A stretch of DNA of 64,000 nucleotides from Streptomycetaceae bacterium (GTDB taxonomy: Bacteria; Actinomycetota; Actinomycetes; Nanopelagicales; Nanopelagicaceae): the NCBI GenBank assembly GCA_027483765.1, contig JAIXTW010000002.1:62001-126000 (forward strand), in the 5' to 3' direction. The notes under the pieces are model-generated. The model did no database searches and had not been told where the DNA came from. It worked only from the letters and a program-made list of their open reading frames with translations. Within the stretch, counting starts at the first letter, position 1, and the number at the start of each line of letters is the position of its first letter. The translations under genes were made by a program, and so were the position numbers. Shown piece after piece: positions 1 to 64,000 of this stretch.

Positions 1-1
1 A

Positions 2-865
2 AGTGATAACACCGCCATCGCACCAGGACCGCTCGAACATGAAGTTGCGCAAGATTTGGCGCTTATTGCAGATGTCGAATCACGCGGTGGAGCAACTGTC
101 TATCGATTCTCGGAAAGCTCAATTCGCAGAGGGCTCGATCATGGTCGCACCGGTGAAGAGATCACTAAATTTTTAACTAAAACCTCTAAGACGCCAATGC
201 CGCAGCCACTTGAATACTTAATCGCCGATGTCGCAAAGAAACATGGAAAGTTAAGAGTAGGTAATACCGCTTCTTTTATTCGTTGTGAAGATTCTGCGTT
301 AATCACGCAAATCATCGGCGATAAGCGCCTAGAAATTTTGGGTCTGCGCAAAATTGCTCCGGAAGTTCTGATTTGTAACCACGACGCAGCAGAGGCAATG
401 AATGTGTTGCGAAGTTGCGGTTACCTACCTGCCGCCGAAGACTCGCGGGGGTTGCTCTTGAGTGGGCCGCGAATTCAACGCGCCCAAAGTAAAGCTCGCC
501 CTCCTAGAACTATTGGCGAGATTGATCGCCCTGATGAAATTCAAATCGAAGGTGCTTTGCGAGCGCTTCGCACGGGTGAGAAATCAAGTCGCAAACAGAG
601 CACGATGCGCAACATCGCAACTGAAGCCCTTGGTTCACTTCCTCGTACCACTGCAAATGAAACGCTCGAACTCTTAAGTGATTACTTGCAGAACCAGCCA
701 TCGACATCACTTTCTATCGGTTACGCCGATAACAATGGCCTGGTCTCTCATCGCATCATCGATCCGCTCAAACTTTCGGCTGGCTCTCTGATTGCGCGAG
801 ATCACGCCACCGGTGAAGTGCAGACATTTAGAATCGCTCGAATCACGGGGGTAGCAGCGCTATGA
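2..865 (+). CDS. Helicase-associated protein (Helicase_C_3 / WYL-like C-terminus), 5' truncated by window edge
   Basis: The frame is already open at base 2 with no stop before it, so the N-terminus lies outside the window and the TTG at 56 is only an internal codon. The protein resembles the actinobacterial helicase-associated family (Rv0862c-like) that normally sits next to the XPB helicase. The last ~55 residues look like a WYL-type small beta fold (SIGYADNNG, RIIDPLKLSAG, RTFRIARI-like pattern), which in other proteins binds nucleic acid or ligands. Its stop overlaps the next start as ATGA (862-865), implying translational coupling. The role is inferred as partner of the XPB-like helicase two genes downstream; the biochemical function is not established. 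Confidence 0.75.
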   Translation, partial: SDNTAIAPGPLEHEVAQDLALIADVESRGGATVYRFSESSIRRGLDHGRTGEEITKFLTKTSKTPMPQPLEYLIADVAKKHGKLRVGNTASFIRCEDSALITQIIGDKRLEILGLRKIAPEVLICNHDAAEAMNVLRSCGYLPAAEDSRGLLLSGPRIQRAQSKARPPRTIGEIDRPDEIQIEGALRALRTGEKSSRKQSTMRNIATEALGSLPRTTANETLELLSDYLQNQPSTSLSIGYADNNGLVSHRIIDPLKLSAGSLIARDHATGEVQTFRIARITGVAAL

Positions 866-1962
866 CAAGCGAGAAGGTGGCCCAATACGGCAGACTTGAG
901 CCTATGTTGGCAGCCCTAGAAGCACTCGTTCGCTGTGAATCCCCCAGCGATGATTTAGCGGCATGCCGTTCGGTTGTTTCGCTGGCAAGTGATATCGCCA
1001 CCCGCGTTCTTGGTGTGCCGGCGCAGATAAAAGAGATTGAAGGACGACCAGTTTTTTGGTGGGGCGCTGAATCACCTGATGTTGTCATTCTTGCCCACCT
1101 CGACACGGTCTGGCCAAAAGGTTCTTACCAACCACTCTGGGAAGTTAACGGCGATGTTCTACGCGGTCCTGGAACATTTGATATGAAGGCAGGATTTATT
1201 CAAGCGCTGTATGCACTTAAAGGTATTGAAGGTTCGGTCGCACTGATCGCAACAACCGATGAGGAAACCGGAAGTCATTCATCGAAGGCGCTCATCAAAG
1301 AAGTTTCCTCCAAGGCAAAGGCGGTCTTGGTACTAGAAGCCTCCCTCAACGGCAAAGTAAAAACTGGTCGTAAAGGAACTGCGATGTATCAGATTGCAGT
1401 CCACGGCTTGGCATCACATGCTGGGCTGGAACCTGAAAAGGGAATCAACGCAACGACCGAAATCGCACATATTATTTTGAAGCTTTCTGCCCTTGAAAAT
1501 TCTGAGCATGGAACAACAGTGGTTCCAACGCTGCTCAGTTCTGGAAATACAACTAATACAGTTCCAGATTTAGCGACCCTTGATATTGATGCCCGCTCAT
1601 TCTCACAATCAGAACTTGAACGTGTTGATCGTGAAATTCGCACCATCGTTGCCGTAAATCCACAAGCTCGCATTGAAGTCACCGGTGGTCTTAATCGTCC
1701 ACCACTGCAACCTGCAGCAACTGCTGCCCTCTATGAGCAAGCAGAGAAAGTTGCGGCAGCAATTGGAATGCCACCTTTGGGATCAGCAGAAGTTGGCGGC
1801 GCAAGTGATGGAAATTTTGCAGCTGCAGCAGGAGCTCAAGTTCTTGATGGGCTTGGCGCAGTAGGCGGCGGGGCGCATGCACCAACTGAGTGGGTCAGTA
1901 TTTCTTCGATGCAACCTCGCAGCGATTTTCTTCATGCTTTTATTAAGGATCTGCTCTCATGA
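862..1962 (+). CDS. M20 family metallopeptidase (glutamate carboxypeptidase/ArgE-DapE-like)
   Basis: This is a cytoplasmic zinc peptidase or amidase of the M20 family, 366 aa, near the usual length. Visible metal-site and catalytic residues are H79 and D81 (AHLDTVW), bridging D107 (GTFDMKAG), the E134/E135 pair (TTDEETG), E159 (LEAS) and H339 (GGGAHAPTEW). H186 (GLASHAG) lies in the inserted dimerisation domain. Both ends are coupled by ATGA overlaps (862-865 and 1959-1962), so it is part of the helicase operon. Substrate cannot be told from sequence; CPG2-like glutamate or peptide hydrolysis is the closest family idea. Its position between the two helicase genes is unusual. Confidence 0.88.
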   Translation: MTSEKVAQYGRLEPMLAALEALVRCESPSDDLAACRSVVSLASDIATRVLGVPAQIKEIEGRPVFWWGAESPDVVILAHLDTVWPKGSYQPLWEVNGDVLRGPGTFDMKAGFIQALYALKGIEGSVALIATTDEETGSHSSKALIKEVSSKAKAVLVLEASLNGKVKTGRKGTAMYQIAVHGLASHAGLEPEKGINATTEIAHIILKLSALENSEHGTTVVPTLLSSGNTTNTVPDLATLDIDARSFSQSELERVDREIRTIVAVNPQARIEVTGGLNRPPLQPAATAALYEQAEKVAAAIGMPPLGSAEVGGASDGNFAAAAGAQVLDGLGAVGGGAHAPTEWVSISSMQPRSDFLHAFIKDLLS

Positions 1963-3608
1963 CCGATGGCCCACTTATTGTTCAGAGCGATAAAACGCTG
2001 CTCCTTGATGTTGACCATATTCTCTCCACCGAATGCCGGCGAGCGATTGCACCCTTTGCTGAACTCGAGCGCTCCCCTGAACATATTCATACCTATCGAT
2101 TAACAAATCTTGGGCTGTGGAATGCGCGAGCTGCTGGCCACGATGCCGAATTAGTAATTGATACCCTCATTAAGTATTCGCGTTACGCGGTTCCGCACTC
2201 ACTTCTGGTTGATATTGCGGAAACCATGTCCCGCTATGGGCGCCTGCGACTAGAAGCTGATCCAATTCACGGACTTATTCTTGTCACTACCGATGTGGGA
2301 GTACTAGAAGAAGTAATTCGCGCGAAGAAGATTGCACCGTTACTTGGAATAAGAATTGATAACGAAACAATTGCAGTTCATCCAAGCCAACGTGGTCAGA
2401 TTAAGCAATCGCTGCTGCGCTTAGGCTGGCCGGCCGAAGATTTCGCGGGCTATGTTGATGGTCAGGCACATGACATTGCACTCAAGCAAGATGGATGGAA
2501 GATCCGCCAATATCAAGAGCATGCAGCCGAAGGATTCTGGCACGGCGGCTCAGGTGTAGTGGTGCTTCCCTGTGGCGCTGGAAAGACAATCGTGGGCGCT
2601 GCCGCAATGGCACATGCAAAGGCGACCACTCTGATTTTAGTAACCAACACAATTGCTGCGCGTCAGTGGCGAGATGAACTCTTGAAGCGCACGACTCTCC
2701 ATGAAGATGAGATTGGCGAATACTCTGGTGCAAAGAAAGAAATTCGCCCAGTAACTATTGCTACATACCAAGTAATGACAAAGAAAAAGAATGGTGTCTA
2801 CGCGCACCTTGATTTATTTGATACCCACGATTGGGGTTTGATTATTTATGACGAGGTGCATCTACTTCCTGCGCCCATCTTTCGCTTTACCGCCGATATC
2901 CAATCTCGTCGCCGTTTAGGACTGACCGCAACGCTAGTTCGGGAAGATGGCATGGAGGGGGAAGTTTTCTCACTCATCGGACCAAAACGTTTCGATGTGC
3001 CATGGAAAGAAATTGAAGCTCAGGGATATATCGCACCTGCTGAATGCATCGAAGTGCGAGTCAATCTGACCGAAGCGGAAAGACTTGCTTATGCAACGGC
3101 AGAGCCAGAAGAGCGCTACAGATATTGCGCTACAACTCGCACCAAGCGAAATGTTGTAGAGGAAATCGTGGCTCATCATGCAAATGAGCAGATCCTTGTC
3201 ATTGGTCAATATCTTGATCAACTCGATGATCTATCTGAAGCCCTCGGTGTGCCGGTAATTAAAGGTGACACTCCTCAGAAGGAACGCGAACGCCTCTTTG
3301 CTGCATTTCGAACTGGTGAAATCACCTGTCTCGTTGTATCAAAGGTGGCAAACTTTTCAGTTGATTTACCTGAAGCAACAATTGCAATTCAGGTTTCGGG
3401 AGCCTTCGGTTCTCGTCAAGAAGAAGCCCAACGCTTAGGCCGAATTCTCCGTCCTAAATCTGATGGCCGAAGCGCTAAGTTTTATTCAGTAGTTTCACGA
3501 GACACAATCGATCAAGATTTTGCTCAGAACCGACAACGCTTCTTAGCGGAGCAGGGCTACTCTTACCGAATTATTGATGCAGACGATATTTTTCAAGGCA
3601 AGTTCTAA
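1959..3608 (+). CDS. DNA repair helicase XPB-type (SF2)
   Basis: A superfamily 2 DNA helicase of the bacterial XPB/ERCC3 type, 549 aa. Motif I is LPCGAGKT (203-210), motif II DEVH (298-301), motif III region GLTATLVREDG (321-331), and motif VI RLGRILRP (492-499). The N-terminal ~170 residues correspond to the damage-recognition-like part seen in bacterial XPB proteins. It is predicted to unwind DNA 3'-5' during repair; that activity is family knowledge. It is the third gene of an overlapping operon. Its 3' end runs 38 bp into the convergent glutaredoxin gene. Confidence 0.93.
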   Translation: MTDGPLIVQSDKTLLLDVDHILSTECRRAIAPFAELERSPEHIHTYRLTNLGLWNARAAGHDAELVIDTLIKYSRYAVPHSLLVDIAETMSRYGRLRLEADPIHGLILVTTDVGVLEEVIRAKKIAPLLGIRIDNETIAVHPSQRGQIKQSLLRLGWPAEDFAGYVDGQAHDIALKQDGWKIRQYQEHAAEGFWHGGSGVVVLPCGAGKTIVGAAAMAHAKATTLILVTNTIAARQWRDELLKRTTLHEDEIGEYSGAKKEIRPVTIATYQVMTKKKNGVYAHLDLFDTHDWGLIIYDEVHLLPAPIFRFTADIQSRRRLGLTATLVREDGMEGEVFSLIGPKRFDVPWKEIEAQGYIAPAECIEVRVNLTEAERLAYATAEPEERYRYCATTRTKRNVVEEIVAHHANEQILVIGQYLDQLDDLSEALGVPVIKGDTPQKERERLFAAFRTGEITCLVVSKVANFSVDLPEATIAIQVSGAFGSRQEEAQRLGRILRPKSDGRSAKFYSVVSRDTIDQDFAQNRQRFLAEQGYSYRIIDADDIFQGKF

Positions 3609-3822
3609 ATCTCTCCGGGTCGACTCGATAAAAGTCGTGGTGTTCGCCATTGATGTGAATGACCGGCACTTGCGTTCCATATAATTTTTCTAGCTCTTGA
3701 TTACCATCAATAAATAGAGTTTCGAGAGTAAACGCTAACTCGTCCCGTAACGCTGCCAGAGTTTTCTCAGCACTTTCACAGAGATGACAGCCTTGGCGTG
3801 AATAAAGCGTCACTGTGACCAT
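3571..3822 (-). CDS. Glutaredoxin family protein
   Basis: An 83-aa thioredoxin-fold protein with the redox motif CHLC near the N-terminus (YSRQGCHLC) and a cis-proline loop TQVPVI. It belongs to the DUF836/glutaredoxin-like group common in Actinobacteria. It probably carries out thiol-disulfide exchange in the cytoplasm; the partner is unknown. The 3' end overlaps the convergent XPB gene by 38 bp. The ATG has no Shine-Dalgarno site; GAGAAT (3829-3834, minus strand) lies 6 nt upstream, consistent with leaderless transcription. Confidence 0.85.
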   Translation of the reverse strand: MVTVTLYSRQGCHLCESAEKTLAALRDELAFTLETLFIDGNQELEKLYGTQVPVIHINGEHHDFYRVDPERFRTCLEKYRLHQ

Positions 3823-3857
3823 GACTGCATTCTCGCACCCTGATAGCGTTGGGCGCT
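3823..3857. promoter_or_regulatory. Divergent leaderless promoter region, glutaredoxin / secreted zincin
   Basis: This 35-bp gap separates two divergent starts. On the minus strand GAGAAT occupies 3829-3834, 6 nt before the glutaredoxin ATG. On the plus strand TAGCGT occupies 3844-3849, 8 nt before the ATG at 3858. Neither start has a ribosome-binding site. This is inferred from spacing alone. Confidence 0.5.
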
Positions 3858-6233
3858 ATGAGGAGCAGGAAACGCACTTTAGGGAGTTCCGTTGTAGCTC
3901 TCGCACTCCTCTTCTCGCTTTTTTCTCCGCTGCAGTCACAGGCACTCAGCAACTTCAAGGTCGCCCCCTCTACTTCCTGGGGATACATCTACGCCGGACC
4001 ATCAACTGCTAAAGCTCAAACTCGTCCTGCAAAAGTTGCCTATCTTGAACAGAAATCTAGATTTGTTGTGGACTATAAGAACTTTCCTGAATGGGCAAAG
4101 AAAGATTTTCAAGCCGCAGTAGATGTATGGAGTGCACACTTTAAATCAAGCGTTCCAATCGCCATCGATGCCACCTGGAGCCGAGTCGCATCGAGCACTG
4201 TCCTTGGAAGTGCCCGACCTGGAAATTACTATTCAGGTTTCGATGGTGCTCCAGATAAGAGTCTTTGGTACCCATCAGCGTTAGCAAATGCACTTGCTGG
4301 CAAAGATTTAGGTGGCGCAGATCCAGAGATAGTTATTCAAGTTAATTCTGCGGCACCTTGGAATACTCGAAGTGATGGCGCCCCGCGCACCAGTGAATAT
4401 GATTTGCAATCTGTATTCCTACATGAAATGGGACACGGGTTGGGTTTTCTCTCTACTGACTCTTACGATAATTTTTTTGGCTTCGGAACTATTGAACAAC
4501 CCACTCCATACGATGCATATGCACAATTACCTGATGGTCGAAGACTGGCAGATCTGCCATCACCATCCCTCGAACTTGGTAAAGCGCTCACGTCAACGCT
4601 TGTTTGGTCGGGACCGTTAGGAATAGCTGCAAATGGTGGAGTAAAACCAGTTCTTTATACACCTGCTCGTTATGAGCAAGGCTCATCGGTTGGACACTTA
4701 GATGAAGCAACGTATGCCGACTCTGACCTCAATCGATTTATGACACCTAATCTCAATGCGGGCGAGGTTTTCCGTGAACCAGGTCCGTTATTGCTAGCCA
4801 TGATGGAAGATATGCGGCGCAAACCCCCGGTTGGAATCGCTGTGGGAATTCCACAAGTTGTTCGAAATCCGTCAGCCTTGATTTCAGATGGTGAAGTTAT
4901 TGTTACCTTCGATCCTCCAGCTAATGCCCGCACCGCACAGATTTCAAGCTACTCCGTGCGCAATTTAAAAACGGATCAAGTAATCAGTGGAATGTCATCG
5001 CCCATTACATTCAAGGGTCTTAAAAATGGCACGAGTTACGCATTTAGTATCGTGGCCTCTAATTCCAACGGTACTTCTGATGCCGTTGTAACCGCACCCG
5101 TTGCTCCAACAGCCGCTTGGAAGCGCATTGTGATTGATGATGCATCAGATGCCACGCACGTAACGAGTATTAATTTCAATCGGAAACCAACTCTGCTCTA
5201 TACAGACTCCAATAGCGGTCGCCTCAAGATCGCCACCTGGGAAGGAAAGAGTTGGAAGAAACTGACCGTTGATGGCGCTGGTGGAAGTGCTCCACGCACG
5301 AAGTACCCAATCACTAGCCCAATTTCAGCGTGTGTAAACGGCTCTGGAATTAGTCAAACTCTGCACATCTTCTATTCGGATAATAAAGAGAAAGATCTGC
5401 ACTATGCACGATATGACGGAAAGAAATTCGTATACGAAATAGTTGATGGGAATGGCACTGCCGTAAACGATTACAAAGACCCAATTCGGGTTCGTACCGC
5501 AAGTGATGTCAGCGTTTCCAGTGCTTGCGTAGCAACTACGGGTGGGCTGCAAGTCTTCTATCGCGATGAGAGCCAAGGAATTCTCTTGGGTGCTACCAAG
5601 TTAAGGAGCGCCACCAAGTGGAGTTATGAATTAGTCGATGGAGATCGTAAGACCGATGGCCGCACCACTGGAGATGTCGCATTCCACCTAAAGGCTATCT
5701 ATGACGGAAGAAAGACTTATGTTCTCTACGACTCGGTGCTAACAATTAATCAGCGCAAAGAGGCAACGTCAGGTGAAGTTCGGGTTGCATCTCGCGACAC
5801 TCTATCGACGACGCCTTGGAGCTATTACAACTTAGATGCCTCGGGTTCATTTACGCCAATGGCCGGATATGACATTTCTATCGCTAGAACACTTACTGGA
5901 ATTAGTGCGAGTTGGTTGATTGCCGGTCCTGCAACAATGCCACATGCCAACCGAATTCGTTGGAGCACAGTTCAGAGCACTCCGGAACAGAACGTAGTCA
6001 CTACCGAAAGTTTTGGCGCTCCTGGAAAATTCCTGAGTACAGATGGTTCAGCAACCGCATTTAACTGCGCCCAACGACTCTGCGTTCTGGATCATTCCCG
6101 AAGCACGCCAGCAATTAAATTAGTTTCGACAGAAGAGAGCCCTGCTGGAATTTCATCGGCTTGGGTTGTAGTCGATCGAATTCGATATCTGGTCGCAGGC
6201 AATAAAGGCCAGCTATCTATGTTTCGTCCCTAG
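3858..6233 (+). CDS. Large secreted zincin-like metalloprotease with FN3 and beta-propeller-like C-terminus
   Basis: A 791-aa exported protein. I chose ATG 3858 over an in-frame TTG nine bases upstream because it begins MRSRKRTLG followed by a hydrophobic signal peptide ending near SQA. Residues ~60-330 form a zincin-like domain with HEMGHGLGF at 189-197: H189, E190 and H193 are the expected zinc ligands and catalytic acid. The position where metzincins carry the third histidine (199) is serine, so the third ligand must come from elsewhere. Residues ~335-420 resemble a fibronectin type III module. The remaining ~370 residues are repetitive beta-strand sequence (IATWEGKSW, LHYARYDGKKF) suggesting a propeller for binding surfaces or polymers. 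Substrate unknown. It ends 2 bp from the convergent neighbour. Confidence 0.7.
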   Translation: MRSRKRTLGSSVVALALLFSLFSPLQSQALSNFKVAPSTSWGYIYAGPSTAKAQTRPAKVAYLEQKSRFVVDYKNFPEWAKKDFQAAVDVWSAHFKSSVPIAIDATWSRVASSTVLGSARPGNYYSGFDGAPDKSLWYPSALANALAGKDLGGADPEIVIQVNSAAPWNTRSDGAPRTSEYDLQSVFLHEMGHGLGFLSTDSYDNFFGFGTIEQPTPYDAYAQLPDGRRLADLPSPSLELGKALTSTLVWSGPLGIAANGGVKPVLYTPARYEQGSSVGHLDEATYADSDLNRFMTPNLNAGEVFREPGPLLLAMMEDMRRKPPVGIAVGIPQVVRNPSALISDGEVIVTFDPPANARTAQISSYSVRNLKTDQVISGMSSPITFKGLKNGTSYAFSIVASNSNGTSDAVVTAPVAPTAAWKRIVIDDASDATHVTSINFNRKPTLLYTDSNSGRLKIATWEGKSWKKLTVDGAGGSAPRTKYPITSPISACVNGSGISQTLHIFYSDNKEKDLHYARYDGKKFVYEIVDGNGTAVNDYKDPIRVRTASDVSVSSACVATTGGLQVFYRDESQGILLGATKLRSATKWSYELVDGDRKTDGRTTGDVAFHLKAIYDGRKTYVLYDSVLTINQRKEATSGEVRVASRDTLSTTPWSYYNLDASGSFTPMAGYDISIARTLTGISASWLIAGPATMPHANRIRWSTVQSTPEQNVVTTESFGAPGKFLSTDGSATAFNCAQRLCVLDHSRSTPAIKLVSTEESPAGISSAWVVVDRIRYLVAGNKGQLSMFRP

Positions 6234-6235
6234 TT

Positions 6236-7426
6236 TTAGCGAGTAGCTAAACGAAATATCGCGGGTGTTTGATCACCCTTATTTGCTAGACCAACTAACC
6301 CTAACTCTTTTGAGTATGCAAGAGCGATTGGGTCACCGAGTTCAGTTGATCCAAATGCATTTGTCATCACACCCTTTGAATCAAAGGTAGTTACAAGCAA
6401 CTGTGGTTTGCTTGGTTTCCAACCAGTAATTGATGCAATCGCCGACTTAGAGCCGAAAGCGGCGTAACTGCTGCCACCAGCGCTCAGTGCTCGAGACTGA
6501 CCAGTTGAGGCGAAACGAATTGTCCAAGTTGGTGCAAAGGTTGTCGTAAATTTTGTAATTGCACTTTCAGTTGTTTTTCCAGACTTCACAAATCCACTCA
6601 AGAGTAAGTTGGAATCAGCGCTCAGCCATGAGCGATCGCCTTTAATAGCTGAACTTCGAACTACCGATGTAATAGCACCCGTCTTCGAAGCTTTTATCAA
6701 GACTCCATCTCGGATGCCAGCTAACTTCTTGCCGGCTAATGTTTCAGTGCTTGAGCCAAATAAATATGAACCACCGTCGCTGTTTCGCACAACCGCGTTG
6801 ATAATCGTCTTGCCCGTACCGATAAATGTGTGTGGTGAGAATTGACCCGTTACGTTCATACTCTGAATAAAGGCTCGCTCTGAAAGCACTCCGGCAAGTG
6901 ATAAACCTGAGTTATTGACTGAGATTGAACTTATCAAGCCTGGCAGCGAGTGTGCGTGCAGATGGGTCGCCAGAAGTTCTCCAGATGGTGCAATTTTCCA
7001 GACCGTTAGAACGTTGAGATCTCCGCGCAACGGTTGAGTAGGTTCGAGTGAAATTGCATCCGGATTCTCAGCGATAACGGCGGCTGTTTCTACGGCAGCA
7101 CCCGCTAATGGAGATGAAAAGCCACTAATCCAGATATTTCCGGCACCATCGACAGTTGATGCCATTGCAACTTCATCACTGCCTGAATCAATTACTTTCT
7201 GCCAGAGGACTGCTCCAGCACCATCTACAGCGCTAATTTCAACATCGGTCGTAAGTGAGTCAACCGTGGCGATAGTGATGATTGAAGCTTTTGATACCAG
7301 CAGCATCTGCGCATTGGGCGCATCCATAACTGTCGTGATTTTCTTTACTGTAACTTTTTTTTGAACTGCATGTGCTGATGGGGAGAAAGTTAAAGCGATG
7401 AGTAATAAGAGTGCAATTTTTTTCAT
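6236..7426 (-). CDS. Secreted beta-propeller-like protein of unknown function
   Basis: A 396-aa protein beginning MKKIALLLLIALTF with a signal peptide cleaved after SAHA. The mature part is rich in short beta-strand repeats of the form VDGAGNIWISGF and DSKGVM, as in SBBP/NHL-type propellers, with no catalytic motif I can recognise. The start overlaps the stop of proC as ATGA (7423-7426), so it is cotranscribed with and coupled to proC, although no functional link is evident. The 3' end lies 2 bp from the large secreted protease gene on the other strand; the two exported proteins may or may not cooperate. Confidence 0.6.
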   Translation of the reverse strand: MKKIALLLLIALTFSPSAHAVQKKVTVKKITTVMDAPNAQMLLVSKASIITIATVDSLTTDVEISAVDGAGAVLWQKVIDSGSDEVAMASTVDGAGNIWISGFSSPLAGAAVETAAVIAENPDAISLEPTQPLRGDLNVLTVWKIAPSGELLATHLHAHSLPGLISSISVNNSGLSLAGVLSERAFIQSMNVTGQFSPHTFIGTGKTIINAVVRNSDGGSYLFGSSTETLAGKKLAGIRDGVLIKASKTGAITSVVRSSAIKGDRSWLSADSNLLLSGFVKSGKTTESAITKFTTTFAPTWTIRFASTGQSRALSAGGSSYAAFGSKSAIASITGWKPSKPQLLVTTFDSKGVMTNAFGSTELGDPIALAYSKELGLVGLANKGDQTPAIFRLATR

Positions 7427-8241
7427 TGCTGCGCTAATTCTGCTGCACGTTTAGCAGATGCAGCCATCGCATCGGCAACAATCTGTGAAATATCAGCGGC
7501 ATCGAATACTGCCAAGGCTTCGGCAGTTGCACCTTTAAGGCTCGTTACTTTTTCGCGAAGAACAGTTGGGCTATCACCAGACTCTTCCAACATGGCAGCG
7601 GCGCCTACGATTGTTTGTAGCGTCAGTGTTGTTGCATCTGCGCGCGAGAGACCGAGCGCTACCGCACCGTCAATCATGGCTTCCACAAATCGGAAGAAGT
7701 AGGCCGGACCAGAGCCGCTAGTGCCAGTGAGAGAATTTTGTAGCTCTTCTGGAATCAGTAACGACTTTCCAGTTGCAGCCAGTAATTGATTGACAAATTT
7801 ATTCTGCGGAGCGCTGACGCCGGTTCCCAGTGAATAACCAGCCATGCCTTTACCAACGAGAGTAGGTGTATTTGGCATTACCCGAACTATCGACGTATGA
7901 CCATTGAGCCCCTGTGAAATTGCCGCGATAGTCTTGCCAGCAAGGAGTGAAATCACCAGCGTCTGAGCCTTCAAATGAGGTGCTATTTCAGGCAGCAGTT
8001 CAGAAAGCCCCTGCGGTTTAATCCCTAAGAGAAGAACATCAGATGAAGAAATGGTTTCGGCTAACCCAACAACACTGACTCCATATTTCTTAGCCAGCTC
8101 CTCACCGCGTTCTGCTCTGCGTACAACAATGGCAATAGCAGATGGTTGCAATCCAGAGCGAATAAGTGCTGCAATAAATGCTTCACCCATATTTCCGGCA
8201 CCGATGATGCCAACTCGAGAGATGCCTTCGTAATTAGCCAT
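7423..8241 (-). CDS. proC: Pyrroline-5-carboxylate reductase
   Basis: Catalyses the last step of proline synthesis, NAD(P)H-dependent reduction of 1-pyrroline-5-carboxylate. At 272 aa it is full length. The N-terminal Rossmann fold shows GIIGAGNMGEAF near residue 12. The C-terminal dimerisation domain carries the family signature around SGSGPAYFFRFVEAM and TSLKGATAEAL. The start ATG has no Shine-Dalgarno sequence; TACTCT (8248-8253, minus strand) lies exactly 6 nt upstream, so it is probably leaderless. The secreted propeller gene follows with a 4-bp overlap. Confidence 0.95.
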   Translation of the reverse strand: MANYEGISRVGIIGAGNMGEAFIAALIRSGLQPSAIAIVVRRAERGEELAKKYGVSVVGLAETISSSDVLLLGIKPQGLSELLPEIAPHLKAQTLVISLLAGKTIAAISQGLNGHTSIVRVMPNTPTLVGKGMAGYSLGTGVSAPQNKFVNQLLAATGKSLLIPEELQNSLTGTSGSGPAYFFRFVEAMIDGAVALGLSRADATTLTLQTIVGAAAMLEESGDSPTVLREKVTSLKGATAEALAVFDAADISQIVADAMAASAKRAAELAQQ

Positions 8242-8271
8242 AGCGAAAGAGTACGCGTAGGCTCTGCGACT
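8242..8271. promoter_or_regulatory. Divergent leaderless promoters, proC / Cys-rich protein
   Basis: The 30-bp gap holds two -10-like hexamers. TACTCT on the minus strand (8248-8253) is 6 nt from the proC ATG. TAGGCT on the plus strand (8258-8263) is 8 nt from the ATG at 8272. Any -35 elements would lie inside the opposite coding region. Confidence 0.55.
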
Positions 8272-9081
8272 ATGTCAGAGATAAAGCCAGGTTTCGCACG
8301 TGATTGGGTCGAATTTGCAGATCCAAATGATCAGGAAGAAATCTTTAAGTGCGACCTCACTTGGTTGACCTCGTTCTGGACCTGTATTTACGGCGATGGC
8401 TGCCAAGGTGTATTTAAGGATCGCCCAAACGATGGTTGTTGCACCGAGGGTGCCATGTACTCAGATGAAGATGATGAAGAACGCGTTCGTAAGGCGGCCG
8501 AATACCTGACTCCGGATATGTGGCAGTTCTACGAAGAGGCGCGCCCCAAGAAAGTTGGCGGAAAACTTCGCATTACCGATTTAGATGAAGATAAAGAACG
8601 TAAAACTCGTACGGTAAATGACGCCTGTATATTTCTCAATCGTAAAGGCTATGAAGCCCCAGGATTTACTGGTTCATTCGGTTGCGTCTTGCACCACTTG
8701 GCGCAGAAGCGAGAGATTCACTTTGTAGATACAAAGCCGGATGTATGTTGGCAACTTCCACTTCGACGCAGTTATGAGACTCGCGAAGTTGGCGAGCGTG
8801 AATACTCAGTCACTGTTATCGGAGAGTATGAGCGCCTCGGTTGGGGCGATGGCGGGGATGATTTCGATTGGTATTGCACAAGTAATACTGATGCGCACGT
8901 TGGAAGTGAACCTGTCTACATTTCGAATAAAGCAGAGTTACAAAAGCTCATGGGAAATGATGCATATGCAATCCTGGCCGAGCATTGTGATCGCCGAGTT
9001 CAAGGAATTAGAGATGCGCAGGCTCGTTCGCTGCCGCTCTTTGTTATTCAGCACCCTGCAACAATCGCAGCCGGTAAGTAG
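8272..9081 (+). CDS. Cysteine-rich YkgJ/DUF3109-like metal-cluster protein
   Basis: A 269-aa soluble protein. ATG 8272 was preferred to an upstream in-frame ATG because the longer version runs through the divergent proC gene and lacks similarity to the rest. The N-terminal half carries clustered cysteines C27, C38, C44, C56 and C57 (FKCDLTW, TCIYGDGC, DGCCTEGA), then C119, C138 and C159 further on, a layout typical of the CxxxC-type zinc/iron-chelating YkgJ superfamily. Such proteins may bind a metal or Fe-S cluster; the reaction is unknown. It has no signal peptide or membrane segment. Probably leaderless (TAGGCT 8 nt upstream). Confidence 0.6.
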   Translation: MSEIKPGFARDWVEFADPNDQEEIFKCDLTWLTSFWTCIYGDGCQGVFKDRPNDGCCTEGAMYSDEDDEERVRKAAEYLTPDMWQFYEEARPKKVGGKLRITDLDEDKERKTRTVNDACIFLNRKGYEAPGFTGSFGCVLHHLAQKREIHFVDTKPDVCWQLPLRRSYETREVGEREYSVTVIGEYERLGWGDGGDDFDWYCTSNTDAHVGSEPVYISNKAELQKLMGNDAYAILAEHCDRRVQGIRDAQARSLPLFVIQHPATIAAGK

Positions 9082-9095
9082 TCACCGCTCTGGTC

Positions 9096-9107
9096 TAATC
9101 TACTTCC
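9096..9107 (+). promoter_or_regulatory. Leaderless -10 promoter of radA
   Basis: TAATCT at 9096-9101 is followed by a 6-nt spacer and the radA ATG at 9108. There is no ribosome-binding site between the previous stop and this start. Confidence 0.55.
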
Positions 9108-10475
9108 ATGGCCAAAGTCGAGAAGGATCCATTTCGCTGCTCTGAATGCGGTTGGAACTCCCAAAAGTGGGTCGGCCGCTGCGGAGAATGTCAGGCATGG
9201 GGCACAGTTGAAGAGCTAGCTGCGCCGAAGAAACTCTCACTCGTTGCTGGCTCTGTTACCAATAAAGCCACCGCTATCGGCGATGTTGATCTATCTGCAG
9301 CTCACGCTAGGCCAACTGGTGTTTCAGAGTTAGATCGTGTTCTCGGTGGCGGACTAGTTCCAGGTGCTGCAATTCTTCTTGCCGGCGAACCAGGAGTTGG
9401 TAAATCAACTCTCTTACTTTCAGTCGCTGCGCAAACTGCTGCGAAAGGAATCCGTGCGCTCTACATTTCAGGTGAAGAATCTGCATCACAAGTTCGCTTA
9501 CGCGCCGAACGCATTAACGCCATCGATCCTCAATTATTTCTCGCCTCCGAAACTGATTTAGGTGCGGTCATTGCACATATTGATGCTGTTAAACCCGAAC
9601 TTCTCATCATCGACTCAGTGCAAACAATCGGTTCTTCCACAGCGGATGGATCACCCGGTGGAGTAACTCAGGTTCGTGAAGTTGCAGGTGCGCTCATTCG
9701 AATCTGTAAAGACCGAGACATTACGCTGCTCTTAGTTGGACATGTAACAAAAGATGGCTCCATCGCTGGTCCACGTTTACTCGAACATATTGTCGATGTC
9801 GTGCTGCAATTCGAAGGCGAACGTCACTCACGTCTTCGCCTGATTCGTGCAATTAAGAATCGTTTTGGCGCCAGCGATGAAGTGGGTTGCTTTGATTTAA
9901 GTGATACCGGTATCGAGAGCGTGCTCGACCCAACTGGGTTATTTACTTCTCGCCATACTGAACCTGTTCCCGGAACCTGCGTGACGGTAACTCTCGAAGG
10001 CCGTCGCCCGTTACTTGCTGAAATTCAAGCGTTAGTAAGTGCCGGACGCGAGAATGACTTTGGAAATGCCCGACGAGTAACCAGCGGCCTCGACTCCGCC
10101 CGCACTTCTATGACGCTAGCAGTCCTCGAACTTCGCGCACATGTGCGCGTGGGTGGTCGCGATGTCTACGCCGCAACTGTTGGCGGCATGAAGATGTCAG
10201 AGCCAGCTGCAGATTTAGCACTCGCACTTGCGGTTGCATCAGCTGCTAAAGGTCTAGCACTGCCTGCAGATCTCGTTGCTATCGGTGAAGTTGGTCTCGC
10301 TGGTGAGATTCGTAAAGTAAGCGGGGTTTCTCGCAGATTAGCTGAGGCTTATCGCTTAGGTTTTAAACGCGCGCTGGTTCCATCTGGCTCTGATGTAAAA
10401 ATTGATGGCATGGAGATCGTAGAAGTTTCTCGACTCGATCAAGCACTGCAGCGTGTAAAAATCAACGGTGATTAA
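9108..10475 (+). CDS. radA: DNA repair protein RadA
   Basis: A 455-aa RecA-like branch-migration helicase that processes recombination intermediates. It has an N-terminal zinc finger (C11, C14, C25, C28), Walker A GEPGVGKS (93-100), the RadA-specific KNRFG motif (250-254) and a C-terminal Lon-protease-like domain (VGGMKMSEPAADLALALA). The stop TAA shares its last base with the ATG of mutY (TAATG at 10473-10477), so the two repair genes are coupled. In many Actinobacteria disA follows radA; here it does not. Confidence 0.96.
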   Translation: MAKVEKDPFRCSECGWNSQKWVGRCGECQAWGTVEELAAPKKLSLVAGSVTNKATAIGDVDLSAAHARPTGVSELDRVLGGGLVPGAAILLAGEPGVGKSTLLLSVAAQTAAKGIRALYISGEESASQVRLRAERINAIDPQLFLASETDLGAVIAHIDAVKPELLIIDSVQTIGSSTADGSPGGVTQVREVAGALIRICKDRDITLLLVGHVTKDGSIAGPRLLEHIVDVVLQFEGERHSRLRLIRAIKNRFGASDEVGCFDLSDTGIESVLDPTGLFTSRHTEPVPGTCVTVTLEGRRPLLAEIQALVSAGRENDFGNARRVTSGLDSARTSMTLAVLELRAHVRVGGRDVYAATVGGMKMSEPAADLALALAVASAAKGLALPADLVAIGEVGLAGEIRKVSGVSRRLAEAYRLGFKRALVPSGSDVKIDGMEIVEVSRLDQALQRVKINGD

Positions 10476-11323
10476 TGTACGAGAAAGAAATCCTCGCTTG
10501 GTTTAAGAAGAATAAACGCGATCTTCCTTGGCGAAAGACAGATACCTGGGGTGTGCTTGTCTCCGAGTTTATGTTGCAACAAACTCCCGTCAATCGCGTT
10601 CTTCCCGTCTATATCGACTGGATGAAACGTTGGCCCACCGCAGCGACACTTGCAAAAGCAACGCCGGCAGAAGTAATTACCGCTTGGGGACGTCTCGGAT
10701 ATCCCAGACGTGCGCTGCGCTTACATGAGTGCGCAAAAGTAATCACTAAAGAATATAAAGGTCGTATCCCGGAAAATGAATCCGAGTTACGGGCGTTGCC
10801 TGGCATCGGCGAGTACACCGCAGCTGCCATGATGGCATTTGCATTTGGTGCTCGTTCACTTGTACTTGATATCAATATTCGTAGACTCTTTGCGCGCCTC
10901 TACGACGGCGTACAAAGTCCGACCGCAAGTGCGACAAAGCAGGAGAAGGCACGATATGAAGCTTTAATTCCAAGCAAGGATGCACATATTTGGGCGGCAG
11001 CCACCATGGAGTTAGGTGCTCTTGTTTGTACTTCACAATCACCTAAATGTGGAATCTGTCCGGTGGCAAAAGATTGCACCTGGCGAAGTCTGGATTATCC
11101 GCAATCAGATATCGTGAAACGAAGACAAACGTGGCATGGCACAGATCGTCAGTGCCGAGGCGCAATCGTGCAGGCGCTGCGCGAAAATGAACTCTTAAAG
11201 AAGAGTGAGATTGCGCAGTTATGGGATGTGCCTTCGCAATTAGAGAAGGCGCTAATAACGCTGCTCGATGATGGCCTCATTGAAGCTCGTGGGAAAAGTG
11301 GTTACTCACTTCCCCGCACGTGA
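10475..11323 (+). CDS. mutY: A/G-specific adenine DNA glycosylase
   Basis: Removes adenine mispaired with 8-oxoguanine. At 282 aa it carries catalytic E31 (VSEFMLQQT), the helix-hairpin-helix LPGIGEYTAAA with catalytic D132 (LVLDINIRR), and the [4Fe-4S] ligands C185, C192, C195 and C201 with C-x6-C-x2-C-x5-C spacing. After the cluster only about 80 residues remain, so the NUDIX-like 8-oxoG recognition domain of the E. coli enzyme is absent; shorter forms are usual in Actinobacteria. Coupled to radA through TAATG. The convergent clpC ends 10 bp away. Confidence 0.95.
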   Translation: MYEKEILAWFKKNKRDLPWRKTDTWGVLVSEFMLQQTPVNRVLPVYIDWMKRWPTAATLAKATPAEVITAWGRLGYPRRALRLHECAKVITKEYKGRIPENESELRALPGIGEYTAAAMMAFAFGARSLVLDINIRRLFARLYDGVQSPTASATKQEKARYEALIPSKDAHIWAAATMELGALVCTSQSPKCGICPVAKDCTWRSLDYPQSDIVKRRQTWHGTDRQCRGAIVQALRENELLKKSEIAQLWDVPSQLEKALITLLDDGLIEARGKSGYSLPRT

Positions 11324-11333
11324 TTCTTAAGAA

Positions 11334-13835
11334 TTAAGCAGTTGGTGTCTCAGCCAAATCTTCCGGGCTATCTGGTGTTAACACCTTTGCTGAACCCTTA
11401 AATGTGAACTTAGCATCAGCATCGACACCTTCGACATCGACGACGATGATTTCGCCAGCCTTAAGTTCGCCGAAGAGAATTCGCTCAGAGAGTGCATCTT
11501 CAATCTCTCGTTGAATAACTCGACGGAGTGGACGCGCGCCTAGCAGTGGGTCATATCCACGCGCTGCCAGGAGGTCCTTCGCAGCTTGTGTGAGTTCAAT
11601 ACCCATATCTTTTACCTTCAGACGTTCATCAAGGCTGGCGATCATGAGATCGACAATCTGAATGATCTGATCCTTGGTGAGCTGGTGGAAGACGATGACA
11701 TCGTCGATACGGTTGAGGAACTCAGGGCGGAAGTGGTTCTTAAGTTCGTCTTGAACTTTGCCCTTCATGCGATCGTAATTTGTGAGGTCATCTTCGGCGT
11801 TGGCAAAACCAAGTCCAAGTGACTTCGAGATATCGCGAGTTCCTAAGTTTGTTGTCATGATGATGACGGTGTTCTTGAAGTCAACGGTGCGGCCTTGGGC
11901 ATCGGTGAGGCGACCATCTTCTAGCACCTGCAAGAGTGAGTTGAAGATATCTGGGTGCGCTTTTTCAATTTCATCGAAGAGCACAACTGAGAATGGACGG
12001 CGACGAACCTTCTCAGTGAGCTGTCCACCTTCGTCGTATCCCACATATCCCGGAGGTGAACCGAATAGACGTGAGGCGGTATGGCGCTCTGAATATTCAG
12101 ACATATCGAGTTGAATCAACGCTGTCTCGTCACCGAATAAGAATGATGCAAGTGTGCGAGAAAGTTCTGTCTTACCAACACCTGATGGACCGGCGAAGAT
12201 AAATGATCCACCTGGACGCTTTGGATCCTTTAGGCCCGCGCGAGTACGACGGATTGCTTGAGATAGCGCCTTGATGGCTTGGTCTTGACCAATAACGCGG
12301 CGATGAAGTTCATCTTCCATGCGCAGCAAACGAGCTGTCTCTTCTTCAGTTAACTTAAATACTGGAATGCCGGTAGAAGCAGATAAGACTTGAGCGATAA
12401 GTTCTTCATCAACTTCTGTGACTTTATCGAGGTCTGTTGCCTTCCAATTCTTCTCTGCTTCTTGCTTCTCTTGTAGGAGTGTCTTCTCGTTGTCACGGAA
12501 AGATGCTGCTCCTTCAAAATCTTGCGCATCGATTGCAGATTCTTTCGCTTTACGAGCGCTAGCAATCTTGTCATCGAACTCGCGGAGTTCAGCTGGCGCT
12601 GTCATGCGCTTGATACGAAGACGTGATCCCGCTTCATCGATGAGGTCAATCGCCTTATCCGGCAGGAAGCGATCTGAAACATAGCGATCAGCCATATTTG
12701 CAGCGGCGGCAAGGGCGCCATCGGTAATCGAAACACGGTGATGTGTCTCGTACCGATCGCGAAGTCCTTTAAGAATTTCGATGGTGTGAGCTACTGATGG
12801 CTCTTTTACCTGAATAGGTTGGAAGCGGCGCTCTAGCGCTGCATCCTTTTCGATGTGCTTACGATATTCATCAAGTGTGGTCGCACCAATTGTTTGCAGC
12901 TCACCACGTGCAAGCATCGGCTTTAAAATACTTGCGGCATCGATAGCACCTTCAGCCGCGCCAGCACCAACGAGTGTGTGAATTTCATCGATAAAGATAA
13001 TGATGTCGCCACGTGTCTTGATTTCTTTTAGAACTTTCTTTAAACGTTCTTCGAAATCACCACGGTAGCGTGAACCTGCGACAAGTGCGCCGAGGTCAAG
13101 TGAGTAGAGCTGCTTATCTTTCAAAGTTTCTGGCACATCGTTCTTGGCAATCGCTTGCGCTAAGCCTTCAACGACTGCAGTCTTTCCAACTCCAGGTTCG
13201 CCAATGAGTACCGGGTTGTTCTTAGTACGGCGAGAAAGAATCTGCATTACGCGTTCAATTTCTAATTCACGGCCGATGACAGGATCGAGCTTGCCTTCGC
13301 GAGCAGCAGCTGTCAGGTTACGACCAAATTGATCGAGTACTAGTGAAGTAGATGGAGTGCCCTCTGCTGGACCGCCTTGGGTAACAGTCTCTTTGCCTTG
13401 GTAGCCAGAGAGCAGTTGAATAACTTGTTGACGTACTCGGTTGAGATCTGCGCCAAGCTTTACGAGAACTTGTGCTGCAACACCTTCGCCCTCGCGAATG
13501 AGTCCTAGCAAAATATGTTCGGTACCGATGTAGTTATGTCCGAGCTGTAGCGCTTCGCGGAGTGAGAGTTCAAGAACTTTCTTCGCACGTGGCGTAAATG
13601 GAATGTGGCCACTTGGTGCTTGCTGACCTTGACCAATAATTTCTTCAACTTGTGCGCGCACACCTTCAAGCGAGATGCCGAGTGACTCGAGACCCTTCGC
13701 AGCAACACCTTCACCTTCGTGGATGAGGCCAAGGAGGATGTGTTCAGTGCCGATGTAGTTGTGATTGAGCATGCGTGCTTCTTCTTGAGCTAGGACAACA
13801 ACTCGTCGAGCTCGATCGGTAAAGCGCTCAAACAT
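11334..13835 (-). CDS. clpC: ATP-dependent Clp protease ATPase subunit ClpC
   Basis: An 833-aa AAA+ unfoldase that feeds substrates to ClpP. Domain order is two Clp-N repeats (residues ~1-145, [13 protein letters not shown] twice), AAA domain 1 with Walker A GEPGVGKT (212-219), a UVR/coiled-coil insertion (~420-465), and AAA domain 2 with Walker A GPSGVGKT (549-556). Start [11 protein letters not shown] is the classic ClpC beginning. It has a Shine-Dalgarno GAAGGAG about 8 nt upstream, unlike the leaderless genes nearby, and a 164-bp upstream gap, one of the longest here, so regulation is likely. No clear ClgR or HspR operator was identified. Confidence 0.97.
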
Positions 13836-13981
13836 TGGCGGACTCCTTCATTTCTACTCTGTGCTGACTAACCTGTGGACTGCTGAGATAAGCCTATAAC
13901 CCAGCCTAGGGAAGGCGCGAGGTGGAAAGCTTGATGTACCTCGTAGAACCCTAAATATGGGGTGAATATTCCCTCGAATTA
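13836..13981 (-). promoter_or_regulatory. clpC upstream region with Shine-Dalgarno site
   Basis: On the minus strand the clpC start is preceded by GAAGGAG about 8 nt away. Further up, a stretch reading TTATAGGCTTATCT offers overlapping -10 candidates, so the mRNA probably has a leader. A 6-bp inverted repeat CGAGGT/ACCTCG also lies here. No known stress operator is recognised. Confidence 0.35.
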
Positions 13982-14003
13982 CTAGCGGTGGCCTCAGCGC
14001 TAG
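13982..14003 (-). terminator. Hairpin CTAGCG-N10-CGCTAG at the end of the lysS-argA operon
   Basis: Arms of 6 bp (13982-13987 and 13998-14003) enclose a 10-nt loop. The upstream arm, read on the minus strand, contains the argA stop codon TAG. There is no T-tract, so termination is uncertain. The same hairpin arms recur at 27097-27117 and 38944-38964. Confidence 0.35.
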
Positions 14004-14494
14004 AGGGTTCGCAGCATCCGGGTATTGCCAAGGGTATTTGGCTTCACCGACTCAAGATCGAGAAATTCTGCGACGCCAGCATCGTAGGAACGAAGCAGCT
14101 GCTGATACACATCGTGATCAACCGGAGTTCCCTGAATCTCTTCAAAACCGTGACGTGCGAAAAACGCAGTTTGAAATGTAAGACAGAAAATTCGCTGCAC
14201 GCCAACTGCGCGGGCTCTGTCAATGATTGCTTCCATAATTTGATGACCAACGCCTTTTTTATGCCAATTCTTATCTACTGCAACGGTTCGCACTTCTGCT
14301 AAGTCTTCCCACAGTACGTGCAGTGCACCGCACCCAATAATTACACCATCGTGCTCGGCGACAATAAATTCTTGAACACTTTCGTAGAGCGTAACTGTTT
14401 CTTTCGCCAGCATTTGTCCAGGAGCAGCATATGAATCAACCAGTTCGCGGATTGCCTTTACATCAGATGTCTTAGCAGAACGAATAATTGTCAT
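14000..14494 (-). CDS. argA: Amino-acid N-acetyltransferase (N-acetylglutamate synthase), single GNAT domain
   Basis: A 164-aa GNAT enzyme closely matching the Mycobacterium Rv2747 type of N-acetylglutamate synthase, which makes the first intermediate of arginine synthesis from glutamate and acetyl-CoA. Family landmarks are VTLYESVQEF, IGCGALHVLWEDLAEVRTVAV, the acetyl-CoA loop WHKKGVGHQIM, and the C-terminal LTFQTAFFARHGF and SVKPNTLGN. It starts 2 nt after the lysS stop and is probably cotranscribed with it. The stop codon lies inside a hairpin arm. Confidence 0.88.
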   Translation of the reverse strand: MTIIRSAKTSDVKAIRELVDSYAAPGQMLAKETVTLYESVQEFIVAEHDGVIIGCGALHVLWEDLAEVRTVAVDKNWHKKGVGHQIMEAIIDRARAVGVQRIFCLTFQTAFFARHGFEEIQGTPVDHDVYQQLLRSYDAGVAEFLDLESVKPNTLGNTRMLRTL

Positions 14495-14496
14495 AG

Positions 14497-16005
14497 TTAA
14501 TCAACTTCCGGTTTTACAAGCGGGAAGAGAATCGTTTCGCGAATTCCAAGTCCTGTCAGCGCCATCAGTAAACGATCGACGCCCATTCCCATTCCTCCCA
14601 TTGGGGGCATGCCAAATTCCATCGCTCGTAAGAAATCTTCATCAACCTGCATCGCTTCTAAATCGCCTTTAGCACCAAGTTGAGCCTGTTCAACTAAACG
14701 ATTGCGTTGAATTACTGGGTCGATGAGTTCAGAGTAACCGGTGGCTAATTCAAATCCATCGACATAGAGATCCCACTTTTCGACCATACCTGGAAGTTCA
14801 CGGTGTGCACGAACCAAAGGTGATGTATCTACTGGATAGCCCATCACAAACGTTGGTTCGACCAATTTATCTTTTGCCACATGTTCAAAAATCTCTTCGG
14901 CGAGCTTGCCAGTGAGCCACTTTGGATCGATCTTCATGCCTAGCTTTGTGGCATATTTCGTCAGCTCATCGATAGGTGTAAGTGCTGTTACCTGCTCACC
15001 TACTCCTTCAGAAATTGCATCGTAGAGTGAAATTTCTTTCCAGTTACCACCAAGGTCTGCTTCTCGTCCATCGTGATGAGTGACAACATGTGAACCGGAT
15101 ACCGCTACGGCCGCGTTTTGAATCAGGGAGCGAGTGAGATCAGCGATGGTGCGCCAGTCGCCGTAGGCCATGTATGACTCAACCATCGCAAACTCAGGTG
15201 AGTGCGACGAGTCAGCTCCTTCGTTGCGAAAATTACGATTGATTTCAAAGACACGTTCGATGCCACCCACAACACAGCGCTTTAAGAAAAGTTCGGGTGC
15301 GATACGCATATATAAATCCATGTCGTACGCATTGCTAAATGTTTTAAATGGTCGAGCTGCTGCCCCGCCATGCATTACTTGCAGCATGGGTGTTTCTACC
15401 TCGATAAAACTCTGATTATTAAAAGTTTCACGAAGTGAGCGCATAACATTTGGTCGCATTCGTGCAGCGCTACGCGCTTCCGGGCGAACAATAAGGTCGA
15501 CATAGCGCATACGAACACGGGTCTCTTCAGACATTGGTTTGTGATCATTCGGCAGCGGTCGTAGCGATTTTGATGCCAGCGTCCATGAATTCGCAAGAAT
15601 GGAGAGCTCTCCTCGCTTCGAGGTAATAATCTCGCCGGTTACCGAAACAATGTCGCCTAAGTCGATATCGGATTTCCATGCGTCTAATTGCGCTTCGCCG
15701 ACTTTATCCAGCGACAACATCGCTTGCAGTTCTGTTCCATCACCTTCGCGCAGCGTTGCAAAACAGAGTTTTCCAGTATCGCGCTTAAAAATTATTCGTC
15801 CGGTTAGGCTCTCAATGTCACCGGTCGCAATATCTGTTTCGAGTCCAACATATTTATCTCGAATTTCTGAAAGTGATTTGGTGCGAGCCACCGCCACTGG
15901 ATAAGGCTCAATTCCACGCTCAAGCAGGCTGGCGCGCTTCTCGCGACGAATCCGAAGTTGCTCCGGTAGATCGTCCTCTTGAGCTGGTGCGTTATCAGTG
16001 GTCAT
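14497..16005 (-). CDS. lysS: Lysyl-tRNA synthetase, class II
   Basis: Charges tRNA-Lys. The ATG at 16005 (MTTDNAPAQ) gives 502 aa, the family's usual length; an upstream in-frame start would run into coaX and add 24 residues unlike LysRS. The N-terminal OB-fold anticodon-binding domain includes GRIIFKRDTGKLCFATLREG. Class II motif 2 is FRNEGADSSHSPEF and motif 3 GMGMGVDRLLMALTG. It follows coaX by 34 nt. A TAGACT hexamer stands 10 nt upstream, so a very short leader or read-through from coaX are both possible. Confidence 0.95.
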   Translation of the reverse strand: MTTDNAPAQEDDLPEQLRIRREKRASLLERGIEPYPVAVARTKSLSEIRDKYVGLETDIATGDIESLTGRIIFKRDTGKLCFATLREGDGTELQAMLSLDKVGEAQLDAWKSDIDLGDIVSVTGEIITSKRGELSILANSWTLASKSLRPLPNDHKPMSEETRVRMRYVDLIVRPEARSAARMRPNVMRSLRETFNNQSFIEVETPMLQVMHGGAAARPFKTFSNAYDMDLYMRIAPELFLKRCVVGGIERVFEINRNFRNEGADSSHSPEFAMVESYMAYGDWRTIADLTRSLIQNAAVAVSGSHVVTHHDGREADLGGNWKEISLYDAISEGVGEQVTALTPIDELTKYATKLGMKIDPKWLTGKLAEEIFEHVAKDKLVEPTFVMGYPVDTSPLVRAHRELPGMVEKWDLYVDGFELATGYSELIDPVIQRNRLVEQAQLGAKGDLEAMQVDEDFLRAMEFGMPPMGGMGMGVDRLLMALTGLGIRETILFPLVKPEVD

Positions 16006-16039
16006 AGTGGCGCAGAGTCTATCGTTTTTCGCTGTAGAA

Positions 16040-16807
16040 CTAGTCAGAGTTCTTCTCGTGGATGAGTCGAAGGCCAATCAAAGTCAGATCTGGCTCGTGC
16101 TCATCAATGGTTTCAGATACACCAATCATCAACGGGGCTAAGCCTCCTGTTGCAATTACTATCGGCGCTTTCTCATAACTTTGCAAAAGTTCCTCAGTTA
16201 TTCGTTCGACTAGGCCATCTACCTGTCCGGCAAATCCATAGATAGTTCCAGATTGCAGCGCCTCGACCGTGTTCTTACCAATGACGTTCTTGGGTTTAAT
16301 CAATTCAACTTTACGTAATTGCGCCGCACGTGCAGCAAGTGCATCGACTGAAATTTCAATTCCGGGTGCAAGTGCTCCACCAAGAAACTCGCCCTTAGGA
16401 GAGACAACATCGAGATTAGTTGACGTTCCAAAATCGACGACAATAGCTGGTCCGCCAAACAGAGTGTGTGCAGCTAGCGTGTTAACGATTCTATCTGCCC
16501 CAATTTCTTTCGGGTTATCTACCAATAGTTGTACGCCAGTTTTTGTACCTGGTTCCACAATTGTTACCGGGATTTCGCTGAAGTATGAATCGATCATGGT
16601 GCGCAATTCCCGGAGCGTGGCTGGCACGGTAGAGCAGATAGCGAGTCCTGAGACTTTATACCCGGCGACTAAGGCGCTGTATTGCAACCAGAGTTCATCG
16701 GCAGTGGTTCGTGGATCAGTCTTCACACGCCACGATTTGATGAGGTTCTTGCCATCAAAAATTCCAAGAACCGTATTTGTATTTCCTACATCGACAGTTA
16801 ACAACAT
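16040..16807 (-). CDS. coaX: Type III pantothenate kinase
   Basis: Phosphorylates pantothenate, the first step from vitamin B5 to coenzyme A. At 255 aa it belongs to the ASKHA fold: phosphate-1 motif DVGNTNT (catalytic D6), ADRIVNTLAA, and phosphate-2 region DFGTSTNLDVV with GGALAPGI. It begins 2 nt after the nadC stop. Together with panC three genes upstream it makes a pantothenate-to-CoA pair inside the cofactor operon. Confidence 0.94.
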   Translation of the reverse strand: MLLTVDVGNTNTVLGIFDGKNLIKSWRVKTDPRTTADELWLQYSALVAGYKVSGLAICSTVPATLRELRTMIDSYFSEIPVTIVEPGTKTGVQLLVDNPKEIGADRIVNTLAAHTLFGGPAIVVDFGTSTNLDVVSPKGEFLGGALAPGIEISVDALAARAAQLRKVELIKPKNVIGKNTVEALQSGTIYGFAGQVDGLVERITEELLQSYEKAPIVIATGGLAPLMIGVSETIDEHEPDLTLIGLRLIHEKNSD

Positions 16808-16809
16808 GA

Positions 16810-17634
16810 CTACTCCGCTCTCAGATCTAGGCCAATATCTAAAACAGGTGCGCTATGTGTCAGAGCGCCAATTGCCAAGTAATCAACGCCGGTTTGTGCA
16901 TACGCCAGAGCGTTTACCAATGAAATTCCACCTGAAGCTTCGAGTTTAAATGCGCCCGCCACCATTGCAACTGCTTTCGCGCAGAGCTCTGGACTCATGT
17001 TATCGAGCAAAACACAATCAGGCTTGAGTGAAATTAACTCTTGTAATTGATCCAAGGTGTCGACTTCAATCTGAATTTCTTTCGTCGGATACATCTCACG
17101 CACTCGATTAAATGCTTCTGCTACACCACCTGCAGCAGCAATGTGGTTATCTTTGATAAGCGCCGCAGCACTGAGGTTCATACGATGATTTGTTCCGCCG
17201 CCCATACGGACCGCATACTTTTCAAGAACGCGCATTCCTGGAGTTGTCTTTCGAGTATCTCGGATTACACAGTTAGTTCCGGCAATAGCATCTACCCAGG
17301 TACGCGTAAGTGTGGCTATCCCACTTAAATGGCCGAGGAAATTTAAGGCGGTACGTTCGGCCAACAAGATTGCCCGAGTATCACCGCGCACAGTCAAGAG
17401 AACGGTTCCTTTCGCGACAACTGCACCATCAGCAACAAAAACGGCAATCTCAGTAAGTCCTGCTTCTTCCAAAACCGCGCGAGCCATCTCTATTCCGGCA
17501 ATCACACCTGAATTACGTGCAACAAAATCTGCGACAACTTTTTCAGTTCCAGAGATAGTTGCTACCGATGTCACGTCCTGGCCGCCTTCGAGATCTTCAG
17601 CTAGCGCACGTTTAATAAGTTCGCGGTCAATCAT
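16810..17634 (-). CDS. nadC: Nicotinate-nucleotide pyrophosphorylase (quinolinate phosphoribosyltransferase)
   Basis: Converts quinolinate and PRPP to nicotinate mononucleotide in de novo NAD synthesis. At 274 aa it shows the conserved EDLEGGQDVTS start, RKTTPGMR (substrate-binding Arg/Lys), the GGGTNHRMNLS loop, and the EASGGISLVNA C-terminal barrel strand. The start overlaps the nadB stop by 4 nt (17631-17634), so the two are coupled. Confidence 0.95.
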   Translation of the reverse strand: MIDRELIKRALAEDLEGGQDVTSVATISGTEKVVADFVARNSGVIAGIEMARAVLEEAGLTEIAVFVADGAVVAKGTVLLTVRGDTRAILLAERTALNFLGHLSGIATLTRTWVDAIAGTNCVIRDTRKTTPGMRVLEKYAVRMGGGTNHRMNLSAAALIKDNHIAAAGGVAEAFNRVREMYPTKEIQIEVDTLDQLQELISLKPDCVLLDNMSPELCAKAVAMVAGAFKLEASGGISLVNALAYAQTGVDYLAIGALTHSAPVLDIGLDLRAE

Positions 17635-19244
17635 TTATTACTTACCTCCTGATAGCCCGTTGTCCAATATCCAGTTTGATCGAGTTGTTGCACGATTCGC
17701 TTGCGCCACTGGTCACTTGAATGTGGAAAGTCTTCGCGCCAGTGCGATCCACGAGTCTCTTGCCGAATCAGCGCTGCTTTCAGAATTGCTTGGGCTAATT
17801 GAAAGAGGTTGGTGGTCTCCCATGCTTCAACGCATGGTTGGTTACTTGTTCTATCTTCAATGCGCGTCAGATCCGAACTGGTTCGAATTAAGGAATCAGA
17901 GGAGCGCAGTACTCCCGCTCCGCGACTCATGCTTACTTGGATATCGTGACGCACTGATGGATCGAGCAGAATCGCTCGCGATACGTTCTCTACTGGTTCA
18001 CTAAACTCAGGAAGATTTGCAGCGATATACGATGCAATTCGCGCACTAAAGACAAGTCCCTCAAGTAATGAATTAGATGCAAGCCGGTTGGCCCCATGTA
18101 CTCCTGAGCATGCAGTCTCACCGCATGCATAGAGTCCGTTAACACTTGTTCTGCCATCGAGATCTACCCGAACACCGCCTGATGCGTAATGAGAAGCGGG
18201 TGCAACTGGAATCAGCTCTGTGAGTGGATTAATTCCATGGTTAACACATGATGCATAGATTGTTGGAAATCTCTTTTCAAAGCCTTCTAGGTGGCGCACA
18301 TCAAGCCAGACATGCTGTGCATGCTGGGCATTCATGATTCGCATGATTGAGATGGCAACAACATCGCGTGGCGCTAATTCAGCGAGTGGATGAATCTCTT
18401 TCATAAATCTATTGCCATGGCTATCGAGTAGGTATGCGCCTTCACCTCGGACAGCTTCACTGATAAGAGGTTGCTGGCCTTCTGAGTTATTTCCCAACCA
18501 GAGCACAGTTGGGTGAAATTGAATAAATTCTACGTCGGCAACTTTTGCTCCCGCGCGCAGTGCAAGCGCAACTCCATCTCCAGTTGAAACAGATGGGTTG
18601 GTGGTCTGTGCAAATACTTGCCCTAAACCACCAGTAGCTAAAACAACTGCTTTGGCAATTGCACGGCCAACTCCATCGCGGCTTCCAGCACCAATAACGT
18701 GCAAGGTGACTCCACAAACGTCGCCAATATCATTTTTTAGCGCATCTAAGACAAGTGCGTTCTCTACAACTTCAATTTCAGGATCGTTCTGCACGGCGGC
18801 GAGCAGTGCGCGTGAAACTTCGGCACCTGTTGCATCGCCACCTGCATGGATAATCCGATTACGTAAATGTCCACCTTCGCGAGTTAACGCAATCTCACCA
18901 CTTGCTTCTTTATCAAATATCGCGCCACGTTCAATAAGTTTACGTACCGCTTCTGGTCCCTCAGTTACCAATACTCGAACTGAGTCGATATCGCAGAGAC
19001 CTGCGCCAGCAATCAAGGTATCTTTTTCGTGAGCCTCTGGTGAATCTCCATCGCCGAGTGCAGCGGCAATTCCGCCTTGCGCCCATTTAGTTGAACCTTC
19101 ATCAACACTCGCTTTTGTTACCAGCAGAACAGATAAACCGAATGTTCGACATTGCAGTGCAGTGGTAAGTCCGGCAATTCCGGAACCGACAACAATGACA
19201 TCTGCTTGCGCGGTCCAGCCAGGTGCGGGGGCGAGTAATCTCAT
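17631..19244 (-). CDS. nadB: L-aspartate oxidase
   Basis: A 537-aa FAD enzyme oxidising L-aspartate to iminoaspartate for quinolinate formation. The dinucleotide-binding motif VVGSGIAGLTTAL lies near the N-terminus. The capping and catalytic regions include THPTVLW-like FHPTVLW, APRDVV and the GGVRVDLDGRTSVNGLYACGE block. The partner NadA is not in this window and must lie elsewhere if the pathway is complete. It overlaps panC and nadC by 4 nt each. Confidence 0.95.
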   Translation of the reverse strand: MRLLAPAPGWTAQADVIVVGSGIAGLTTALQCRTFGLSVLLVTKASVDEGSTKWAQGGIAAALGDGDSPEAHEKDTLIAGAGLCDIDSVRVLVTEGPEAVRKLIERGAIFDKEASGEIALTREGGHLRNRIIHAGGDATGAEVSRALLAAVQNDPEIEVVENALVLDALKNDIGDVCGVTLHVIGAGSRDGVGRAIAKAVVLATGGLGQVFAQTTNPSVSTGDGVALALRAGAKVADVEFIQFHPTVLWLGNNSEGQQPLISEAVRGEGAYLLDSHGNRFMKEIHPLAELAPRDVVAISIMRIMNAQHAQHVWLDVRHLEGFEKRFPTIYASCVNHGINPLTELIPVAPASHYASGGVRVDLDGRTSVNGLYACGETACSGVHGANRLASNSLLEGLVFSARIASYIAANLPEFSEPVENVSRAILLDPSVRHDIQVSMSRGAGVLRSSDSLIRTSSDLTRIEDRTSNQPCVEAWETTNLFQLAQAILKAALIRQETRGSHWREDFPHSSDQWRKRIVQQLDQTGYWTTGYQEVSNK

Positions 19245-20011
19245 GAGCTTTGCACCATCTGCATATTGTCAATCAAACGGACCTCATTTATCCACCCAGC
19301 GACGATTGCACGCACGTGTGCTGTCTGCGGGGAGGCCGGTGCGAAACTTTCTTCATCGATGAAATCAGCGTAATCGAGGGTGAAGAGTGGCTCTAATGAA
19401 AGCGCTGCACGCAACTCAGCCTCGGTTTTAGAGCTAGCCAAAGCACGTGAAATCACGGTGGCTGCGGCTCTGCCCTCAGCGGTTAATCGGATATTTCTTG
19501 ATGACATCGCTAGGCCATCGGACTCGCGAATGATTGGGGCCCGAATAATTTCAACGTCGCCAGCAATTTCTTCAACAAGCTTTAGTTGTTGAAAATCTTT
19601 CTCACCAAAGATGGCAACGCTAGGTTTGAGTAAATCAAAGAACCTGCGCACAACGGTAACAACTCCATCGAAATGCCCCGGTCGTGACTTTCCCTCGTAC
19701 AGATGCGAGATTGGTCCAGCGCTGAGAACGCGATGGTTTGCCGGATAAATTTCGGCCTGCGATGGAAGCCATACATGTGTCGCGCCATGACTCGCAGCTA
19801 ACGCAAGATCAGCCTCAGGAGTTCTGGGGTATTTTGCTAAGTCTTGCGCGTTCTCAAATTGCAGTGGATTAATAAAAATACTGAGAACTACATTCTTATT
19901 TTTTTGCTGTGCAATCGAGAGTAGCGATGCATGTCCGGCATGAAGTGCACCCATGGTTGGTACAAATGCGCAGCCAGAAGGAAGCTCTCGCACATCTGTT
20001 ACTACTTTCAT
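19241..20011 (-). CDS. panC: Pantothenate synthetase
   Basis: Condenses pantoate and beta-alanine with ATP. A 256-aa nucleotidyltransferase-fold enzyme with FVPTMGALHAGHASL (HIGH-like), the GEKDFQQL region and SSRNIRL (KMSKS equivalent). A Shine-Dalgarno AGGAC precedes the start, and it lies 50 nt after folK, so it is probably in the same transcript. panB and panD are not in the window. Confidence 0.95.
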   Translation of the reverse strand: MKVVTDVRELPSGCAFVPTMGALHAGHASLLSIAQQKNKNVVLSIFINPLQFENAQDLAKYPRTPEADLALAASHGATHVWLPSQAEIYPANHRVLSAGPISHLYEGKSRPGHFDGVVTVVRRFFDLLKPSVAIFGEKDFQQLKLVEEIAGDVEIIRAPIIRESDGLAMSSRNIRLTAEGRAAATVISRALASSKTEAELRAALSLEPLFTLDYADFIDEESFAPASPQTAHVRAIVAGWINEVRLIDNMQMVQSS

Positions 20012-20061
20012 GGCTCCAGTCCTTTCAGGTACCGGGCGGGCAGTGCTTAAAGTCTAAAGCG

Positions 20062-20508
20062 TTATGGCAATTGCTCCAAAAGGTGCGAAATTTTTCCGTG
20101 GGTAAGCAGAATCGCATCAGCTTCAATTTCAAACCAAGGTTCTAGGACAAATCTCCGCTCATGTGCGCGTGGATGTGGAAGTTCTAACTCAGCAGCGCTG
20201 CTCAGAAGTCCTCCGTATTGGATGAGATCTAAATCAATAGTTCGAGGGCCCCAACGTTCTAGCCGTTCGCGACCTAAAGTTTTTTCAATGCCATGCAAGA
20301 GAGATAGTAAATCTGCCGCCGGTAAATCACTTTCTAAAATGCAGACCGCATTGATGTAATCCGGCTGTTCAGGTCCGCCCATGGGCTTACTTGCATGGAG
20401 CGAAGAGACTGCGGTGACATCTGTGGCAGCGCGTAACATGGAGATTGCTAACTCGATTTGTTCTCGCGGATTACCAATATTGGCACCGAGCGCAATGACC
20501 GCCTTCAT
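20062..20508 (-). CDS. folK: 2-amino-4-hydroxy-6-hydroxymethyldihydropteridine pyrophosphokinase
   Basis: Transfers pyrophosphate from ATP to 6-hydroxymethyl-dihydropterin. At 148 aa it shows the start VIALGANIGNP, the ERWGPRTIDLDLIQYG signature with the Mg-binding DLD, and LPHPRAHERRFVLEP. Start and folB stop overlap as ATGA (20505-20508). Third folate gene of the folE-folP-folB-folK set. Confidence 0.94.
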   Translation of the reverse strand: MKAVIALGANIGNPREQIELAISMLRAATDVTAVSSLHASKPMGGPEQPDYINAVCILESDLPAADLLSLLHGIEKTLGRERLERWGPRTIDLDLIQYGGLLSSAAELELPHPRAHERRFVLEPWFEIEADAILLTHGKISHLLEQLP

Positions 20509-20861
20509 CGCGAGATTGTTACTGCAATATCTGAGACCTCTGCTGTCACAGGAGCTTTCGGCTTATGCACAGTTACTGTGACGCGCTGGATACTCGGGTG
20601 ATCTGCTTTTATTCGGTCTGCAATTCTTCCAGCAAGTCTTTCGATGAGTTGGACGCGGGCGCCGGTAATTTCCTCCACTACAAGTTCAGAAAGTGCACCG
20701 TAATCAATAGTGTCATTTAAATCATCGGAAACGCTCGCCTTTGAGAGATCAAGATGTAGCTCAAGATCTACGAAGAAATCCTGTCCGTTCTTTGCTTCGT
20801 GTTCAAATACTCCGTGATAGCCAAAGCCATGAATTCCTTTAATGCAGATGATGTCACTCAT
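20505..20861 (-). CDS. folB: Dihydroneopterin aldolase
   Basis: Splits 7,8-dihydroneopterin to hydroxymethyl-dihydropterin and glycolaldehyde. At 118 aa it has the family start IKGIHGFGYHGVFEHEAKNGQ, DTIDYGALSELV with active-site tyrosine, and VTVHKPKAPV with the catalytic lysine. It overlaps folP and folK by 4 nt each. Confidence 0.94.
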   Translation of the reverse strand: MSDIICIKGIHGFGYHGVFEHEAKNGQDFFVDLELHLDLSKASVSDDLNDTIDYGALSELVVEEITGARVQLIERLAGRIADRIKADHPSIQRVTVTVHKPKAPVTAEVSDIAVTISR

Positions 20862-21613
20862 GCACTGACCACGCTCTTATTTGATTTCACACCATGAACC
20901 CTAACCGCCCAAATCCCTTTACCAACTAGTGATTGTGTGACTGCTACCGTTGCTTCTTCACGTGAATCTGGCGTATCTCCCCCGAGGAATCGTTTACGCG
21001 AATGACCAATGAGAACCGGATAACCCAAAGCAATAAATTCATCAATGCGTTTTAGGATCTCCCAGTTGTGATCAGGATCTTTAGCAAAGCCGATACCCGG
21101 ATCAAGAATTATGTTTTCCCGTTTAATGCCGGCAGCTAGCGCCTTATCTAATTGCAACGTCACTTCATCGATTACCTCTTTGACGACGTCGTTATAAATA
21201 GCCTTTGAATTCATATCCACTGAATGGCCTCGCCAATGCATGAGGGTGTATTTACATCCTAAGCGCGCGATGGTGGCAAACATTTCTGGATCTGCAGCAC
21301 CTCCACTCACATCATTAACAATGCTCGCGCCAGCTTGCACAGCCAATTGCGCAGTCTCTGCCCGCATGGTGTCGATACTCAAGGTGACGCCCTTGTCAGC
21401 GAGACCTGTAATTACTGGGATTACGCGCGCCTGCTCTTCTTGCGCGGATACTCGCTCTGCGCCGGGCCGAGTTGATTCGCCACCAATATCGATGATGTCG
21501 ACGCCTTCATCAATCATCTCTAACCCACGAGTAATTGCAATGTGGGTTTCGAAATTTATCCCTCCATCAGCAAAAGAATCTGGTGTGACATTGAGAATTC
21601 CCATCACAAGCAT
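20858..21613 (-). CDS. folP: Dihydropteroate synthase
   Basis: Joins p-aminobenzoate to dihydropterin pyrophosphate, the sulfonamide target. A 251-aa TIM barrel with MGILNVTPDSFADGG, DIGGESTRPGA, SIDTMRAETA, NDVSGG, DPGIGFAKD and the C-terminal IGHSRKRFLGG and VHGVKSN. The enzyme begins almost directly at the first barrel strand, as in short bacterial forms. It starts 6 nt after folE and overlaps folB by 4 nt. Confidence 0.95.
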   Translation of the reverse strand: MLVMGILNVTPDSFADGGINFETHIAITRGLEMIDEGVDIIDIGGESTRPGAERVSAQEEQARVIPVITGLADKGVTLSIDTMRAETAQLAVQAGASIVNDVSGGAADPEMFATIARLGCKYTLMHWRGHSVDMNSKAIYNDVVKEVIDEVTLQLDKALAAGIKRENIILDPGIGFAKDPDHNWEILKRIDEFIALGYPVLIGHSRKRFLGGDTPDSREEATVAVTQSLVGKGIWAVRVHGVKSNKSVVSA

Positions 21614-21619
21614 GGTGAA

Positions 21620-22231
21620 CTATCGATTCGTGATCAGGCTAATGGCCTCGGCGCGAGTGGTTGCATCGCGCAAAACTCCGCGCACTGCCGATGTGGTTGT
21701 TCGTGCTTGTGACTTTCTCACACCGCGCATAGACATGCATAGGTGTTCGCAATCAACAATGACGATGACGCCCATAGGTTTCAGAATTTCTACAAGAGCA
21801 TCAGCAATCTGTGTCGTTAGCCGCTCTTGAACTTGAGGTCTACGTGCAAAGAGATCAACTAATCGAGCAACTTTTGAAAGTCCCGTGATTTTTCCACTCG
21901 GGATATATCCAACATGGGCCACGCCGTGAAATGGGGTGAGGTGGTGTTCGCAATGTGAAAAAACTTCGATGTCACGAATGATTACGAGCTCTTCATGTCC
22001 GATATCAAAAGTTGTTGTTAGTACATCTTCTGGTTTCTGCCACAGTCCTTCAAAGTTCTCAGCAAAGGCGCGCGCAACTCGTGCCGGAGTGTCTCTAAGA
22101 CCTTCTCGATCTGGATCTTCACCTAGCGCGAGTAAAAGTTCGCGTACCGCTTTCTCTGCCCGCTCTTGATCGTAAGGATGTGATGCGCGCCCATCATCAG
22201 GTCCCATCGAGACGGAAGCGATATCACTCAC
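21620..22231 (-). CDS. folE: GTP cyclohydrolase I
   Basis: Opens GTP to dihydroneopterin triphosphate, the first step of folate synthesis. At 203 aa it carries zinc ligands in [10 protein letters not shown] and [11 protein letters not shown], plus [20 protein letters not shown] and [12 protein letters not shown]. The start overlaps the ftsH stop by 4 nt (22228-22231), the usual actinobacterial arrangement. Confidence 0.96.
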
Positions 22232-24297
22232 TCGGTAGTTGCTTTCTTTACCCGACGCGATTTTTTAGGCGCCTCGGTAGGCGTAGCCACAATTCGCTCT
22301 GGAATATCTACCGGTGGCGTCGCAGATGGAATACGAGTCGCTGACCCGGTCCACGCTGGACGATTAGGCCAAGACTTCACCTTGGTAAATATCTTCGCAA
22401 TATCTTCTTTATTGAGAGTCTCTCGCTCGAGCAATTGAATAACCATCTCATCAAGAATTACTCGATTCGCTTCCAGGATATCGAATGCTTCTTGATGTGC
22501 GGTCTCAATAAGTTTGCGAATCTCAGCATCAACAGTGGCGGCAACGTTCTCCGAATAATCACGCTGATGTCCGTAATCGCGCCCCATAAATGGCTCGGAG
22601 GCATCGGCGCCTAATTTAATTGCGCCAATAGCTTCAGTCATTCCGTATTGCGTTACCATGGCACGAGCCAACGCAGTTGCTTTCTCAATGTCATTTGAAG
22701 CACCAGTAGAAGGGTCATGGAAGATAAGTTCTTCTGCTGCCCGGCCGCCAAGTGAATACGCTAATTGATCAAGCAGTTGATTACGTGTAGTTGAGTACTT
22801 ATCTTCATCAGGTAGAACCATCGTGTAACCAAGTGCTCGTCCTCGAGGCATGATGGTGATTTTATGTACTGGATCTGTATGTGGAAGCGCATGCGCAACC
22901 AGTGCATGACCTGCCTCGTGATAGGCGGTCACGCGACGTTCTGCCTCAGACATCAATCGTGACTTGCGCTGTGGTCCAGCCATAACACGATCGATAGCTT
23001 CATCGATTTGAATATTGCCAATTGTTTTTTGACCTTCGCGCGCAGTTAGTAGCGCTGCTTCATTGAGCACGTTAGCTAGATCTGCACCAGTAAACCCTGG
23101 CGTTCTGCGCGCATATGAAATGAGTTCAACTTCCTTTGAAATTGGTTTGTTCTTCGCATGCACTTTAAGAATATCTTCACGACCCTTGAGGTCTGGTCGC
23201 TCCACCGGAATCTGACGATCGAATCGGCCTGGACGAAGGAGTGCTGGATCTAAAACATCTGGACGGTTTGTAGCTGCGATGAGAATTACTTGGCCATTGG
23301 CTTCGAATCCATCCATCTCCACGAGAAGTTGGTTAAGAGTTTGCTCACGCTCGTCGTGGCCACCACCCATACCTGCACCACGCTGGCGTCCAACTGCATC
23401 GATTTCATCTACAAAAACAATTGCTGGCGCATGAGCTTTTGCTTGATTAAATAAATCACGCACTCGGGCAGCACCAACTCCGACAAACATTTCTACGAAG
23501 TCCGAACCAGAGATTGAATAGAAAGGTACTTTTGCTTCACCGGCGACCGCACGTGCGAGAAGAGTCTTTCCTGTTCCTGGAGGGCCATAGAGAAGTACTC
23601 CCTTAGGAATCTTCGCACCTAGGAGCGCGTACTTAGCCGGATCTGCAAGGAAATCTTTTATCTCCTCTAGTTCGGCGATTGCTTCATCAGCACCTGCCAC
23701 ATCATCAAAGGTGTTCTGTGGAACGTCGCTGTCTTGCAACTTCGCACGTGACTTACCAAATGAAAATACTCGATTTCCGCCTTGCGCTTGGCTCATTAAG
23801 AGGAAGAAGAGCAGACCGATAATCAGGATTGGACCAAAACTAAAGAGAATCGTTGTTAACACCGATGTCTTTGGAACATCTACCGTCCAACCTTTTACAG
23901 GTGGGTTAGCGGTGAGTTCATCGACAAGTGTTGGTTCCTGGCGGGCGATGTATGACGCTTCTACCTTTGTGGCACCTTTTATCGTGCTACCGCCAACTAA
24001 TATCAAGCGAATTTTCTGACTCTTATCGATGAGTACAGCAGACTCAACTTTAGATTGCGAGATTGCAGCAATAGCTTGTGATGTTTTAATTTCGGTATAC
24101 CGATTTGAGGCACTGGAGATTTGGCCAAAGATGGTTACACCGATGATTGCGACAATAATCCAGAACAAGGGGCCTCGGAGAAGTTTTTGGGCACGCGTTT
24201 GCGGCACCACTTTGACGTTCTTCGGGGCTCCACTTGTTTCCTTCGATTTCTTAAAGCGATCGAAGAATGATTTATTGCTCGGAATCTGGGAAGACAT
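22228..24297 (-). CDS. ftsH: ATP-dependent zinc metalloprotease FtsH
   Basis: A membrane-anchored AAA+ protease that degrades misfolded and regulatory proteins. At 689 aa it has transmembrane segments at ~43-60 and ~147-168 flanking an extracytoplasmic domain. Walker A is GPPGTGKT (238-245), Walker B VFVDEIDA (294-301), the second region of homology [12 protein letters not shown], and the zinc site HEAGH (460-464). The C-terminal tail is basic (KKSRRVKK). A Shine-Dalgarno AAGGAG overlaps the hpt stop (TAAGGAG), with the ATG 8 nt past hpt. Confidence 0.97.
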
Positions 24298-24305
24298 GGA
24301 GCTCC

Positions 24306-24857
24306 TTAAGAATACATGTGCTTGGCAAGCACACCGATAAATGACAGGTTGCGATACTTCTCATCGAAGTCGAGCCCGTATCCGACAACGAACTCTGTTG
24401 GAATCTCAAAGCCTACGTACTTAACATCGACATCAACTTTTGCCGCTTCAGGTTTACGAAGGATGGCCAAAATTTCAACGGATGCAGCGCCACGTGAAAG
24501 TAGATTTGCCTTTAGCCAAGACAAAGTAAGTCCGGAGTCAACAATGTCTTCCACAATAAGTACATGTCGATTGGTGATGTCACGATCTAAATCTTTCAAG
24601 ATTCGAACGACACCACTTGATTTTGTGCCAGAACCGTATGAAGAAACGGCCATCCAATCCATTTCGATATGTGTTTGCATCGCTCGCGTGAGATCTGCCA
24701 TCGCCATAATCGCGCCTTTGAGAACTCCCACCAACAAAACTTGCTTATCTTTGTAATCTTTATCAACGCGCGCGGCAAGTTCTAAAATCTTGGCAGACAG
24801 TTGTGCTTCTGTTGCAATTACTTTTTCAACATCTGTGCCGACTGCTGCGAGATCCAC
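24306..24857 (-). CDS. hpt: Hypoxanthine phosphoribosyltransferase
   Basis: Salvages hypoxanthine and guanine to IMP and GMP using PRPP. At 183 aa it has [16 protein letters not shown], the PRPP loop [14 protein letters not shown], and [17 protein letters not shown] is taken as the start because a Shine-Dalgarno AAGGAG lies about 9 nt upstream and the reading begins in the expected place. It lies between tilS and ftsH, as is usual in Actinobacteria. Confidence 0.94.
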
Positions 24858-24887
24858 CGGGTGTGCTCCTTAGTGTGCGAATCGAGA

Positions 24888-25847
24888 TTACTGGTTTAAG
24901 AGCGAAAGTCTGCCCGAAATTCGCTCAACCTTCACACCACCCGGCAGGCTCACTAGCCCCTGACCGTGCCAAGACGTGACCAGCGCCTCAACCGAGGCGA
25001 TATGGTCGGCAGAAATTGAGCCAGATGGAGCGCCAGCAGCATAAATCGCCGCCCGCAGGATCCGGCTCCGGATTGCTCTCGGCAGCAGCTCCAGGGCCGA
25101 ACAATCCAAATCTTTCAGGTTATGACGAGACATTTCAGCGTCAGCGATTGCATCGAGGGCATCAGCATCATCTCGAAGAAGTGATGCGCTGCGCGCTAAA
25201 GCCGCAGCAATTCCGGGGCCGATTTTTTCTTCCATGATTGGGAGCACATCTCGGCGCACTCTTACTCTTGAGAATTCCGGGTTTTCATTATGAGGATCGT
25301 TCCAGAAATCCAGATTCATCTCCTTGCATGCGTTCTCAGTCTCTTTGCGAGTACAAGCAAGTAGCGGACGAATATATGTACCGTTTTCAACCGCCATTCC
25401 GGAGAGCGAGCGAGTTCCTGATCCGCGAACTAATCCAAGTAGAACCGTCTCAGCTTGATCATCTCGAGTGTGTCCAAGAAAAACTTTAGTTGCATTTTCC
25501 TCGGTTGCAATCTTTGATAGGGCTTCATAACGAGCCTTGCGAGCACCAGCTTCTAGCCCTGATTCGAGCGAAACATTTACCTTCGCGACAATAACTCTTT
25601 CATAGCCCATCGTCTTCAATTGGGATTCGACTCGGGCGGCTTGCTCAGAAGATTTTTCTTGTAGCTGATGATCAATTGTGACTGCGACAATTTTGAGAGC
25701 CAATGGTGCTGCTTCTTTATAAACCGCAAAAGCAAGTGCCAAAGAATCGGCTCCACCAGAGACGGCTACGAGAATGCAATCTCCAGCTTCAGATTTCGAA
25801 AGGTGCTCTTTTACAGCGTTACGAATTGCAACTATTGCCTGAGCCAT
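24888..25847 (-). CDS. tilS: tRNA(Ile)-lysidine synthetase
   Basis: Modifies C34 of tRNA-Ile(CAU) to lysidine so it reads AUA. At 319 aa, the N-type ATPase PP-loop SGGADS is at 30-35, followed by LGHTRDDQAETVL and RPLLACTRKET; a C-terminal substrate domain is present but short. The ATG has no ribosome-binding site. TAATCT stands 6 nt upstream and its TAA is the stop codon of the preceding NlpC/P60 gene, so this gene can be started by its own leaderless promoter. Confidence 0.93.
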   Translation of the reverse strand: MAQAIVAIRNAVKEHLSKSEAGDCILVAVSGGADSLALAFAVYKEAAPLALKIVAVTIDHQLQEKSSEQAARVESQLKTMGYERVIVAKVNVSLESGLEAGARKARYEALSKIATEENATKVFLGHTRDDQAETVLLGLVRGSGTRSLSGMAVENGTYIRPLLACTRKETENACKEMNLDFWNDPHNENPEFSRVRVRRDVLPIMEEKIGPGIAAALARSASLLRDDADALDAIADAEMSRHNLKDLDCSALELLPRAIRSRILRAAIYAAGAPSGSISADHIASVEALVTSWHGQGLVSLPGGVKVERISGRLSLLNQ

Positions 25848-25859
25848 GAAGCAAGATTA
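25848..25859 (-). promoter_or_regulatory. Leaderless -10 of tilS built on the upstream stop codon
   Basis: On the minus strand TAATCT (25859-25854) is followed by 6 nt and ATG. Bases 25859-25857 are the TAA that ends the NlpC/P60 gene. Stop codon and -10 hexamer therefore share three bases. Confidence 0.55.
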
Positions 25860-27059
25860 GACCCGGCCGCCGAATGGCATAAGCCCCTTGATGCTATAAA
25901 TGCTCGAGTAGAGCAGACCCTTACCCTTTGAGTTCGCTTCCCACATCATTCCGCCACCTGCGTAAATTGTGATGTGGTGGATTGTCGAGATATTTCCTTT
26001 GTAGGAGTAGAACAAGAGATCACCTGGTTCTAGTTCGTTTAGTGTTACATGCTTTGTATAACCGGCATAGAGCGCTGAGTTTAAGCGATCCCAGTTGGGC
26101 CAACCGAGTCCAGCAGATTTATACGCGGCATAAACAAGTCCAGAACAGTCGAACGAGTTTGGACCTTCCGAGCCCCAAATATATGGTTTGCGCGCAAGCA
26201 CTTGCTTCTTTGCAAAGGCAACGGCCGCTAATCGCTGCGCTTCGGTAGTGCGACTTGTTGATCTTCCCTTAAATCCTATATTCGGCCAGACCTTTGATTG
26301 GTTAATCGTATTGGCGGCCGTATTTGCCTGGCTCTCTTCCAGGAGCGCCAGTTGTCGCTGTTGTTCAAGTGTGACTCGAACATTTCTTGCGGTCGCAAGT
26401 TCCTTAATCAACTTATCTTGCACTGCACGAAGTTTGTCCACTTCCTTCTGCTGTAAACCTTGTGCATCATCAGCAACTTTTTTCGCTGCTGCAACTTTTG
26501 CAGTTGCTACTTCTTGCACAATCTTCGCCTCATCAGCTTTCTTCTTTGCCGCGCGAGCCACAATTTCGGCTTCCTTGTATCGCTCAAGTGAAGTTGTGTT
26601 GCGAGCTCCCAGCGTATTCAAAGTTGAAAGTTGGTCAATCAAATCCTGTGGACCATTTGCACTCAGCAGTGGCTCAATATCGCTCATGGCCCCACCCAGC
26701 ATGTAAGCATCAACTGCCAACTTACCGATGACGCGGTGCGCCTCTTGCACCGCCGCGGCGGTTTCCGCTGCGTACTTAGCAGCCGCTACCGCTTGCGTGG
26801 TCGCGATATCCAACTCTCGCTTAGCTTTTAAATATAAAGCTCGCGCAGCATTTGCTTTAGCCGTTAGCTGTTTTAAGGTGAGATTCGCTGCTGCCAATTT
26901 CTTCGCGGCGGCGTCAGCCACTTTTTTCTTTTCTGCTTCAGCTTTTTTTGCGGCTTCAATCTGTTCTAGCGTTGGCTTGGGTTTCGCTACCGCTGGAGTG
27001 GAGGCCAAGCAGAGCCCTGCGATGAGTGCAAGGGATACTAAACGATGGCTGCGGCGCAT
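25857..27059 (-). CDS. Secreted NlpC/P60 peptidoglycan endopeptidase with coiled coil (RipA-like)
   Basis: A 400-aa exported cell-wall hydrolase. The signal peptide ends near ASTPAVA. Residues ~30-235 are a Lys/Ala-rich coiled coil that in RipA-type enzymes acts as a regulatory arm. The C-terminal NlpC/P60 domain (~285-400) has catalytic C305 (FDCSGLVY) and H362 (HHITIYAGGG), with ELEPGDLLFY between. It likely cuts D-Glu-mDAP links at division septa; that role is family inference. Probably leaderless: TATTCT lies 6 nt before ATG. It occupies the position upstream of tilS that dacB often holds in Actinobacteria. Confidence 0.88.
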   Translation of the reverse strand: MRRSHRLVSLALIAGLCLASTPAVAKPKPTLEQIEAAKKAEAEKKKVADAAAKKLAAANLTLKQLTAKANAARALYLKAKRELDIATTQAVAAAKYAAETAAAVQEAHRVIGKLAVDAYMLGGAMSDIEPLLSANGPQDLIDQLSTLNTLGARNTTSLERYKEAEIVARAAKKKADEAKIVQEVATAKVAAAKKVADDAQGLQQKEVDKLRAVQDKLIKELATARNVRVTLEQQRQLALLEESQANTAANTINQSKVWPNIGFKGRSTSRTTEAQRLAAVAFAKKQVLARKPYIWGSEGPNSFDCSGLVYAAYKSAGLGWPNWDRLNSALYAGYTKHVTLNELEPGDLLFYSYKGNISTIHHITIYAGGGMMWEANSKGKGLLYSSIYSIKGLMPFGGRV

Positions 27060-27071
27060 TGAAGAAGAATA
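27060..27071 (-). promoter_or_regulatory. Leaderless -10 of the NlpC/P60 gene
   Basis: TATTCT on the minus strand (27071-27066) is separated by 6 nt from the ATG at 27059, with no Shine-Dalgarno site. This would head the long tilS-hpt-ftsH-fol transcript. Confidence 0.5.
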
Positions 27072-27092
27072 AATCAGCCCCAGATTTTAAGT

Positions 27093-27125
27093 GTGGCTAG
27101 CGCCCCTGTGTCGCTAGTTAGCCAC
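27093..27125 (-). terminator. Hairpin at the end of the ABC transporter operon
   Basis: Two nested dyads occur here: GTGGCTA (27093-27099) with TAGCCAC (27119-27125), and CTAGCG (27097-27102) with CGCTAG (27112-27117). The arm contains the TAG stop of the permease gene (27114-27116). No T-tract follows, so terminator function is tentative. Confidence 0.35.
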
Positions 27126-27905
27126 GTCTCTTCGTGAGAAAAGTGTGGCAGCAACTATTGATCCAACAAATACATAGAGAGTTCCCAGGATTAAAGCGTG
27201 CGAATATGAAACATCTGGGCTACCACCTTGGGCAATTGTTGATAATTGATTTCCTGGCATCCAATCAAGAGTCACAGGTTTAACTGCGCCAATCAGGTTT
27301 TCAATAATGAGTAGCCAGAGAACTCCGATAGATATAGCCGAAATCGGTGAGCGCAAGAGCAGTCCTAAAACCATTCCCACAATTCCAAAGTAGATAACTG
27401 AGATTGTGACATTGAGCAGGGTTTGACCTATTGCGTGAAAACCCGATGCGGTAAACCATAAATCTGTCTCCACTTTAGCGCGACCAGAGAGAGCAACAGA
27501 GATGCCAACACTGACGGCTGCTGAGATGAGAACTAATACAAGTGCGAAGAGTTTCATAGCGATTAACTTGCCAGCCAAGATTCGAAGTCGACCAGGTTGG
27601 CGAACCAAGAGATTTCTTAGCGTTCCGTAGGTGTACTCCTGCGCTGTTTGAGCAGCAAAGACACAGAGTGCAATAACTCCAAGTAGTCCACCTACTGATG
27701 AGAAGCCGTAGACCGAGCCACCAGCCAAGTTAAGTACTTCGCGACCCACTTCACGACCTCGGTCGGAGTTTCCACCTTCCGAATCAATCATCAAGTAGAG
27801 AAAAGTATTTGTTAAGCCGGTAAAGAAAAGTGCGGCACCAAGTGTGCCGAGGAAAAGTGTTGGTCTACGCAGCTTGCGCCACTCAGCACGAATTACCCGC
27901 ATCAT
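27114..27905 (-). CDS. ABC-2 type transporter permease
   Basis: A 263-aa membrane protein with about six hydrophobic segments (first ~18-38, then clusters at ~70-90, 110-135, 155-180, 185-205 and 240-258). This is the ABC2_membrane layout with a periplasmic loop after helix 1. The motif EYTYGTLRNLLVRQPGR is the typical cytoplasmic coupling region. It overlaps the ATPase gene by 4 nt (27902-27905), so they form one exporter. Substrate unknown. Confidence 0.88.
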   Translation of the reverse strand: MMRVIRAEWRKLRRPTLFLGTLGAALFFTGLTNTFLYLMIDSEGGNSDRGREVGREVLNLAGGSVYGFSSVGGLLGVIALCVFAAQTAQEYTYGTLRNLLVRQPGRLRILAGKLIAMKLFALVLVLISAAVSVGISVALSGRAKVETDLWFTASGFHAIGQTLLNVTISVIYFGIVGMVLGLLLRSPISAISIGVLWLLIIENLIGAVKPVTLDWMPGNQLSTIAQGGSPDVSYSHALILGTLYVFVGSIVAATLFSRRDVAN

Positions 27906-28810
27906 GAGCGATCTCCAGTCATTTCAAAGAATGTCTCTTCCAGGTTAGGAAGTTGCGGCGCGAGTTGAGTCAAGACAATGCCAGCATCGAATGCTTTTTT
28001 ATTCAGTACACCTGCCCACTCGGCCAGACCTTCGATATGCGCAACTTCAGAACGGATAGTTGCTTTATGGCCATCGCGTTCTGCAATTTCAATAATTTTC
28101 TGCAAATCAGACGCATTTTCAGTTTTGACTAAAATTATTGGTTGCTGTGTCTGCATCAATTCTTGCAGCGGTCCAGCAAATACAACTTCGCCTTTTCGTA
28201 ATATGACGATGTATTCGCTAATAATTTCAAGCTCTGAAAGTAGGTGAGAAGATACAAAAACTGTTGTCCCTTGTGACGCTAACTTCTTTAACAAGTCACG
28301 AACTTCTTGGATGCCTTCAGGATCTAATCCATTTGTGGGTTCATCGAGAATTAAAATCTTTGGATTTGGTAATAGCGCCGCTGCAATACCCAGTCGCTGC
28401 TTCATTCCTAGTGAATATGTCTTATATTTCGAATGGCCTCGACCCTCTAGGCCAACAATGCGAATGAGTTCTTCAACTCGTTCGATGGGAAAACCGCCAA
28501 GAGTCGCCAAGACCTTCAGGTTTTCGGCACCAGATAACGCTGGATAGAACGCCGGTCCCTCAATCATCGCGCCAACCTGCGAAAGATATTTCTCTGGGTG
28601 GTTAATTGATTGCCCGAGAATCTGCGCAGTTCCACCCGTTGGTGAAATCAACCCAAGTAACATCCTGATCGTTGTCGTCTTTCCAGCCCCATTGGGGCCA
28701 ACGAATCCGCAGATAGTGCCAATAGGGACTTCAAAATTTGCATGTGAGACGGCAAATCCAGAATCGTATTTTTTGCTGAGATCTTTCACGGATATCGCGA
28801 TAGTAGACAT
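27902..28810 (-). CDS. ABC transporter ATP-binding protein (ABC-2 exporter)
   Basis: A 302-aa ATPase with Walker A GPNGAGKT (38-45), Q-loop region, signature YSLGMKQRLG and Walker B ILILDEPTNGLDPEG. The C-terminal ~80 residues form the extension seen in bacitracin- or drug-type ABC-2 exporters (BcrA/CcmA group). It is paired with the overlapping permease gene. The ATG has no ribosome site; TAAATT is 6 nt upstream on the minus strand. Confidence 0.9.
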   Translation of the reverse strand: MSTIAISVKDLSKKYDSGFAVSHANFEVPIGTICGFVGPNGAGKTTTIRMLLGLISPTGGTAQILGQSINHPEKYLSQVGAMIEGPAFYPALSGAENLKVLATLGGFPIERVEELIRIVGLEGRGHSKYKTYSLGMKQRLGIAAALLPNPKILILDEPTNGLDPEGIQEVRDLLKKLASQGTTVFVSSHLLSELEIISEYIVILRKGEVVFAGPLQELMQTQQPIILVKTENASDLQKIIEIAERDGHKATIRSEVAHIEGLAEWAGVLNKKAFDAGIVLTQLAPQLPNLEETFFEMTGDRS

Positions 28811-28846
28811 ATGTGCAATTTACCATTCAAACCTTAGGATGCTCTC
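28811..28846. promoter_or_regulatory. Divergent leaderless promoters, ABC exporter / metZ
   Basis: A 36-bp gap. Minus-strand TAAATT (28822-28817) is 6 nt from the ATPase ATG; plus-strand TAGGAT (28835-28840) is 6 nt from the metZ ATG. The gap is too small for a SAM or other riboswitch in front of metZ. Confidence 0.55.
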
Positions 28847-30070
28847 ATGAGTAAAGAGGTGTGGGGTTATCACGAACATCCAAAACGTCGTGAGCCTGAC
28901 TGGGAAGTTCATTCTCAAACTTCGGCAGTGCGCGATGGACTTGCTCGTTCTGGTTTTGGTGAAACTTCGGAAGCGCTCTATCTAAACAGCGGATTCACAT
29001 ATACAGATGCACAGGAAGCAGCTGATGCATTTACTGATCAGACCGACCATTTCCTATATAGCCGCTTTCATAATCCGACTGTTGCCATGTTTGAAAAGCG
29101 ATTGGCGGCAATTGAAGGAGCCGAGCATTGTGTAGCCACAGCTTCTGGAATGGCGGCGATGTTCGCCTCTCTTGCCTGCATTCTAGAAACTGGTGACCAT
29201 GTCGTTGCATCAGCTGCGATGTTTAGTTCTTGTCACGTTGTCATTACCGAAATTTTGCCCAAGTGGGGAGTGACATACGAATTAGTTAAAGCAAATGACA
29301 AGGCTGGCTGGGAGAAGGCACTTTCTAAGAAGGTGAAGGCAGTCTTTATTGAATCTCCAAGTAACCCGCTCCTTGAAATCGTTGATATTCGATTTGTCTC
29401 TGATTTAGCGCACAAAGTTGGCGCCACAGTAATTGTTGATAACGCGATGGCTTCTCCCGTATTGCAAAAACCGCTCGCACTTGGGGCAGATGTAGTCATG
29501 TATTCGGCAACTAAACATATTGATGGTCAAGGTCGCGTGCTCGCCGGAGCACTACTTGGATCTTTCTCCTACATCTATGAGAAGTTGATTCCTTTTGTAC
29601 GACATACCGGCCCGACGATTAGTTCATTTAACGCCTGGGTTTTGGTTAAGTCTCTTGAGACCATGGACCTTCGGGTGACTCGCATGACCGAAAGCGCGCA
29701 AACGATTGCAGAATTTCTCGAAGGGCACGCAAAAATTAAAAGCGTTCGCTACCCAGGATTGCCATCGCACCCAGATCACAAAATTGCCATGCAGCAAATG
29801 AGCGGTGGAGGCACCACAATCGGAATTGAATTCGGTGGCTCGCAGAAAGATGCTTTTGCCTTTATGGATGCACTGACCATCATTGATATTTCCAATAACC
29901 TTGGTGATAGCAAATCCCTTATTACGCACCCGGCATCAACTACGCACAGAAGGCTTTCCACTGATGTTCAAGCTGAGATGGGAATTTCTCCATCGGTGCT
30001 CAGACTTTCGGTTGGCTTAGAACATGTCGATGATTTGATTAAAGACTTAAATCAAGCACTCAGTAACTGA
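28847..30070 (+). CDS. metZ: O-succinylhomoserine sulfhydrylase (Cys/Met PLP enzyme)
   Basis: A 407-aa cytoplasmic PLP enzyme that probably makes homocysteine from an activated homoserine and sulfide. The fold-I Cys/Met metabolism family is shown by YSRFHNPTV, ATASGMAAMFASL, cofactor-binding D198 (VIVDNAMASP) and Schiff-base K223 (SATKHIDGQGRVLAGA). The TKHIDGQGR form matches MetZ rather than MetB or MetY. The acyl group (succinyl or acetyl) cannot be decided from sequence. Leaderless start with TAGGAT at 6 nt. Its 3' end overlaps ctaB by 19 bp. Confidence 0.88.
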   Translation: MSKEVWGYHEHPKRREPDWEVHSQTSAVRDGLARSGFGETSEALYLNSGFTYTDAQEAADAFTDQTDHFLYSRFHNPTVAMFEKRLAAIEGAEHCVATASGMAAMFASLACILETGDHVVASAAMFSSCHVVITEILPKWGVTYELVKANDKAGWEKALSKKVKAVFIESPSNPLLEIVDIRFVSDLAHKVGATVIVDNAMASPVLQKPLALGADVVMYSATKHIDGQGRVLAGALLGSFSYIYEKLIPFVRHTGPTISSFNAWVLVKSLETMDLRVTRMTESAQTIAEFLEGHAKIKSVRYPGLPSHPDHKIAMQQMSGGGTTIGIEFGGSQKDAFAFMDALTIIDISNNLGDSKSLITHPASTTHRRLSTDVQAEMGISPSVLRLSVGLEHVDDLIKDLNQALSN

Positions 30071-30921
30071 GCAACCACTAGCAATACTGAGAATAGGCTT
30101 AAATACGTTATCGACCAGTGAAAAATACCGGCCGCAACTTTATTGTAGTTATCCGAATTTTCCTTCAGCGCAAATAGCTGAAAGGTAAAGATTGCGCCGA
30201 GAAGCACCGTGGCGCATAGAACCCACACTGGAAGCTTCGCCAACTGAATCATGGCAGCAGATGAAACAACCATGGCAATGGTGTGAAACCACATCTGATT
30301 AATTACGTTTGATTGCGATGAAACTGAAGGCAGCATCGGAATACCGGCGGCCGAATAATCATCTTTATATTTAATTGCTAGCGCCCAAAAATGTGGCGGT
30401 GTCCAGAAGAAGACCACCAGAAAGAATGCAACTGGGACAAGTGTGAGTGATCCAGTAACTGCTGACCAACCAATGAGAACTGGCATACAACCGGCTGCAC
30501 CGCCCCACACAATATTTTGAGACGTGTTTGGTTTCAGAATAATTGTGTAGATGACGACATAGTAAAAAATCGCTAGCGCTGTAAGTAGTGTTGCTAGTTC
30601 GGTGGTAAAGATTTCAAAAATCAAAAGCGAAGAAATTGTTAACACCCAGGCAAAGATAATTGCTTGAGTTCGTGAAATTGATCCGGTCACTAGTGGGCGC
30701 TTTGAAGTTCGCGCCATCAACTTATCCGTCTCAGCTTCGATCACCATGTTAAATGCATTAGATGCACCTGCGGCTAGGGTTCCACCGATAAGCGTGGCTG
30801 CAACTAAACCGAAACTTGGCAGCCCTTTCTCCGCCAAGACCATAGCGGGCAGAGTTGTAATAATTAAGAGTTCAACTACGCGCAATTTCATAAGGTCTAC
30901 ATATGCGCGCACCAACTTCAT
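30052..30921 (-). CDS. ctaB: Protoheme IX farnesyltransferase (heme O synthase)
   Basis: Transfers farnesyl to heme B to give heme O for terminal oxidases. A 289-aa UbiA-family membrane protein with about nine transmembrane helices and the prenyl-diphosphate motif around residues 58-76 (NMVIEAETDKLMARTSKRP). The second acidic loop region includes YKDDYSAAGIPMLP. It points to an aerobic respiratory chain of aa3/bo type. Leaderless -10 TAGGCT is 6 nt upstream. The 3' end overlaps metZ. Confidence 0.93.
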   Translation of the reverse strand: MKLVRAYVDLMKLRVVELLIITTLPAMVLAEKGLPSFGLVAATLIGGTLAAGASNAFNMVIEAETDKLMARTSKRPLVTGSISRTQAIIFAWVLTISSLLIFEIFTTELATLLTALAIFYYVVIYTIILKPNTSQNIVWGGAAGCMPVLIGWSAVTGSLTLVPVAFFLVVFFWTPPHFWALAIKYKDDYSAAGIPMLPSVSSQSNVINQMWFHTIAMVVSSAAMIQLAKLPVWVLCATVLLGAIFTFQLFALKENSDNYNKVAAGIFHWSITYLSLFSVLLVVAQLLSA

Positions 30922-30960
30922 ATGTATAGCCTACCTTTTTGCACTAGTACTCTTACCAGC
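30922..30960. promoter_or_regulatory. Divergent leaderless promoters, ctaB / YVTN protein
   Basis: A 39-bp gap. TAGGCT on the minus strand (30933-30928) is 6 nt from the ctaB ATG. TACTCT on the plus strand (30948-30953) is 7 nt from the ATG at 30961. No ribosome-binding site precedes either gene. Confidence 0.55.
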
Positions 30961-32043
30961 ATGCGTAAGACCAAAATCACAGTAGCCCTCGCACTTACAG
31001 TGCTGGCTCCCCTGCTCATCGCCAGTCCAGTACAAGCTACCGGCGCCTCAGAATCAAAGATGCGATTGGTAAAGACCTTCACCGGCTCGTTAAGCCCTAA
31101 GTCAGTAACTGCATCGCAGAGCGGCTTGGTCAGTGCGCACAACATGATGTACCAACATAGCGTGACGATTTTTGACTCTCGCTCGCTGGAATTAATCTCA
31201 ACTGTAAAGGATTCAGTGTCGCTCTCATCCCTTGGATTTCCTGGGTACTCCGGAACGTACAAAGGTGCGCCAGTTGAAGGGGCGTACTCACCAGATTCCA
31301 AGTATCTCTACATCACAAACTATTCGATGTACGGAAAAGGTTTCAGTAAAGAAGGTCACGATGTCTGCTCGCCTGCATCAGGATTTGATAACAGTTTTGT
31401 GTCACGAATCAATCTAGCGGACTACAAAATCGATGCGGTGTATCCGGTGGGTTCAGTTCCTAAAGTGGTCAGTGTTACTCCCGACGACAAATACATTTTG
31501 GTGAGCAACTGGTGTTCGTACACAGTCTCGGTAATCTCGGTTGAAAAACAGAAAGTAATCAAGACTCTAAAAATTGGTCGATATCCAAGAGGTATAGCGA
31601 TCTCATCAGATAGTAGATATGCCTACGTTGCTGAGATGGGTGGAAATAGTATTCACCGAATTGATCTCGCCGACTTTACTAAGTCATTAATTCCAATTGG
31701 CTCCAACCCCCGTGCGATTCAATTATCTCCAGATGACAAAACTCTTTACGCCACTCTCAACCTCTCAGGAAAAGTAATTGCCTGGGATTTGGAGCAGAGT
31801 AAGGTCATCAAAAGCGTGAAGACTGGACTTGCCGCTCGGAGTTTGGCCCTTAATGCTGATGGCACCGCACTCTTTGTTGTTAATTTCAAAAGTGGCACCA
31901 TGACGAAGTTACGGGCTACCGATCTTTCGATTATTCAAAATCTGAAAGTGTGCAAAGAACCTATCGGTGTTACCTACGATAATGAAACGGATCAAACCTG
32001 GGTTGCGTGTTATGAAGGTTCTATAAAGGTATTTCAGAACTAG
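30961..32043 (+). CDS. Secreted YVTN-type beta-propeller protein
   Basis: A 360-aa exported protein. ATG 30961 was chosen over an in-frame ATG at 30922 because it begins MRKTKITVALAL with a signal peptide ending near SPVQA and has a -10 hexamer at leaderless spacing. The mature part holds repeated blades such as PKVVSVTPDDKYILVSN, PRGIAISSDSRYAYVAE and PRAIQLSPDDKTLYATL, the YVTN/lactonase-like propeller pattern. No catalytic residues are obvious; a binding or scaffold role outside the membrane is inferred. Overlaps dacB by 23 bp. Confidence 0.75.
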   Translation: MRKTKITVALALTVLAPLLIASPVQATGASESKMRLVKTFTGSLSPKSVTASQSGLVSAHNMMYQHSVTIFDSRSLELISTVKDSVSLSSLGFPGYSGTYKGAPVEGAYSPDSKYLYITNYSMYGKGFSKEGHDVCSPASGFDNSFVSRINLADYKIDAVYPVGSVPKVVSVTPDDKYILVSNWCSYTVSVISVEKQKVIKTLKIGRYPRGIAISSDSRYAYVAEMGGNSIHRIDLADFTKSLIPIGSNPRAIQLSPDDKTLYATLNLSGKVIAWDLEQSKVIKSVKTGLAARSLALNADGTALFVVNFKSGTMTKLRATDLSIIQNLKVCKEPIGVTYDNETDQTWVACYEGSIKVFQN

Positions 32044-33244
32044 CAATCTCTAGTTCTGGTTCTACTTCTACTGCAACTTCAGGTTCTGTGGTCACTTCCC
32101 GCACGAATGGGGCGGCAATTCTTCCCAAAATCCGATCAACTAAATCTCGTATGCGGTTAGCGACAGAATAAGTTTTTACATGTCTGTCGGCAATAATGAC
32201 AAATGCATATTCGCGGTCCCCGGATTCAACGTATCCCGCTAAATTAGTTGTATTGCTCAGCGTTCCGGTCTTTGCTTTCACCAGCCCGACAGCAGCTGGC
32301 GCCGTATCCGTAAATCGATTACGGAGCGTTCCAGAAATTCCACTCACTGGAAAACCATTTATCAGCGGAACGAATCTTTCATCTGTTCTAATTTTCACAA
32401 GTAACTGGCCAACTTGATTCGCACTCACACGATTCTCTTTCGATAGACCGCTGGCATCTTTGACAATCATCTTGGAAGACTCGATTCCTAGCTCTGTCAA
32501 TGAACTTGCGAAAGTATTTGCTACGCCAGCTTGATCAAAAGAGTTGCCGGCAGCGACTGAGGCAATGCGGGCGATGCGCTCTGAGAGAGTGTTGTCACTC
32601 CATGCAACTGCATACCCAAGAATTTCCTCGAGTTCCGGTGAATCTGATGTCAGAATTCTGGTGGCTGAAAAATCAAGAGCAGTCTGATTACTTACTCTCT
32701 TCATGGTTACCTTAAGGCCCTTGTCTCGGAAGAACTTCTTCATATGTTCAGTTTCAGAGGTAAAAAGACTTGCATAGTAGATAGTGAAGTTCGAATCTAA
32801 ATCCGGATTCAGCTCCTTTAGCGCTTTGATTGAATTAAATTCAATCCGCGGTAAAGATGTTCGTCCCATTTTTTCGGCAAGCTTTGAACTAGTACTAATC
32901 CATGGGTCGTAACTCCCCTGAATCACCAAACTATTGGGTTGATTCCCAGTCCAGAGTGAAGTGGGAAAGACTTGATCCATAGGAAGATGCATCACTGCTG
33001 TTACACCCATGAAAATCTTTTGAATCGATGCTGGCTTACGTAATGAATATGCTCCCTTTTCGTACACGACTGATCCATCCTGCTGATCAATGACAACCAC
33101 TGAAGGGTTAGCCAAGTACTTACTTGCGATATATCTCTTAAAAACAGATGCAACAGAATTTGGTTCTAGCGCTGTTGCCGAAGGTGGGTAAAGCAAAGTT
33201 AGCGCGAGCAGCGCTACGCAAGATATGTTTATAGAGCGTCTCAT
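32021..33244 (-). CDS. dacB: D-alanyl-D-alanine carboxypeptidase/endopeptidase, PBP4 type (S13)
   Basis: A 407-aa exported penicillin-binding protein that trims or cleaves peptidoglycan stems. Signal peptide at residues 1-26. The three active-site motifs are S73-x-x-K76 (PASIQKI), SDN (AWSDNTLSERI) and KTG (KAKTGTLSNTTNLAGY). The acidic C-terminal tail is rich in Glu and Val. It lies 11 nt after a small membrane-protein gene, probably as an operon. It overlaps the convergent YVTN gene. Confidence 0.9.
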   Translation of the reverse strand: MRRSINISCVALLALTLLYPPSATALEPNSVASVFKRYIASKYLANPSVVVIDQQDGSVVYEKGAYSLRKPASIQKIFMGVTAVMHLPMDQVFPTSLWTGNQPNSLVIQGSYDPWISTSSKLAEKMGRTSLPRIEFNSIKALKELNPDLDSNFTIYYASLFTSETEHMKKFFRDKGLKVTMKRVSNQTALDFSATRILTSDSPELEEILGYAVAWSDNTLSERIARIASVAAGNSFDQAGVANTFASSLTELGIESSKMIVKDASGLSKENRVSANQVGQLLVKIRTDERFVPLINGFPVSGISGTLRNRFTDTAPAAVGLVKAKTGTLSNTTNLAGYVESGDREYAFVIIADRHVKTYSVANRIRDLVDRILGRIAAPFVREVTTEPEVAVEVEPELEIASSEIPL

Positions 33245-33255
33245 TGATAAATGAG

Positions 33256-33603
33256 TTACCAGAGATATGCAATAAGCACATTTGAGATGGTGAGCACCAA
33301 CATGGCCGCCCAGACAGAGCTCTTGAGTTCAGGCTTCTTAAGATTTTTATATCCCAAGGTAAGGAGCACCGCAATAATTAGCCCCTTAACGCCAAACTTG
33401 GCGTGGTTCGCGACCTCATCAACATTTACTCTTTCGTAAAGGCCGACCATGACAACTCCAGCAATGAGCGCCGTGAGAGTTGCGTGAACTACTCCAGGAT
33501 TAAGTTTGCGAGGAGATTTTTTCGTTTGAAGTAGCAGTAGCGCCAATATGGCAATGATGCACAGTAGGTGAATGCCAAATGCGATGTGGTAAACGATATT
33601 CAT
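33256..33603 (-). CDS. Small integral membrane protein of unknown function
   Basis: A 115-aa protein with four predicted hydrophobic segments (about residues 4-25, 38-57, 70-88 and 93-113). ATG 33603 (MNIVYHIAFG) was chosen because AAGGAG lies 5 nt upstream; a longer reading adds a non-hydrophobic tail that overlaps the divergent gene. I do not recognise a named family. Followed closely by dacB, so a cell-envelope role is possible but unproven. Confidence 0.65.
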   Translation of the reverse strand: MNIVYHIAFGIHLLCIIAILALLLLQTKKSPRKLNPGVVHATLTALIAGVVMVGLYERVNVDEVANHAKFGVKGLIIAVLLTLGYKNLKKPELKSSVWAAMLVLTISNVLIAYLW

Positions 33604-33647
33604 GGCGCTCCTTGGTAATAACAGTGAAGTAAGTTTAGAGTGCATCC
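33604..33647. promoter_or_regulatory. Divergent promoter with overlapping -10 boxes, membrane protein / trmH
   Basis: Plus-strand TAGAGT (33636-33641) is 6 nt from the trmH-family ATG (leaderless). Minus-strand TAAACT (33637-33632) shares two bases with it and would give a short leader carrying AAGGAG before the ATG at 33603. One shared promoter thus yields a leaderless and a leadered mRNA. Confidence 0.5.
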
Positions 33648-34298
33648 ATGGAAAAGAGCACACCTGCAGTCATTGGACCCGGTGAATTTTTTCCGGTAGT
33701 TGGAGTCGGTCCACACGCGCAGCCTTGGCCAACGGGTGCCCAATATGACCCAGATCTATTGGAGAACGGTGATCGTCGGAATGTCCTAGATCACTATCGG
33801 TATTGGTCTGTTGAAGCAATTGTTGCTGACCTAGATAGCAAGCGTCATAAACTTCAGATTGCAATCGAAAATTGGCAGCATGATTTAAATATCGGTTCTG
33901 TAGTAAGAACGGCAAATGCATTTAACGTTTCGAAGGTTCACATTATTGGTAAGCGTGATTGGAATAAGCGCGGGGCCATGGTCACTGACCGATACTTGAC
34001 TGTGATTCACCATCCCACCGTTGCCGATTTTGCAGTCTGGTGTAACGAGAACGAAGTTCCCATTATTGGAATCGACAACGTTCCATCGTCAAAGCATCTA
34101 GAGGGTTCGGCCCTTCCCGAGAAGTGTGTACTTCTATTTGGCCAGGAAGGCGCCGGGATGTCAGATGAAGGAATAGAGGTCTGTGAAGTTCTCTATGCCA
34201 TTGAACAATACGGATCAACGCGCTCTATGAATGCATCTGCCGCTGGCGCAATAGCTATGTACCACTGGGCCTTGCAGCACCTACCCCGCAAGTCTTAA
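33648..34298 (+). CDS. TrmH/SpoU family RNA 2'-O-methyltransferase
   Basis: A 216-aa SAM-dependent ribose methyltransferase of tRNA or rRNA. SPOUT motif 1 is IENWQHDLNIGSVVRTANAF, motif 2 VLLFGQEGAGMS and motif 3 YGSTRSMNASAAGAIAMY, the trefoil-knot SAM site. An N-terminal ~60 residues lead into the core. The exact RNA target cannot be told. Leaderless start; ends 6 bp from the convergent TPR gene. Confidence 0.88.
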   Translation: MEKSTPAVIGPGEFFPVVGVGPHAQPWPTGAQYDPDLLENGDRRNVLDHYRYWSVEAIVADLDSKRHKLQIAIENWQHDLNIGSVVRTANAFNVSKVHIIGKRDWNKRGAMVTDRYLTVIHHPTVADFAVWCNENEVPIIGIDNVPSSKHLEGSALPEKCVLLFGQEGAGMSDEGIEVCEVLYAIEQYGSTRSMNASAAGAIAMYHWALQHLPRKS

Positions 34299-34304
34299 CT
34301 CTCT

Positions 34305-35258
34305 TTAGAAACCATCTTCACTTGGTGTTGGTTCGCCGGCTAAGGCATCGCGCACGTTAGCTAGACGTCGATCTACTTCGTCGGCTTCCTCGATACGACC
34401 AAGTTGGCGCATTACGGCAACCATACGAGTTTCAATATCAAGAATGAAGTCGAAATCTTTCGGTTCATCTTCGGCAATAATTTGAAGTACGCCATCGAGT
34501 GTAGAAAGGCCATCTTCTAGCTTTCCAAGCAGAACTTCCGCTTTGCCGTATTCAAAGAGTGCAAAAGTTTCACGGCGGTGGTCGTGGGCTGTTTCAAATA
34601 CATCGATTGATTTGCGAGCAGCTTCCAGCGCTTTTTCGCCCTCGCCAATTTCGACATAACAAGATGCAATCTTCTGATCACAGCGAGCTACGTTAATAAC
34701 TTCCTTTTCAATCTTAAACATCTTTCGCGCTTCTTGGAAACAGATAATTGCTTCGTTGTAATTCTTAAGTTCGCGCTGGGCGCATCCAATGAGGTGCATA
34801 TCATTTGCTGCGCCAATGGTGTTTCCATCAACGAGGTGTTCTTGCGAGCACTCATACATGGTCTCAATTACTTTTTCGTAGTTTTTGGATGAGTACCACC
34901 ACTCACCCAATGTGCAGGCAAGTTCAAGTGCAATTGGAGATTTGTTATCGCGCAAAATCGCAACAGCTTTACTCATCGCAGTTGCAGCTTCATCCATACG
35001 CTTTAATTGATTGAGGTTGTAACCAATTGCTGAATATGCCTGAGCTAAACCTTCACTGGGTGCAGCTGCACCAAGTTCTGAAAAAATATCGCGGGCAGTT
35101 TCAGCGAGCGCGAGCGCTTCGTCATATTGGCCACGGGCAAAGATGCGGGCTGAGAGTTCGTAGAAGGTGTTTGCACGTTCTTCACCTTGGACCTCAGGGA
35201 TTCGATCCCAGAGCATCTCCTCAGTAACGAGCTCTTCTTGACCGTAATCTTCGCCCAT
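34305..35258 (-). CDS. Tetratricopeptide repeat protein
   Basis: A 317-aa soluble protein of helical TPR-like repeats (FYELSARIFARGQYDEALALAE, AYSAIGYNLNQLKRMDEAATAM, CYVEIGEGEKALEAARKSI). ATG 35258 was chosen for the GGGAGG ribosome site about 7 nt upstream; a longer reading adds 53 residues without TPR character across the promoter region. Likely a protein-interaction scaffold; partner unknown. No signal peptide. Confidence 0.75.
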   Translation of the reverse strand: MGEDYGQEELVTEEMLWDRIPEVQGEERANTFYELSARIFARGQYDEALALAETARDIFSELGAAAPSEGLAQAYSAIGYNLNQLKRMDEAATAMSKAVAILRDNKSPIALELACTLGEWWYSSKNYEKVIETMYECSQEHLVDGNTIGAANDMHLIGCAQRELKNYNEAIICFQEARKMFKIEKEVINVARCDQKIASCYVEIGEGEKALEAARKSIDVFETAHDHRRETFALFEYGKAEVLLGKLEDGLSTLDGVLQIIAEDEPKDFDFILDIETRMVAVMRQLGRIEEADEVDRRLANVRDALAGEPTPSEDGF

Positions 35259-35378
35259 ATGTGACCTCCCGTTGGCTTGCGCCGTGCTTGGCAGATTCCT
35301 GCACTGTAGACCTAACGCTGGCCGCCCCGCGGTTATTTCACCTTGTGGAACGGTAAATTCTCTATTAACCTTTCCTTG

Positions 35379-35395
35379 TTGCAAATCGTTTGCAT
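35379..35395 (+). promoter_or_regulatory. Nur-like (nickel Fur-family) operator upstream of cbiM
   Basis: The sequence TTGCAAATCGTTTGCAT is an inverted repeat that fits the Streptomyces Nur box tTGCaa-N5-ttGCAA at 11 of 12 defined positions. It lies 16 bp upstream of the cbiM GTG, just upstream of an AGGAGG ribosome site (35398-35403) and downstream of AT-rich -10 candidates (TAAATT 35354-35359, TATTAA 35363-35368). Binding here would block transcription or elongation, so nickel repression of the transporter is inferred. Confidence 0.6.
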
Positions 35396-35411
35396 CTAGG
35401 AGGCTCCACCT

Positions 35412-36089
35412 GTGCATATTCCTGATGGGTTTATCGATATCCCCACCTCAGTCGCCTTTGCCGGTATCGCAACTGCCGGAATGGCGCTCTCGCTCAAAGG
35501 AGCCAAATCGGCGCTCGATGAGAAGACTGCACCTCTTGCTGGTCTGACTGCAACCTTTATCTTCGCGGTACAGATGCTCAACTTTCCGGTTGCTGCTGGA
35601 ACAAGTGGGCACTTACTAGGCGGTGCACTAGCAGCGATTTTGGTCGGTCCTTGGGTAGCTTCGCTGGCGCTGACAGTCGTACTCGTGATGCAGGCGTTGC
35701 TCTTCGCAGATGGTGGCCTCACAGCTCTTGGATTAAGTGTCTTTAACATGTCACTGATCGGAGTCTGGGTTGGATACGGAATTTTTATCTTAGTAAAGAA
35801 AATTCTTCCAAAAAATAAATCTTCAATAAGCATCGCGGCATTTCTCGGCGGACTGATCTCTGTGCCATTTGCTGCAGCAGGTTTTGTGCTCCAGTATGCA
35901 ATTGGCGGCACCGGAACATTTTCAATTTCCCAAGTTCTCACGGCAATGATTGGAACTCATATCCTGATTGGCATCGGCGAAGGCGTGATCTCTGCGCTCG
36001 CAGTTGGTGCTGTGATGGCTAGCCGTTCCGATCTGGTCTACGGTTACAAAGGTGCTTCACAAGTTCTAGAAACGAGAGTGAAAGAATGA
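35412..36089 (+). CDS. cbiM: ECF-type nickel/cobalt transporter substrate-binding membrane protein (NikM/CbiM)
   Basis: The metal-recognising membrane subunit of an energy-coupling-factor importer, 225 aa with about six to seven transmembrane helices. The N-terminus MHIPDGFID is diagnostic: in this family Met1 and His2 coordinate the metal. The second conserved His lies in GTSGHLLGG. GTG 35412 is the start, with AGGAGG at 8 nt. Stop and next start overlap as ATGA (36086-36089). A Nur-like operator upstream favours nickel over cobalt. First gene of cbiM-PDGLE-cbiQ-cbiO. Confidence 0.93.
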   Translation: MHIPDGFIDIPTSVAFAGIATAGMALSLKGAKSALDEKTAPLAGLTATFIFAVQMLNFPVAAGTSGHLLGGALAAILVGPWVASLALTVVLVMQALLFADGGLTALGLSVFNMSLIGVWVGYGIFILVKKILPKNKSSISIAAFLGGLISVPFAAAGFVLQYAIGGTGTFSISQVLTAMIGTHILIGIGEGVISALAVGAVMASRSDLVYGYKGASQVLETRVKE

Positions 36090-36391
36090 ATAAGCAAAGT
36101 AAGTTTCTGATTGCAGGCTTTGTTCTCTCACTCGTCCTCGCTGGAGTTGTTTCAAACTTCGCATCTTCCAGCCCTGACGGACTCGAGAAGGTAGCCGAAG
36201 ATATTGGCTTCCTCGACAGTGCAAAAGAACATTCGAACGCAGATGGACCACTCGCCGATTACGGCGTCAAAGGTATCGAAAATGAACGTCTATCAACTGG
36301 TGCAGCTGGAGTAATCGGCGTGATTGCTACTGCAGGGGCTTCAACAGGACTCTTCTTGCTTTTGCGACGCAAAAACGGTGCGACCAAATAA
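36086..36391 (+). CDS. PDGLE-domain protein (NikN/CbiN-like subunit)
   Basis: A 101-aa two-pass membrane protein, with a helix at ~8-28, the extracytoplasmic block SSPDGLEKVAED that names the PDGLE family, and a second helix at ~72-94 followed by a basic end. It helps CbiM load metal in NikMN-type systems. The start overlaps cbiM as ATGA. The stop TAA overlaps an ATA (36388-36391, ATAA) in the cbiQ frame instead of the expected ATG. Confidence 0.88.
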   Translation: MNKQSKFLIAGFVLSLVLAGVVSNFASSSPDGLEKVAEDIGFLDSAKEHSNADGPLADYGVKGIENERLSTGAAGVIGVIATAGASTGLFLLLRRKNGATK

Positions 36392-36483
36392 ATACTTCAG
36401 CTGCCGAAAAAAGTCAGGTCCACTCACACGGCCATCACCATGGCCACGATGTCGGTGAACGGCTATATATCCATCGCCACTCG
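36388..36483 (+). other. In-frame His-rich N-terminal extension of cbiQ lacking a standard start codon
   Basis: Reading the cbiQ frame upstream of GTG 36484 gives 32 codons encoding HSHGHHHGHD followed by GERLYIHRHS. This last part matches the usual CbiQ N-terminus (RLYxxGxSPVHRLP-like), so it is probably translated. No ATG, GTG or TTG exists in this frame back past 36301. The frame opens at ATA 36388, which overlaps the PDGLE stop as ATAA. An ATA start, a -1 frameshift or a sequence error could explain it. Confidence 0.55.
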
Positions 36484-37203
36484 GTGGTGCACTCGCTACC
36501 TTCACATTTAAAGATTATTGCCGTTCTTTTCTTTGTCTTAGTCGTTGTATCTACACCCATTACTTATTGGCCTGCTTTCGTTATCTTTCTAACGTTAGTT
36601 GTTAGCGCAGCAATAGCTGGAAAAATTGCAATTCCGACGCTGGCCAAGCGGGCGCTGATCGAAATTCCATTCATATTTTTTGCAGTGCTCATGCCCTTCT
36701 TTGGTACGGGTGAACGCTTTGAATTAGGTCCACTTAATCTCTATCGCGATGGATTACTAGCCGGGCTCTCAATTGTGGCTAAGGGAACCTTGGGTGTTTT
36801 GAGCGCCGTCATTCTCTCTACGACCACTACTGCGCGCGAGATCTTGCGCGGCCTTGAGCGACTTCGGTTGCCAACAATCATGGTTCAGATTGCATCCTTC
36901 ATGTTGCGATATGTAAATGTGATCAGCGATGAGATGGAGCGAATGAAGATTGCTCGTCAGTCACGCGGCTTTGATGCCACGGGTGTCAAGCACTGGAAAG
37001 TGATTGCCACATCTGCTGCAGCGCTCTTTATTCGCTCATATGAACGCGGTGAGCGCGTACACCTGGCCATGCTCTCTCGCGGTTTTGATGGAGAGCTACC
37101 TCATACCGAAGCGAAATCTGTAGGAACTCGCGCCTGGTTGATAGCCCTTACTATTCCTACCCTTGCCTTAATTACTTCTATCTCTTTCCAGATGATCGGT
37201 TAA
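36484..37203 (+). CDS. cbiQ: ECF transporter transmembrane T-component CbiQ
   Basis: The energy-coupling membrane subunit linking CbiM to the ATPase. From GTG 36484 it is 239 aa; with the upstream extension it would be 271 aa, closer to the family. Hydrophobic segments occupy ~8-60, 60-80 and 95-115. The two coupling-helix motifs are recognisable as RQSRGFDATG and MLSRGFDGEL (Ala-Arg-Gly class). cbiO follows 3 nt later. The start is uncertain, as described for the preceding stretch. Confidence 0.88.
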   Translation: MVHSLPSHLKIIAVLFFVLVVVSTPITYWPAFVIFLTLVVSAAIAGKIAIPTLAKRALIEIPFIFFAVLMPFFGTGERFELGPLNLYRDGLLAGLSIVAKGTLGVLSAVILSTTTTAREILRGLERLRLPTIMVQIASFMLRYVNVISDEMERMKIARQSRGFDATGVKHWKVIATSAAALFIRSYERGERVHLAMLSRGFDGELPHTEAKSVGTRAWLIALTIPTLALITSISFQMIG

Positions 37204-37206
37204 AAC

Positions 37207-37953
37207 ATGAGCAACCACCCGAGTTTGTTAATTAACAATTTGGCATTTGCTTACCCCGACGGCAACCAAGCTCTCTACGGAGTAAACCTCCGCGTTGAAA
37301 AAGGTGAGCGGGTAGCTCTGCTTGGTCCTAACGGCGCAGGCAAGACCACTCTAGTACTTCATATGAATGGTATCCATCAGACTATGCAAGGCGAAGTTTT
37401 CATCGCCGGTGAAAAAGTTGATTCAAAGAATAAGGAATCGATTCGAAATATTCGCTCAAAGGTTGGAATCGTTTTCCAAGATCCTGATGATCAGTTGTTT
37501 ATGCCCACTGTTGGCGAAGATGTTGCATTTGGTCCGTACAACATGGGCGTGCGCGGAGCAGAACTCGATGCAGTTGTTGACTACGCATTGAATTTGGTCG
37601 GCATGAGCGAATTTAAAGATCGCCCACCGCACCACCTTTCGTTCGGACAACGCAGACGCGTTGCCGTTGCGACAGTTCTTGCCATGAAGCCAGAAATCTT
37701 GGTCATGGATGAACCATCTTCAAATCTTGATCCTGCTAGTCGCCGCGAATTGGCAGATATTCTGCGCTCACTTGATGTCACAATCGTGATGGTCACTCAC
37801 GATCTTCCCTACGCCCACGAACTCTGCGAGCGAGCGGTGATTCTCTCAGGCGGAATTATTGTGGCCGACGATAAGACTGATTCGATTTTAAGAAATGCAG
37901 CGTTGCTAGCTACGCACCGTCTTGAATTACCGGTTGGGTTTACTCTTTCCTAA
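37207..37953 (+). CDS. cbiO: ECF transporter ATPase CbiO
   Basis: A 248-aa ABC ATPase powering nickel or cobalt uptake. Walker A GPNGAGKT (40-47), Q-loop VFQDPDDQLF (89-98), signature LSFGQRRRVA (from 144), Walker B ILVMDEPSSNLDP (from 164) and switch His in MVTHDLPYA. The QDPDDQLF form is characteristic of ECF ATPases. The last 27 bp overlap the convergent DMT transporter gene. Confidence 0.94.
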   Translation: MSNHPSLLINNLAFAYPDGNQALYGVNLRVEKGERVALLGPNGAGKTTLVLHMNGIHQTMQGEVFIAGEKVDSKNKESIRNIRSKVGIVFQDPDDQLFMPTVGEDVAFGPYNMGVRGAELDAVVDYALNLVGMSEFKDRPPHHLSFGQRRRVAVATVLAMKPEILVMDEPSSNLDPASRRELADILRSLDVTIVMVTHDLPYAHELCERAVILSGGIIVADDKTDSILRNAALLATHRLELPVGFTLS

Positions 37954-38841
37954 AGTAATTCGCTCTTGCGCAATCGCAGCACCTAGCAGCACGATCAACG
38001 CACCTACTGGTTCATTCCAGGTGATTGATTCGTTTAAGAAGATAATTCCCACGATGATGGCTACAAGCGGTGTTAAGTAGGTAACCGAGCTTGCAATTGC
38101 ACTGCCGGCCAACTGCATCACTTTAAAATTCCATAGGTAGGCAAATCCACTACCAAAGACTCCCAAACCAATCATGCCCAGAATCGGTCCAATTCGATAC
38201 TCATCTTTTGCAATTCCGTCATAAAGATAGAAGGGTAATAAAGTAATTGCTGCAAGTGTCAGCTGCATCGCCATCAAAGATTCGGCTTGAAGTTTGAGTG
38301 GGATTACATATTTGCGGGTATAAGGAAATGAAATTCCGTAACAACTTACTGCAAGTAACAGAACCAGAATTGCCCACAGTGGGTTATCGCCTAACCCTTT
38401 CCATGCACCAAGCACGGTAAGAACTCCAAAGAAACCAAGGAGCAACCCAAAGAGTTGAGCTGGTTTTGGTTTTTCTGCCCGATTGATTACAAGAATTGCA
38501 ATGATTGTCATTAGTGGAGTGACAGCATTAATAATGCCCGCCAAGATTGACGTTACCTCTGTTTCAGCAAGTGCGAAGAGAATTCCAGGAATCACATTAA
38601 GCAACATCGCCACAACCCAAAGATGAAATTGCACTCTACGATCTTTGGGTAGGGAAATACCTTTCACCTTCGCATAAATAAGAAGTGCCAGTGCACCTAA
38701 GGCACAGCGTCCAAAGGCAACACCAAATGGGGTAAGAAATTCAAGCCCTAACTTGATAAAGATAAATGAACAGCCCCAGACGATGCCGAGTGCAATGTAC
38801 GCAGGAATCCAAGAACTCTGACGTTGCCCCGACTGATTCAC
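37927..38841 (-). CDS. EamA/DMT superfamily transporter
   Basis: A 304-aa inner-membrane protein with ten predicted helices arranged as two EamA repeats (first half ALGIVWGCSFIFIKLGL to helix 5, second starting near AVSCYGISFPYTRKY). Members export amino acids, nucleosides or other metabolites; substrate unknown here. The start is GTG with TAAAGT 6 nt upstream on the minus strand and no ribosome site, so leaderless. A tRNA-Lys gene lies just upstream on the same strand. Confidence 0.85.
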   Translation of the reverse strand: MNQSGQRQSSWIPAYIALGIVWGCSFIFIKLGLEFLTPFGVAFGRCALGALALLIYAKVKGISLPKDRRVQFHLWVVAMLLNVIPGILFALAETEVTSILAGIINAVTPLMTIIAILVINRAEKPKPAQLFGLLLGFFGVLTVLGAWKGLGDNPLWAILVLLLAVSCYGISFPYTRKYVIPLKLQAESLMAMQLTLAAITLLPFYLYDGIAKDEYRIGPILGMIGLGVFGSGFAYLWNFKVMQLAGSAIASSVTYLTPLVAIIVGIIFLNESITWNEPVGALIVLLGAAIAQERITLGKSKPNR

Positions 38842-38853
38842 GGTCTGACTTTA
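38842..38853 (-). promoter_or_regulatory. Leaderless -10 of the DMT transporter gene
   Basis: Minus-strand TAAAGT (38853-38848), 6-nt spacer, GTG start at 38841. It sits 8 bp from the 3' end of tRNA-Lys. Confidence 0.5.
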
Positions 38854-38861
38854 CTTAAGAG

Positions 38862-38934
38862 TGGGCCCAGACAGGCTCGAACTGTCGACCCACGGATTAA
38901 AAGTCCGTTGCTCTACCGGCTGAGCTATAGGCCC
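38862..38934 (-). tRNA. tRNA-Lys (anticodon UUU)
   Basis: A full cloverleaf of 73 nt on the minus strand. The acceptor stem is GGGCCTA/TGGGCCC with one G-U pair, the D arm GCTC...GAGC, the anticodon loop CTTTTAA with TTT in the stem ACGGA/TCCGT, and the T arm GACAG-TTCGAGC-CTGTC. The 3' CCA is not encoded. A TAGTTT hexamer lies 6 nt upstream of the mature 5' end. Confidence 0.97.
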
Positions 38935-38937
38935 CAC

Positions 38938-38964
38938 AAAAAACTAGCGTTAACTGCGCGCTAG
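38938..38964 (-). terminator. Rho-independent terminator after tsaC
   Basis: On the minus strand the hairpin CTAGCG-N9-CGCTAG (38964-38944) is followed directly by TTTTTT (38943-38938). It lies 18 nt downstream of the tsaC stop and just before tRNA-Lys. Its distal arm overlaps the putative -10 of that tRNA. Confidence 0.65.
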
Positions 38965-38982
38965 AAGTCGAACTTTATCACC

Positions 38983-39948
38983 TTAGCGCCCGCGGCTGGC
39001 ACGCAGTAATCGGTCGCGAATTGCAATAGCCACGTCATCTCCTGCGGGTTGGTTCACCACCACGCGAGTTAATGAACGCTCATCAGCACTCCTTAGCGCT
39101 GCATAAAGAAGTCGAGCAAACTCTTCATTATTTGAAGGCGATGCCAGGCGCACAACATCTGCAGGTGTTGGAACGTTGGAAAGTGCGATAAATCCGTCAC
39201 CGCTTATTGGGGTCACATCCAAGATGACTTGCGCTGCGGGCGAGTAATGGTTTTCAAGTGAGCCACTTACTCGAATATCTGAAATTGAATCAGCCAATCC
39301 AAGACCAGTTACCTCAGTAATCATCTCTGCGGTAATTGCACCGGGTCTCAAAACTCTTGGCGCACTGCCAGTGCAATCAATGATTGTTGATTCAACACCA
39401 ACGCTCGATGGTCCGCCATCAAGGATGAGATCGCCCTCAATCAAATACTCTGCAAGTTCTGCTCGCACCGCATCAGCTGAAGTTGGTGATACATGACCGA
39501 ATCGATTGGCGCTCGGCGCCGCAATTCCTTTTCCGCCAAGCTTCTTAAATTCTGCAAGAAGAGTAAGTGCCACAACATGGTCGGGTACGCGAAGGCCAAC
39601 TGTCGCTTGTCCGCCAGTAACAAAATCTTGTGCGAGATGAGATCGCTTAAAAATAAGGGTCATCGGCCCTGGCCAGTATTTACGTCCAAGTGCAATTGCA
39701 TATTCGGGAATCTCCTCGGCCCACTCAGAGATATCTGCCATCTCACTCACGTGAACAATGAGCGGATGATCAGCCGGACGACCTTTAGCTTTATAAATTC
39801 TGGCCACGGCGGCAGCGTTTGTGGCATCGGCGCCCAGTCCGTAGACAGTCTCTGTCGGTAGCGCAACCAGAAAGCCCGCTTTGAGTTGCTGAGCGGCACG
39901 GGCCATCGAATCTGCAGTGCAGTTAGATACGAATTGCCCGCTACTCAT
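38983..39948 (-). CDS. tsaC: L-threonylcarbamoyladenylate synthase, Sua5 type
   Basis: Makes threonylcarbamoyl-AMP for t6A37 of ANN-decoding tRNAs. ATG 39948 gives 321 aa: a YrdC domain (~10-195; ALPTETVYGLGAD, KGRPADHPL, PSANRFGHVSPTS) followed by a linker NHYSPAA and a C-terminal Sua5 domain, making it longer than the ~200-aa YrdC-only form. A longer upstream start would overlap the divergent gene. Leaderless signal GATAAT at 7 nt. Followed by a hairpin and T-tract terminator. Confidence 0.9.
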   Translation of the reverse strand: MSSGQFVSNCTADSMARAAQQLKAGFLVALPTETVYGLGADATNAAAVARIYKAKGRPADHPLIVHVSEMADISEWAEEIPEYAIALGRKYWPGPMTLIFKRSHLAQDFVTGGQATVGLRVPDHVVALTLLAEFKKLGGKGIAAPSANRFGHVSPTSADAVRAELAEYLIEGDLILDGGPSSVGVESTIIDCTGSAPRVLRPGAITAEMITEVTGLGLADSISDIRVSGSLENHYSPAAQVILDVTPISGDGFIALSNVPTPADVVRLASPSNNEEFARLLYAALRSADERSLTRVVVNQPAGDDVAIAIRDRLLRASRGR

Positions 39949-39987
39949 AAGAGCAATTATCCCGCCTTTTTGCGAGAAGATAACCAC
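39949..39987. promoter_or_regulatory. Divergent promoter region, tsaC / glycosyltransferase
   Basis: Minus-strand GATAAT (39961-39956) is 7 nt from the tsaC ATG. The same AT core read on the plus strand (AATTAT, 39955-39960) could act as -10 for the glycosyltransferase gene, whose ATG 39988 has a weak GAGAAG site about 8 nt upstream. Confidence 0.45.
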
Positions 39988-41127
39988 ATGGCCGAGCGGA
40001 TAAAAGTGATGCAAATTATCGCCCGTATGAATGTGGGTGGTCCGGCTGTCATTGTGGCCGAATTGATGCGAAGCCTTGATTCAACGCAATTCGAGCAAGT
40101 ATTGGTTACCGGGTACTGCGATGAGAACGAAGCCGATTATCTCGATGAGGTTGCCACAGATATTAAGGCAACTCGTATTGCAGGTCTTGGCAGATCAATA
40201 TCACTAGTTACTGACCTCAGAGCATTTATTGGTCTGATTGCAATGATCAAGAAACTGAAGCCAGATGTGATTCATACCCACACTGCAAAAGCTGGAGTAT
40301 TAGGTCGCCTGGCATCGATTATTGCTGGACGTGGCGCGATAAGAATTCACACTTTTCACGGTCACCTTTTGCATGGCTATTTTTCCGGATGGAAGACTCA
40401 ATTAGTAATCGCGATTGAAAAGGCACTTGCTGCGCGCACTCACTACTTAATTGCAATTGGCACGGTTGTAAAGAACGACCTACTGGCCGCCGGCATCGGC
40501 AAAGCAGAGCAGTACCGCGTCTTCTTTCCTGGATTACCGAAGCCACATACTGCAGGTAAGTCCGAACTCCGCAAGGAGTTAGAGCTTGATCCGGCCACTA
40601 TTTACTGCACCTTTGTGGGCCGCCTAACACAGATTAAGAGACCAGATCGTTTACTTGATATTGCAAAAGTAGTCGCCAAAGAGAATATGCCAATTCACTT
40701 TTTAGTAGCAGGAGAAGGTGAGTTATTTGAAAGTTCTCGAGCGAGAGCAACCGCACAGAATCTACCCATCACTTTCTTGGGCTGGCGCAAAGATATTGAC
40801 CAACTATTTACAGCAAGTGATATCGCAATTCTGACAAGTGATAACGAAGGAATTCCACTCACTCTCATTCAAGCGGCGCAAGCAGCTCTGCCGATTGTTG
40901 CTCCCGCGGTAGGGTCAATTTCCGATATCGTCGAAGATTCAAAGACAGGTTTCCTCACAAAGCCAGAACCAGCGGCGATGGCAGCGAAGGTAATAACGCT
41001 TGCAACGGACGCAGAGTTGCGAAATCAATTGGGAGCTGCCGGCAGGGAGCGCGCAGATACTTACTTCTCACTAGCGCGAATGCTCCGAGATCACACAGGG
41101 ATCTATAACGCGCCCCACAAGAAATAA
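39988..41127 (+). CDS. Glycosyltransferase family 4 protein
   Basis: A 379-aa GT-B retaining glycosyltransferase. ATG 39988 starts MAERIKVMQIIARMNVGGPAV, the typical GT4 first strand and glycine loop; earlier in-frame starts lie inside tsaC. The DVIHTHTAKAG, FHGHLLHGYF and FVGRLTQIKRPD blocks are typical of cell-surface polysaccharide enzymes. In the donor-site EX7E motif the second glutamate is glutamine (EGIPLTLIQ). Donor and acceptor unknown; probably acts on a lipid-linked glycan. Confidence 0.88.
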   Translation: MAERIKVMQIIARMNVGGPAVIVAELMRSLDSTQFEQVLVTGYCDENEADYLDEVATDIKATRIAGLGRSISLVTDLRAFIGLIAMIKKLKPDVIHTHTAKAGVLGRLASIIAGRGAIRIHTFHGHLLHGYFSGWKTQLVIAIEKALAARTHYLIAIGTVVKNDLLAAGIGKAEQYRVFFPGLPKPHTAGKSELRKELELDPATIYCTFVGRLTQIKRPDRLLDIAKVVAKENMPIHFLVAGEGELFESSRARATAQNLPITFLGWRKDIDQLFTASDIAILTSDNEGIPLTLIQAAQAALPIVAPAVGSISDIVEDSKTGFLTKPEPAAMAAKVITLATDAELRNQLGAAGRERADTYFSLARMLRDHTGIYNAPHKK

Positions 41128-41129
41128 GA

Positions 41130-41141
41130 GATAATAGAGTC
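41130..41141 (+). promoter_or_regulatory. Leaderless -10 of the SIMPL-domain gene
   Basis: GATAAT (41130-41135), 6-nt spacer AGAGTC, ATG 41142. It lies 2 bp after the stop of the upstream glycosyltransferase gene. Confidence 0.55.
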
Positions 41142-41846
41142 ATGAAAACTCGTACCCGTATCTCACTCCTTGCCGTAATTACCGTCACTATTGCTGCTCT
41201 AGTTGCTCCATCTGCCAATGCCGCAGCGACTCGATACATAACCATTAGTTCGCAGGGAAGCGTGAAGGTCGTCCCAGATGCAGTCCGAATTACCGCGACT
41301 TCCACCAATGTCGCTGCCACCAGTAAGGAAGCCCTAGCTGCCACTGCAAAGACCTCTGCCGCAGTACGTGCCGCACTAACTGCTTCCAAAATTGAAAAGA
41401 AAGATATTTCAACCCAGAGCGTCTCGGTTTTCCCTGAATATAAATACGATAACAACACCTCAGTTCTTATCGGATATCGTGCATCTCAATCCTTCACCAT
41501 TGTTGTGCGCGCAGCTGCTACTGCAGGTGATGTAGTGGATGCAATCGTGGCTGCCGGCGGCGATAGCCTTCAACTCAGCGGTGCCACTCCATTTGTTTTG
41601 GATAACACAAAGGCAGCAACTGCAGCTCGCACTGCAGCCGTGAAGAATGCACGTGCAAAGGCTGCATCGTATGCAACACTTCTTGGAGTAAAACTTGGCA
41701 AGGTTACTTACCTCGTCGAGAACTCCGCACCAACTCCATATGTTCCGGTAATGGCAGTTGCAAAAACAGAAGCTGATTCAACTGTCATAGATCTAGGTGA
41801 GCAAGATGTCACCGTATCGGTAACAGTTCGTTGGAGCCTGGCGTAA
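41142..41846 (+). CDS. Secreted SIMPL-domain (DUF541) protein
   Basis: A 234-aa exported protein with a signal peptide ending near SANA. The mature part is a SIMPL domain: ITISSQGSVKVVPDAVRIT at the start, the DISTQSVSVFPEYKY block, GYRASQSFTIVVR, and the C-terminal DVTVSVTVRWSL. Such periplasmic proteins (BP26-type) can form ring oligomers; the function in Actinobacteria is unknown. The TAA stop forms the first bases of the next gene's -10. Confidence 0.85.
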   Translation: MKTRTRISLLAVITVTIAALVAPSANAAATRYITISSQGSVKVVPDAVRITATSTNVAATSKEALAATAKTSAAVRAALTASKIEKKDISTQSVSVFPEYKYDNNTSVLIGYRASQSFTIVVRAAATAGDVVDAIVAAGGDSLQLSGATPFVLDNTKAATAARTAAVKNARAKAASYATLLGVKLGKVTYLVENSAPTPYVPVMAVAKTEADSTVIDLGEQDVTVSVTVRWSLA

Positions 41847-41855
41847 TCTAACTTC
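41844..41855 (+). promoter_or_regulatory. Leaderless -10 built on the SIMPL gene stop codon
   Basis: TAATCT (41844-41849), 6-nt spacer, ATG 41856. Bases 41844-41846 are the SIMPL stop codon TAA. Confidence 0.55.
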
Positions 41856-42704
41856 ATGACCCTCACTGAGCGGAAAAATGAAGCACGCAATTCGCTCATC
41901 GCTGAAATCACGGGCTACCTAGGTGGCGCCTTCGTAGTCATTTCATTAGCAGTATTCGTCAGCGAACGTTTTGATGATCTGGATAAAGTTCTACGTAGCG
42001 GACTCTTCCTCGCACTCTTCATACTATTAGCAGCACTCGTTTTTTCGCTTGGAACATCAACCGGGTTACGGGCGCGCCTGGCCAGCGTTTTGGCGCTAGC
42101 TTCATCGATTTCACTCACAGTTGCACTGGCTACATTCTTTGAAATCAATCGAGCGCCGCTAGCTGCATTTGCGGTCGGTTCTATTGCGACAGCTGCATTT
42201 TTTTACCGGAATCGTTCCGAACTTCTTCATCTAGGAACTGCGGCTTTCTTATTTATCACTTCAATTATGGCCGCGGCAACGATTGTCCGACGTGATACCG
42301 ATGCACTTACTATTCCGCTAGCCGCAGCTTTCTGGTTGGCACTGTCGGCAATCTGGATTTACTTAGCTTTCAATCGAAAGATTCAACACGTGCTGGGGTA
42401 TTCACTTGCCGTGGTCTTACTTTTCTTGGCGATACAAGCACTCTTCATTCAAGACCATCGAGAGATCTCATACTTCGTTGCTGCCGCAACTGTCATTGCG
42501 CTGATGCGTCTGTACCTGATTGAGAGAATCTGGCCACTTCTCATAGCGCCGTTAGTAATCGCAAGTGTTTCAATAGCTGAATTAGTTGCCGCAACATTGA
42601 GCGGATCAATCAGTGCAGTCTCTGGTCTCTTCATTGCGGGGGCGCTTTTGATTGCAACTTCCCTCTTTGTAATTCGCTCCATGAACCAGAAAAAGCACTC
42701 GTAA
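41856..42704 (+). CDS. Polytopic membrane protein of unknown function
   Basis: A 282-aa protein with nine or so hydrophobic helices and short charged loops, beginning with a soluble ~18-residue segment. The helix spacing resembles DUF2157-like membrane proteins, but I cannot assign a family with certainty. No enzyme motif seen. It follows the SIMPL gene by 9 nt and is the last protein gene before the tRNA cluster. Confidence 0.6.
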   Translation: MTLTERKNEARNSLIAEITGYLGGAFVVISLAVFVSERFDDLDKVLRSGLFLALFILLAALVFSLGTSTGLRARLASVLALASSISLTVALATFFEINRAPLAAFAVGSIATAAFFYRNRSELLHLGTAAFLFITSIMAAATIVRRDTDALTIPLAAAFWLALSAIWIYLAFNRKIQHVLGYSLAVVLLFLAIQALFIQDHREISYFVAAATVIALMRLYLIERIWPLLIAPLVIASVSIAELVAATLSGSISAVSGLFIAGALLIATSLFVIRSMNQKKHS

Positions 42705-42713
42705 AAGAGCGAT

Positions 42714-42742
42714 TTGGGCGTGCACGCTTAAGCCGGTACGAT
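42714..42742 (+). promoter_or_regulatory. Promoter of the tRNA-Glu/tRNA-Asp unit
   Basis: A TTGGGC element (42714-42719) and TACGAT (42737-42742) are separated by 17 bp, the standard sigma-70 spacing. Transcription would start about 8-9 nt before tRNA-Glu. This contrasts with the protein genes nearby, where -35 elements are not evident. Confidence 0.55.
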
Positions 42743-42757
42743 TTGCGAGCCTCAAAC

Positions 42758-42830
42758 GTCCCCATCGTCTAGGGGCCTAGGACATCGCCCTTTCACGGCG
42801 GTAACACGGGTTCGAATCCCGTTGGGGGCA
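42758..42830 (+). tRNA. tRNA-Glu (anticodon UUC)
   Basis: A 73-nt cloverleaf with acceptor stem GTCCCCA/TGGGGGC (one G-U), anticodon loop CTTTCAC with TTC in the stem TCGCC/GGCGG, and T arm ACGGG-TTCGAAT-CCCGT. The discriminator is A and CCA is not encoded. Confidence 0.97.
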
Positions 42831-42867
42831 CTAGAGGCAAGTAAGAAGTAAGGCTTTGATTTATCAA

Positions 42868-42941
42868 GGCCCGGTAGCGCAGTTGGTTAGCGCGCCGCCC
42901 TGTCACGGCGGAGGTCGCGGGTTCAAGTCCCGTCCGGGTCG
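42868..42941 (+). tRNA. tRNA-Asp (anticodon GUC)
   Basis: A 74-nt cloverleaf with acceptor stem GGCCCGG/CCGGGTC (one G-U), anticodon loop CTGTCAC with GTC in the stem CCGCC/GGCGG, T arm CGGGTTCAAGTCCCG and discriminator G, the identity base for Asp. It lies 37 nt after tRNA-Glu and is probably on the same transcript. Confidence 0.97.
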
Positions 42942-42942
42942 C

Positions 42943-42979
42943 AAGAAGAGGAAGGTGTCCACACGCCTTCTTCTTTTTT
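42943..42979 (+). terminator. Strong Rho-independent terminator after tRNA-Asp
   Basis: A long stem of about 16 bp (42943-42958 pairing with 42963-42978, a few G-U pairs, loop CCAC) merges into a T-tract ending at 42979. It is the clearest intrinsic terminator in the window. Because the stem is nearly symmetric and A-rich on its left side, it might also work in the opposite direction. Confidence 0.85.
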
Positions 42980-43021
42980 AACAAGTAAATATCGAAAACT
43001 AAATATAGAAAATTAAATAAT
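42980..43021 (+). promoter_or_regulatory. AT-rich promoter of tRNA-Phe with a tandem 12-bp repeat
   Basis: This stretch is almost entirely A and T. GAAAACTAAATA (42994-43005) and GAAAATTAAATA (43008-43019) are copies differing at one base with a 14-bp period. Each contains TAAATA. TATAGA (43004-43009) is another -10 candidate. The tRNA needs its own promoter here because a strong terminator precedes it. Confidence 0.5.
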
Positions 43022-43095
43022 GGCTCGGTAGCTCAGTTGGTACGAGCGCGCGACTGAAAATCGTGAGGTCGACAGTTCGATCCTGTCCCGAGCCA
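43022..43095 (+). tRNA. tRNA-Phe (anticodon GAA)
   Basis: A 74-nt cloverleaf with acceptor stem GGCTCGG/CCGAGCC, anticodon loop CTGAAAA with GAA in the stem CGCGA/TCGTG (one G-U), and T arm GACAG-TTCGATC-CTGTC. The discriminator is A; CCA is not encoded. Confidence 0.96.
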
Positions 43096-43123
43096 CTTCT
43101 ATTTTTTGCTAAGTAATTGCTAA

Positions 43124-43327
43124 TTAGCCGGCAGAACCTGATCCGGAAGGTCCCGCTTTACGTTGTACCTGTGGAGCGCCACCGCTGCGTTGTCCGCCAC
43201 GAATCTTTGATCCTGATTCAGAGTGAGTCTGGGAACCAGGTGCGCCCTTCTTATTCTTCTTCGCTTCTAGGGCAGCAAGCATCTTTGATTTCATATCTTC
43301 GTTTTTATCGGCGTTGTTATCTGACAT
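43124..43327 (-). CDS. DUF5302-like small disordered protein
   Basis: A 67-aa hydrophilic protein with an N-terminal helix (EDMKSKMLAALEAKKNKK) and a Gly/Ser/Arg-rich tail (KIRGGQRSGGAPQVQRKAG). This layout matches the actinobacterial DUF5302 family; function unknown. The ATG has no ribosome site. TAGACT lies 6 nt upstream and its TAG is the stop of the preceding gene. Confidence 0.7.
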   Translation of the reverse strand: MSDNNADKNEDMKSKMLAALEAKKNKKGAPGSQTHSESGSKIRGGQRSGGAPQVQRKAGPSGSGSAG

Positions 43328-43339
43328 GTTCGAAGTCTA
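43328..43339 (-). promoter_or_regulatory. Leaderless -10 of the DUF5302 gene built on the upstream stop codon
   Basis: Minus-strand TAGACT (43339-43334), 6-nt spacer, ATG 43327. Bases 43339-43337 are the TAG stop of the glycan-phosphotransferase gene. Confidence 0.55.
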
Positions 43340-44377
43340 CCCCTCAGATGGAATTCGCAAGAAGTAAATTAGCTGCGCCACCCATGCAATCGCGCCCAGA
43401 ATGATTACTTGCACGCCCCATGTATCGGGCCAGATATAGATAGCGGTAGCAACTAACCCGTAAAAGCCAGCAAAGGCCCACAGGGTAAATGCCGTGATGC
43501 GTCGATTAAGGCCAACTCTCATCAAGCGATGCGAAAGATGATCACGTCCACCTTGAAATGGTGAGATGCCGCGATACAAGCGTGATGTCACCGCAACTGT
43601 TGTATCAAGAATCGGTGTTGCCATCAGAAAGAGTGGGATAGCAAGGGATTTATAGGCAGGTATAACGCCAGGACTTAAGCGAATCGTTAATACCGAAACG
43701 ATAATTCCTAGAAAGAGTGAGCCGGCATCGCCCATATAAATCTTTGCCGGAGTGCGATTCCACAGAAGAAACCCTGCGGTGGCACCAGCTGTCACAATTG
43801 CAAGAGCGCTTACCAGCACTTGTTGGCGGTCATAGGCAATAAAGAAGAGGAAGAAGGTAATGACAGCTACTGTGCCGGCGGCTCCACCATCGTGATTATC
43901 AAAGAAGTTAATTGAGTTACAGACGCCCACAATCCAGAGCACGGTAACTGTGTAATTAATAATCTGGTTTGAAAATGCAAAACCCATTGTGTCCGTGGCG
44001 GTAAGAATGACTGCCACAATAATTCCGGTAAATGTTTGAGCAACTAGCCGCGGCCAAGGCGCTAACCCACGTAAGTCATCCCACAAACCCATCGCTGAAA
44101 TTGCAATAGCTGGTACCAAGACAGAACTAGCAAGCTTGAGCGCTGCAATTGAGAAATCTGATGCAATGAGAGAACCGTAGGATGCAGAAATAATTCCAAT
44201 GGCAATCGCGACTCCACCTAGATATGGAACTGGTTCTTTCTGTGCTTTACGTTCAAGATTGGGCGCATCAACAGCGTTAACTCGCAGAGCTAGGTATCGA
44301 ATCGGTGGAGTAATCAAACCAACGAGTGCGAAGGTGAGAAAACCTAATAAGAAAAATTGCGCGATTGAATAACTCAT
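43337..44377 (-). CDS. MraY/WecA-family undecaprenyl-phosphate sugar-1-phosphate transferase
   Basis: A 346-aa membrane enzyme with about ten helices that attaches a sugar-1-phosphate to undecaprenyl phosphate at the start of a cell-surface polymer. Landmarks are KEPVPYLGGVAI, NSINFFDNHDGGAAG (catalytic Asp region), YMGDAGSLFLG and FQGGRDHLSHRL, the last resembling the WecA/TagO His motif. WecA/TagO type is more likely than MraY. bldC ends 15 nt upstream on the same strand. Confidence 0.85.
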   Translation of the reverse strand: MSYSIAQFFLLGFLTFALVGLITPPIRYLALRVNAVDAPNLERKAQKEPVPYLGGVAIAIGIISASYGSLIASDFSIAALKLASSVLVPAIAISAMGLWDDLRGLAPWPRLVAQTFTGIIVAVILTATDTMGFAFSNQIINYTVTVLWIVGVCNSINFFDNHDGGAAGTVAVITFFLFFIAYDRQQVLVSALAIVTAGATAGFLLWNRTPAKIYMGDAGSLFLGIIVSVLTIRLSPGVIPAYKSLAIPLFLMATPILDTTVAVTSRLYRGISPFQGGRDHLSHRLMRVGLNRRITAFTLWAFAGFYGLVATAIYIWPDTWGVQVIILGAIAWVAQLIYFLRIPSEG

Positions 44378-44392
44378 AGCAAAAGTAGCGTG

Positions 44393-44590
44393 TTAGTTCT
44401 GGGCCTTGAAATAATTTTGGCGAAGATCATCAACTTCTGATTTACGGTATCTGCGATGTCCACCCAGAGTGCGAATCGAGGTAAGTTTTCCCGCCTTCGC
44501 CCAACGAGTAACAGTCTTAGGATCTACACCAAATAGCTCGGCAACCTCGCGCGGGGTCAGAAGCACCTCGGCGTCAGGTAGTCGATTCAT
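44393..44590 (-). CDS. bldC: BldC-type MerR-family DNA-binding regulator
   Basis: A 65-aa one-domain regulator. ATG 44590 has GGGGGAG 5 nt upstream, preferred over an earlier in-frame start. The core LLTPREVAELF and VDPKTVTRWAKAGKLTSIRTLGGHRRYR is nearly identical to Streptomyces BldC, which binds direct repeats and controls developmental genes. In a non-sporulating relative the targets are unknown. The downstream glycan gene is probably cotranscribed. Confidence 0.93.
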   Translation of the reverse strand: MNRLPDAEVLLTPREVAELFGVDPKTVTRWAKAGKLTSIRTLGGHRRYRKSEVDDLRQNYFKAQN

Positions 44591-44707
44591 GTAGCTCCCC
44601 CAGAAAACTTTGCCGTTATCGAGTGTCCGATTTGGGCTGTTATGTCGCGAAGTATTCCCCACCGATACGCTGCTGGCAATACCGCCAAAGTTACCGAATC
44701 GTGAAGT

Positions 44708-45523
44708 TTAGATTGCAGATTCGAAAGCTTGCACTGATCTCCAGCGTGAAACGAGCTTTTCATAGCCTTCGCTGGCGATAGAGCCATCTGCTGCCTCTAA
44801 ACCGGACAAACTATGTGCAACATCTTCAATAGAAGTGTCATCATCAAGACCATCTTTGCCCTGAGCACGAAGTGCGATATCGAGATAGCCAGCAAGTCCG
44901 CCGTAATCTAGCTCCACGAGTGATTCTGGGTGAAAGAGCGCCAGCCACTCGAAGAGATTGCCGATCTCTTGCTCGACCGGGCCTTGTCCAAATGCCGACA
45001 TGACAATCTCATGAGATCTCTCGGCGCGTTCACGCGCTTTAACCATAGTTGTTCGCGCAAATGAGAACGGGCCATCTTCATCTTCCCCACGCACGCGTTC
45101 ATCAGGAGTGAAGAGTGAGAACCAACGCGGAGGAATGACCCAGGTTTCGGTAATGATGTGTGGCACTCGATCTTCAATCAGATCAACGCCGGTAGTAATC
45201 ACTTCCTCTAACGCCGATGAGATAAAAAATGGAGTAATTGATGATGGAAGTGACTCTTTAAATTCATCGAGCGCCGCCCAACAACGAGTTGCAGTAGACC
45301 ACGGCGATACATAACGCTTGTTATTGATATCTAAAACATGTGCGCCATCAGGACGACCAGCAGGTGGTTCTGGAAAAACTAATCTTCGTAACGCGAGCGC
45401 CTGTTCTTCTTTGCGAGTATCGGTATTTGCATCGATGCTCTGCCAACGAAGTCGATCGATAGCGTCGAATGCCGACAAAGGTTCGTAGATGCGCAGGGAA
45501 GCGACATACGGGGTGGGTCTCAC
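44708..45523 (-). CDS. Conserved actinobacterial hypothetical protein
   Basis: A 271-aa soluble protein starting at GTG (MRPTPYVASLRIYEPLSAF). It resembles the uncharacterised actinobacterial family found next to bldC in Streptomyces. Mixed alpha/beta, no signal peptide, no enzymatic motif recognised; RRLVFPEPP and WVIPPRWFSLF are distinctive blocks. A TAGACT hexamer 7 nt before GTG and the absence of a ribosome site suggest a leaderless mRNA. Confidence 0.75.
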   Translation of the reverse strand: MRPTPYVASLRIYEPLSAFDAIDRLRWQSIDANTDTRKEEQALALRRLVFPEPPAGRPDGAHVLDINNKRYVSPWSTATRCWAALDEFKESLPSSITPFFISSALEEVITTGVDLIEDRVPHIITETWVIPPRWFSLFTPDERVRGEDEDGPFSFARTTMVKARERAERSHEIVMSAFGQGPVEQEIGNLFEWLALFHPESLVELDYGGLAGYLDIALRAQGKDGLDDDTSIEDVAHSLSGLEAADGSIASEGYEKLVSRWRSVQAFESAI

Positions 45524-45536
45524 ATAGATGAGTCTA
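45524..45536 (-). promoter_or_regulatory. Leaderless -10 of the conserved hypothetical gene
   Basis: Minus-strand TAGACT (45536-45531), 7-nt spacer, GTG 45523. Confidence 0.5.
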
Positions 45537-45550
45537 CGTAGGAAAACTAC

Positions 45551-45727
45551 TTATGCGCGAGGGATGTAATTTCCTTCAGCAAAGGGATCGTCATCATCTT
45601 GATTTTGCTGGCTTGGCGTATCGCCATGAAGTTCTTTCGCCAAGCGATCGATATCCATCTCCTGAGAGTTGTACTTCAAATCGCGAGCTACTTTGGTCTG
45701 CTTTGCTTTTGCACGGCCGCGACCCAT
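45551..45727 (-). CDS. DUF3073 small protein
   Basis: A 58-aa protein beginning MGRGRAKAKQTKVARDLKY, the diagnostic DUF3073 start, with a basic N-terminus and an acidic C-terminal part (DDDDPFAEG). AAGGAGG lies 6 nt before the ATG. The family is found across Actinobacteria; function unknown, possibly nucleic-acid binding because of the basic start (inference). Confidence 0.9.
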   Translation of the reverse strand: MGRGRAKAKQTKVARDLKYNSQEMDIDRLAKELHGDTPSQQNQDDDDPFAEGNYIPRA

Positions 45728-45769
45728 GGGCGACCTCCTTACGAATATCTAGCGTGTCAGACGCGTAGG

Positions 45770-47140
45770 CTATCGCGCCTGGGCGCTTGACTCCAAAGCA
45801 GTGGCAAATGAGCGCGTTTTAGCCTTATGGCGGAGGGCGAAGTAGCCCATAACCTGCAAGAACAGGCTCAGGGACATCGTTGGGATACGGAAGCGATGAT
45901 CACCGATGGTGCCCATCGATACCAACCAAGAGATGACAACCGGAATACCGGTGAGCCAGGCGAGATTGGCGTAGATGCCCTTCATGGAACGGAGCCAGAA
46001 GAAACCAATAAAGAAGAGTGAGATGCCGCCGATAACCCAGAGAAATGAGATTACTTTGCCGGCTGATTTATAGACTAAATCATTTCCAGATTGGCTGTTA
46101 CGCGCAATATCCATAATTGGATTTACCTTGAGCCACGGATTGCGCGCCATCGTTCCATTTGCAAATGGGCCTGACCAAGGAGTCCAGTAATACCAACCCT
46201 TCTTCACAAAGAGTTTTCCAGCTTTCACTGGATTTTCGAAGTACCACTTGATTACACACTTAACGACATCGTTATCTGAAACCGTTGTTGCTGGCGGAAC
46301 TGGTTCGCACGGAACATCTGGTCCAGTGTGGGAATATCCGCCAGTTGTCTGCGGTCCTGCACCAATTCTCATGGTGACGCCAAGGTTTGTCGAAATAACT
46401 GCCTTATCAATTGATGCAATATTGCGTTGAATCAAAATTGCCGGAGCAATCGCCATGACTCCAACGACTCCGACAAGAATCAGCGCCTGCACTTTTCGGT
46501 TCTTGTACATGAGAGCCCATGCGACTGCGATAACTGCAGTTGTCAGAATCCAACGTGGTTGCATAAATGTAGCTAGCGCCGAGAATCCACCGACTCCGAT
46601 TACCCGAATCACTAAACCACGATCATTGGGGCTCCGCAATGATTTGATGATCAGACCTACAACCATCAACATGCATGCAGCAATCGGACTTTCATAGCCA
46701 ACTGCCATCGAACTGAGCGAAAGTGTTGGGTTAAAGGCGAGTGCGATACCAACCAGGAGTAAATACGGGCGCAGCTTGGTATCGCGAAGTTGTTTCACAA
46801 AGTAATAACTTGCATAGGCATAGAAGAGGGACTGAGTTATTGAAATCAACCAAATAATCTGCGTGACAGATATTTTTGCTAGTAGCCAGAGAAGTATTGG
46901 ATATCCCGCTGGCCAGTACGAAAGAATGCTTTTATCTGATAAATATCCATCTGCAATAAGTCCATCAACGCCACTGAAGTAGTTTTCACCATCAGCTCCG
47001 AGCCATCCACCATTGGGCGTGTTCATCATGGTGATTAATTTGATGAGAAATCCGAGAACCGGAATGGCGATGATGTAGAAGTTAACGTTCTTACTCTTCT
47101 TCACTTGGCTCTGACGAGCGAGCTTTGACTTACTTGCCAT
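45770..47140 (-). CDS. Polytopic membrane glycosyltransferase-like protein (GT-C)
   Basis: A 456-aa protein with a basic N-terminus and about ten transmembrane helices. The first extracytoplasmic loop has an acidic pair (GGWLGADGENYFSGVDGL), as in GT-C enzymes that use polyprenyl-phosphate sugars. A large loop near residues 265-330 is outside. Exact reaction unknown. It starts 5 nt after purM and would be the tail of the purine transcript, with SD AAAGGA overlapping the purM end. Confidence 0.65.
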   Translation of the reverse strand: MASKSKLARQSQVKKSKNVNFYIIAIPVLGFLIKLITMMNTPNGGWLGADGENYFSGVDGLIADGYLSDKSILSYWPAGYPILLWLLAKISVTQIIWLISITQSLFYAYASYYFVKQLRDTKLRPYLLLVGIALAFNPTLSLSSMAVGYESPIAACMLMVVGLIIKSLRSPNDRGLVIRVIGVGGFSALATFMQPRWILTTAVIAVAWALMYKNRKVQALILVGVVGVMAIAPAILIQRNIASIDKAVISTNLGVTMRIGAGPQTTGGYSHTGPDVPCEPVPPATTVSDNDVVKCVIKWYFENPVKAGKLFVKKGWYYWTPWSGPFANGTMARNPWLKVNPIMDIARNSQSGNDLVYKSAGKVISFLWVIGGISLFFIGFFWLRSMKGIYANLAWLTGIPVVISWLVSMGTIGDHRFRIPTMSLSLFLQVMGYFALRHKAKTRSFATALESSAQAR

Positions 47141-47145
47141 TGAAT

Positions 47146-48204
47146 TTATCCTTTGTACTCAGAGACCAAGTATGAACGTGGTGCATCGTTATCTTTCGAA
47201 GGCTCAACGACCCCCGCAATCCAAGCGCTCATGCCACGGGCTGCGAGTGAACGAATAACGAGATCGCCAATCGCAGGATCCACAATTGCGCTCATACCAA
47301 TTCCACAGTTCCAGGTGCGCTCCATATCTGACTGCGGAACAGCTGCGACCTCAGCCAAGAATTGTGTAGCTGCAGGAAGTGACCATGTGGAACGGTCGTA
47401 ACGCGCAGTAAGTCCGGCCGGAATTACCCGAGCAGTGTTATCCGCGATTCCGCCGCCAGTGATGTGGCTAAAGGTACGAAGTTTTTCTCCTTGCGCTCTT
47501 ATCAGCGCCAAGCAATCGAGTGTATAAATTTCGGTAGGAGTAAGCAGGATTTCACCCAGTGTGGAATGTAATCCGTCGTATTTCTTGGTGAGGTCTAATT
47601 TCTTTGAGCTAAGAATGTGGCGAATTAGTGAATAGCCATTTGCATGAAAGCCACTTGCTGGCATTGCGATGATTAAATCGCCACTCTTTACTCGCTCGGC
47701 ACCTAATTGTTTTTCAGCATCAACAACACCAGTTGCAGCACCCGCAATATCAAACTCGTCATCAGCCAATAAACCTGGGTGCTCGGCAGTTTCGCCACCA
47801 ATGAGTGCGGTTCCAGATTTCTGACACCCACGAGCAATTCCTGCAACTATTTCTGCGATACGTTCTGGAATCACTTTTCCTACTGCAATGTAATCAGTCA
47901 TAAATAGTGGTTCTGCGCCACAGACCACGAGATCGTCAACAACCATGGCAACTAGATCTTCGCCAATCGTGTCGTACTTCCCCAGTTGGCGGGCAATCTC
48001 GGTCTTTGTTCCAACACCGTCGGTTGAGGTTGCAAGAAGTGGTTGTTTCATCTCCTTCAACGCAGAAGCATCGAAGAGTCCAGCAAACCCGCCGATGCCA
48101 CCCATTACTTCTGGGCGAGATGCACGAGCAATCGATGCCTTCATCAACTCAACTGCGCGGTCTCCGGCATCAATATCAACACCGGAATCTTTATATGTTG
48201 CCAT
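47146..48204 (-). CDS. purM: Phosphoribosylformylglycinamidine cyclo-ligase (AIR synthetase)
   Basis: Closes FGAM to AIR with ATP. At 352 aa it starts YKDSGVDIDAGDRAV, followed by GGIGGFAGLFDAS, STDGVGTKTEIA, the DDLVVCGAEPLFMTDYIAVG block and HITGGGIADNTARVIP. It overlaps purF by one base. Directly followed by a membrane protein gene. Confidence 0.96.
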   Translation of the reverse strand: MATYKDSGVDIDAGDRAVELMKASIARASRPEVMGGIGGFAGLFDASALKEMKQPLLATSTDGVGTKTEIARQLGKYDTIGEDLVAMVVDDLVVCGAEPLFMTDYIAVGKVIPERIAEIVAGIARGCQKSGTALIGGETAEHPGLLADDEFDIAGAATGVVDAEKQLGAERVKSGDLIIAMPASGFHANGYSLIRHILSSKKLDLTKKYDGLHSTLGEILLTPTEIYTLDCLALIRAQGEKLRTFSHITGGGIADNTARVIPAGLTARYDRSTWSLPAATQFLAEVAAVPQSDMERTWNCGIGMSAIVDPAIGDLVIRSLAARGMSAWIAGVVEPSKDNDAPRSYLVSEYKG

Positions 48205-49676
48205 TACTTATGAACCTCTGTGATTTCTAGGCGCATCTTGCCTTCTGACATATCTGTAGGGATTGCAATCGGATATTTTCCAGAAAAACATGCGGTGCAT
48301 AATTTATCTTCAGGAACTTTCGTCGCTTCGATGAGGCCCGCTTCCGAGACATATGCCAATGAATCTGCCCCAATAGAGCGGCGGATTTCTTCGACTTCTA
48401 AGCCACTGGCAATGAGTTCAGCCCTAGTAGCGAAATCGATGCCATAAAAACATGGCCATTTAACTGGCGGTGATGAGATGCGCACATGGATTTCAAGCGC
48501 ACCGGCTTCGCGCAACATACGTACAAGTGCACGTTGGGTATTTCCACGGACAATCGAGTCATCGACAACAATGATGCGCTTACCTTCAATGATTTCGCGC
48601 AGTGGATTAAGTTTTAATCGAATTCCCAGTTGCCGGATTGTCTGTGATGGCTGAATAAATGTACGTCCTACATACGAATTCTTCACCAGGCCCAAACCAT
48701 ATGGAATACCTGATTGCTTGGCATAACCAATTGCAGCTGGCGTGCCTGATTCCGGAACCGGAATAACTAGATCGGCCTCTACCGGGGCTTCGATTGCTAA
48801 GCGCTGACCGATTCTTCCACGCACCGCGTGAATACCTTGACCGGCAATCGTTGTATCGGGGCGCGCCAAATAAACATATTCAAAGACGCAACCTTTTGGT
48901 TCAGGTGTCGCCCACATCTGTGAACGAATTCCATCTTCATTGATTGCTAAAAACTCACCAGGTTCCACTTCTCGAACAAAAGCGGCTCCCACAATATCCA
49001 GAGCGGCTGATTCAGATGCAACTACCCAACCGCGGTCAAGCTTTCCAATAACAAGCGGTCGCACACCATGGCGATCGCGCGCTGCATACAAGGTGTGCTC
49101 ATCCATAAAGACGAGCGAGAATGCACCTTCTAGCTTTGGCAAGACCGCTAGCGCACTTGCTTCCACATTCTTCTCATCTTGTAAGCCAATGAGCGCAGTC
49201 ATAATTTCAGTATCAGTTGTTGCCCCGCGTTCATTCTTTGCCAAGTTTGTCTCAAGTTTTTGAACAATCTCTGCAAGTGATCCTGTGTTGGTGAGATTTC
49301 CATTATGAGCAAGCGCCAATGTTCCATACTTAGTTGGGCGCAGTGTTGGTTGAGCATTGACCCATGTACTTGATCCGGTGGTGCTGTAACGACAGTGACC
49401 AATAGCAAGATTTCCAACGAGTGAGGCAAGGTCGGTCTCAGTAAAGACCTGTGAAACAAGGCCCATATCCTTATAAATCAAGATTCTTTCACCATCAGAT
49501 GTTGCGATACCTGCAGATTCTTGTCCGCGATGTTGAAGTGCATACAAACCATAGAAGGTGAGCTTTGCTACTTCTTCGCCAGGTGCCCATACTCCAAAAA
49601 CTCCGCAAGCATCTTGTGGTCCAAGATCGGAATCAAGCAGATTGTGATTTAACAATCCATCGGGACGGCGACTCAT
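48204..49676 (-). CDS. purF: Amidophosphoribosyltransferase
   Basis: Commits PRPP to purine synthesis. At 490 aa the N-terminal glutaminase has its Cys nucleophile at C24 (QDACGVFGV), preceded by a removable propeptide. The PRPP site is IIVVDDSIVRGNTQ, and Fe-S type cysteines occur in WPCFYGIDF and LCTACFSGKY. It overlaps the SCP-domain gene as ATGA and shares a base with purM. Confidence 0.96.
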   Translation of the reverse strand: MSRRPDGLLNHNLLDSDLGPQDACGVFGVWAPGEEVAKLTFYGLYALQHRGQESAGIATSDGERILIYKDMGLVSQVFTETDLASLVGNLAIGHCRYSTTGSSTWVNAQPTLRPTKYGTLALAHNGNLTNTGSLAEIVQKLETNLAKNERGATTDTEIMTALIGLQDEKNVEASALAVLPKLEGAFSLVFMDEHTLYAARDRHGVRPLVIGKLDRGWVVASESAALDIVGAAFVREVEPGEFLAINEDGIRSQMWATPEPKGCVFEYVYLARPDTTIAGQGIHAVRGRIGQRLAIEAPVEADLVIPVPESGTPAAIGYAKQSGIPYGLGLVKNSYVGRTFIQPSQTIRQLGIRLKLNPLREIIEGKRIIVVDDSIVRGNTQRALVRMLREAGALEIHVRISSPPVKWPCFYGIDFATRAELIASGLEVEEIRRSIGADSLAYVSEAGLIEATKVPEDKLCTACFSGKYPIAIPTDMSEGKMRLEITEVHK

Positions 49677-49969
49677 GGTGCAATCCTAAGCGGTAGAAGT
49701 GATGTGAGATCAGCGCGAACTCCCGAGGCAACGATCAGGCCAGCTGCCATCGCATCGGCCCACGTGCGTTCACCGCGTGCGAGTGCGAGCCAAGTCTGCG
49801 CATCCATCTCAATCACATTAGCTGGAGTGCCTCGCGTATGTGTCGGACCTTCGCCACATTGCACTGCTGCATATGGCGGTATGCGTACTTCAATTGCGCG
49901 ACCTGGGGCGCGTTCGGTCAGAAGTGAAAGGGTTGCCTTTACTTCTTCTAGAACCAGTGGGTCACGCAT
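49673..49969 (-). CDS. Sterol-carrier-like domain protein between purL and purF
   Basis: A 98-aa protein with IPPYAAVQCGEGPTHTRGTP, VIEMDAQTWLALA and ASGVRADLTSLLPL, matching the actinobacterial family (Rv0807-like) found between purL and purF. The fold is SCP2-like; function unknown, though its fixed position suggests a link to purine synthesis. It starts 6 nt after purL and overlaps purF. Confidence 0.85.
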   Translation of the reverse strand: MRDPLVLEEVKATLSLLTERAPGRAIEVRIPPYAAVQCGEGPTHTRGTPANVIEMDAQTWLALARGERTWADAMAAGLIVASGVRADLTSLLPLRIAP

Positions 49970-49975
49970 TGCAAA

Positions 49976-52207
49976 TTATCCGAACAACTTTGGAAAAGTT
50001 TGTGTGTGTGCCGTACGCAGCTCATCGAGTGAAATTGATGCACCATTGACAACAAGTGCATTTCCCCCCGTTACACCGATCTTGGTCAGCAGAATCTTCT
50101 GGGCAGCTGCCTCACTTATCAGTGCAGCGCTCTGTGCCGGATCAATGGCAACGACAACGCGTCCTGGGGTCTCACTCAGTAAAGAGATTCCAACGTTTTC
50201 TAATTGGGTTGTGGCACCTACGTTATGGCGCAGCACCATTTCGGTAAGTGTTGCCGCAAGACCACCTTGGCTTAAATCATGAGCTGCTGCAAAAATCTTC
50301 TTGGTGCGACCTGCAACGAGAAGATCAATCAAACGCATTTCACGTTGCAGATCTGCAGTAGGTGCAACCCCACCGCGTTGCTGATGCATGTATGCCCATT
50401 CACTTCCTGCTAAATCTTCCTTTGTCTCACCGAGAAGATAAAGATCAAGGCCGCCACGATCAAAGGACATCGGTGTGCGCGTGCGGACATCATCAATCAC
50501 GCCAAGTACGCCAATCACAGGGGTTGGAAGGATGGCGACAGACCCAGTCTGGTTATAGAACGAAACGTTTCCGCCAGTGACAGGTAAGCCCATCTCTAAA
50601 CATCCATCGGCTAACCCGCGGACAGATTCAGCAAATTGCCACATCACACCTGGGTCTTCAGGCGACCCAAAGTTAAGGCAGTTAGTTACTGCCAGCGGTT
50701 TTGCACCGGCAGTTGCAATATTTCGCGCAGCCTCTGCCAACGCTAACTTCGCGCCTTCATAAGGATTTAAGTAAGACCAGTTGGCATTGGCATCAGTTGC
50801 TACAGCAACACCTAGGTGTGTCTTCTCATCAATGCGGACCATTCCAGAATCATCAGGTTGCGATTGAATCGTATTTCCCTGAACGTATCGATCGTATTGA
50901 TTGGTTACCCACGACTTATCGGCCAAGTTTGGTGTTGCAGCTAATTGCAAAATCGTTGATTTAATCTCGGCTGCTGTTGCTGGAACAGGGACATTGATTA
51001 TCTCTTTCGCAACTGCATCAATGTATGCAGGTTGTGCGAGTGGGCGTTGGTAGACAGGTCCATCGTGGGCCACTGTTCGCGGCGGAACATCAACGATGAG
51101 TTCGCCATTCCATGTGATTTCCAAATGGTTGCCATCAGTGACTTCACCAATGACATTAACTGTGACATCCCATTTTTCGCAGATTTCTAAGAATCGTGCG
51201 ATCTTGCTTGGCTCGACAATCGCGCACATGCGTTCTTGCGATTCAGACATCAAAATTTCTTCCGGTGACAAAGAAGGATCGCGCAGAGGAACTTTATCTA
51301 ATTGCACTTTCATGCCACCCGAACCACCGGATGCCAGCTCTGAGGTTGCACAAGAAAGTCCTGCTCCACCTAAATCTTGAATTCCAACTACTAAATCTTC
51401 AGCAAATATCTCTAAAGAACATTCAATTAAAACTTTCTCCACAAATGGATCACCAACCTGAACTGCTGGACGCTTAGCCGGACCCTTTGATTCAAATGTT
51501 TCAGATGCGAGTACAGATACTCCACCGATTCCATCGCCACCGGTTTTAGCTCCGTAAAGAACAACTAAATTGCCCGCTCCAGCAGCCTTGGCGAGCTTGA
51601 TATCGCTATGTTTCATTACTCCTACGCAGAGGGCATTTACAAGTGGGTTACCTATATATGTTTCATCAAATACAACTTCGCCACCGATGTTCGGTAGTCC
51701 AAGACAGTTCCCGTATCCACCAACGCCAGCAATGATTCCAGGTAATACGCGACGTGTATCTGCGGCATCGGCCGGACCAAAACGCAGTGGATCCATGATG
51801 GCAATTGGACGTGCACCCATAGTAAGAATGTCACGGACGATTCCACCCACACCTGTTGCAGCTCCTTGATATGGCTCAATAAATGATGGGTGGTTATGAG
51901 ATTCGATTTTGAAAGTTACGGCATAGCCTTGTCCGACATCAACAACGCCAGCATTCTCACCGATACCTACCAAGAGCGCATCGGTCTTTACTGCTTTCTC
52001 ACCAAATTGCTTGAGATGAACCTTTGATGATTTATACGAACAATGTTCGGACCACATGACCGAGTACATAGCGAGTTCAGATGAAGTAGGGCGGCGACCA
52101 AGAATCTCTTTAATGCTTGCATACTCATCTGGTTTCAAACCAAGTTCAGCAAAAGGTTGTGCTGCATCTGGATTTGCTTGTGCTTTCGCAACGGTATCAA
52201 GTGCCAT
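49976..52207 (-). CDS. purL: Phosphoribosylformylglycinamidine synthase subunit PurL
   Basis: The ATP-dependent synthase subunit of the FGAM synthase complex, 743 aa, the short form that needs PurQ and PurS, both encoded upstream. Motifs include [24 protein letters not shown], the DPLRFG block and [12 protein letters not shown]. It shares one base with purQ (52207). Confidence 0.96.
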
Positions 52208-52875
52208 TAACCCACCAAAGCTTTCAAGACTGAGGTAAAGAATCCAAGGCCATCTGCAGATGGTCCCGTCAGTGAATCAATTGCATGTTCTGGGTGCGGC
52301 ATCAGACCGACCACATTTCCACGGGCATTGGTGATACCAGCGATGAGATTGCGTGATCCATTTGGATTTTCTCCTACATAGCGCGCGATGATGCGACCTT
52401 CGCCTTCGAGTTCGGCCAAGGTCTTGTCATCGCACATATATGCGCCTTCACCATTTTTAAGCGGAATAAGAATTTCTTGACCTGATGAAAACGAAGATGT
52501 CCATGCAGTATCTGTATTTTCAATCGTGAGTTTCTGGTCACGACATAAGAAATGCAGTTCGTGATTACGTGTCAGCGCTCCCGGAATTAAATGCGCCTCG
52601 GCAAGTACCTGAAACCCGTTACAGATACCGAGAAGAGGCATGCCACCATGAGCGGCATCGATGATTGGCTCCATAACTGGTGAGAATCGTGAGATGGCAC
52701 CGCAGCGAAGGTAATCGCCATATGAAAAGCCGCCAGGGAGAATGACAGCGTCTACGCCTTTCAGGTCGGCATCGTTATGCCATAAAGATATTGCTTCGCC
52801 ACCGGCGTAACGAACCGCGCGAGCAGCATCTCGATCATCGAGAGTTCCAGGAAATGTGACAACACCGATCTTCAT
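52207..52875 (-). CDS. purQ: Phosphoribosylformylglycinamidine synthase subunit PurQ
   Basis: The glutaminase that supplies ammonia to PurL, 222 aa. Class I amidotransferase features are [14 protein letters not shown], the nucleophile in [10 protein letters not shown], and the His/Glu pair in MPHPEHAID. Starts 5 nt after purS. Confidence 0.96.
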
Positions 52876-52880
52876 GGCTA

Positions 52881-53126
52881 TTACTTCTCCACTCGAACAG
52901 TAAAGTTTTCAATTACTGGATTAGATAACAATTTTTCAGCAGCTTTCTCTACTTCCGCGAGCTGGGCGGGAGTTGGATCTCCATCAATCTCAATCTCAAA
53001 TCGCTTACCTTGCCGAACATCTTTAGCAAAGGTAAATCCAAGGCGTGGGAGCGCAGCAGCTACCGCCTTACCTTGTGGGTCGAGAATTTCGGGCTTTAAC
53101 ATCACATCAACCACGATCTTTGCCAT
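52881..53126 (-). CDS. purS: Phosphoribosylformylglycinamidine synthase subunit PurS
   Basis: An 81-aa subunit that bridges PurQ and PurL. It shows the family pattern [17 protein letters not shown] and [12 protein letters not shown]. It is 21 nt after purC. Confidence 0.95.
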
Positions 53127-53147
53127 TTTTATCTCCCTAGTTTTCTC

Positions 53148-54029
53148 TTAGAACGTACTGCCGGTAATTCGTTCATATGCACTGTGATAGCGCTCTGCTG
53201 TTTTTTCGACAATCTCGGTTGGAAGCTCTGGTGGAGTGGATTTCTTATCCCACCCACTAGAAGTTAACCAATCTCGCACAAACTGCTTATCAAATGAAGG
53301 TTGTGACTTTCCTGGGGCCCAACCATCTGCCTCCCAAAATCTTGAAGAATCTGGCGTGAGCGCCTCATCCCCCAATGTAATTTCTCCCGCCATATTGACT
53401 CCGAATTCGAATTTAGTATCAGCAAGAATTATTCCGCGGTCCTGTGCAAATTCTGCCGCGGTGTCATAGAGCTTCAGTGTGAGATCCCGAAGTTCTATCG
53501 CTGCCTCTGCTCCGACAATCTTTGCCGCGCTAGCGAAATCAATATTGATATCGTGATCACCGATTTCAGCTTTTGTAGCAGGTGTAAAAATGCTTGCTGG
53601 AAGGGCGGAACCATCTAATAAACCTGCAGGGAGTGGATTTCCGCAGATTGCTTGGTTGTCGTTGTATTCGACCAATCCACTGCCTGTCAGATACCCTCGC
53701 GCTACACATTCGATGGCAAACATTTCAAGTGGTTGCACAATGACTGCTCGATCTGCCACAGAGTCTGGAACATCATCGGAGATCACATGATTTGGGACGA
53801 TATCTGCAAGTAATTCAAACCAGAAGAGTGAAAGCTGGGTAAGGATTGCGCCTTTATTAGGAATCGTTGTTGGCAACACCCAGTCAAAGGCCGATATGCG
53901 ATCTGATGCGACAAGAAGTATTTCACCAGATTCGTTGGAGTAAAGGTCGCGCACTTTTCCGGTACGAAGGTGGTTCCAACCTTCAATCGATGGTGCTGGC
54001 GGTGCGCCAGCTACACCGAAGCCACTCAC
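53148..54029 (-). CDS. purC: Phosphoribosylaminoimidazole-succinocarboxamide synthase
   Basis: Adds aspartate to CAIR. At 293 aa it contains the SAICAR synthetase blocks GKVRDLYS, VASDRISAFD, ECVARGYLTGSG, LADTKFEFG and DEALTPDSSRFW. Overlaps purB by 4 nt. Confidence 0.96.
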   Translation of the reverse strand: MSGFGVAGAPPAPSIEGWNHLRTGKVRDLYSNESGEILLVASDRISAFDWVLPTTIPNKGAILTQLSLFWFELLADIVPNHVISDDVPDSVADRAVIVQPLEMFAIECVARGYLTGSGLVEYNDNQAICGNPLPAGLLDGSALPASIFTPATKAEIGDHDINIDFASAAKIVGAEAAIELRDLTLKLYDTAAEFAQDRGIILADTKFEFGVNMAGEITLGDEALTPDSSRFWEADGWAPGKSQPSFDKQFVRDWLTSSGWDKKSTPPELPTEIVEKTAERYHSAYERITGSTF

Positions 54030-55447
54030 CGAATAGAGCCGGGCTTGTACTGCGCAGCGGCAGGGTGCGCGGATGAAATCGCTTCGATGCGACTTACAAC
54101 TCGAGCAACTTGTTGGCGAGCATCGCCAGTAAATTCAAGTGGATTACCAATTAAAGAATCCAACGCTGCTCTATCGAATGGGATTCGATCATCGCTTGAG
54201 ATCGCAGCAAGGAAATTATTTGGTTTTCCTTCACGCATTCCAAGTGCTGCCGCAACAGCATGTTCTTTAATCACTTCGTGCGCAATCTCGCGACCGACTC
54301 CAGCCTTCACCGATGCCATCAAAATCTTGGTCGTAGCCAAGAACGGTAAATAACGTTCTAGCTCTGCCTCAATTACCGCCGGAAATGCACCAAACTCGTT
54401 GAGAACTGTGAGCATTGTTTCAAGTAAGCCGTCGATTGCATAAAACGCATCAGGTAAAGCAACTCGGCGAACAACGCTGCACGAGACATCGCCTTCATTC
54501 CATTGATTTCCAGCGAGTTCAGAGACCATCGATGCATATCCGCGCAGGATGACTGTGAGTCCATTTACTCGTTCGCAGGAACGCGTATTCATCTTATGTG
54601 GCATTGCAGATGAGCCCACTTGCCCGGCCTTGAAGCCTTCCGTAACAAGTTCGGCGCCCGCCATCAGTCGGATTGAGGTAGCTAAAGATGAAGGGGCGGT
54701 CGCAATCTGAACCAGAGTTGTCAGAACATCGTAATCAAGTGAACGTGGATAAACCTGTCCCGTTGAATCAAGTACACGACTGAAGCCAAGTTCAGCGGCA
54801 ATAGCGGATTCCAGTTTTTGATGCGCTTCGGTTGAACCTAAAAGATCGATGGAGTCTTGCGCTGTTCCGACTGGACCTTTAATTCCGCGCATCGGATAAC
54901 GATCTTGCAGTGAGGTAAGTCGTTCGTATGAAAAGAGAAGTTCTTCAGCCGCTGATGCAAATCGCTTACCTAGAGTTGTAATTTGTGCCGGCACATTGTG
55001 CGAACGACCAGCGATAGGTTGATCTGCATAGTGCGCAGCTTTTGTGGCAAGGGCTGCAAGGAGTGCGACAGTCTTGTCATGAACAATGACGAGTCCATTG
55101 CGAATCTGAAGCGCTTCAATATTTTCTGTGAGATCTCGACTCGTCATTCCGGCATGGATAGCCTCGTGACCAGCTAGCGCATTAAATTCTTCAATGCGCG
55201 CTTTGACATCATGTCGAGTAATTTTTTCTCGAGCATCGATTGCGGCAAGGTCTACCTTCGAAATGACTTTTTCGTAATCTGCAATGACTGAATCAGAAAT
55301 CGCATGACCTAGCTTCGCCTGCGCCTTCGCAACCGCAATCCATAACTTGCGTTCGGCGATAATTTTTTCTTCCGGCGCAAAAACTTTGCGCATCTCGGCG
55401 GATGCATAACGATCAGCTAATACGCTCACTGGTGCATTCTCCCCCAT
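54026..55447 (-). CDS. purB: Adenylosuccinate lyase
   Basis: Cleaves SAICAR and adenylosuccinate. At 473 aa, the fumarase/lyase signature GSSAMPHKMNTRSCE is present, with TSRDLTEN and the catalytic His region GRSHNVPAQITT. It starts directly after purD (adjacent bases 55447/55448) and overlaps purC. Confidence 0.95.
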   Translation of the reverse strand: MGENAPVSVLADRYASAEMRKVFAPEEKIIAERKLWIAVAKAQAKLGHAISDSVIADYEKVISKVDLAAIDAREKITRHDVKARIEEFNALAGHEAIHAGMTSRDLTENIEALQIRNGLVIVHDKTVALLAALATKAAHYADQPIAGRSHNVPAQITTLGKRFASAAEELLFSYERLTSLQDRYPMRGIKGPVGTAQDSIDLLGSTEAHQKLESAIAAELGFSRVLDSTGQVYPRSLDYDVLTTLVQIATAPSSLATSIRLMAGAELVTEGFKAGQVGSSAMPHKMNTRSCERVNGLTVILRGYASMVSELAGNQWNEGDVSCSVVRRVALPDAFYAIDGLLETMLTVLNEFGAFPAVIEAELERYLPFLATTKILMASVKAGVGREIAHEVIKEHAVAAALGMREGKPNNFLAAISSDDRIPFDRAALDSLIGNPLEFTGDARQQVARVVSRIEAISSAHPAAAQYKPGSIR

Positions 55448-56692
55448 TTAATTGCCCTTCTCTGCGACCGACGCATTAAGAGCGATATCGCTGCGATAGA
55501 AAGAACCAGCTAGTTCAATCTGTGAGATTGCGCGATATGCGCGGTCCCTTGCCTCTGTCAGATCAGCGCCGGTTCCAGTAATTGTCAGCACGCGGCCACC
55601 ACTAGAAAGCAGCGCGGCGTCTTTGCTCGTTGTACCCGAGTGAAAAATTTGAGTCTTATCAAATGCCGAAGGTATTGAAATAACGCCGCCCGTTTTGGGT
55701 GCTTCTGGATAACCACCGGCTGCAAGCACCACAGTTACCGCGCTCTCATCGCGCCAATTCAGAACTTCATCATCAAGGCTATCTGTGGCAGCTTTATAGA
55801 GCAGTGTTGCAAGGGGTGTAGTTAATCGCGGAATCAGAACTTGCGTTTCCGGATCACCAAAACGTGCATTGAATTCAATCACTCGGATCCCATCATCTGT
55901 CAGCGCTAACCCGGCATAGAGCAGGCCAACGAATGGAGTTCCTCGCGCTGCCATCTCGGCAATCATCGGAGCCAATACTTTTTCATACGTTTCCTCGACG
56001 ATGTCATCCGGTGCCCAAGTAAGTGGTGAATAAGCACCCATGCCACCAGTATTTGGTCCTAAATCACCATCGAAGGCGCGTTTGAAATCTTGCGCAGGCT
56101 GCATAGGCAAAATGTTTCGGCCATCGGATATTCCAAAGAGTGAAATTTCTGGACCTGATAAATACTCTTCAATTACTACACGTGTACATGCAAGTGCGTG
56201 TGCCAGTGCTGCATCACGATCATTGGTGACAACAACACCTTTCCCGGCAGCCAAGCCATCATCTTTGACAACATAAGGCGCACCGAATGTGTCGAGCGCT
56301 AACTCTATTTCTGATTGCGTGGTGCAGGTAAAACTATGTGCAGTAGGAACACCGGCATCGCGCATTACCTTCTTAGCAAAATCTTTTGATCCCTCGAGCT
56401 GCGCTGCTGCTTTTGATGGGCCGAAGACGGCGAAGCCAGCGCTGCGCAATACATCTGCAACGCCATTAACCAGTGGCACCTCTGGACCCACGACAACAAG
56501 ATCAACTTCTAACTTCTTTGCTAACTCGCAAATTGCAGCGTTATCGGTAACAGCAACGGGGTGGATAGCAGCTATTTCTGCAATTCCGGGATTGCCCGGT
56601 GCGACATGGAGTTCGGTACAAGCATCATCTGCCTGTAGTCCTAGTGCAAGTGCGTGCTCGCGGCCGCCGCTTCCAACTAGGAGGATTTTCAT
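55448..56692 (-). CDS. purD: Phosphoribosylamine-glycine ligase
   Basis: Makes GAR from PRA and glycine. At 414 aa it is an ATP-grasp enzyme with VGSGGREHALA at the N-terminus, VVKDDGLAAGKGVVV, NTGGMGAYSP and FNARFGDPETQ. It begins 3 nt after purA. Confidence 0.96.
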   Translation of the reverse strand: MKILLVGSGGREHALALGLQADDACTELHVAPGNPGIAEIAAIHPVAVTDNAAICELAKKLEVDLVVVGPEVPLVNGVADVLRSAGFAVFGPSKAAAQLEGSKDFAKKVMRDAGVPTAHSFTCTTQSEIELALDTFGAPYVVKDDGLAAGKGVVVTNDRDAALAHALACTRVVIEEYLSGPEISLFGISDGRNILPMQPAQDFKRAFDGDLGPNTGGMGAYSPLTWAPDDIVEETYEKVLAPMIAEMAARGTPFVGLLYAGLALTDDGIRVIEFNARFGDPETQVLIPRLTTPLATLLYKAATDSLDDEVLNWRDESAVTVVLAAGGYPEAPKTGGVISIPSAFDKTQIFHSGTTSKDAALLSSGGRVLTITGTGADLTEARDRAYRAISQIELAGSFYRSDIALNASVAEKGN

Positions 56693-56695
56693 GGC

Positions 56696-58003
<1,308 letters not shown>

Positions 58004-58007
58004 TTAA

Positions 58008-59042
58008 TTATTTAAGTAGTGATGTTCCGGTTGAGCGAAGATCTTCACATGCTACGCCAACGCGAGCTGCGATTCCTGCTTCTGCCGCTTTGCCCCACGC
58101 ACGTGGGTCGTAAGCCTTTTTATTACCAACTTCACCGTCGATCTTGAGTACGCCATCGTAATTCTTCATGATGTGATCAACGACTGGGCGGGTAAATGCA
58201 TATTGAGTATCAGTATCGATATTCATCTTGATAACACCGTAATCAAGTGATTCGCGAATCTCTGAAAGTAGCGAACCAGAACCGCCATGGAATACGAGAT
58301 CCATTGGCTTGCTTCCAGCTGCTAGACCTAACTTGGCAGCAACTGCGTCCTGCAAAGTCTTAAGAATCTTTGGCTGCAAAACTACATTGCCTGGCTTGTA
58401 CACACCGTGAACGTTTCCGAAAGTTGCCGCCACCATGTAGCGAGCCTTCGCATCTGTTCCAAGAGTTTCAATTGTCAGAAGTGCATCTTCTGGAGTTGAG
58501 TAGAGCTTGGCATCGTGCTTTGCCTCGATGCCATCTTCTTCTCCGCCTACAACGCCAATTTCAATTTCAAGCACAGTATGTGCCGCAACTGATTTGTCGA
58601 GAAGCTCGCGTGCGACCTTCATATTCTCTGGCATATCGACTGCTGATCCGTCCCACATGTGTGAGTTAAATAGTGGCTGCTTACCTTCTTTAATGCGCTG
58701 CGCACCGATTTCAAGAAGTGGACGCATAAATCCATCTAGCTTCTCTTTCGGACAGTGATCTGTGTGGATTCCGATGTTGACGTTGTAATTCTTCGCAACG
58801 ACGTGTGCAAATTCTGCTAACGCTACAGCGCCATCGATCATGTTCTTAACTGTTGATCCAGATGCGTACTCGGCTCCACCCCAAGAAAATTGAATAATTC
58901 CATCGGACTCTGCTTCGGCGAAACCACGAATAGCACCGATAATTGTTTGTGATGATGAAACGTTGATTGCTGGATAAGCAAATGCGCCGGCTTTCGCGCG
59001 ATCTAACATTGCTGCATAAACTTCAGGGGTTGCTATTGGCAT
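58008..59042 (-). CDS. fbaA: Class II fructose-bisphosphate aldolase
   Basis: A zinc-dependent glycolysis and gluconeogenesis enzyme, 344 aa. Landmarks are FAYPAINVSSSQTI, the zinc-site HTDHCPKEKLDG, the loop GVVGGEEDG, ATFGNVHGVYKPG, LVFHGGSGS and MNIDTDTQYAF, fitting subclass A. GGGAG lies about 6 nt upstream. It heads the purine gene run. Confidence 0.96.
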   Translation of the reverse strand: MPIATPEVYAAMLDRAKAGAFAYPAINVSSSQTIIGAIRGFAEAESDGIIQFSWGGAEYASGSTVKNMIDGAVALAEFAHVVAKNYNVNIGIHTDHCPKEKLDGFMRPLLEIGAQRIKEGKQPLFNSHMWDGSAVDMPENMKVARELLDKSVAAHTVLEIEIGVVGGEEDGIEAKHDAKLYSTPEDALLTIETLGTDAKARYMVAATFGNVHGVYKPGNVVLQPKILKTLQDAVAAKLGLAAGSKPMDLVFHGGSGSLLSEIRESLDYGVIKMNIDTDTQYAFTRPVVDHIMKNYDGVLKIDGEVGNKKAYDPRAWGKAAEAGIAARVGVACEDLRSTGTSLLK

Positions 59043-59135
59043 CTGATGCTCCCAAGTGAGTAACTAGAACTGGTGTAAACGCTCCGACGCAGCACTGGGT
59101 CTTTCTGAGGCTTACGCCTAATCCAACCACCTACC

Positions 59136-59171
59136 CCCGCGTAAGAAAAATCGACTCACTAATTACGCGGG
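59136..59171 (-). repeat. Perfect 9-bp inverted repeat upstream of fbaA
   Basis: CCCGCGTAA (59136-59144) is the exact reverse complement of TTACGCGGG (59163-59171), separated by 18 nt. Two smaller hairpins flank it (GGGTT/AACCC to one side, AGGC-GTAA-GCCT to the other). It sits between the 33-codon peptide gene and fbaA and could be a terminator for the former or an mRNA-leader structure for the latter; there is no long T-tract. Confidence 0.5.
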
Positions 59172-59192
59172 AGCAGCCCGGGTTCTTAAACC

Positions 59193-59294
59193 CTATGGGT
59201 GGAGGGTTTTCTGCAGGAAGGCGATGAATCCCGCTATCAGAGCGGGGTTACCAAGGATTTTAAGCAAAATAGTAATCAGGGCTGTGATCGTCAT
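59193..59294 (-). CDS. 33-aa hydrophobic peptide of unknown function
   Basis: An ATG at 59294 with AAAGGAG 6 nt upstream opens a 33-codon frame ending in TAG. The peptide starts MTITALITILLKILG, has a Asn-Pro kink near the middle (GNPALIAGF) and ends with FLQKTLHP; nearly all residues are hydrophobic except two Lys and one His. This is the profile of a single-helix membrane peptide. I recognise no family. It lies 150 nt upstream of fbaA on the same strand. Confidence 0.5.
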   Translation of the reverse strand: MTITALITILLKILGNPALIAGFIAFLQKTLHP

Positions 59295-59319
59295 AATTCT
59301 CCTTTCGTAGATTGAATGC

Positions 59320-59424
59320 ATTGGCGATAGCTGCGAATCATTGGCCTTTGTCGATGGAAAATGTGACCGAGCCTTGGGCGCTGTTGATAAAGAGGCCCTA
59401 GAAAAATTTCTTGCTAAACAGTAA
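59320..59424 (+). CDS. Possible 34-codon small frame upstream of acs (thioredoxin C-terminus-like)
   Basis: In one plus-strand frame codons from 59320 to the TAA at 59422-59424 read as protein-like sequence, ending LGAVDKEALEKFLAKQ, which resembles the last helix of thioredoxins, preceded by AFVDGKCDRA. It has no ATG; ATT 59320 lies 6 nt after TAGATT (59308-59313), the leaderless spacing used by neighbours, or TTG 59341 could start a 27-aa version. The stop codon forms part of the acs -10. It may be a tiny gene or the remnant of a decayed one. Confidence 0.3.
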   Translation: MGDSCESLAFVDGKCDRALGAVDKEALEKFLAKQ

Positions 59425-59434
59425 CCTCACGTAT
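59422..59434 (+). promoter_or_regulatory. Leaderless -10 of acs
   Basis: TAACCT (59422-59427), 7-nt spacer, ATG 59435. The TAA also closes the short upstream frame. No CRP-like dyad was found close by. Confidence 0.5.
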
Positions 59435-61399
59435 ATGAGCGGCAATTCTGAATCACTAGAAAATCTATCTACTGAAAATAGAACATTTGCTCCCTCGCCT
59501 GAATTTACGACCCAAGCAAATGCAAAGAGCGACCTCTACGCGCAAGCTGATAAAGATCGATTAGCTTTCTGGGACGAACAGGCAAATGCGCTGAGTTGGC
59601 ATAAAAAGTGGGATAAGACGCTGCAGTGGGATTCACCATTTGCACAATGGTTTGTTGGCGGCAAGATCAATGCAACGGTAAACGCGCTAGACCGTCACGT
59701 TGAAGATGGTAACGGCGATCGCATCGCTTTCCACTTTGAGGGCGAACCAGGCGACACTCGCACAATTTCATATGCCCAGTTGCTTGCCGATGTCAGTAAA
59801 GCGGCGCATGCTCTCACCGAAATTGGCATTAACTCTGAAGATCGTGTTGCGATTTACATGCCACTCATTCCGGAAGCGATTGTTGCGATGTTGGCATGTG
59901 CGCGCATTGGCGCAATTCACTCTGTGGTCTTTGGTGGCTTCTCAGCCGATGCTCTCTTATCTCGAATTCAAGATGCCGATGCAAAACTCGTCATCACAGC
60001 TGATGGAGGATTTAGAAAAGGTGCAGCATTTGCACTCAAGCCCGCGGTAGATGAAGCGCTCAAAGGTGCTACCAATGTTTCTCAGGTTCTGGTTGTTAAG
60101 CGCACCGGACAAGAGACCGCATGGGTAGCAGGCCGAGATATCTGGTGGCACGACCTTGTTGATCGACAGAGTTCAACTCATACGCCAGAATTTTTCGATA
60201 GCGAACACCCACTATTTATCCTTTACACCTCAGGAACTACTGCAAAACCAAAGGGAATTTTTCACACCACGGGGGGCTATCTCACTCAAGCGGCGTATAC
60301 CCACAAAGTTGTTTTCGATATCAAACCTGAATTAGATATCTACTGGTGCACTGCCGACGTTGGCTGGATTACCGGACATACCTACATGGTTTATGGGCCG
60401 CTAATAAATGGATCAACACAAGTAATTTATGAAGGCACACCTGATACCCCACATAAGGGGCGAGTCTTTGAAATTATTGAAAAGTACGGCGTCACCATTT
60501 TGTATACCGCGCCAACTTTAATTCGCACGTGGATGAAATGGGGAGATGAGTTCCCAAATAAATTTAATCTCACATCTCTACGACTACTGGGCTCAGTGGG
60601 CGAACCAATTAACCCGGAAGCGTGGATGTGGTACCGACAAGTTATCGGTGGAGATAAATGCCCGATTGTTGATACTTGGTGGCAGACCGAAACGGGCGCA
60701 ATCATGATTTCGCCTCTACCTGGAGTTACCGCAACTAAACCAGGTTCTGCGATGCGACCAATTCCAGGAATCAGCGCAAAGGTTGTTGATGACAATGGTG
60801 TTGCAGTTCCGAACGGACGCGGTGGCTATCTAATTCTTGATCAACCATGGCCTTCAATGTTGCGTGGAGTCTGGGGCGAGACTGAACGTTATAAGGAGAC
60901 CTACTGGTCACGCTTTAAAGGAATTTACTTTGCCGGCGATGGTGCAAAGCTCGATGATGACGGCGCCATCTGGCTTATGGGACGTGTTGATGATGTGATG
61001 AATATTTCTGGTCACCGCATTTCTACAACTGAAGTTGAGTCAGCGCTCGTATCTCATGAAGCGGTTGCAGAAGCTGCCGTTGTAGGCGCAGCTGATGCGC
61101 TGACCGGCCAAGGAATTGTGGCATTCGTTATTTTGCGGGGCGGAATAGCTCATGCCGACGGCGATGTACTGATCAAAGAGCTTCGCAACCACGTTGCGAA
61201 AGAGATTGGCGCCATTGCAAAACCGCGTCAAATTATGGTGGTCAATGAACTTCCTAAGACTCGAAGTGGCAAGATTATGCGCAGGCTCTTAAAAGATGTA
61301 GCTGAAAATCGTGCAGTTGGAGATGCAACCACACTTGCCGATCCCAACGTGATGAAGTTGATTTCAGATGGACTAAAAACTTCTAAAGACGAGGATTAG
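59435..61399 (+). CDS. acs: Acetyl-CoA synthetase
   Basis: Activates acetate to acetyl-CoA through acetyl-AMP. ATG 59435 gives 654 aa, the usual length, preferred to a TTG 24 bases upstream. The P-loop is YTSGTTAKPKGI, later motifs GSVGEPINPEAW, TWWQTETG and YFAGDGAKLDDDG, and the acetylation-sensitive lysine is in PKTRSGKIMRR. The 3' end overlaps the convergent CvpA-family gene by 17 bp. Confidence 0.96.
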   Translation: MSGNSESLENLSTENRTFAPSPEFTTQANAKSDLYAQADKDRLAFWDEQANALSWHKKWDKTLQWDSPFAQWFVGGKINATVNALDRHVEDGNGDRIAFHFEGEPGDTRTISYAQLLADVSKAAHALTEIGINSEDRVAIYMPLIPEAIVAMLACARIGAIHSVVFGGFSADALLSRIQDADAKLVITADGGFRKGAAFALKPAVDEALKGATNVSQVLVVKRTGQETAWVAGRDIWWHDLVDRQSSTHTPEFFDSEHPLFILYTSGTTAKPKGIFHTTGGYLTQAAYTHKVVFDIKPELDIYWCTADVGWITGHTYMVYGPLINGSTQVIYEGTPDTPHKGRVFEIIEKYGVTILYTAPTLIRTWMKWGDEFPNKFNLTSLRLLGSVGEPINPEAWMWYRQVIGGDKCPIVDTWWQTETGAIMISPLPGVTATKPGSAMRPIPGISAKVVDDNGVAVPNGRGGYLILDQPWPSMLRGVWGETERYKETYWSRFKGIYFAGDGAKLDDDGAIWLMGRVDDVMNISGHRISTTEVESALVSHEAVAEAAVVGAADALTGQGIVAFVILRGGIAHADGDVLIKELRNHVAKEIGAIAKPRQIMVVNELPKTRSGKIMRRLLKDVAENRAVGDATTLADPNVMKLISDGLKTSKDED

Positions 61400-61853
61400 C
61401 AAGTACTTTCTCGACTTCTTTCTTAATATCAGCAATCACTTGTGGAGCGTGGTTGGTTACCTGTAAATAGAAGCGACTCTCAGAAACTGAATTCTGCCCG
61501 GCTGACCAAGGTGCCCACAATAAAATTGTGCCAATAACGTAGAAGAGAAGTACGTACTTACCCATCTCAAATGCGCTGCCTAGAAGTGAATCAAGGAAGC
61601 GAAGTGGGCCGCGAATAACTGTGACTTTCAGACCTTTCGCTAGCAAGGTTCCTACAAATGCAGCAGCATAAGCGCCCACAATAATTGCCAGAATAAGCCA
61701 TCCTGATTGATTGTATTTAACGACTAAGTACATCGCACCTACTCCACCAGCGATGAAGAAAACTGTTCTGATAATTGTTCGCAAGAGGCCGTTCTTATAA
61801 CCATTGAAGAATGCGGCAATAGCGACAGCTGCGAAGACTAAATCAAAAATCAT
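61383..61853 (-). CDS. CvpA-family membrane protein (lacking the MarP protease domain)
   Basis: A 156-aa protein with four transmembrane helices (FDLVFAAVAIAAFFNGYKNG start is typical of CvpA). In mycobacteria the corresponding gene next to nth encodes MarP, a CvpA domain fused to a periplasmic trypsin-like protease of ~400 aa. Here the protein stops after the membrane part and a short helical tail. Overlaps the TlpA gene as ATGA. Confidence 0.8.
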   Translation of the reverse strand: MIFDLVFAAVAIAAFFNGYKNGLLRTIIRTVFFIAGGVGAMYLVVKYNQSGWLILAIIVGAYAAAFVGTLLAKGLKVTVIRGPLRFLDSLLGSAFEMGKYVLLFYVIGTILLWAPWSAGQNSVSESRFYLQVTNHAPQVIADIKKEVEKVLANPRL

Positions 61854-62374
61854 TTCACTCCCAGATACTTTATCGCCGCTAGTTCAATCTCTTCAGTAGA
61901 TCTAAATGGTCCGAATTTCTTATGTACTACTGTGCCAGATGCGTCTACAAACCAGGTGACTGGCACGCCCATACCAAATTCACCACGAGTAGCCCCGGTA
62001 GCGTCATAAAGAATGGGCCAAGAAATTCCGTTGCCTTTAACGAACGTCCTTACACTTTCCTGGTTTTTCTCTTCTACCGCAATTCCTACAACTCCAACTT
62101 GATCGCTGTATTTCGCTAAGAAATGTGCGAGGTGAGGCAACTCCTGCTTGCAAGGTTTACACCACGTACCCCATACATTAATGAGTACGGGTCCGCGGAT
62201 GGAATCAGCAGAGATAGCGCCACCGCCACCAAGACATTCCAACGGCACGCCAACTCCACTTTCAACTGCAATGTTTTCGCAGCTAATTACTTCACCTTTT
62301 ACCTTTATCGGTTGCACAGCAGAGCATCCGGTAAGTACAAGTATCAGCGCGAGGAATCCAGAGATTTTTCTCAT
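61850..62374 (-). CDS. TlpA-like thioredoxin-fold lipoprotein
   Basis: A 174-aa exported lipoprotein. The signal peptide ends in the lipobox LTGC with C17. The thioredoxin-like domain has the active site [11 protein letters not shown] (C72, C75) and a cis-Pro loop GVPVTWFVD. It likely reduces disulfides or cytochrome c apoproteins outside the membrane. Coupled by ATGA overlaps to both nth and the CvpA gene. Confidence 0.9.
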
Positions 62375-63069
62375 CGAAAATCCTTATCGGTCTTGACCAG
62401 TAATTGCGCCTTAACTTTATCCATCTCACCAATTCCAACGGATGGGCACATCTTGGCCACGGGACATGCGCCACAGGCTGGTTTGCGTGAATGACAAATG
62501 CGACGTCCGTGCCAGATCATTCGTTGCGAAAGATTTGTCCACTCTCCTTGCGGAATAAGTGCGCCTACCTCATGTTCAACCTTCACCGGATCTTGCGATG
62601 TTGTCCAACCAAATCTGCGTGAGAGACGACCAAAGTGTGTGTCGACAGTAATTCCTGGAATACCAAATGCGTGGCCTAGGACAACATTGGCAGTTTTTCT
62701 ACCAACGCCTGGCAGTGTGATGAGTTCTTCAATAGTCGCCGGAACTTTTCCACCAAAATCTTCAACGAGTTTCGTTCCAAGACCTTTCAGATGTCTAGCC
62801 TTTGCATGATAAAAACCTGCCGAAAAAATATAGTCCTCGATTTCCGCAAGTGGTGCTCGAGCGTAATCTTTTGCTTTCTTATATTTTTTAAAGAGCGCAG
62901 GCGTTAGCGCATTGATCCGTTTATCTGTGCACTGCGCTGATAAGACAACCGCCACCGTTAGTTCGAGCGGGTTTTTGAAATCTAATTCGCAACGTACTTC
63001 TGGGTAGGTTTTTGTGAGAACTCGATAGATAGCCCGAGCGCTTTTTCGAGTTTCGCTATCGGCTCCCAT
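62371..63069 (-). CDS. nth: Endonuclease III
   Basis: A bifunctional base-excision glycosylase/AP lyase for oxidised pyrimidines. At 232 aa it has the helix-hairpin-helix [12 protein letters not shown] with catalytic K125, catalytic D143 ([10 protein letters not shown]), and the [4Fe-4S] ligands C192, C199, C202 and C208. Leaderless: TAGTTT is 6 nt upstream of ATG in a promoter shared with crp. Confidence 0.96.
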
Positions 63070-63086
63070 GCGAGTAAACTACCGAC
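63070..63086. promoter_or_regulatory. 17-bp bidirectional leaderless promoter, nth / crp
   Basis: The whole gap is 17 bp. Plus-strand TAAACT (63075-63080) is 6 nt from the crp GTG. Minus-strand TAGTTT (63081-63076) is 6 nt from the nth ATG. The two -10 hexamers overlap by five bases, so only one polymerase can open the site at a time. Confidence 0.65.
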
Positions 63087-63770
63087 GTGCCCAAAGAAGA
63101 TGAAGTCGTAAGACGCGCCCCGCTCTTTACCGCCCTCGATGATGCTCAAGCCTCATCGCTTCGCGCTTCCATGGATTCGGTAAAGATTAATAAGGGCGGA
63201 ATCCTCTTTAAAGAGGGCGACGAGGGCGAACACGTCTACGTCATTCTCGAAGGAAAGCTCAAGCTCGGTACTTCAAGCGGAGACGGTCGCGAAAACCTGC
63301 TCTCCATCCTTGGACCCGGCGAAATGTTTGGTGAACTCTCACTCTTTGATCCAGGACCACGCACATCGACTGCAACTGCGGTCACTGATGCAAAACTCTT
63401 ATCACTTAGCCATGAAAAATTGATTCCATGGCTTAAGGGAAATCCTGAAGTTTCACTGCATCTCCTTGCGCGTTTAGCGCAACGACTACGCCGCACCAAT
63501 GAAGCAGTGGGCGATTTAGTCTTCTCAGATGTTCCTGGGCGCGTTGCAAAAGCACTGATGGATTTGGGTACACGTTTTGGTAAGAAGAGTGATGAAGGCC
63601 TATTCGTTCACCACGATCTGACCCAGGAAGAACTTGCCCAACTAGTTGGCGCATCGCGCGAAACAGTAAATAAGGCGCTTGCAGATTTTGCTGGCCGCGG
63701 ATGGCTCAAACTCGATGGTCGCGCAGTATTGATTACAGATATAGAACGCCTCGAGAAGCGCGGCAAATAG
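63087..63770 (+). CDS. crp: Crp/Fnr-family transcriptional regulator (CRP)
   Basis: A 227-aa global regulator like the mycobacterial Rv3676 and GlxR. The cAMP-binding domain has FGELSLFDPGPRTSTAT with E83 and R92 as expected ligand contacts, a long dimerisation helix, and a winged HTH (DLTQEELAQLVGASRETVNKALADF). It begins at GTG with a leaderless -10. The stop is adjacent to the stop of the convergent RidA gene (TAGCTA). Confidence 0.96.
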   Translation: MPKEDEVVRRAPLFTALDDAQASSLRASMDSVKINKGGILFKEGDEGEHVYVILEGKLKLGTSSGDGRENLLSILGPGEMFGELSLFDPGPRTSTATAVTDAKLLSLSHEKLIPWLKGNPEVSLHLLARLAQRLRRTNEAVGDLVFSDVPGRVAKALMDLGTRFGKKSDEGLFVHHDLTQEELAQLVGASRETVNKALADFAGRGWLKLDGRAVLITDIERLEKRGK

Positions 63771-64000
63771 CTACTTTACTTCTACAGTTAACTCGACCTC
63801 AACAGGTGAGTTAAGCGGAAGTTCTGCAACACCCAGCGCGCTACGTGCAGCAACACCGGCATCTCCCCAAATGTGCATGAAGAGCTCAGATGCGCCATTG
63901 GCAACTGCTGGCTGCGAAATAAATCCTGGCGCTCCATTTACGTAGCAAACAATACGTACTACCTTCACGATTGAATCCACCGGTGCGACAAGTTCTACCG
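63771..64000 (-). CDS. RidA/YjgF-family protein, N-terminus beyond window edge
   Basis: The frame stays open to the window end, so only the C-terminal ~76 residues are seen. These include IVRIVCYVNGAPGF-like VKVVRIVCYVNG, VANGASELF, GVAARSALGVAELPLNSPVEVE, the RidA signature with the Arg that contacts the imine carboxylate. It likely deaminates reactive enamines/imines. In mycobacteria a homologue also lies beside crp. Confidence 0.85.
   Translation of the reverse strand, partial: VELVAPVDSIVKVVRIVCYVNGAPGFISQPAVANGASELFMHIWGDAGVAARSALGVAELPLNSPVEVELTVEVK

Follow-up and report, generated by a model that had tools for sequence, protein, structure and literature searches.

A single bidirectional −10 element very probably drives two leaderless mRNAs, those of crp and nth, in a freshwater actinobacterium with a genome of 1.29 Mb. 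The two genes form a divergent pair in the 64,000-nucleotide stretch of DNA that we analysed (the window). According to the positions of the ORFs, nth starts at 63069 on the minus strand and crp at 63087 on the plus strand, so that only 17 bp, GCGAGTAAACTACCGAC (63070–63086), lie between them. An earlier note on this DNA had pointed to TAAACT facing crp and TAGTTT facing nth, offset by one base on opposite strands and each 6 nt from its start codon, and this description of the gap and boxes is exact in the sequence. The features of the locus are as follows.

61383–61853, minus strand: ORF of 156 aa that looks by eye like a membrane protein; 4-bp overlap with the thioredoxin-like gene
61850–62374, minus strand: thioredoxin-like gene with TlpA/ResA-type matches, all under cut-offs, overlapping nth by 4 bp
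62371–63069, minus strand: nth, endonuclease III, 232 aa, ATG start
63050–63060, plus strand: candidate crp −35 region GTTTCGCTATC in nth codons 4–7, read as TTTCGC or TTCGCT, 18 or 17 bp from the −10 element
63069, minus strand: predicted nth transcription start, the A of ATG, from the leaderless signature
63070–63086, no strand: 17-bp gap separating the start codons of nth and crp
63075–63080, plus strand: crp −10 element TAAACT, 6 nt ahead of GTG
63075–63081, no strand: common near-symmetric −10 box TAAACTA (TANNNTA)
63076–63081, minus strand: nth −10 element TAGTTT, 6 nt ahead of ATG
63087, plus strand: predicted crp transcription start, the G of GTG, from the leaderless signature
63087–63770, plus strand: crp, regulator of the Crp/Fnr family, 227 aa, GTG start

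The nth gene product passes the curated cut-off for endonuclease III (TIGR01083, 256.6 versus 211.7 bits). For the crp product the best model is NF008732 (E 6e-30), with 104 bits against a curated cut-off of 266, and the protein is assigned at family level only, as Crp/Fnr type. A weak second Crp match is present in a 613-residue open frame of two large genomes of the genus (G077:C31:15474-15749 and G078:C10:2892-3164). The successive 4-bp overlaps from 63069 down to 61383 point to a probable operon of three genes driven from the nth side, in which the thioredoxin-like gene and the 156-aa ORF are probably cotranscribed with nth.

The start codons, which are predicted from sequence, might be misassigned, with both leaders lying within the neighbouring gene and the boxes overlapping by chance. 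We regard this as extremely improbable. No earlier crp start is available because an in-frame TAA occupies 63075–63077, and the next in-frame start codon inside crp is Met29. Moreover, no Shine-Dalgarno-like sequence was seen by eye in the gap for either start, and the box is conserved across the genus (see below).

Each half of the box resembles a leaderless promoter

Leaderless genes of Actinobacteria are described, in the available text of two reports, as carrying TANNNT some 12 bp upstream of the start codon (PMC3160421; PMC4633059), and GTG is accepted as a leaderless first codon in mycobacteria (PMC4633059). Both crp and nth show this signature: the first T of TANNNT lies 12 bp ahead of the start, the first codon is ATG or GTG, and no Shine-Dalgarno sequence is visible by eye. 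They differ from the usual leaderless genes in that a single box is available for two. A consensus scan found no σ70-type promoter at the gap.

The signature was assessed as a local rule in 448 ORFs with a minimum length of 100 codons, taken from the window and from 400 kb of another genus member, G131. Ahead of 872 in-frame ATG or GTG codons, TANNNT is found at 6 nt in 92 cases and at 7 nt in 41, compared with 3–12 cases at each other distance between 0 and 25 nt. The out-of-frame control (965 ATG or GTG codons) yields 3 and 4 occurrences at 6 and 7 nt, respectively. The 6-nt peak recurs separately in the window, in G131 and in two further samples, G013 and G143, where genes with the signature number 16 of 59, 115 of 389, 46 of 174 and 36 of 165, respectively. 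Given this peak 6–7 nt before in-frame starts, each half of the nth/crp box looks like an ordinary leaderless promoter of the group.

Comparison with known bidirectional promoters

Bidirectional promoters with a common symmetric −10 element have been described by Warman, Grainger, Wade and colleagues (PMC10268837; PMC12825309, NAR 2026). In the available text of these papers, the commonest spacing between start sites is 18 bp, within a class range of 7–25 bp, and positions −7 and −11 are base-paired reciprocally. The nth/crp region matches this description in its predicted features. If both mRNAs are leaderless, the crp and nth start sites lie 18 bp apart and both are purines; given these starts, the T at 63080 serves as −7 for crp and −11 for nth, and the A at 63076 as −11 for crp and −7 for nth, which reproduces the reciprocal −7T/−11A arrangement in one −10 box between two opposite mRNAs. 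A T at −18 is common at each start of the known class but not essential; here it is present for crp (63069), whereas the nth strand carries C for nth.

The nth/crp region departs from the known bidirectional promoters in that each start codon would coincide with a start site. The promoter would then fill the intergenic region, with its spacing also fixed by two reading frames. The word ‘leaderless’ is absent from the text available for the two papers on bidirectional promoters, and among titles and abstract openings in the open-access literature we found no account of a common nth/crp promoter or of a bidirectional promoter that yields a pair of leaderless mRNAs. The new aspect would therefore be a bidirectional promoter whose two transcripts are both leaderless, combining two known kinds.

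In the mechanism that we propose, the sigma factor would take TAAACTA either way, as TAAACT toward crp or as TAGTTT toward nth, and transcription would start with the first nucleotide of each start codon, making both mRNAs leaderless. The intergenic DNA would then consist of little beyond the −10 box and two 5-nt flanks, and the −35 contact for crp would be located within nth. In this genus, nth would have no promoter of its own at this place and would use the opposite face of the crp box; an A immediately following the crp element TAAAGT would allow this. The geometry, the conservation and the states in other genera are observed directly, whereas we infer the start sites, the two-way transcription, the order of events and the mutual exclusion of polymerases. 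The claim that the region is close to the minimum for a divergent promoter holds for two boxes with 6-nt spacers that have most of their bases in common, but it is no absolute limit, as start-site spacings of 10 bp are reported in the accessible part of the bidirectional promoter literature (PMC12825309).

Conservation of the box within the genus

Of 135 genomes searched from the genus, 109 have a crp match, and the 26 that do not are mostly incomplete assemblies. The upstream region was read in all 109, giving 110 loci (30 + 78 + 2) because G105 has two. A common TANNNTA placed in frame with both genes is present in 108 of 108 loci, as TAAAGTA in 68 and TAAACTA in 40; the two further loci agree, so that TAAA[G/C]TA is found in 110 of 110. 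The gap is 17 bp in 44 loci (nth and crp spacers of 6 and 6 nt), 18 bp in 56 (6 and 7 nt) and 19 bp in 10 (7 and 7 nt). All 110 loci have GTG as the crp start, and nth begins with ATG in 105 and GTG in 5. The earlier note had proposed to align the nth–crp gaps of relatives in search of conserved symmetry.

Seven of the eight columns of TAAANTAC are invariant in 108 of 108 loci, and the middle one is G or C. By comparison, heterozygosity is 0.23–0.67 in the six columns to the left and the five to the right (the outermost of which are partly start codon), and the third positions of nth codons 2–50 have a mean of 0.53 and a lowest value of 0.036. Among the box bases, the first T is needed by crp only and the last A by nth only. 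As both are invariant in the same 108 loci, selection appears to act on both directions. Although these loci share kinship and are not independent trials, the conservation argues against a chance origin of the box between the two genes. The prediction of two leaderless promoters within one overlapping box is strongly supported by the preservation of a base specific to crp, a base specific to nth and 6–7-nt spacers on both sides.

These data also bear on the possibility that crp alone uses the box; nth would then be expressed by read-through or from a promoter within crp, and the match that faces nth would be a by-product of symmetry. The nearest genus read, g4, does keep the crp element TAAAGT without the additional A. 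However, crp has no need of that last A, which is nonetheless invariant across the genus and occurs in only 5 of the 55 loci from other genera of the family that have a crp signature (0 of 7 in g4). Furthermore, the nth spacer stays at 6 or 7 nt despite indels, and in most other-genus loci a leaderless signature stands in front of nth itself, which indicates that a promoter at the nth start is the usual state. The region of crp codons 4–6, where a −35 element for nth would fall, is not obviously promoter-like; this fits expression of crp alone from the box, but on balance we consider that reading unlikely.

The strong conservation and rough symmetry of TAAANTAC, adjoining a regulator gene, might instead indicate an operator, GTAAA(G/C)TAC, rather than a promoter. 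The distance to both starts is nevertheless fixed at 6–7 nt, which is the rule for leaderless genes in the sampled genome parts, and in g4 the crp box alone holds the same place. The core AAN is asymmetric and the leading G is not conserved. A search for a Crp-type site, TGTGA-N6-TCACA with at most two mismatches, found none in or near the gap or crp, the nearest in the window being at 58034. An operator is accordingly a very improbable explanation, and a bidirectional −10 element is preferred. As a separate observation, TTGTGATTGATCGCACTG, which is Crp-site-like by eye, lies at most 90 bp upstream of the crp match in many Streptomyces records (for example, L156 and L161).

A putative −35 contact within nth

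The earlier note had reasoned that all other promoter contacts must lie inside coding sequence. This expectation gains some support for crp, from nth codons 4–6, and none was seen for nth. Codon 4 of nth is NAT in 106 of 108 genus loci even though the encoded residue varies among Asp, Asn, His and Tyr, and codon 6 is GAA in 101, CAA in 5 and GAG in 2 of the 108. As a codon-usage baseline, codons 13–200 of the same nth genes use GAA for 833 of 1,261 Glu and GAT for 759 of 869 Asp residues. The constraint on nth codons 4–6 at the place expected for the crp −35 region suggests a −35 contact within nth. No comparable signal for nth was seen inside crp, where no good nth −35 element is visible.

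The arrangement in other genera and the order of events

A search of 201 genomes of the family yielded a crp match in 158, of which 119 are outside the genus. From 60 of these 119 we read 61 loci (60 regions plus L118), and a common nth/crp box is absent in all 61. Leaderless signatures are present for both genes in 46 of the 61, and one or both were not found in the other 15. Separate leaderless boxes with 44–98 bp between the starts are seen in 44 of 61. Two g2 loci, L208 and L209, with a gap of 0 through a TTG start, were treated as start-search artefacts and left out of this range. The long gaps in relatives that would count against a common promoter are found only outside the genus, where these 44 loci show two separate boxes. 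Named records in which both genes were found (Streptomyces, Nocardioides and other Actinomycetota) have the same two genes in a mostly divergent orientation and mostly about 100–1000 bp apart, a distance that alone excludes a common box.

All seven g4 loci carry separate leaderless boxes for both genes, with gaps of 66–80 bp. The crp box is TAAAGT in six and TAATGT in one, 6–7 nt ahead of GTG, and the nth box is TANCCT or TAATCT, 7 nt ahead of the nth start. With the bases that follow it, the crp box reads TAAAGT[G/C]C in six loci and TAATGTGC in one. In a tree built from nth together with the first 120 aa of Crp (94 of 95 rows, including 31 of the 110 genus loci), g4 groups with g1 and g5 (100/97), g1 and g5 group together (99/99) and g4 is not one clade; the tree does not settle the inner order. 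The g5 locus L118 keeps TAAAGTA beside nth, but its crp has a separate TAAGAT. Because the locus has a long branch and its genome a listed contamination of 7%, this split arrangement carries little weight for the order of events. In the simplest history, nth would have lost its own promoter and, through a single base change in the stem lineage of the genus, captured the crp box.

Frequency and recurrence of the pattern

The symmetric motif alone is at chance frequency. The pattern CAY-N5-TANNNTA-N5-RTG occurs once in the window, where 0.15 is expected and at least one occurrence appears in 15 of 100 shuffles, and once in the 1.29 Mb genome, compared with twice for a reversed-pattern control. 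Chance does not account for its position between two real divergent genes together with its conservation. Across 201 genomes of the order there is no excess (294 versus 564 for the control), the control count being larger in 127 genomes, equal in 35 and smaller in 39, nor does one appear in 109 genomes that belong to the class but not to the family (95 versus 93). The arrangement is therefore no general genomic feature.

Twenty pattern matches from other genera, chosen mainly for recurrence, were inspected. In seven of the 20, the match is flanked by divergent ORFs that each reach 100 aa; this is not so in the other 13. The clearest recurrence is in g17, where divergent genes for gcvT and an M17 aminopeptidase (both families confirmed in L289) have the same 17-bp TANNNTA layout (L289 964-986, L290 1001-1023 and L291 894-916), with a near-identical motif in 16 of 16 g17 genomes. 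In g10, a gene for an MFS transporter and one for an unnamed protein diverge from a 17-bp gap with a common box (L286 1037-1059 and L287 1013-1035); at a third locus (L288 1132-1154) the partner ORF stops after 49 aa, and a similar motif is present in 4 of 4 g10 genomes. The rest of the seven are an MFS/MauE-like pair in g6 and a methyltransferase/unknown pair in g17. Matches in three g1 genomes (L326 and L328–L331) were rejected as cases, as at most one adjoining ORF reaches 100 aa. The common-box solution thus appears to have evolved repeatedly, albeit rarely.

A survey of 96 divergent pairs from four samples found leaderless signatures on both sides in 18, the smallest gaps being 17, 22, 23 and 24 bp. 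There is no such pair among the 18 from G013 and one among the 17 from G143. Because 18 pairs are too few, we do not claim a preference for fixed gaps. The G131 pairs with gaps of 22, 23 and 24 bp (L276 13009-13036, L267 6521-6549 and L277 2041-2070) have boxes with one TA in common, and they match or come near a reported start-site spacing of 23 bp in bidirectional promoters.

Implications

The earlier note had further proposed that competition for one opening site couples a global regulator with a repair gene. Such coupling of crp and nth through the box is plausible because opposing polymerases cannot bind simultaneously, according to the portion consulted of the work on bidirectional promoters (PMC12825309). 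The same source portion states that low basal activity minimizes interference between opposing polymerases, and coupling may therefore be restricted to conditions in which one side is activated.

A broader reading that joins these observations is tentative and, in our judgement, somewhat more likely to fail than to hold as a whole. Streamlining would have deleted the nth promoter, and nth would have captured the antisense face of the crp −10 element through a change from TAAAGT[G/C] to TAAAGTA, locking the pair at the geometric limit of one box and two leaderless starts. The same solution would have arisen separately at the gcvT/M17 pair of g17 and the transporter pair of g10, leaderless lineages would drift to fixed start-to-start spacings, and mutual exclusion would tie the level of a global regulator to a repair operon.

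The nth/crp region would represent a natural minimal bidirectional promoter that lacks leaders, has hardly a base to spare and is strictly conserved throughout the genus; the neighbouring genus g4 offers a candidate for the state from which it arose. With this region one could test directly whether regulation makes use of polymerase competition at a common −10 element, how divergent genes come to have one promoter through deletion, and to what extent streamlined genomes can reduce their intergenic DNA when expression is leaderless.
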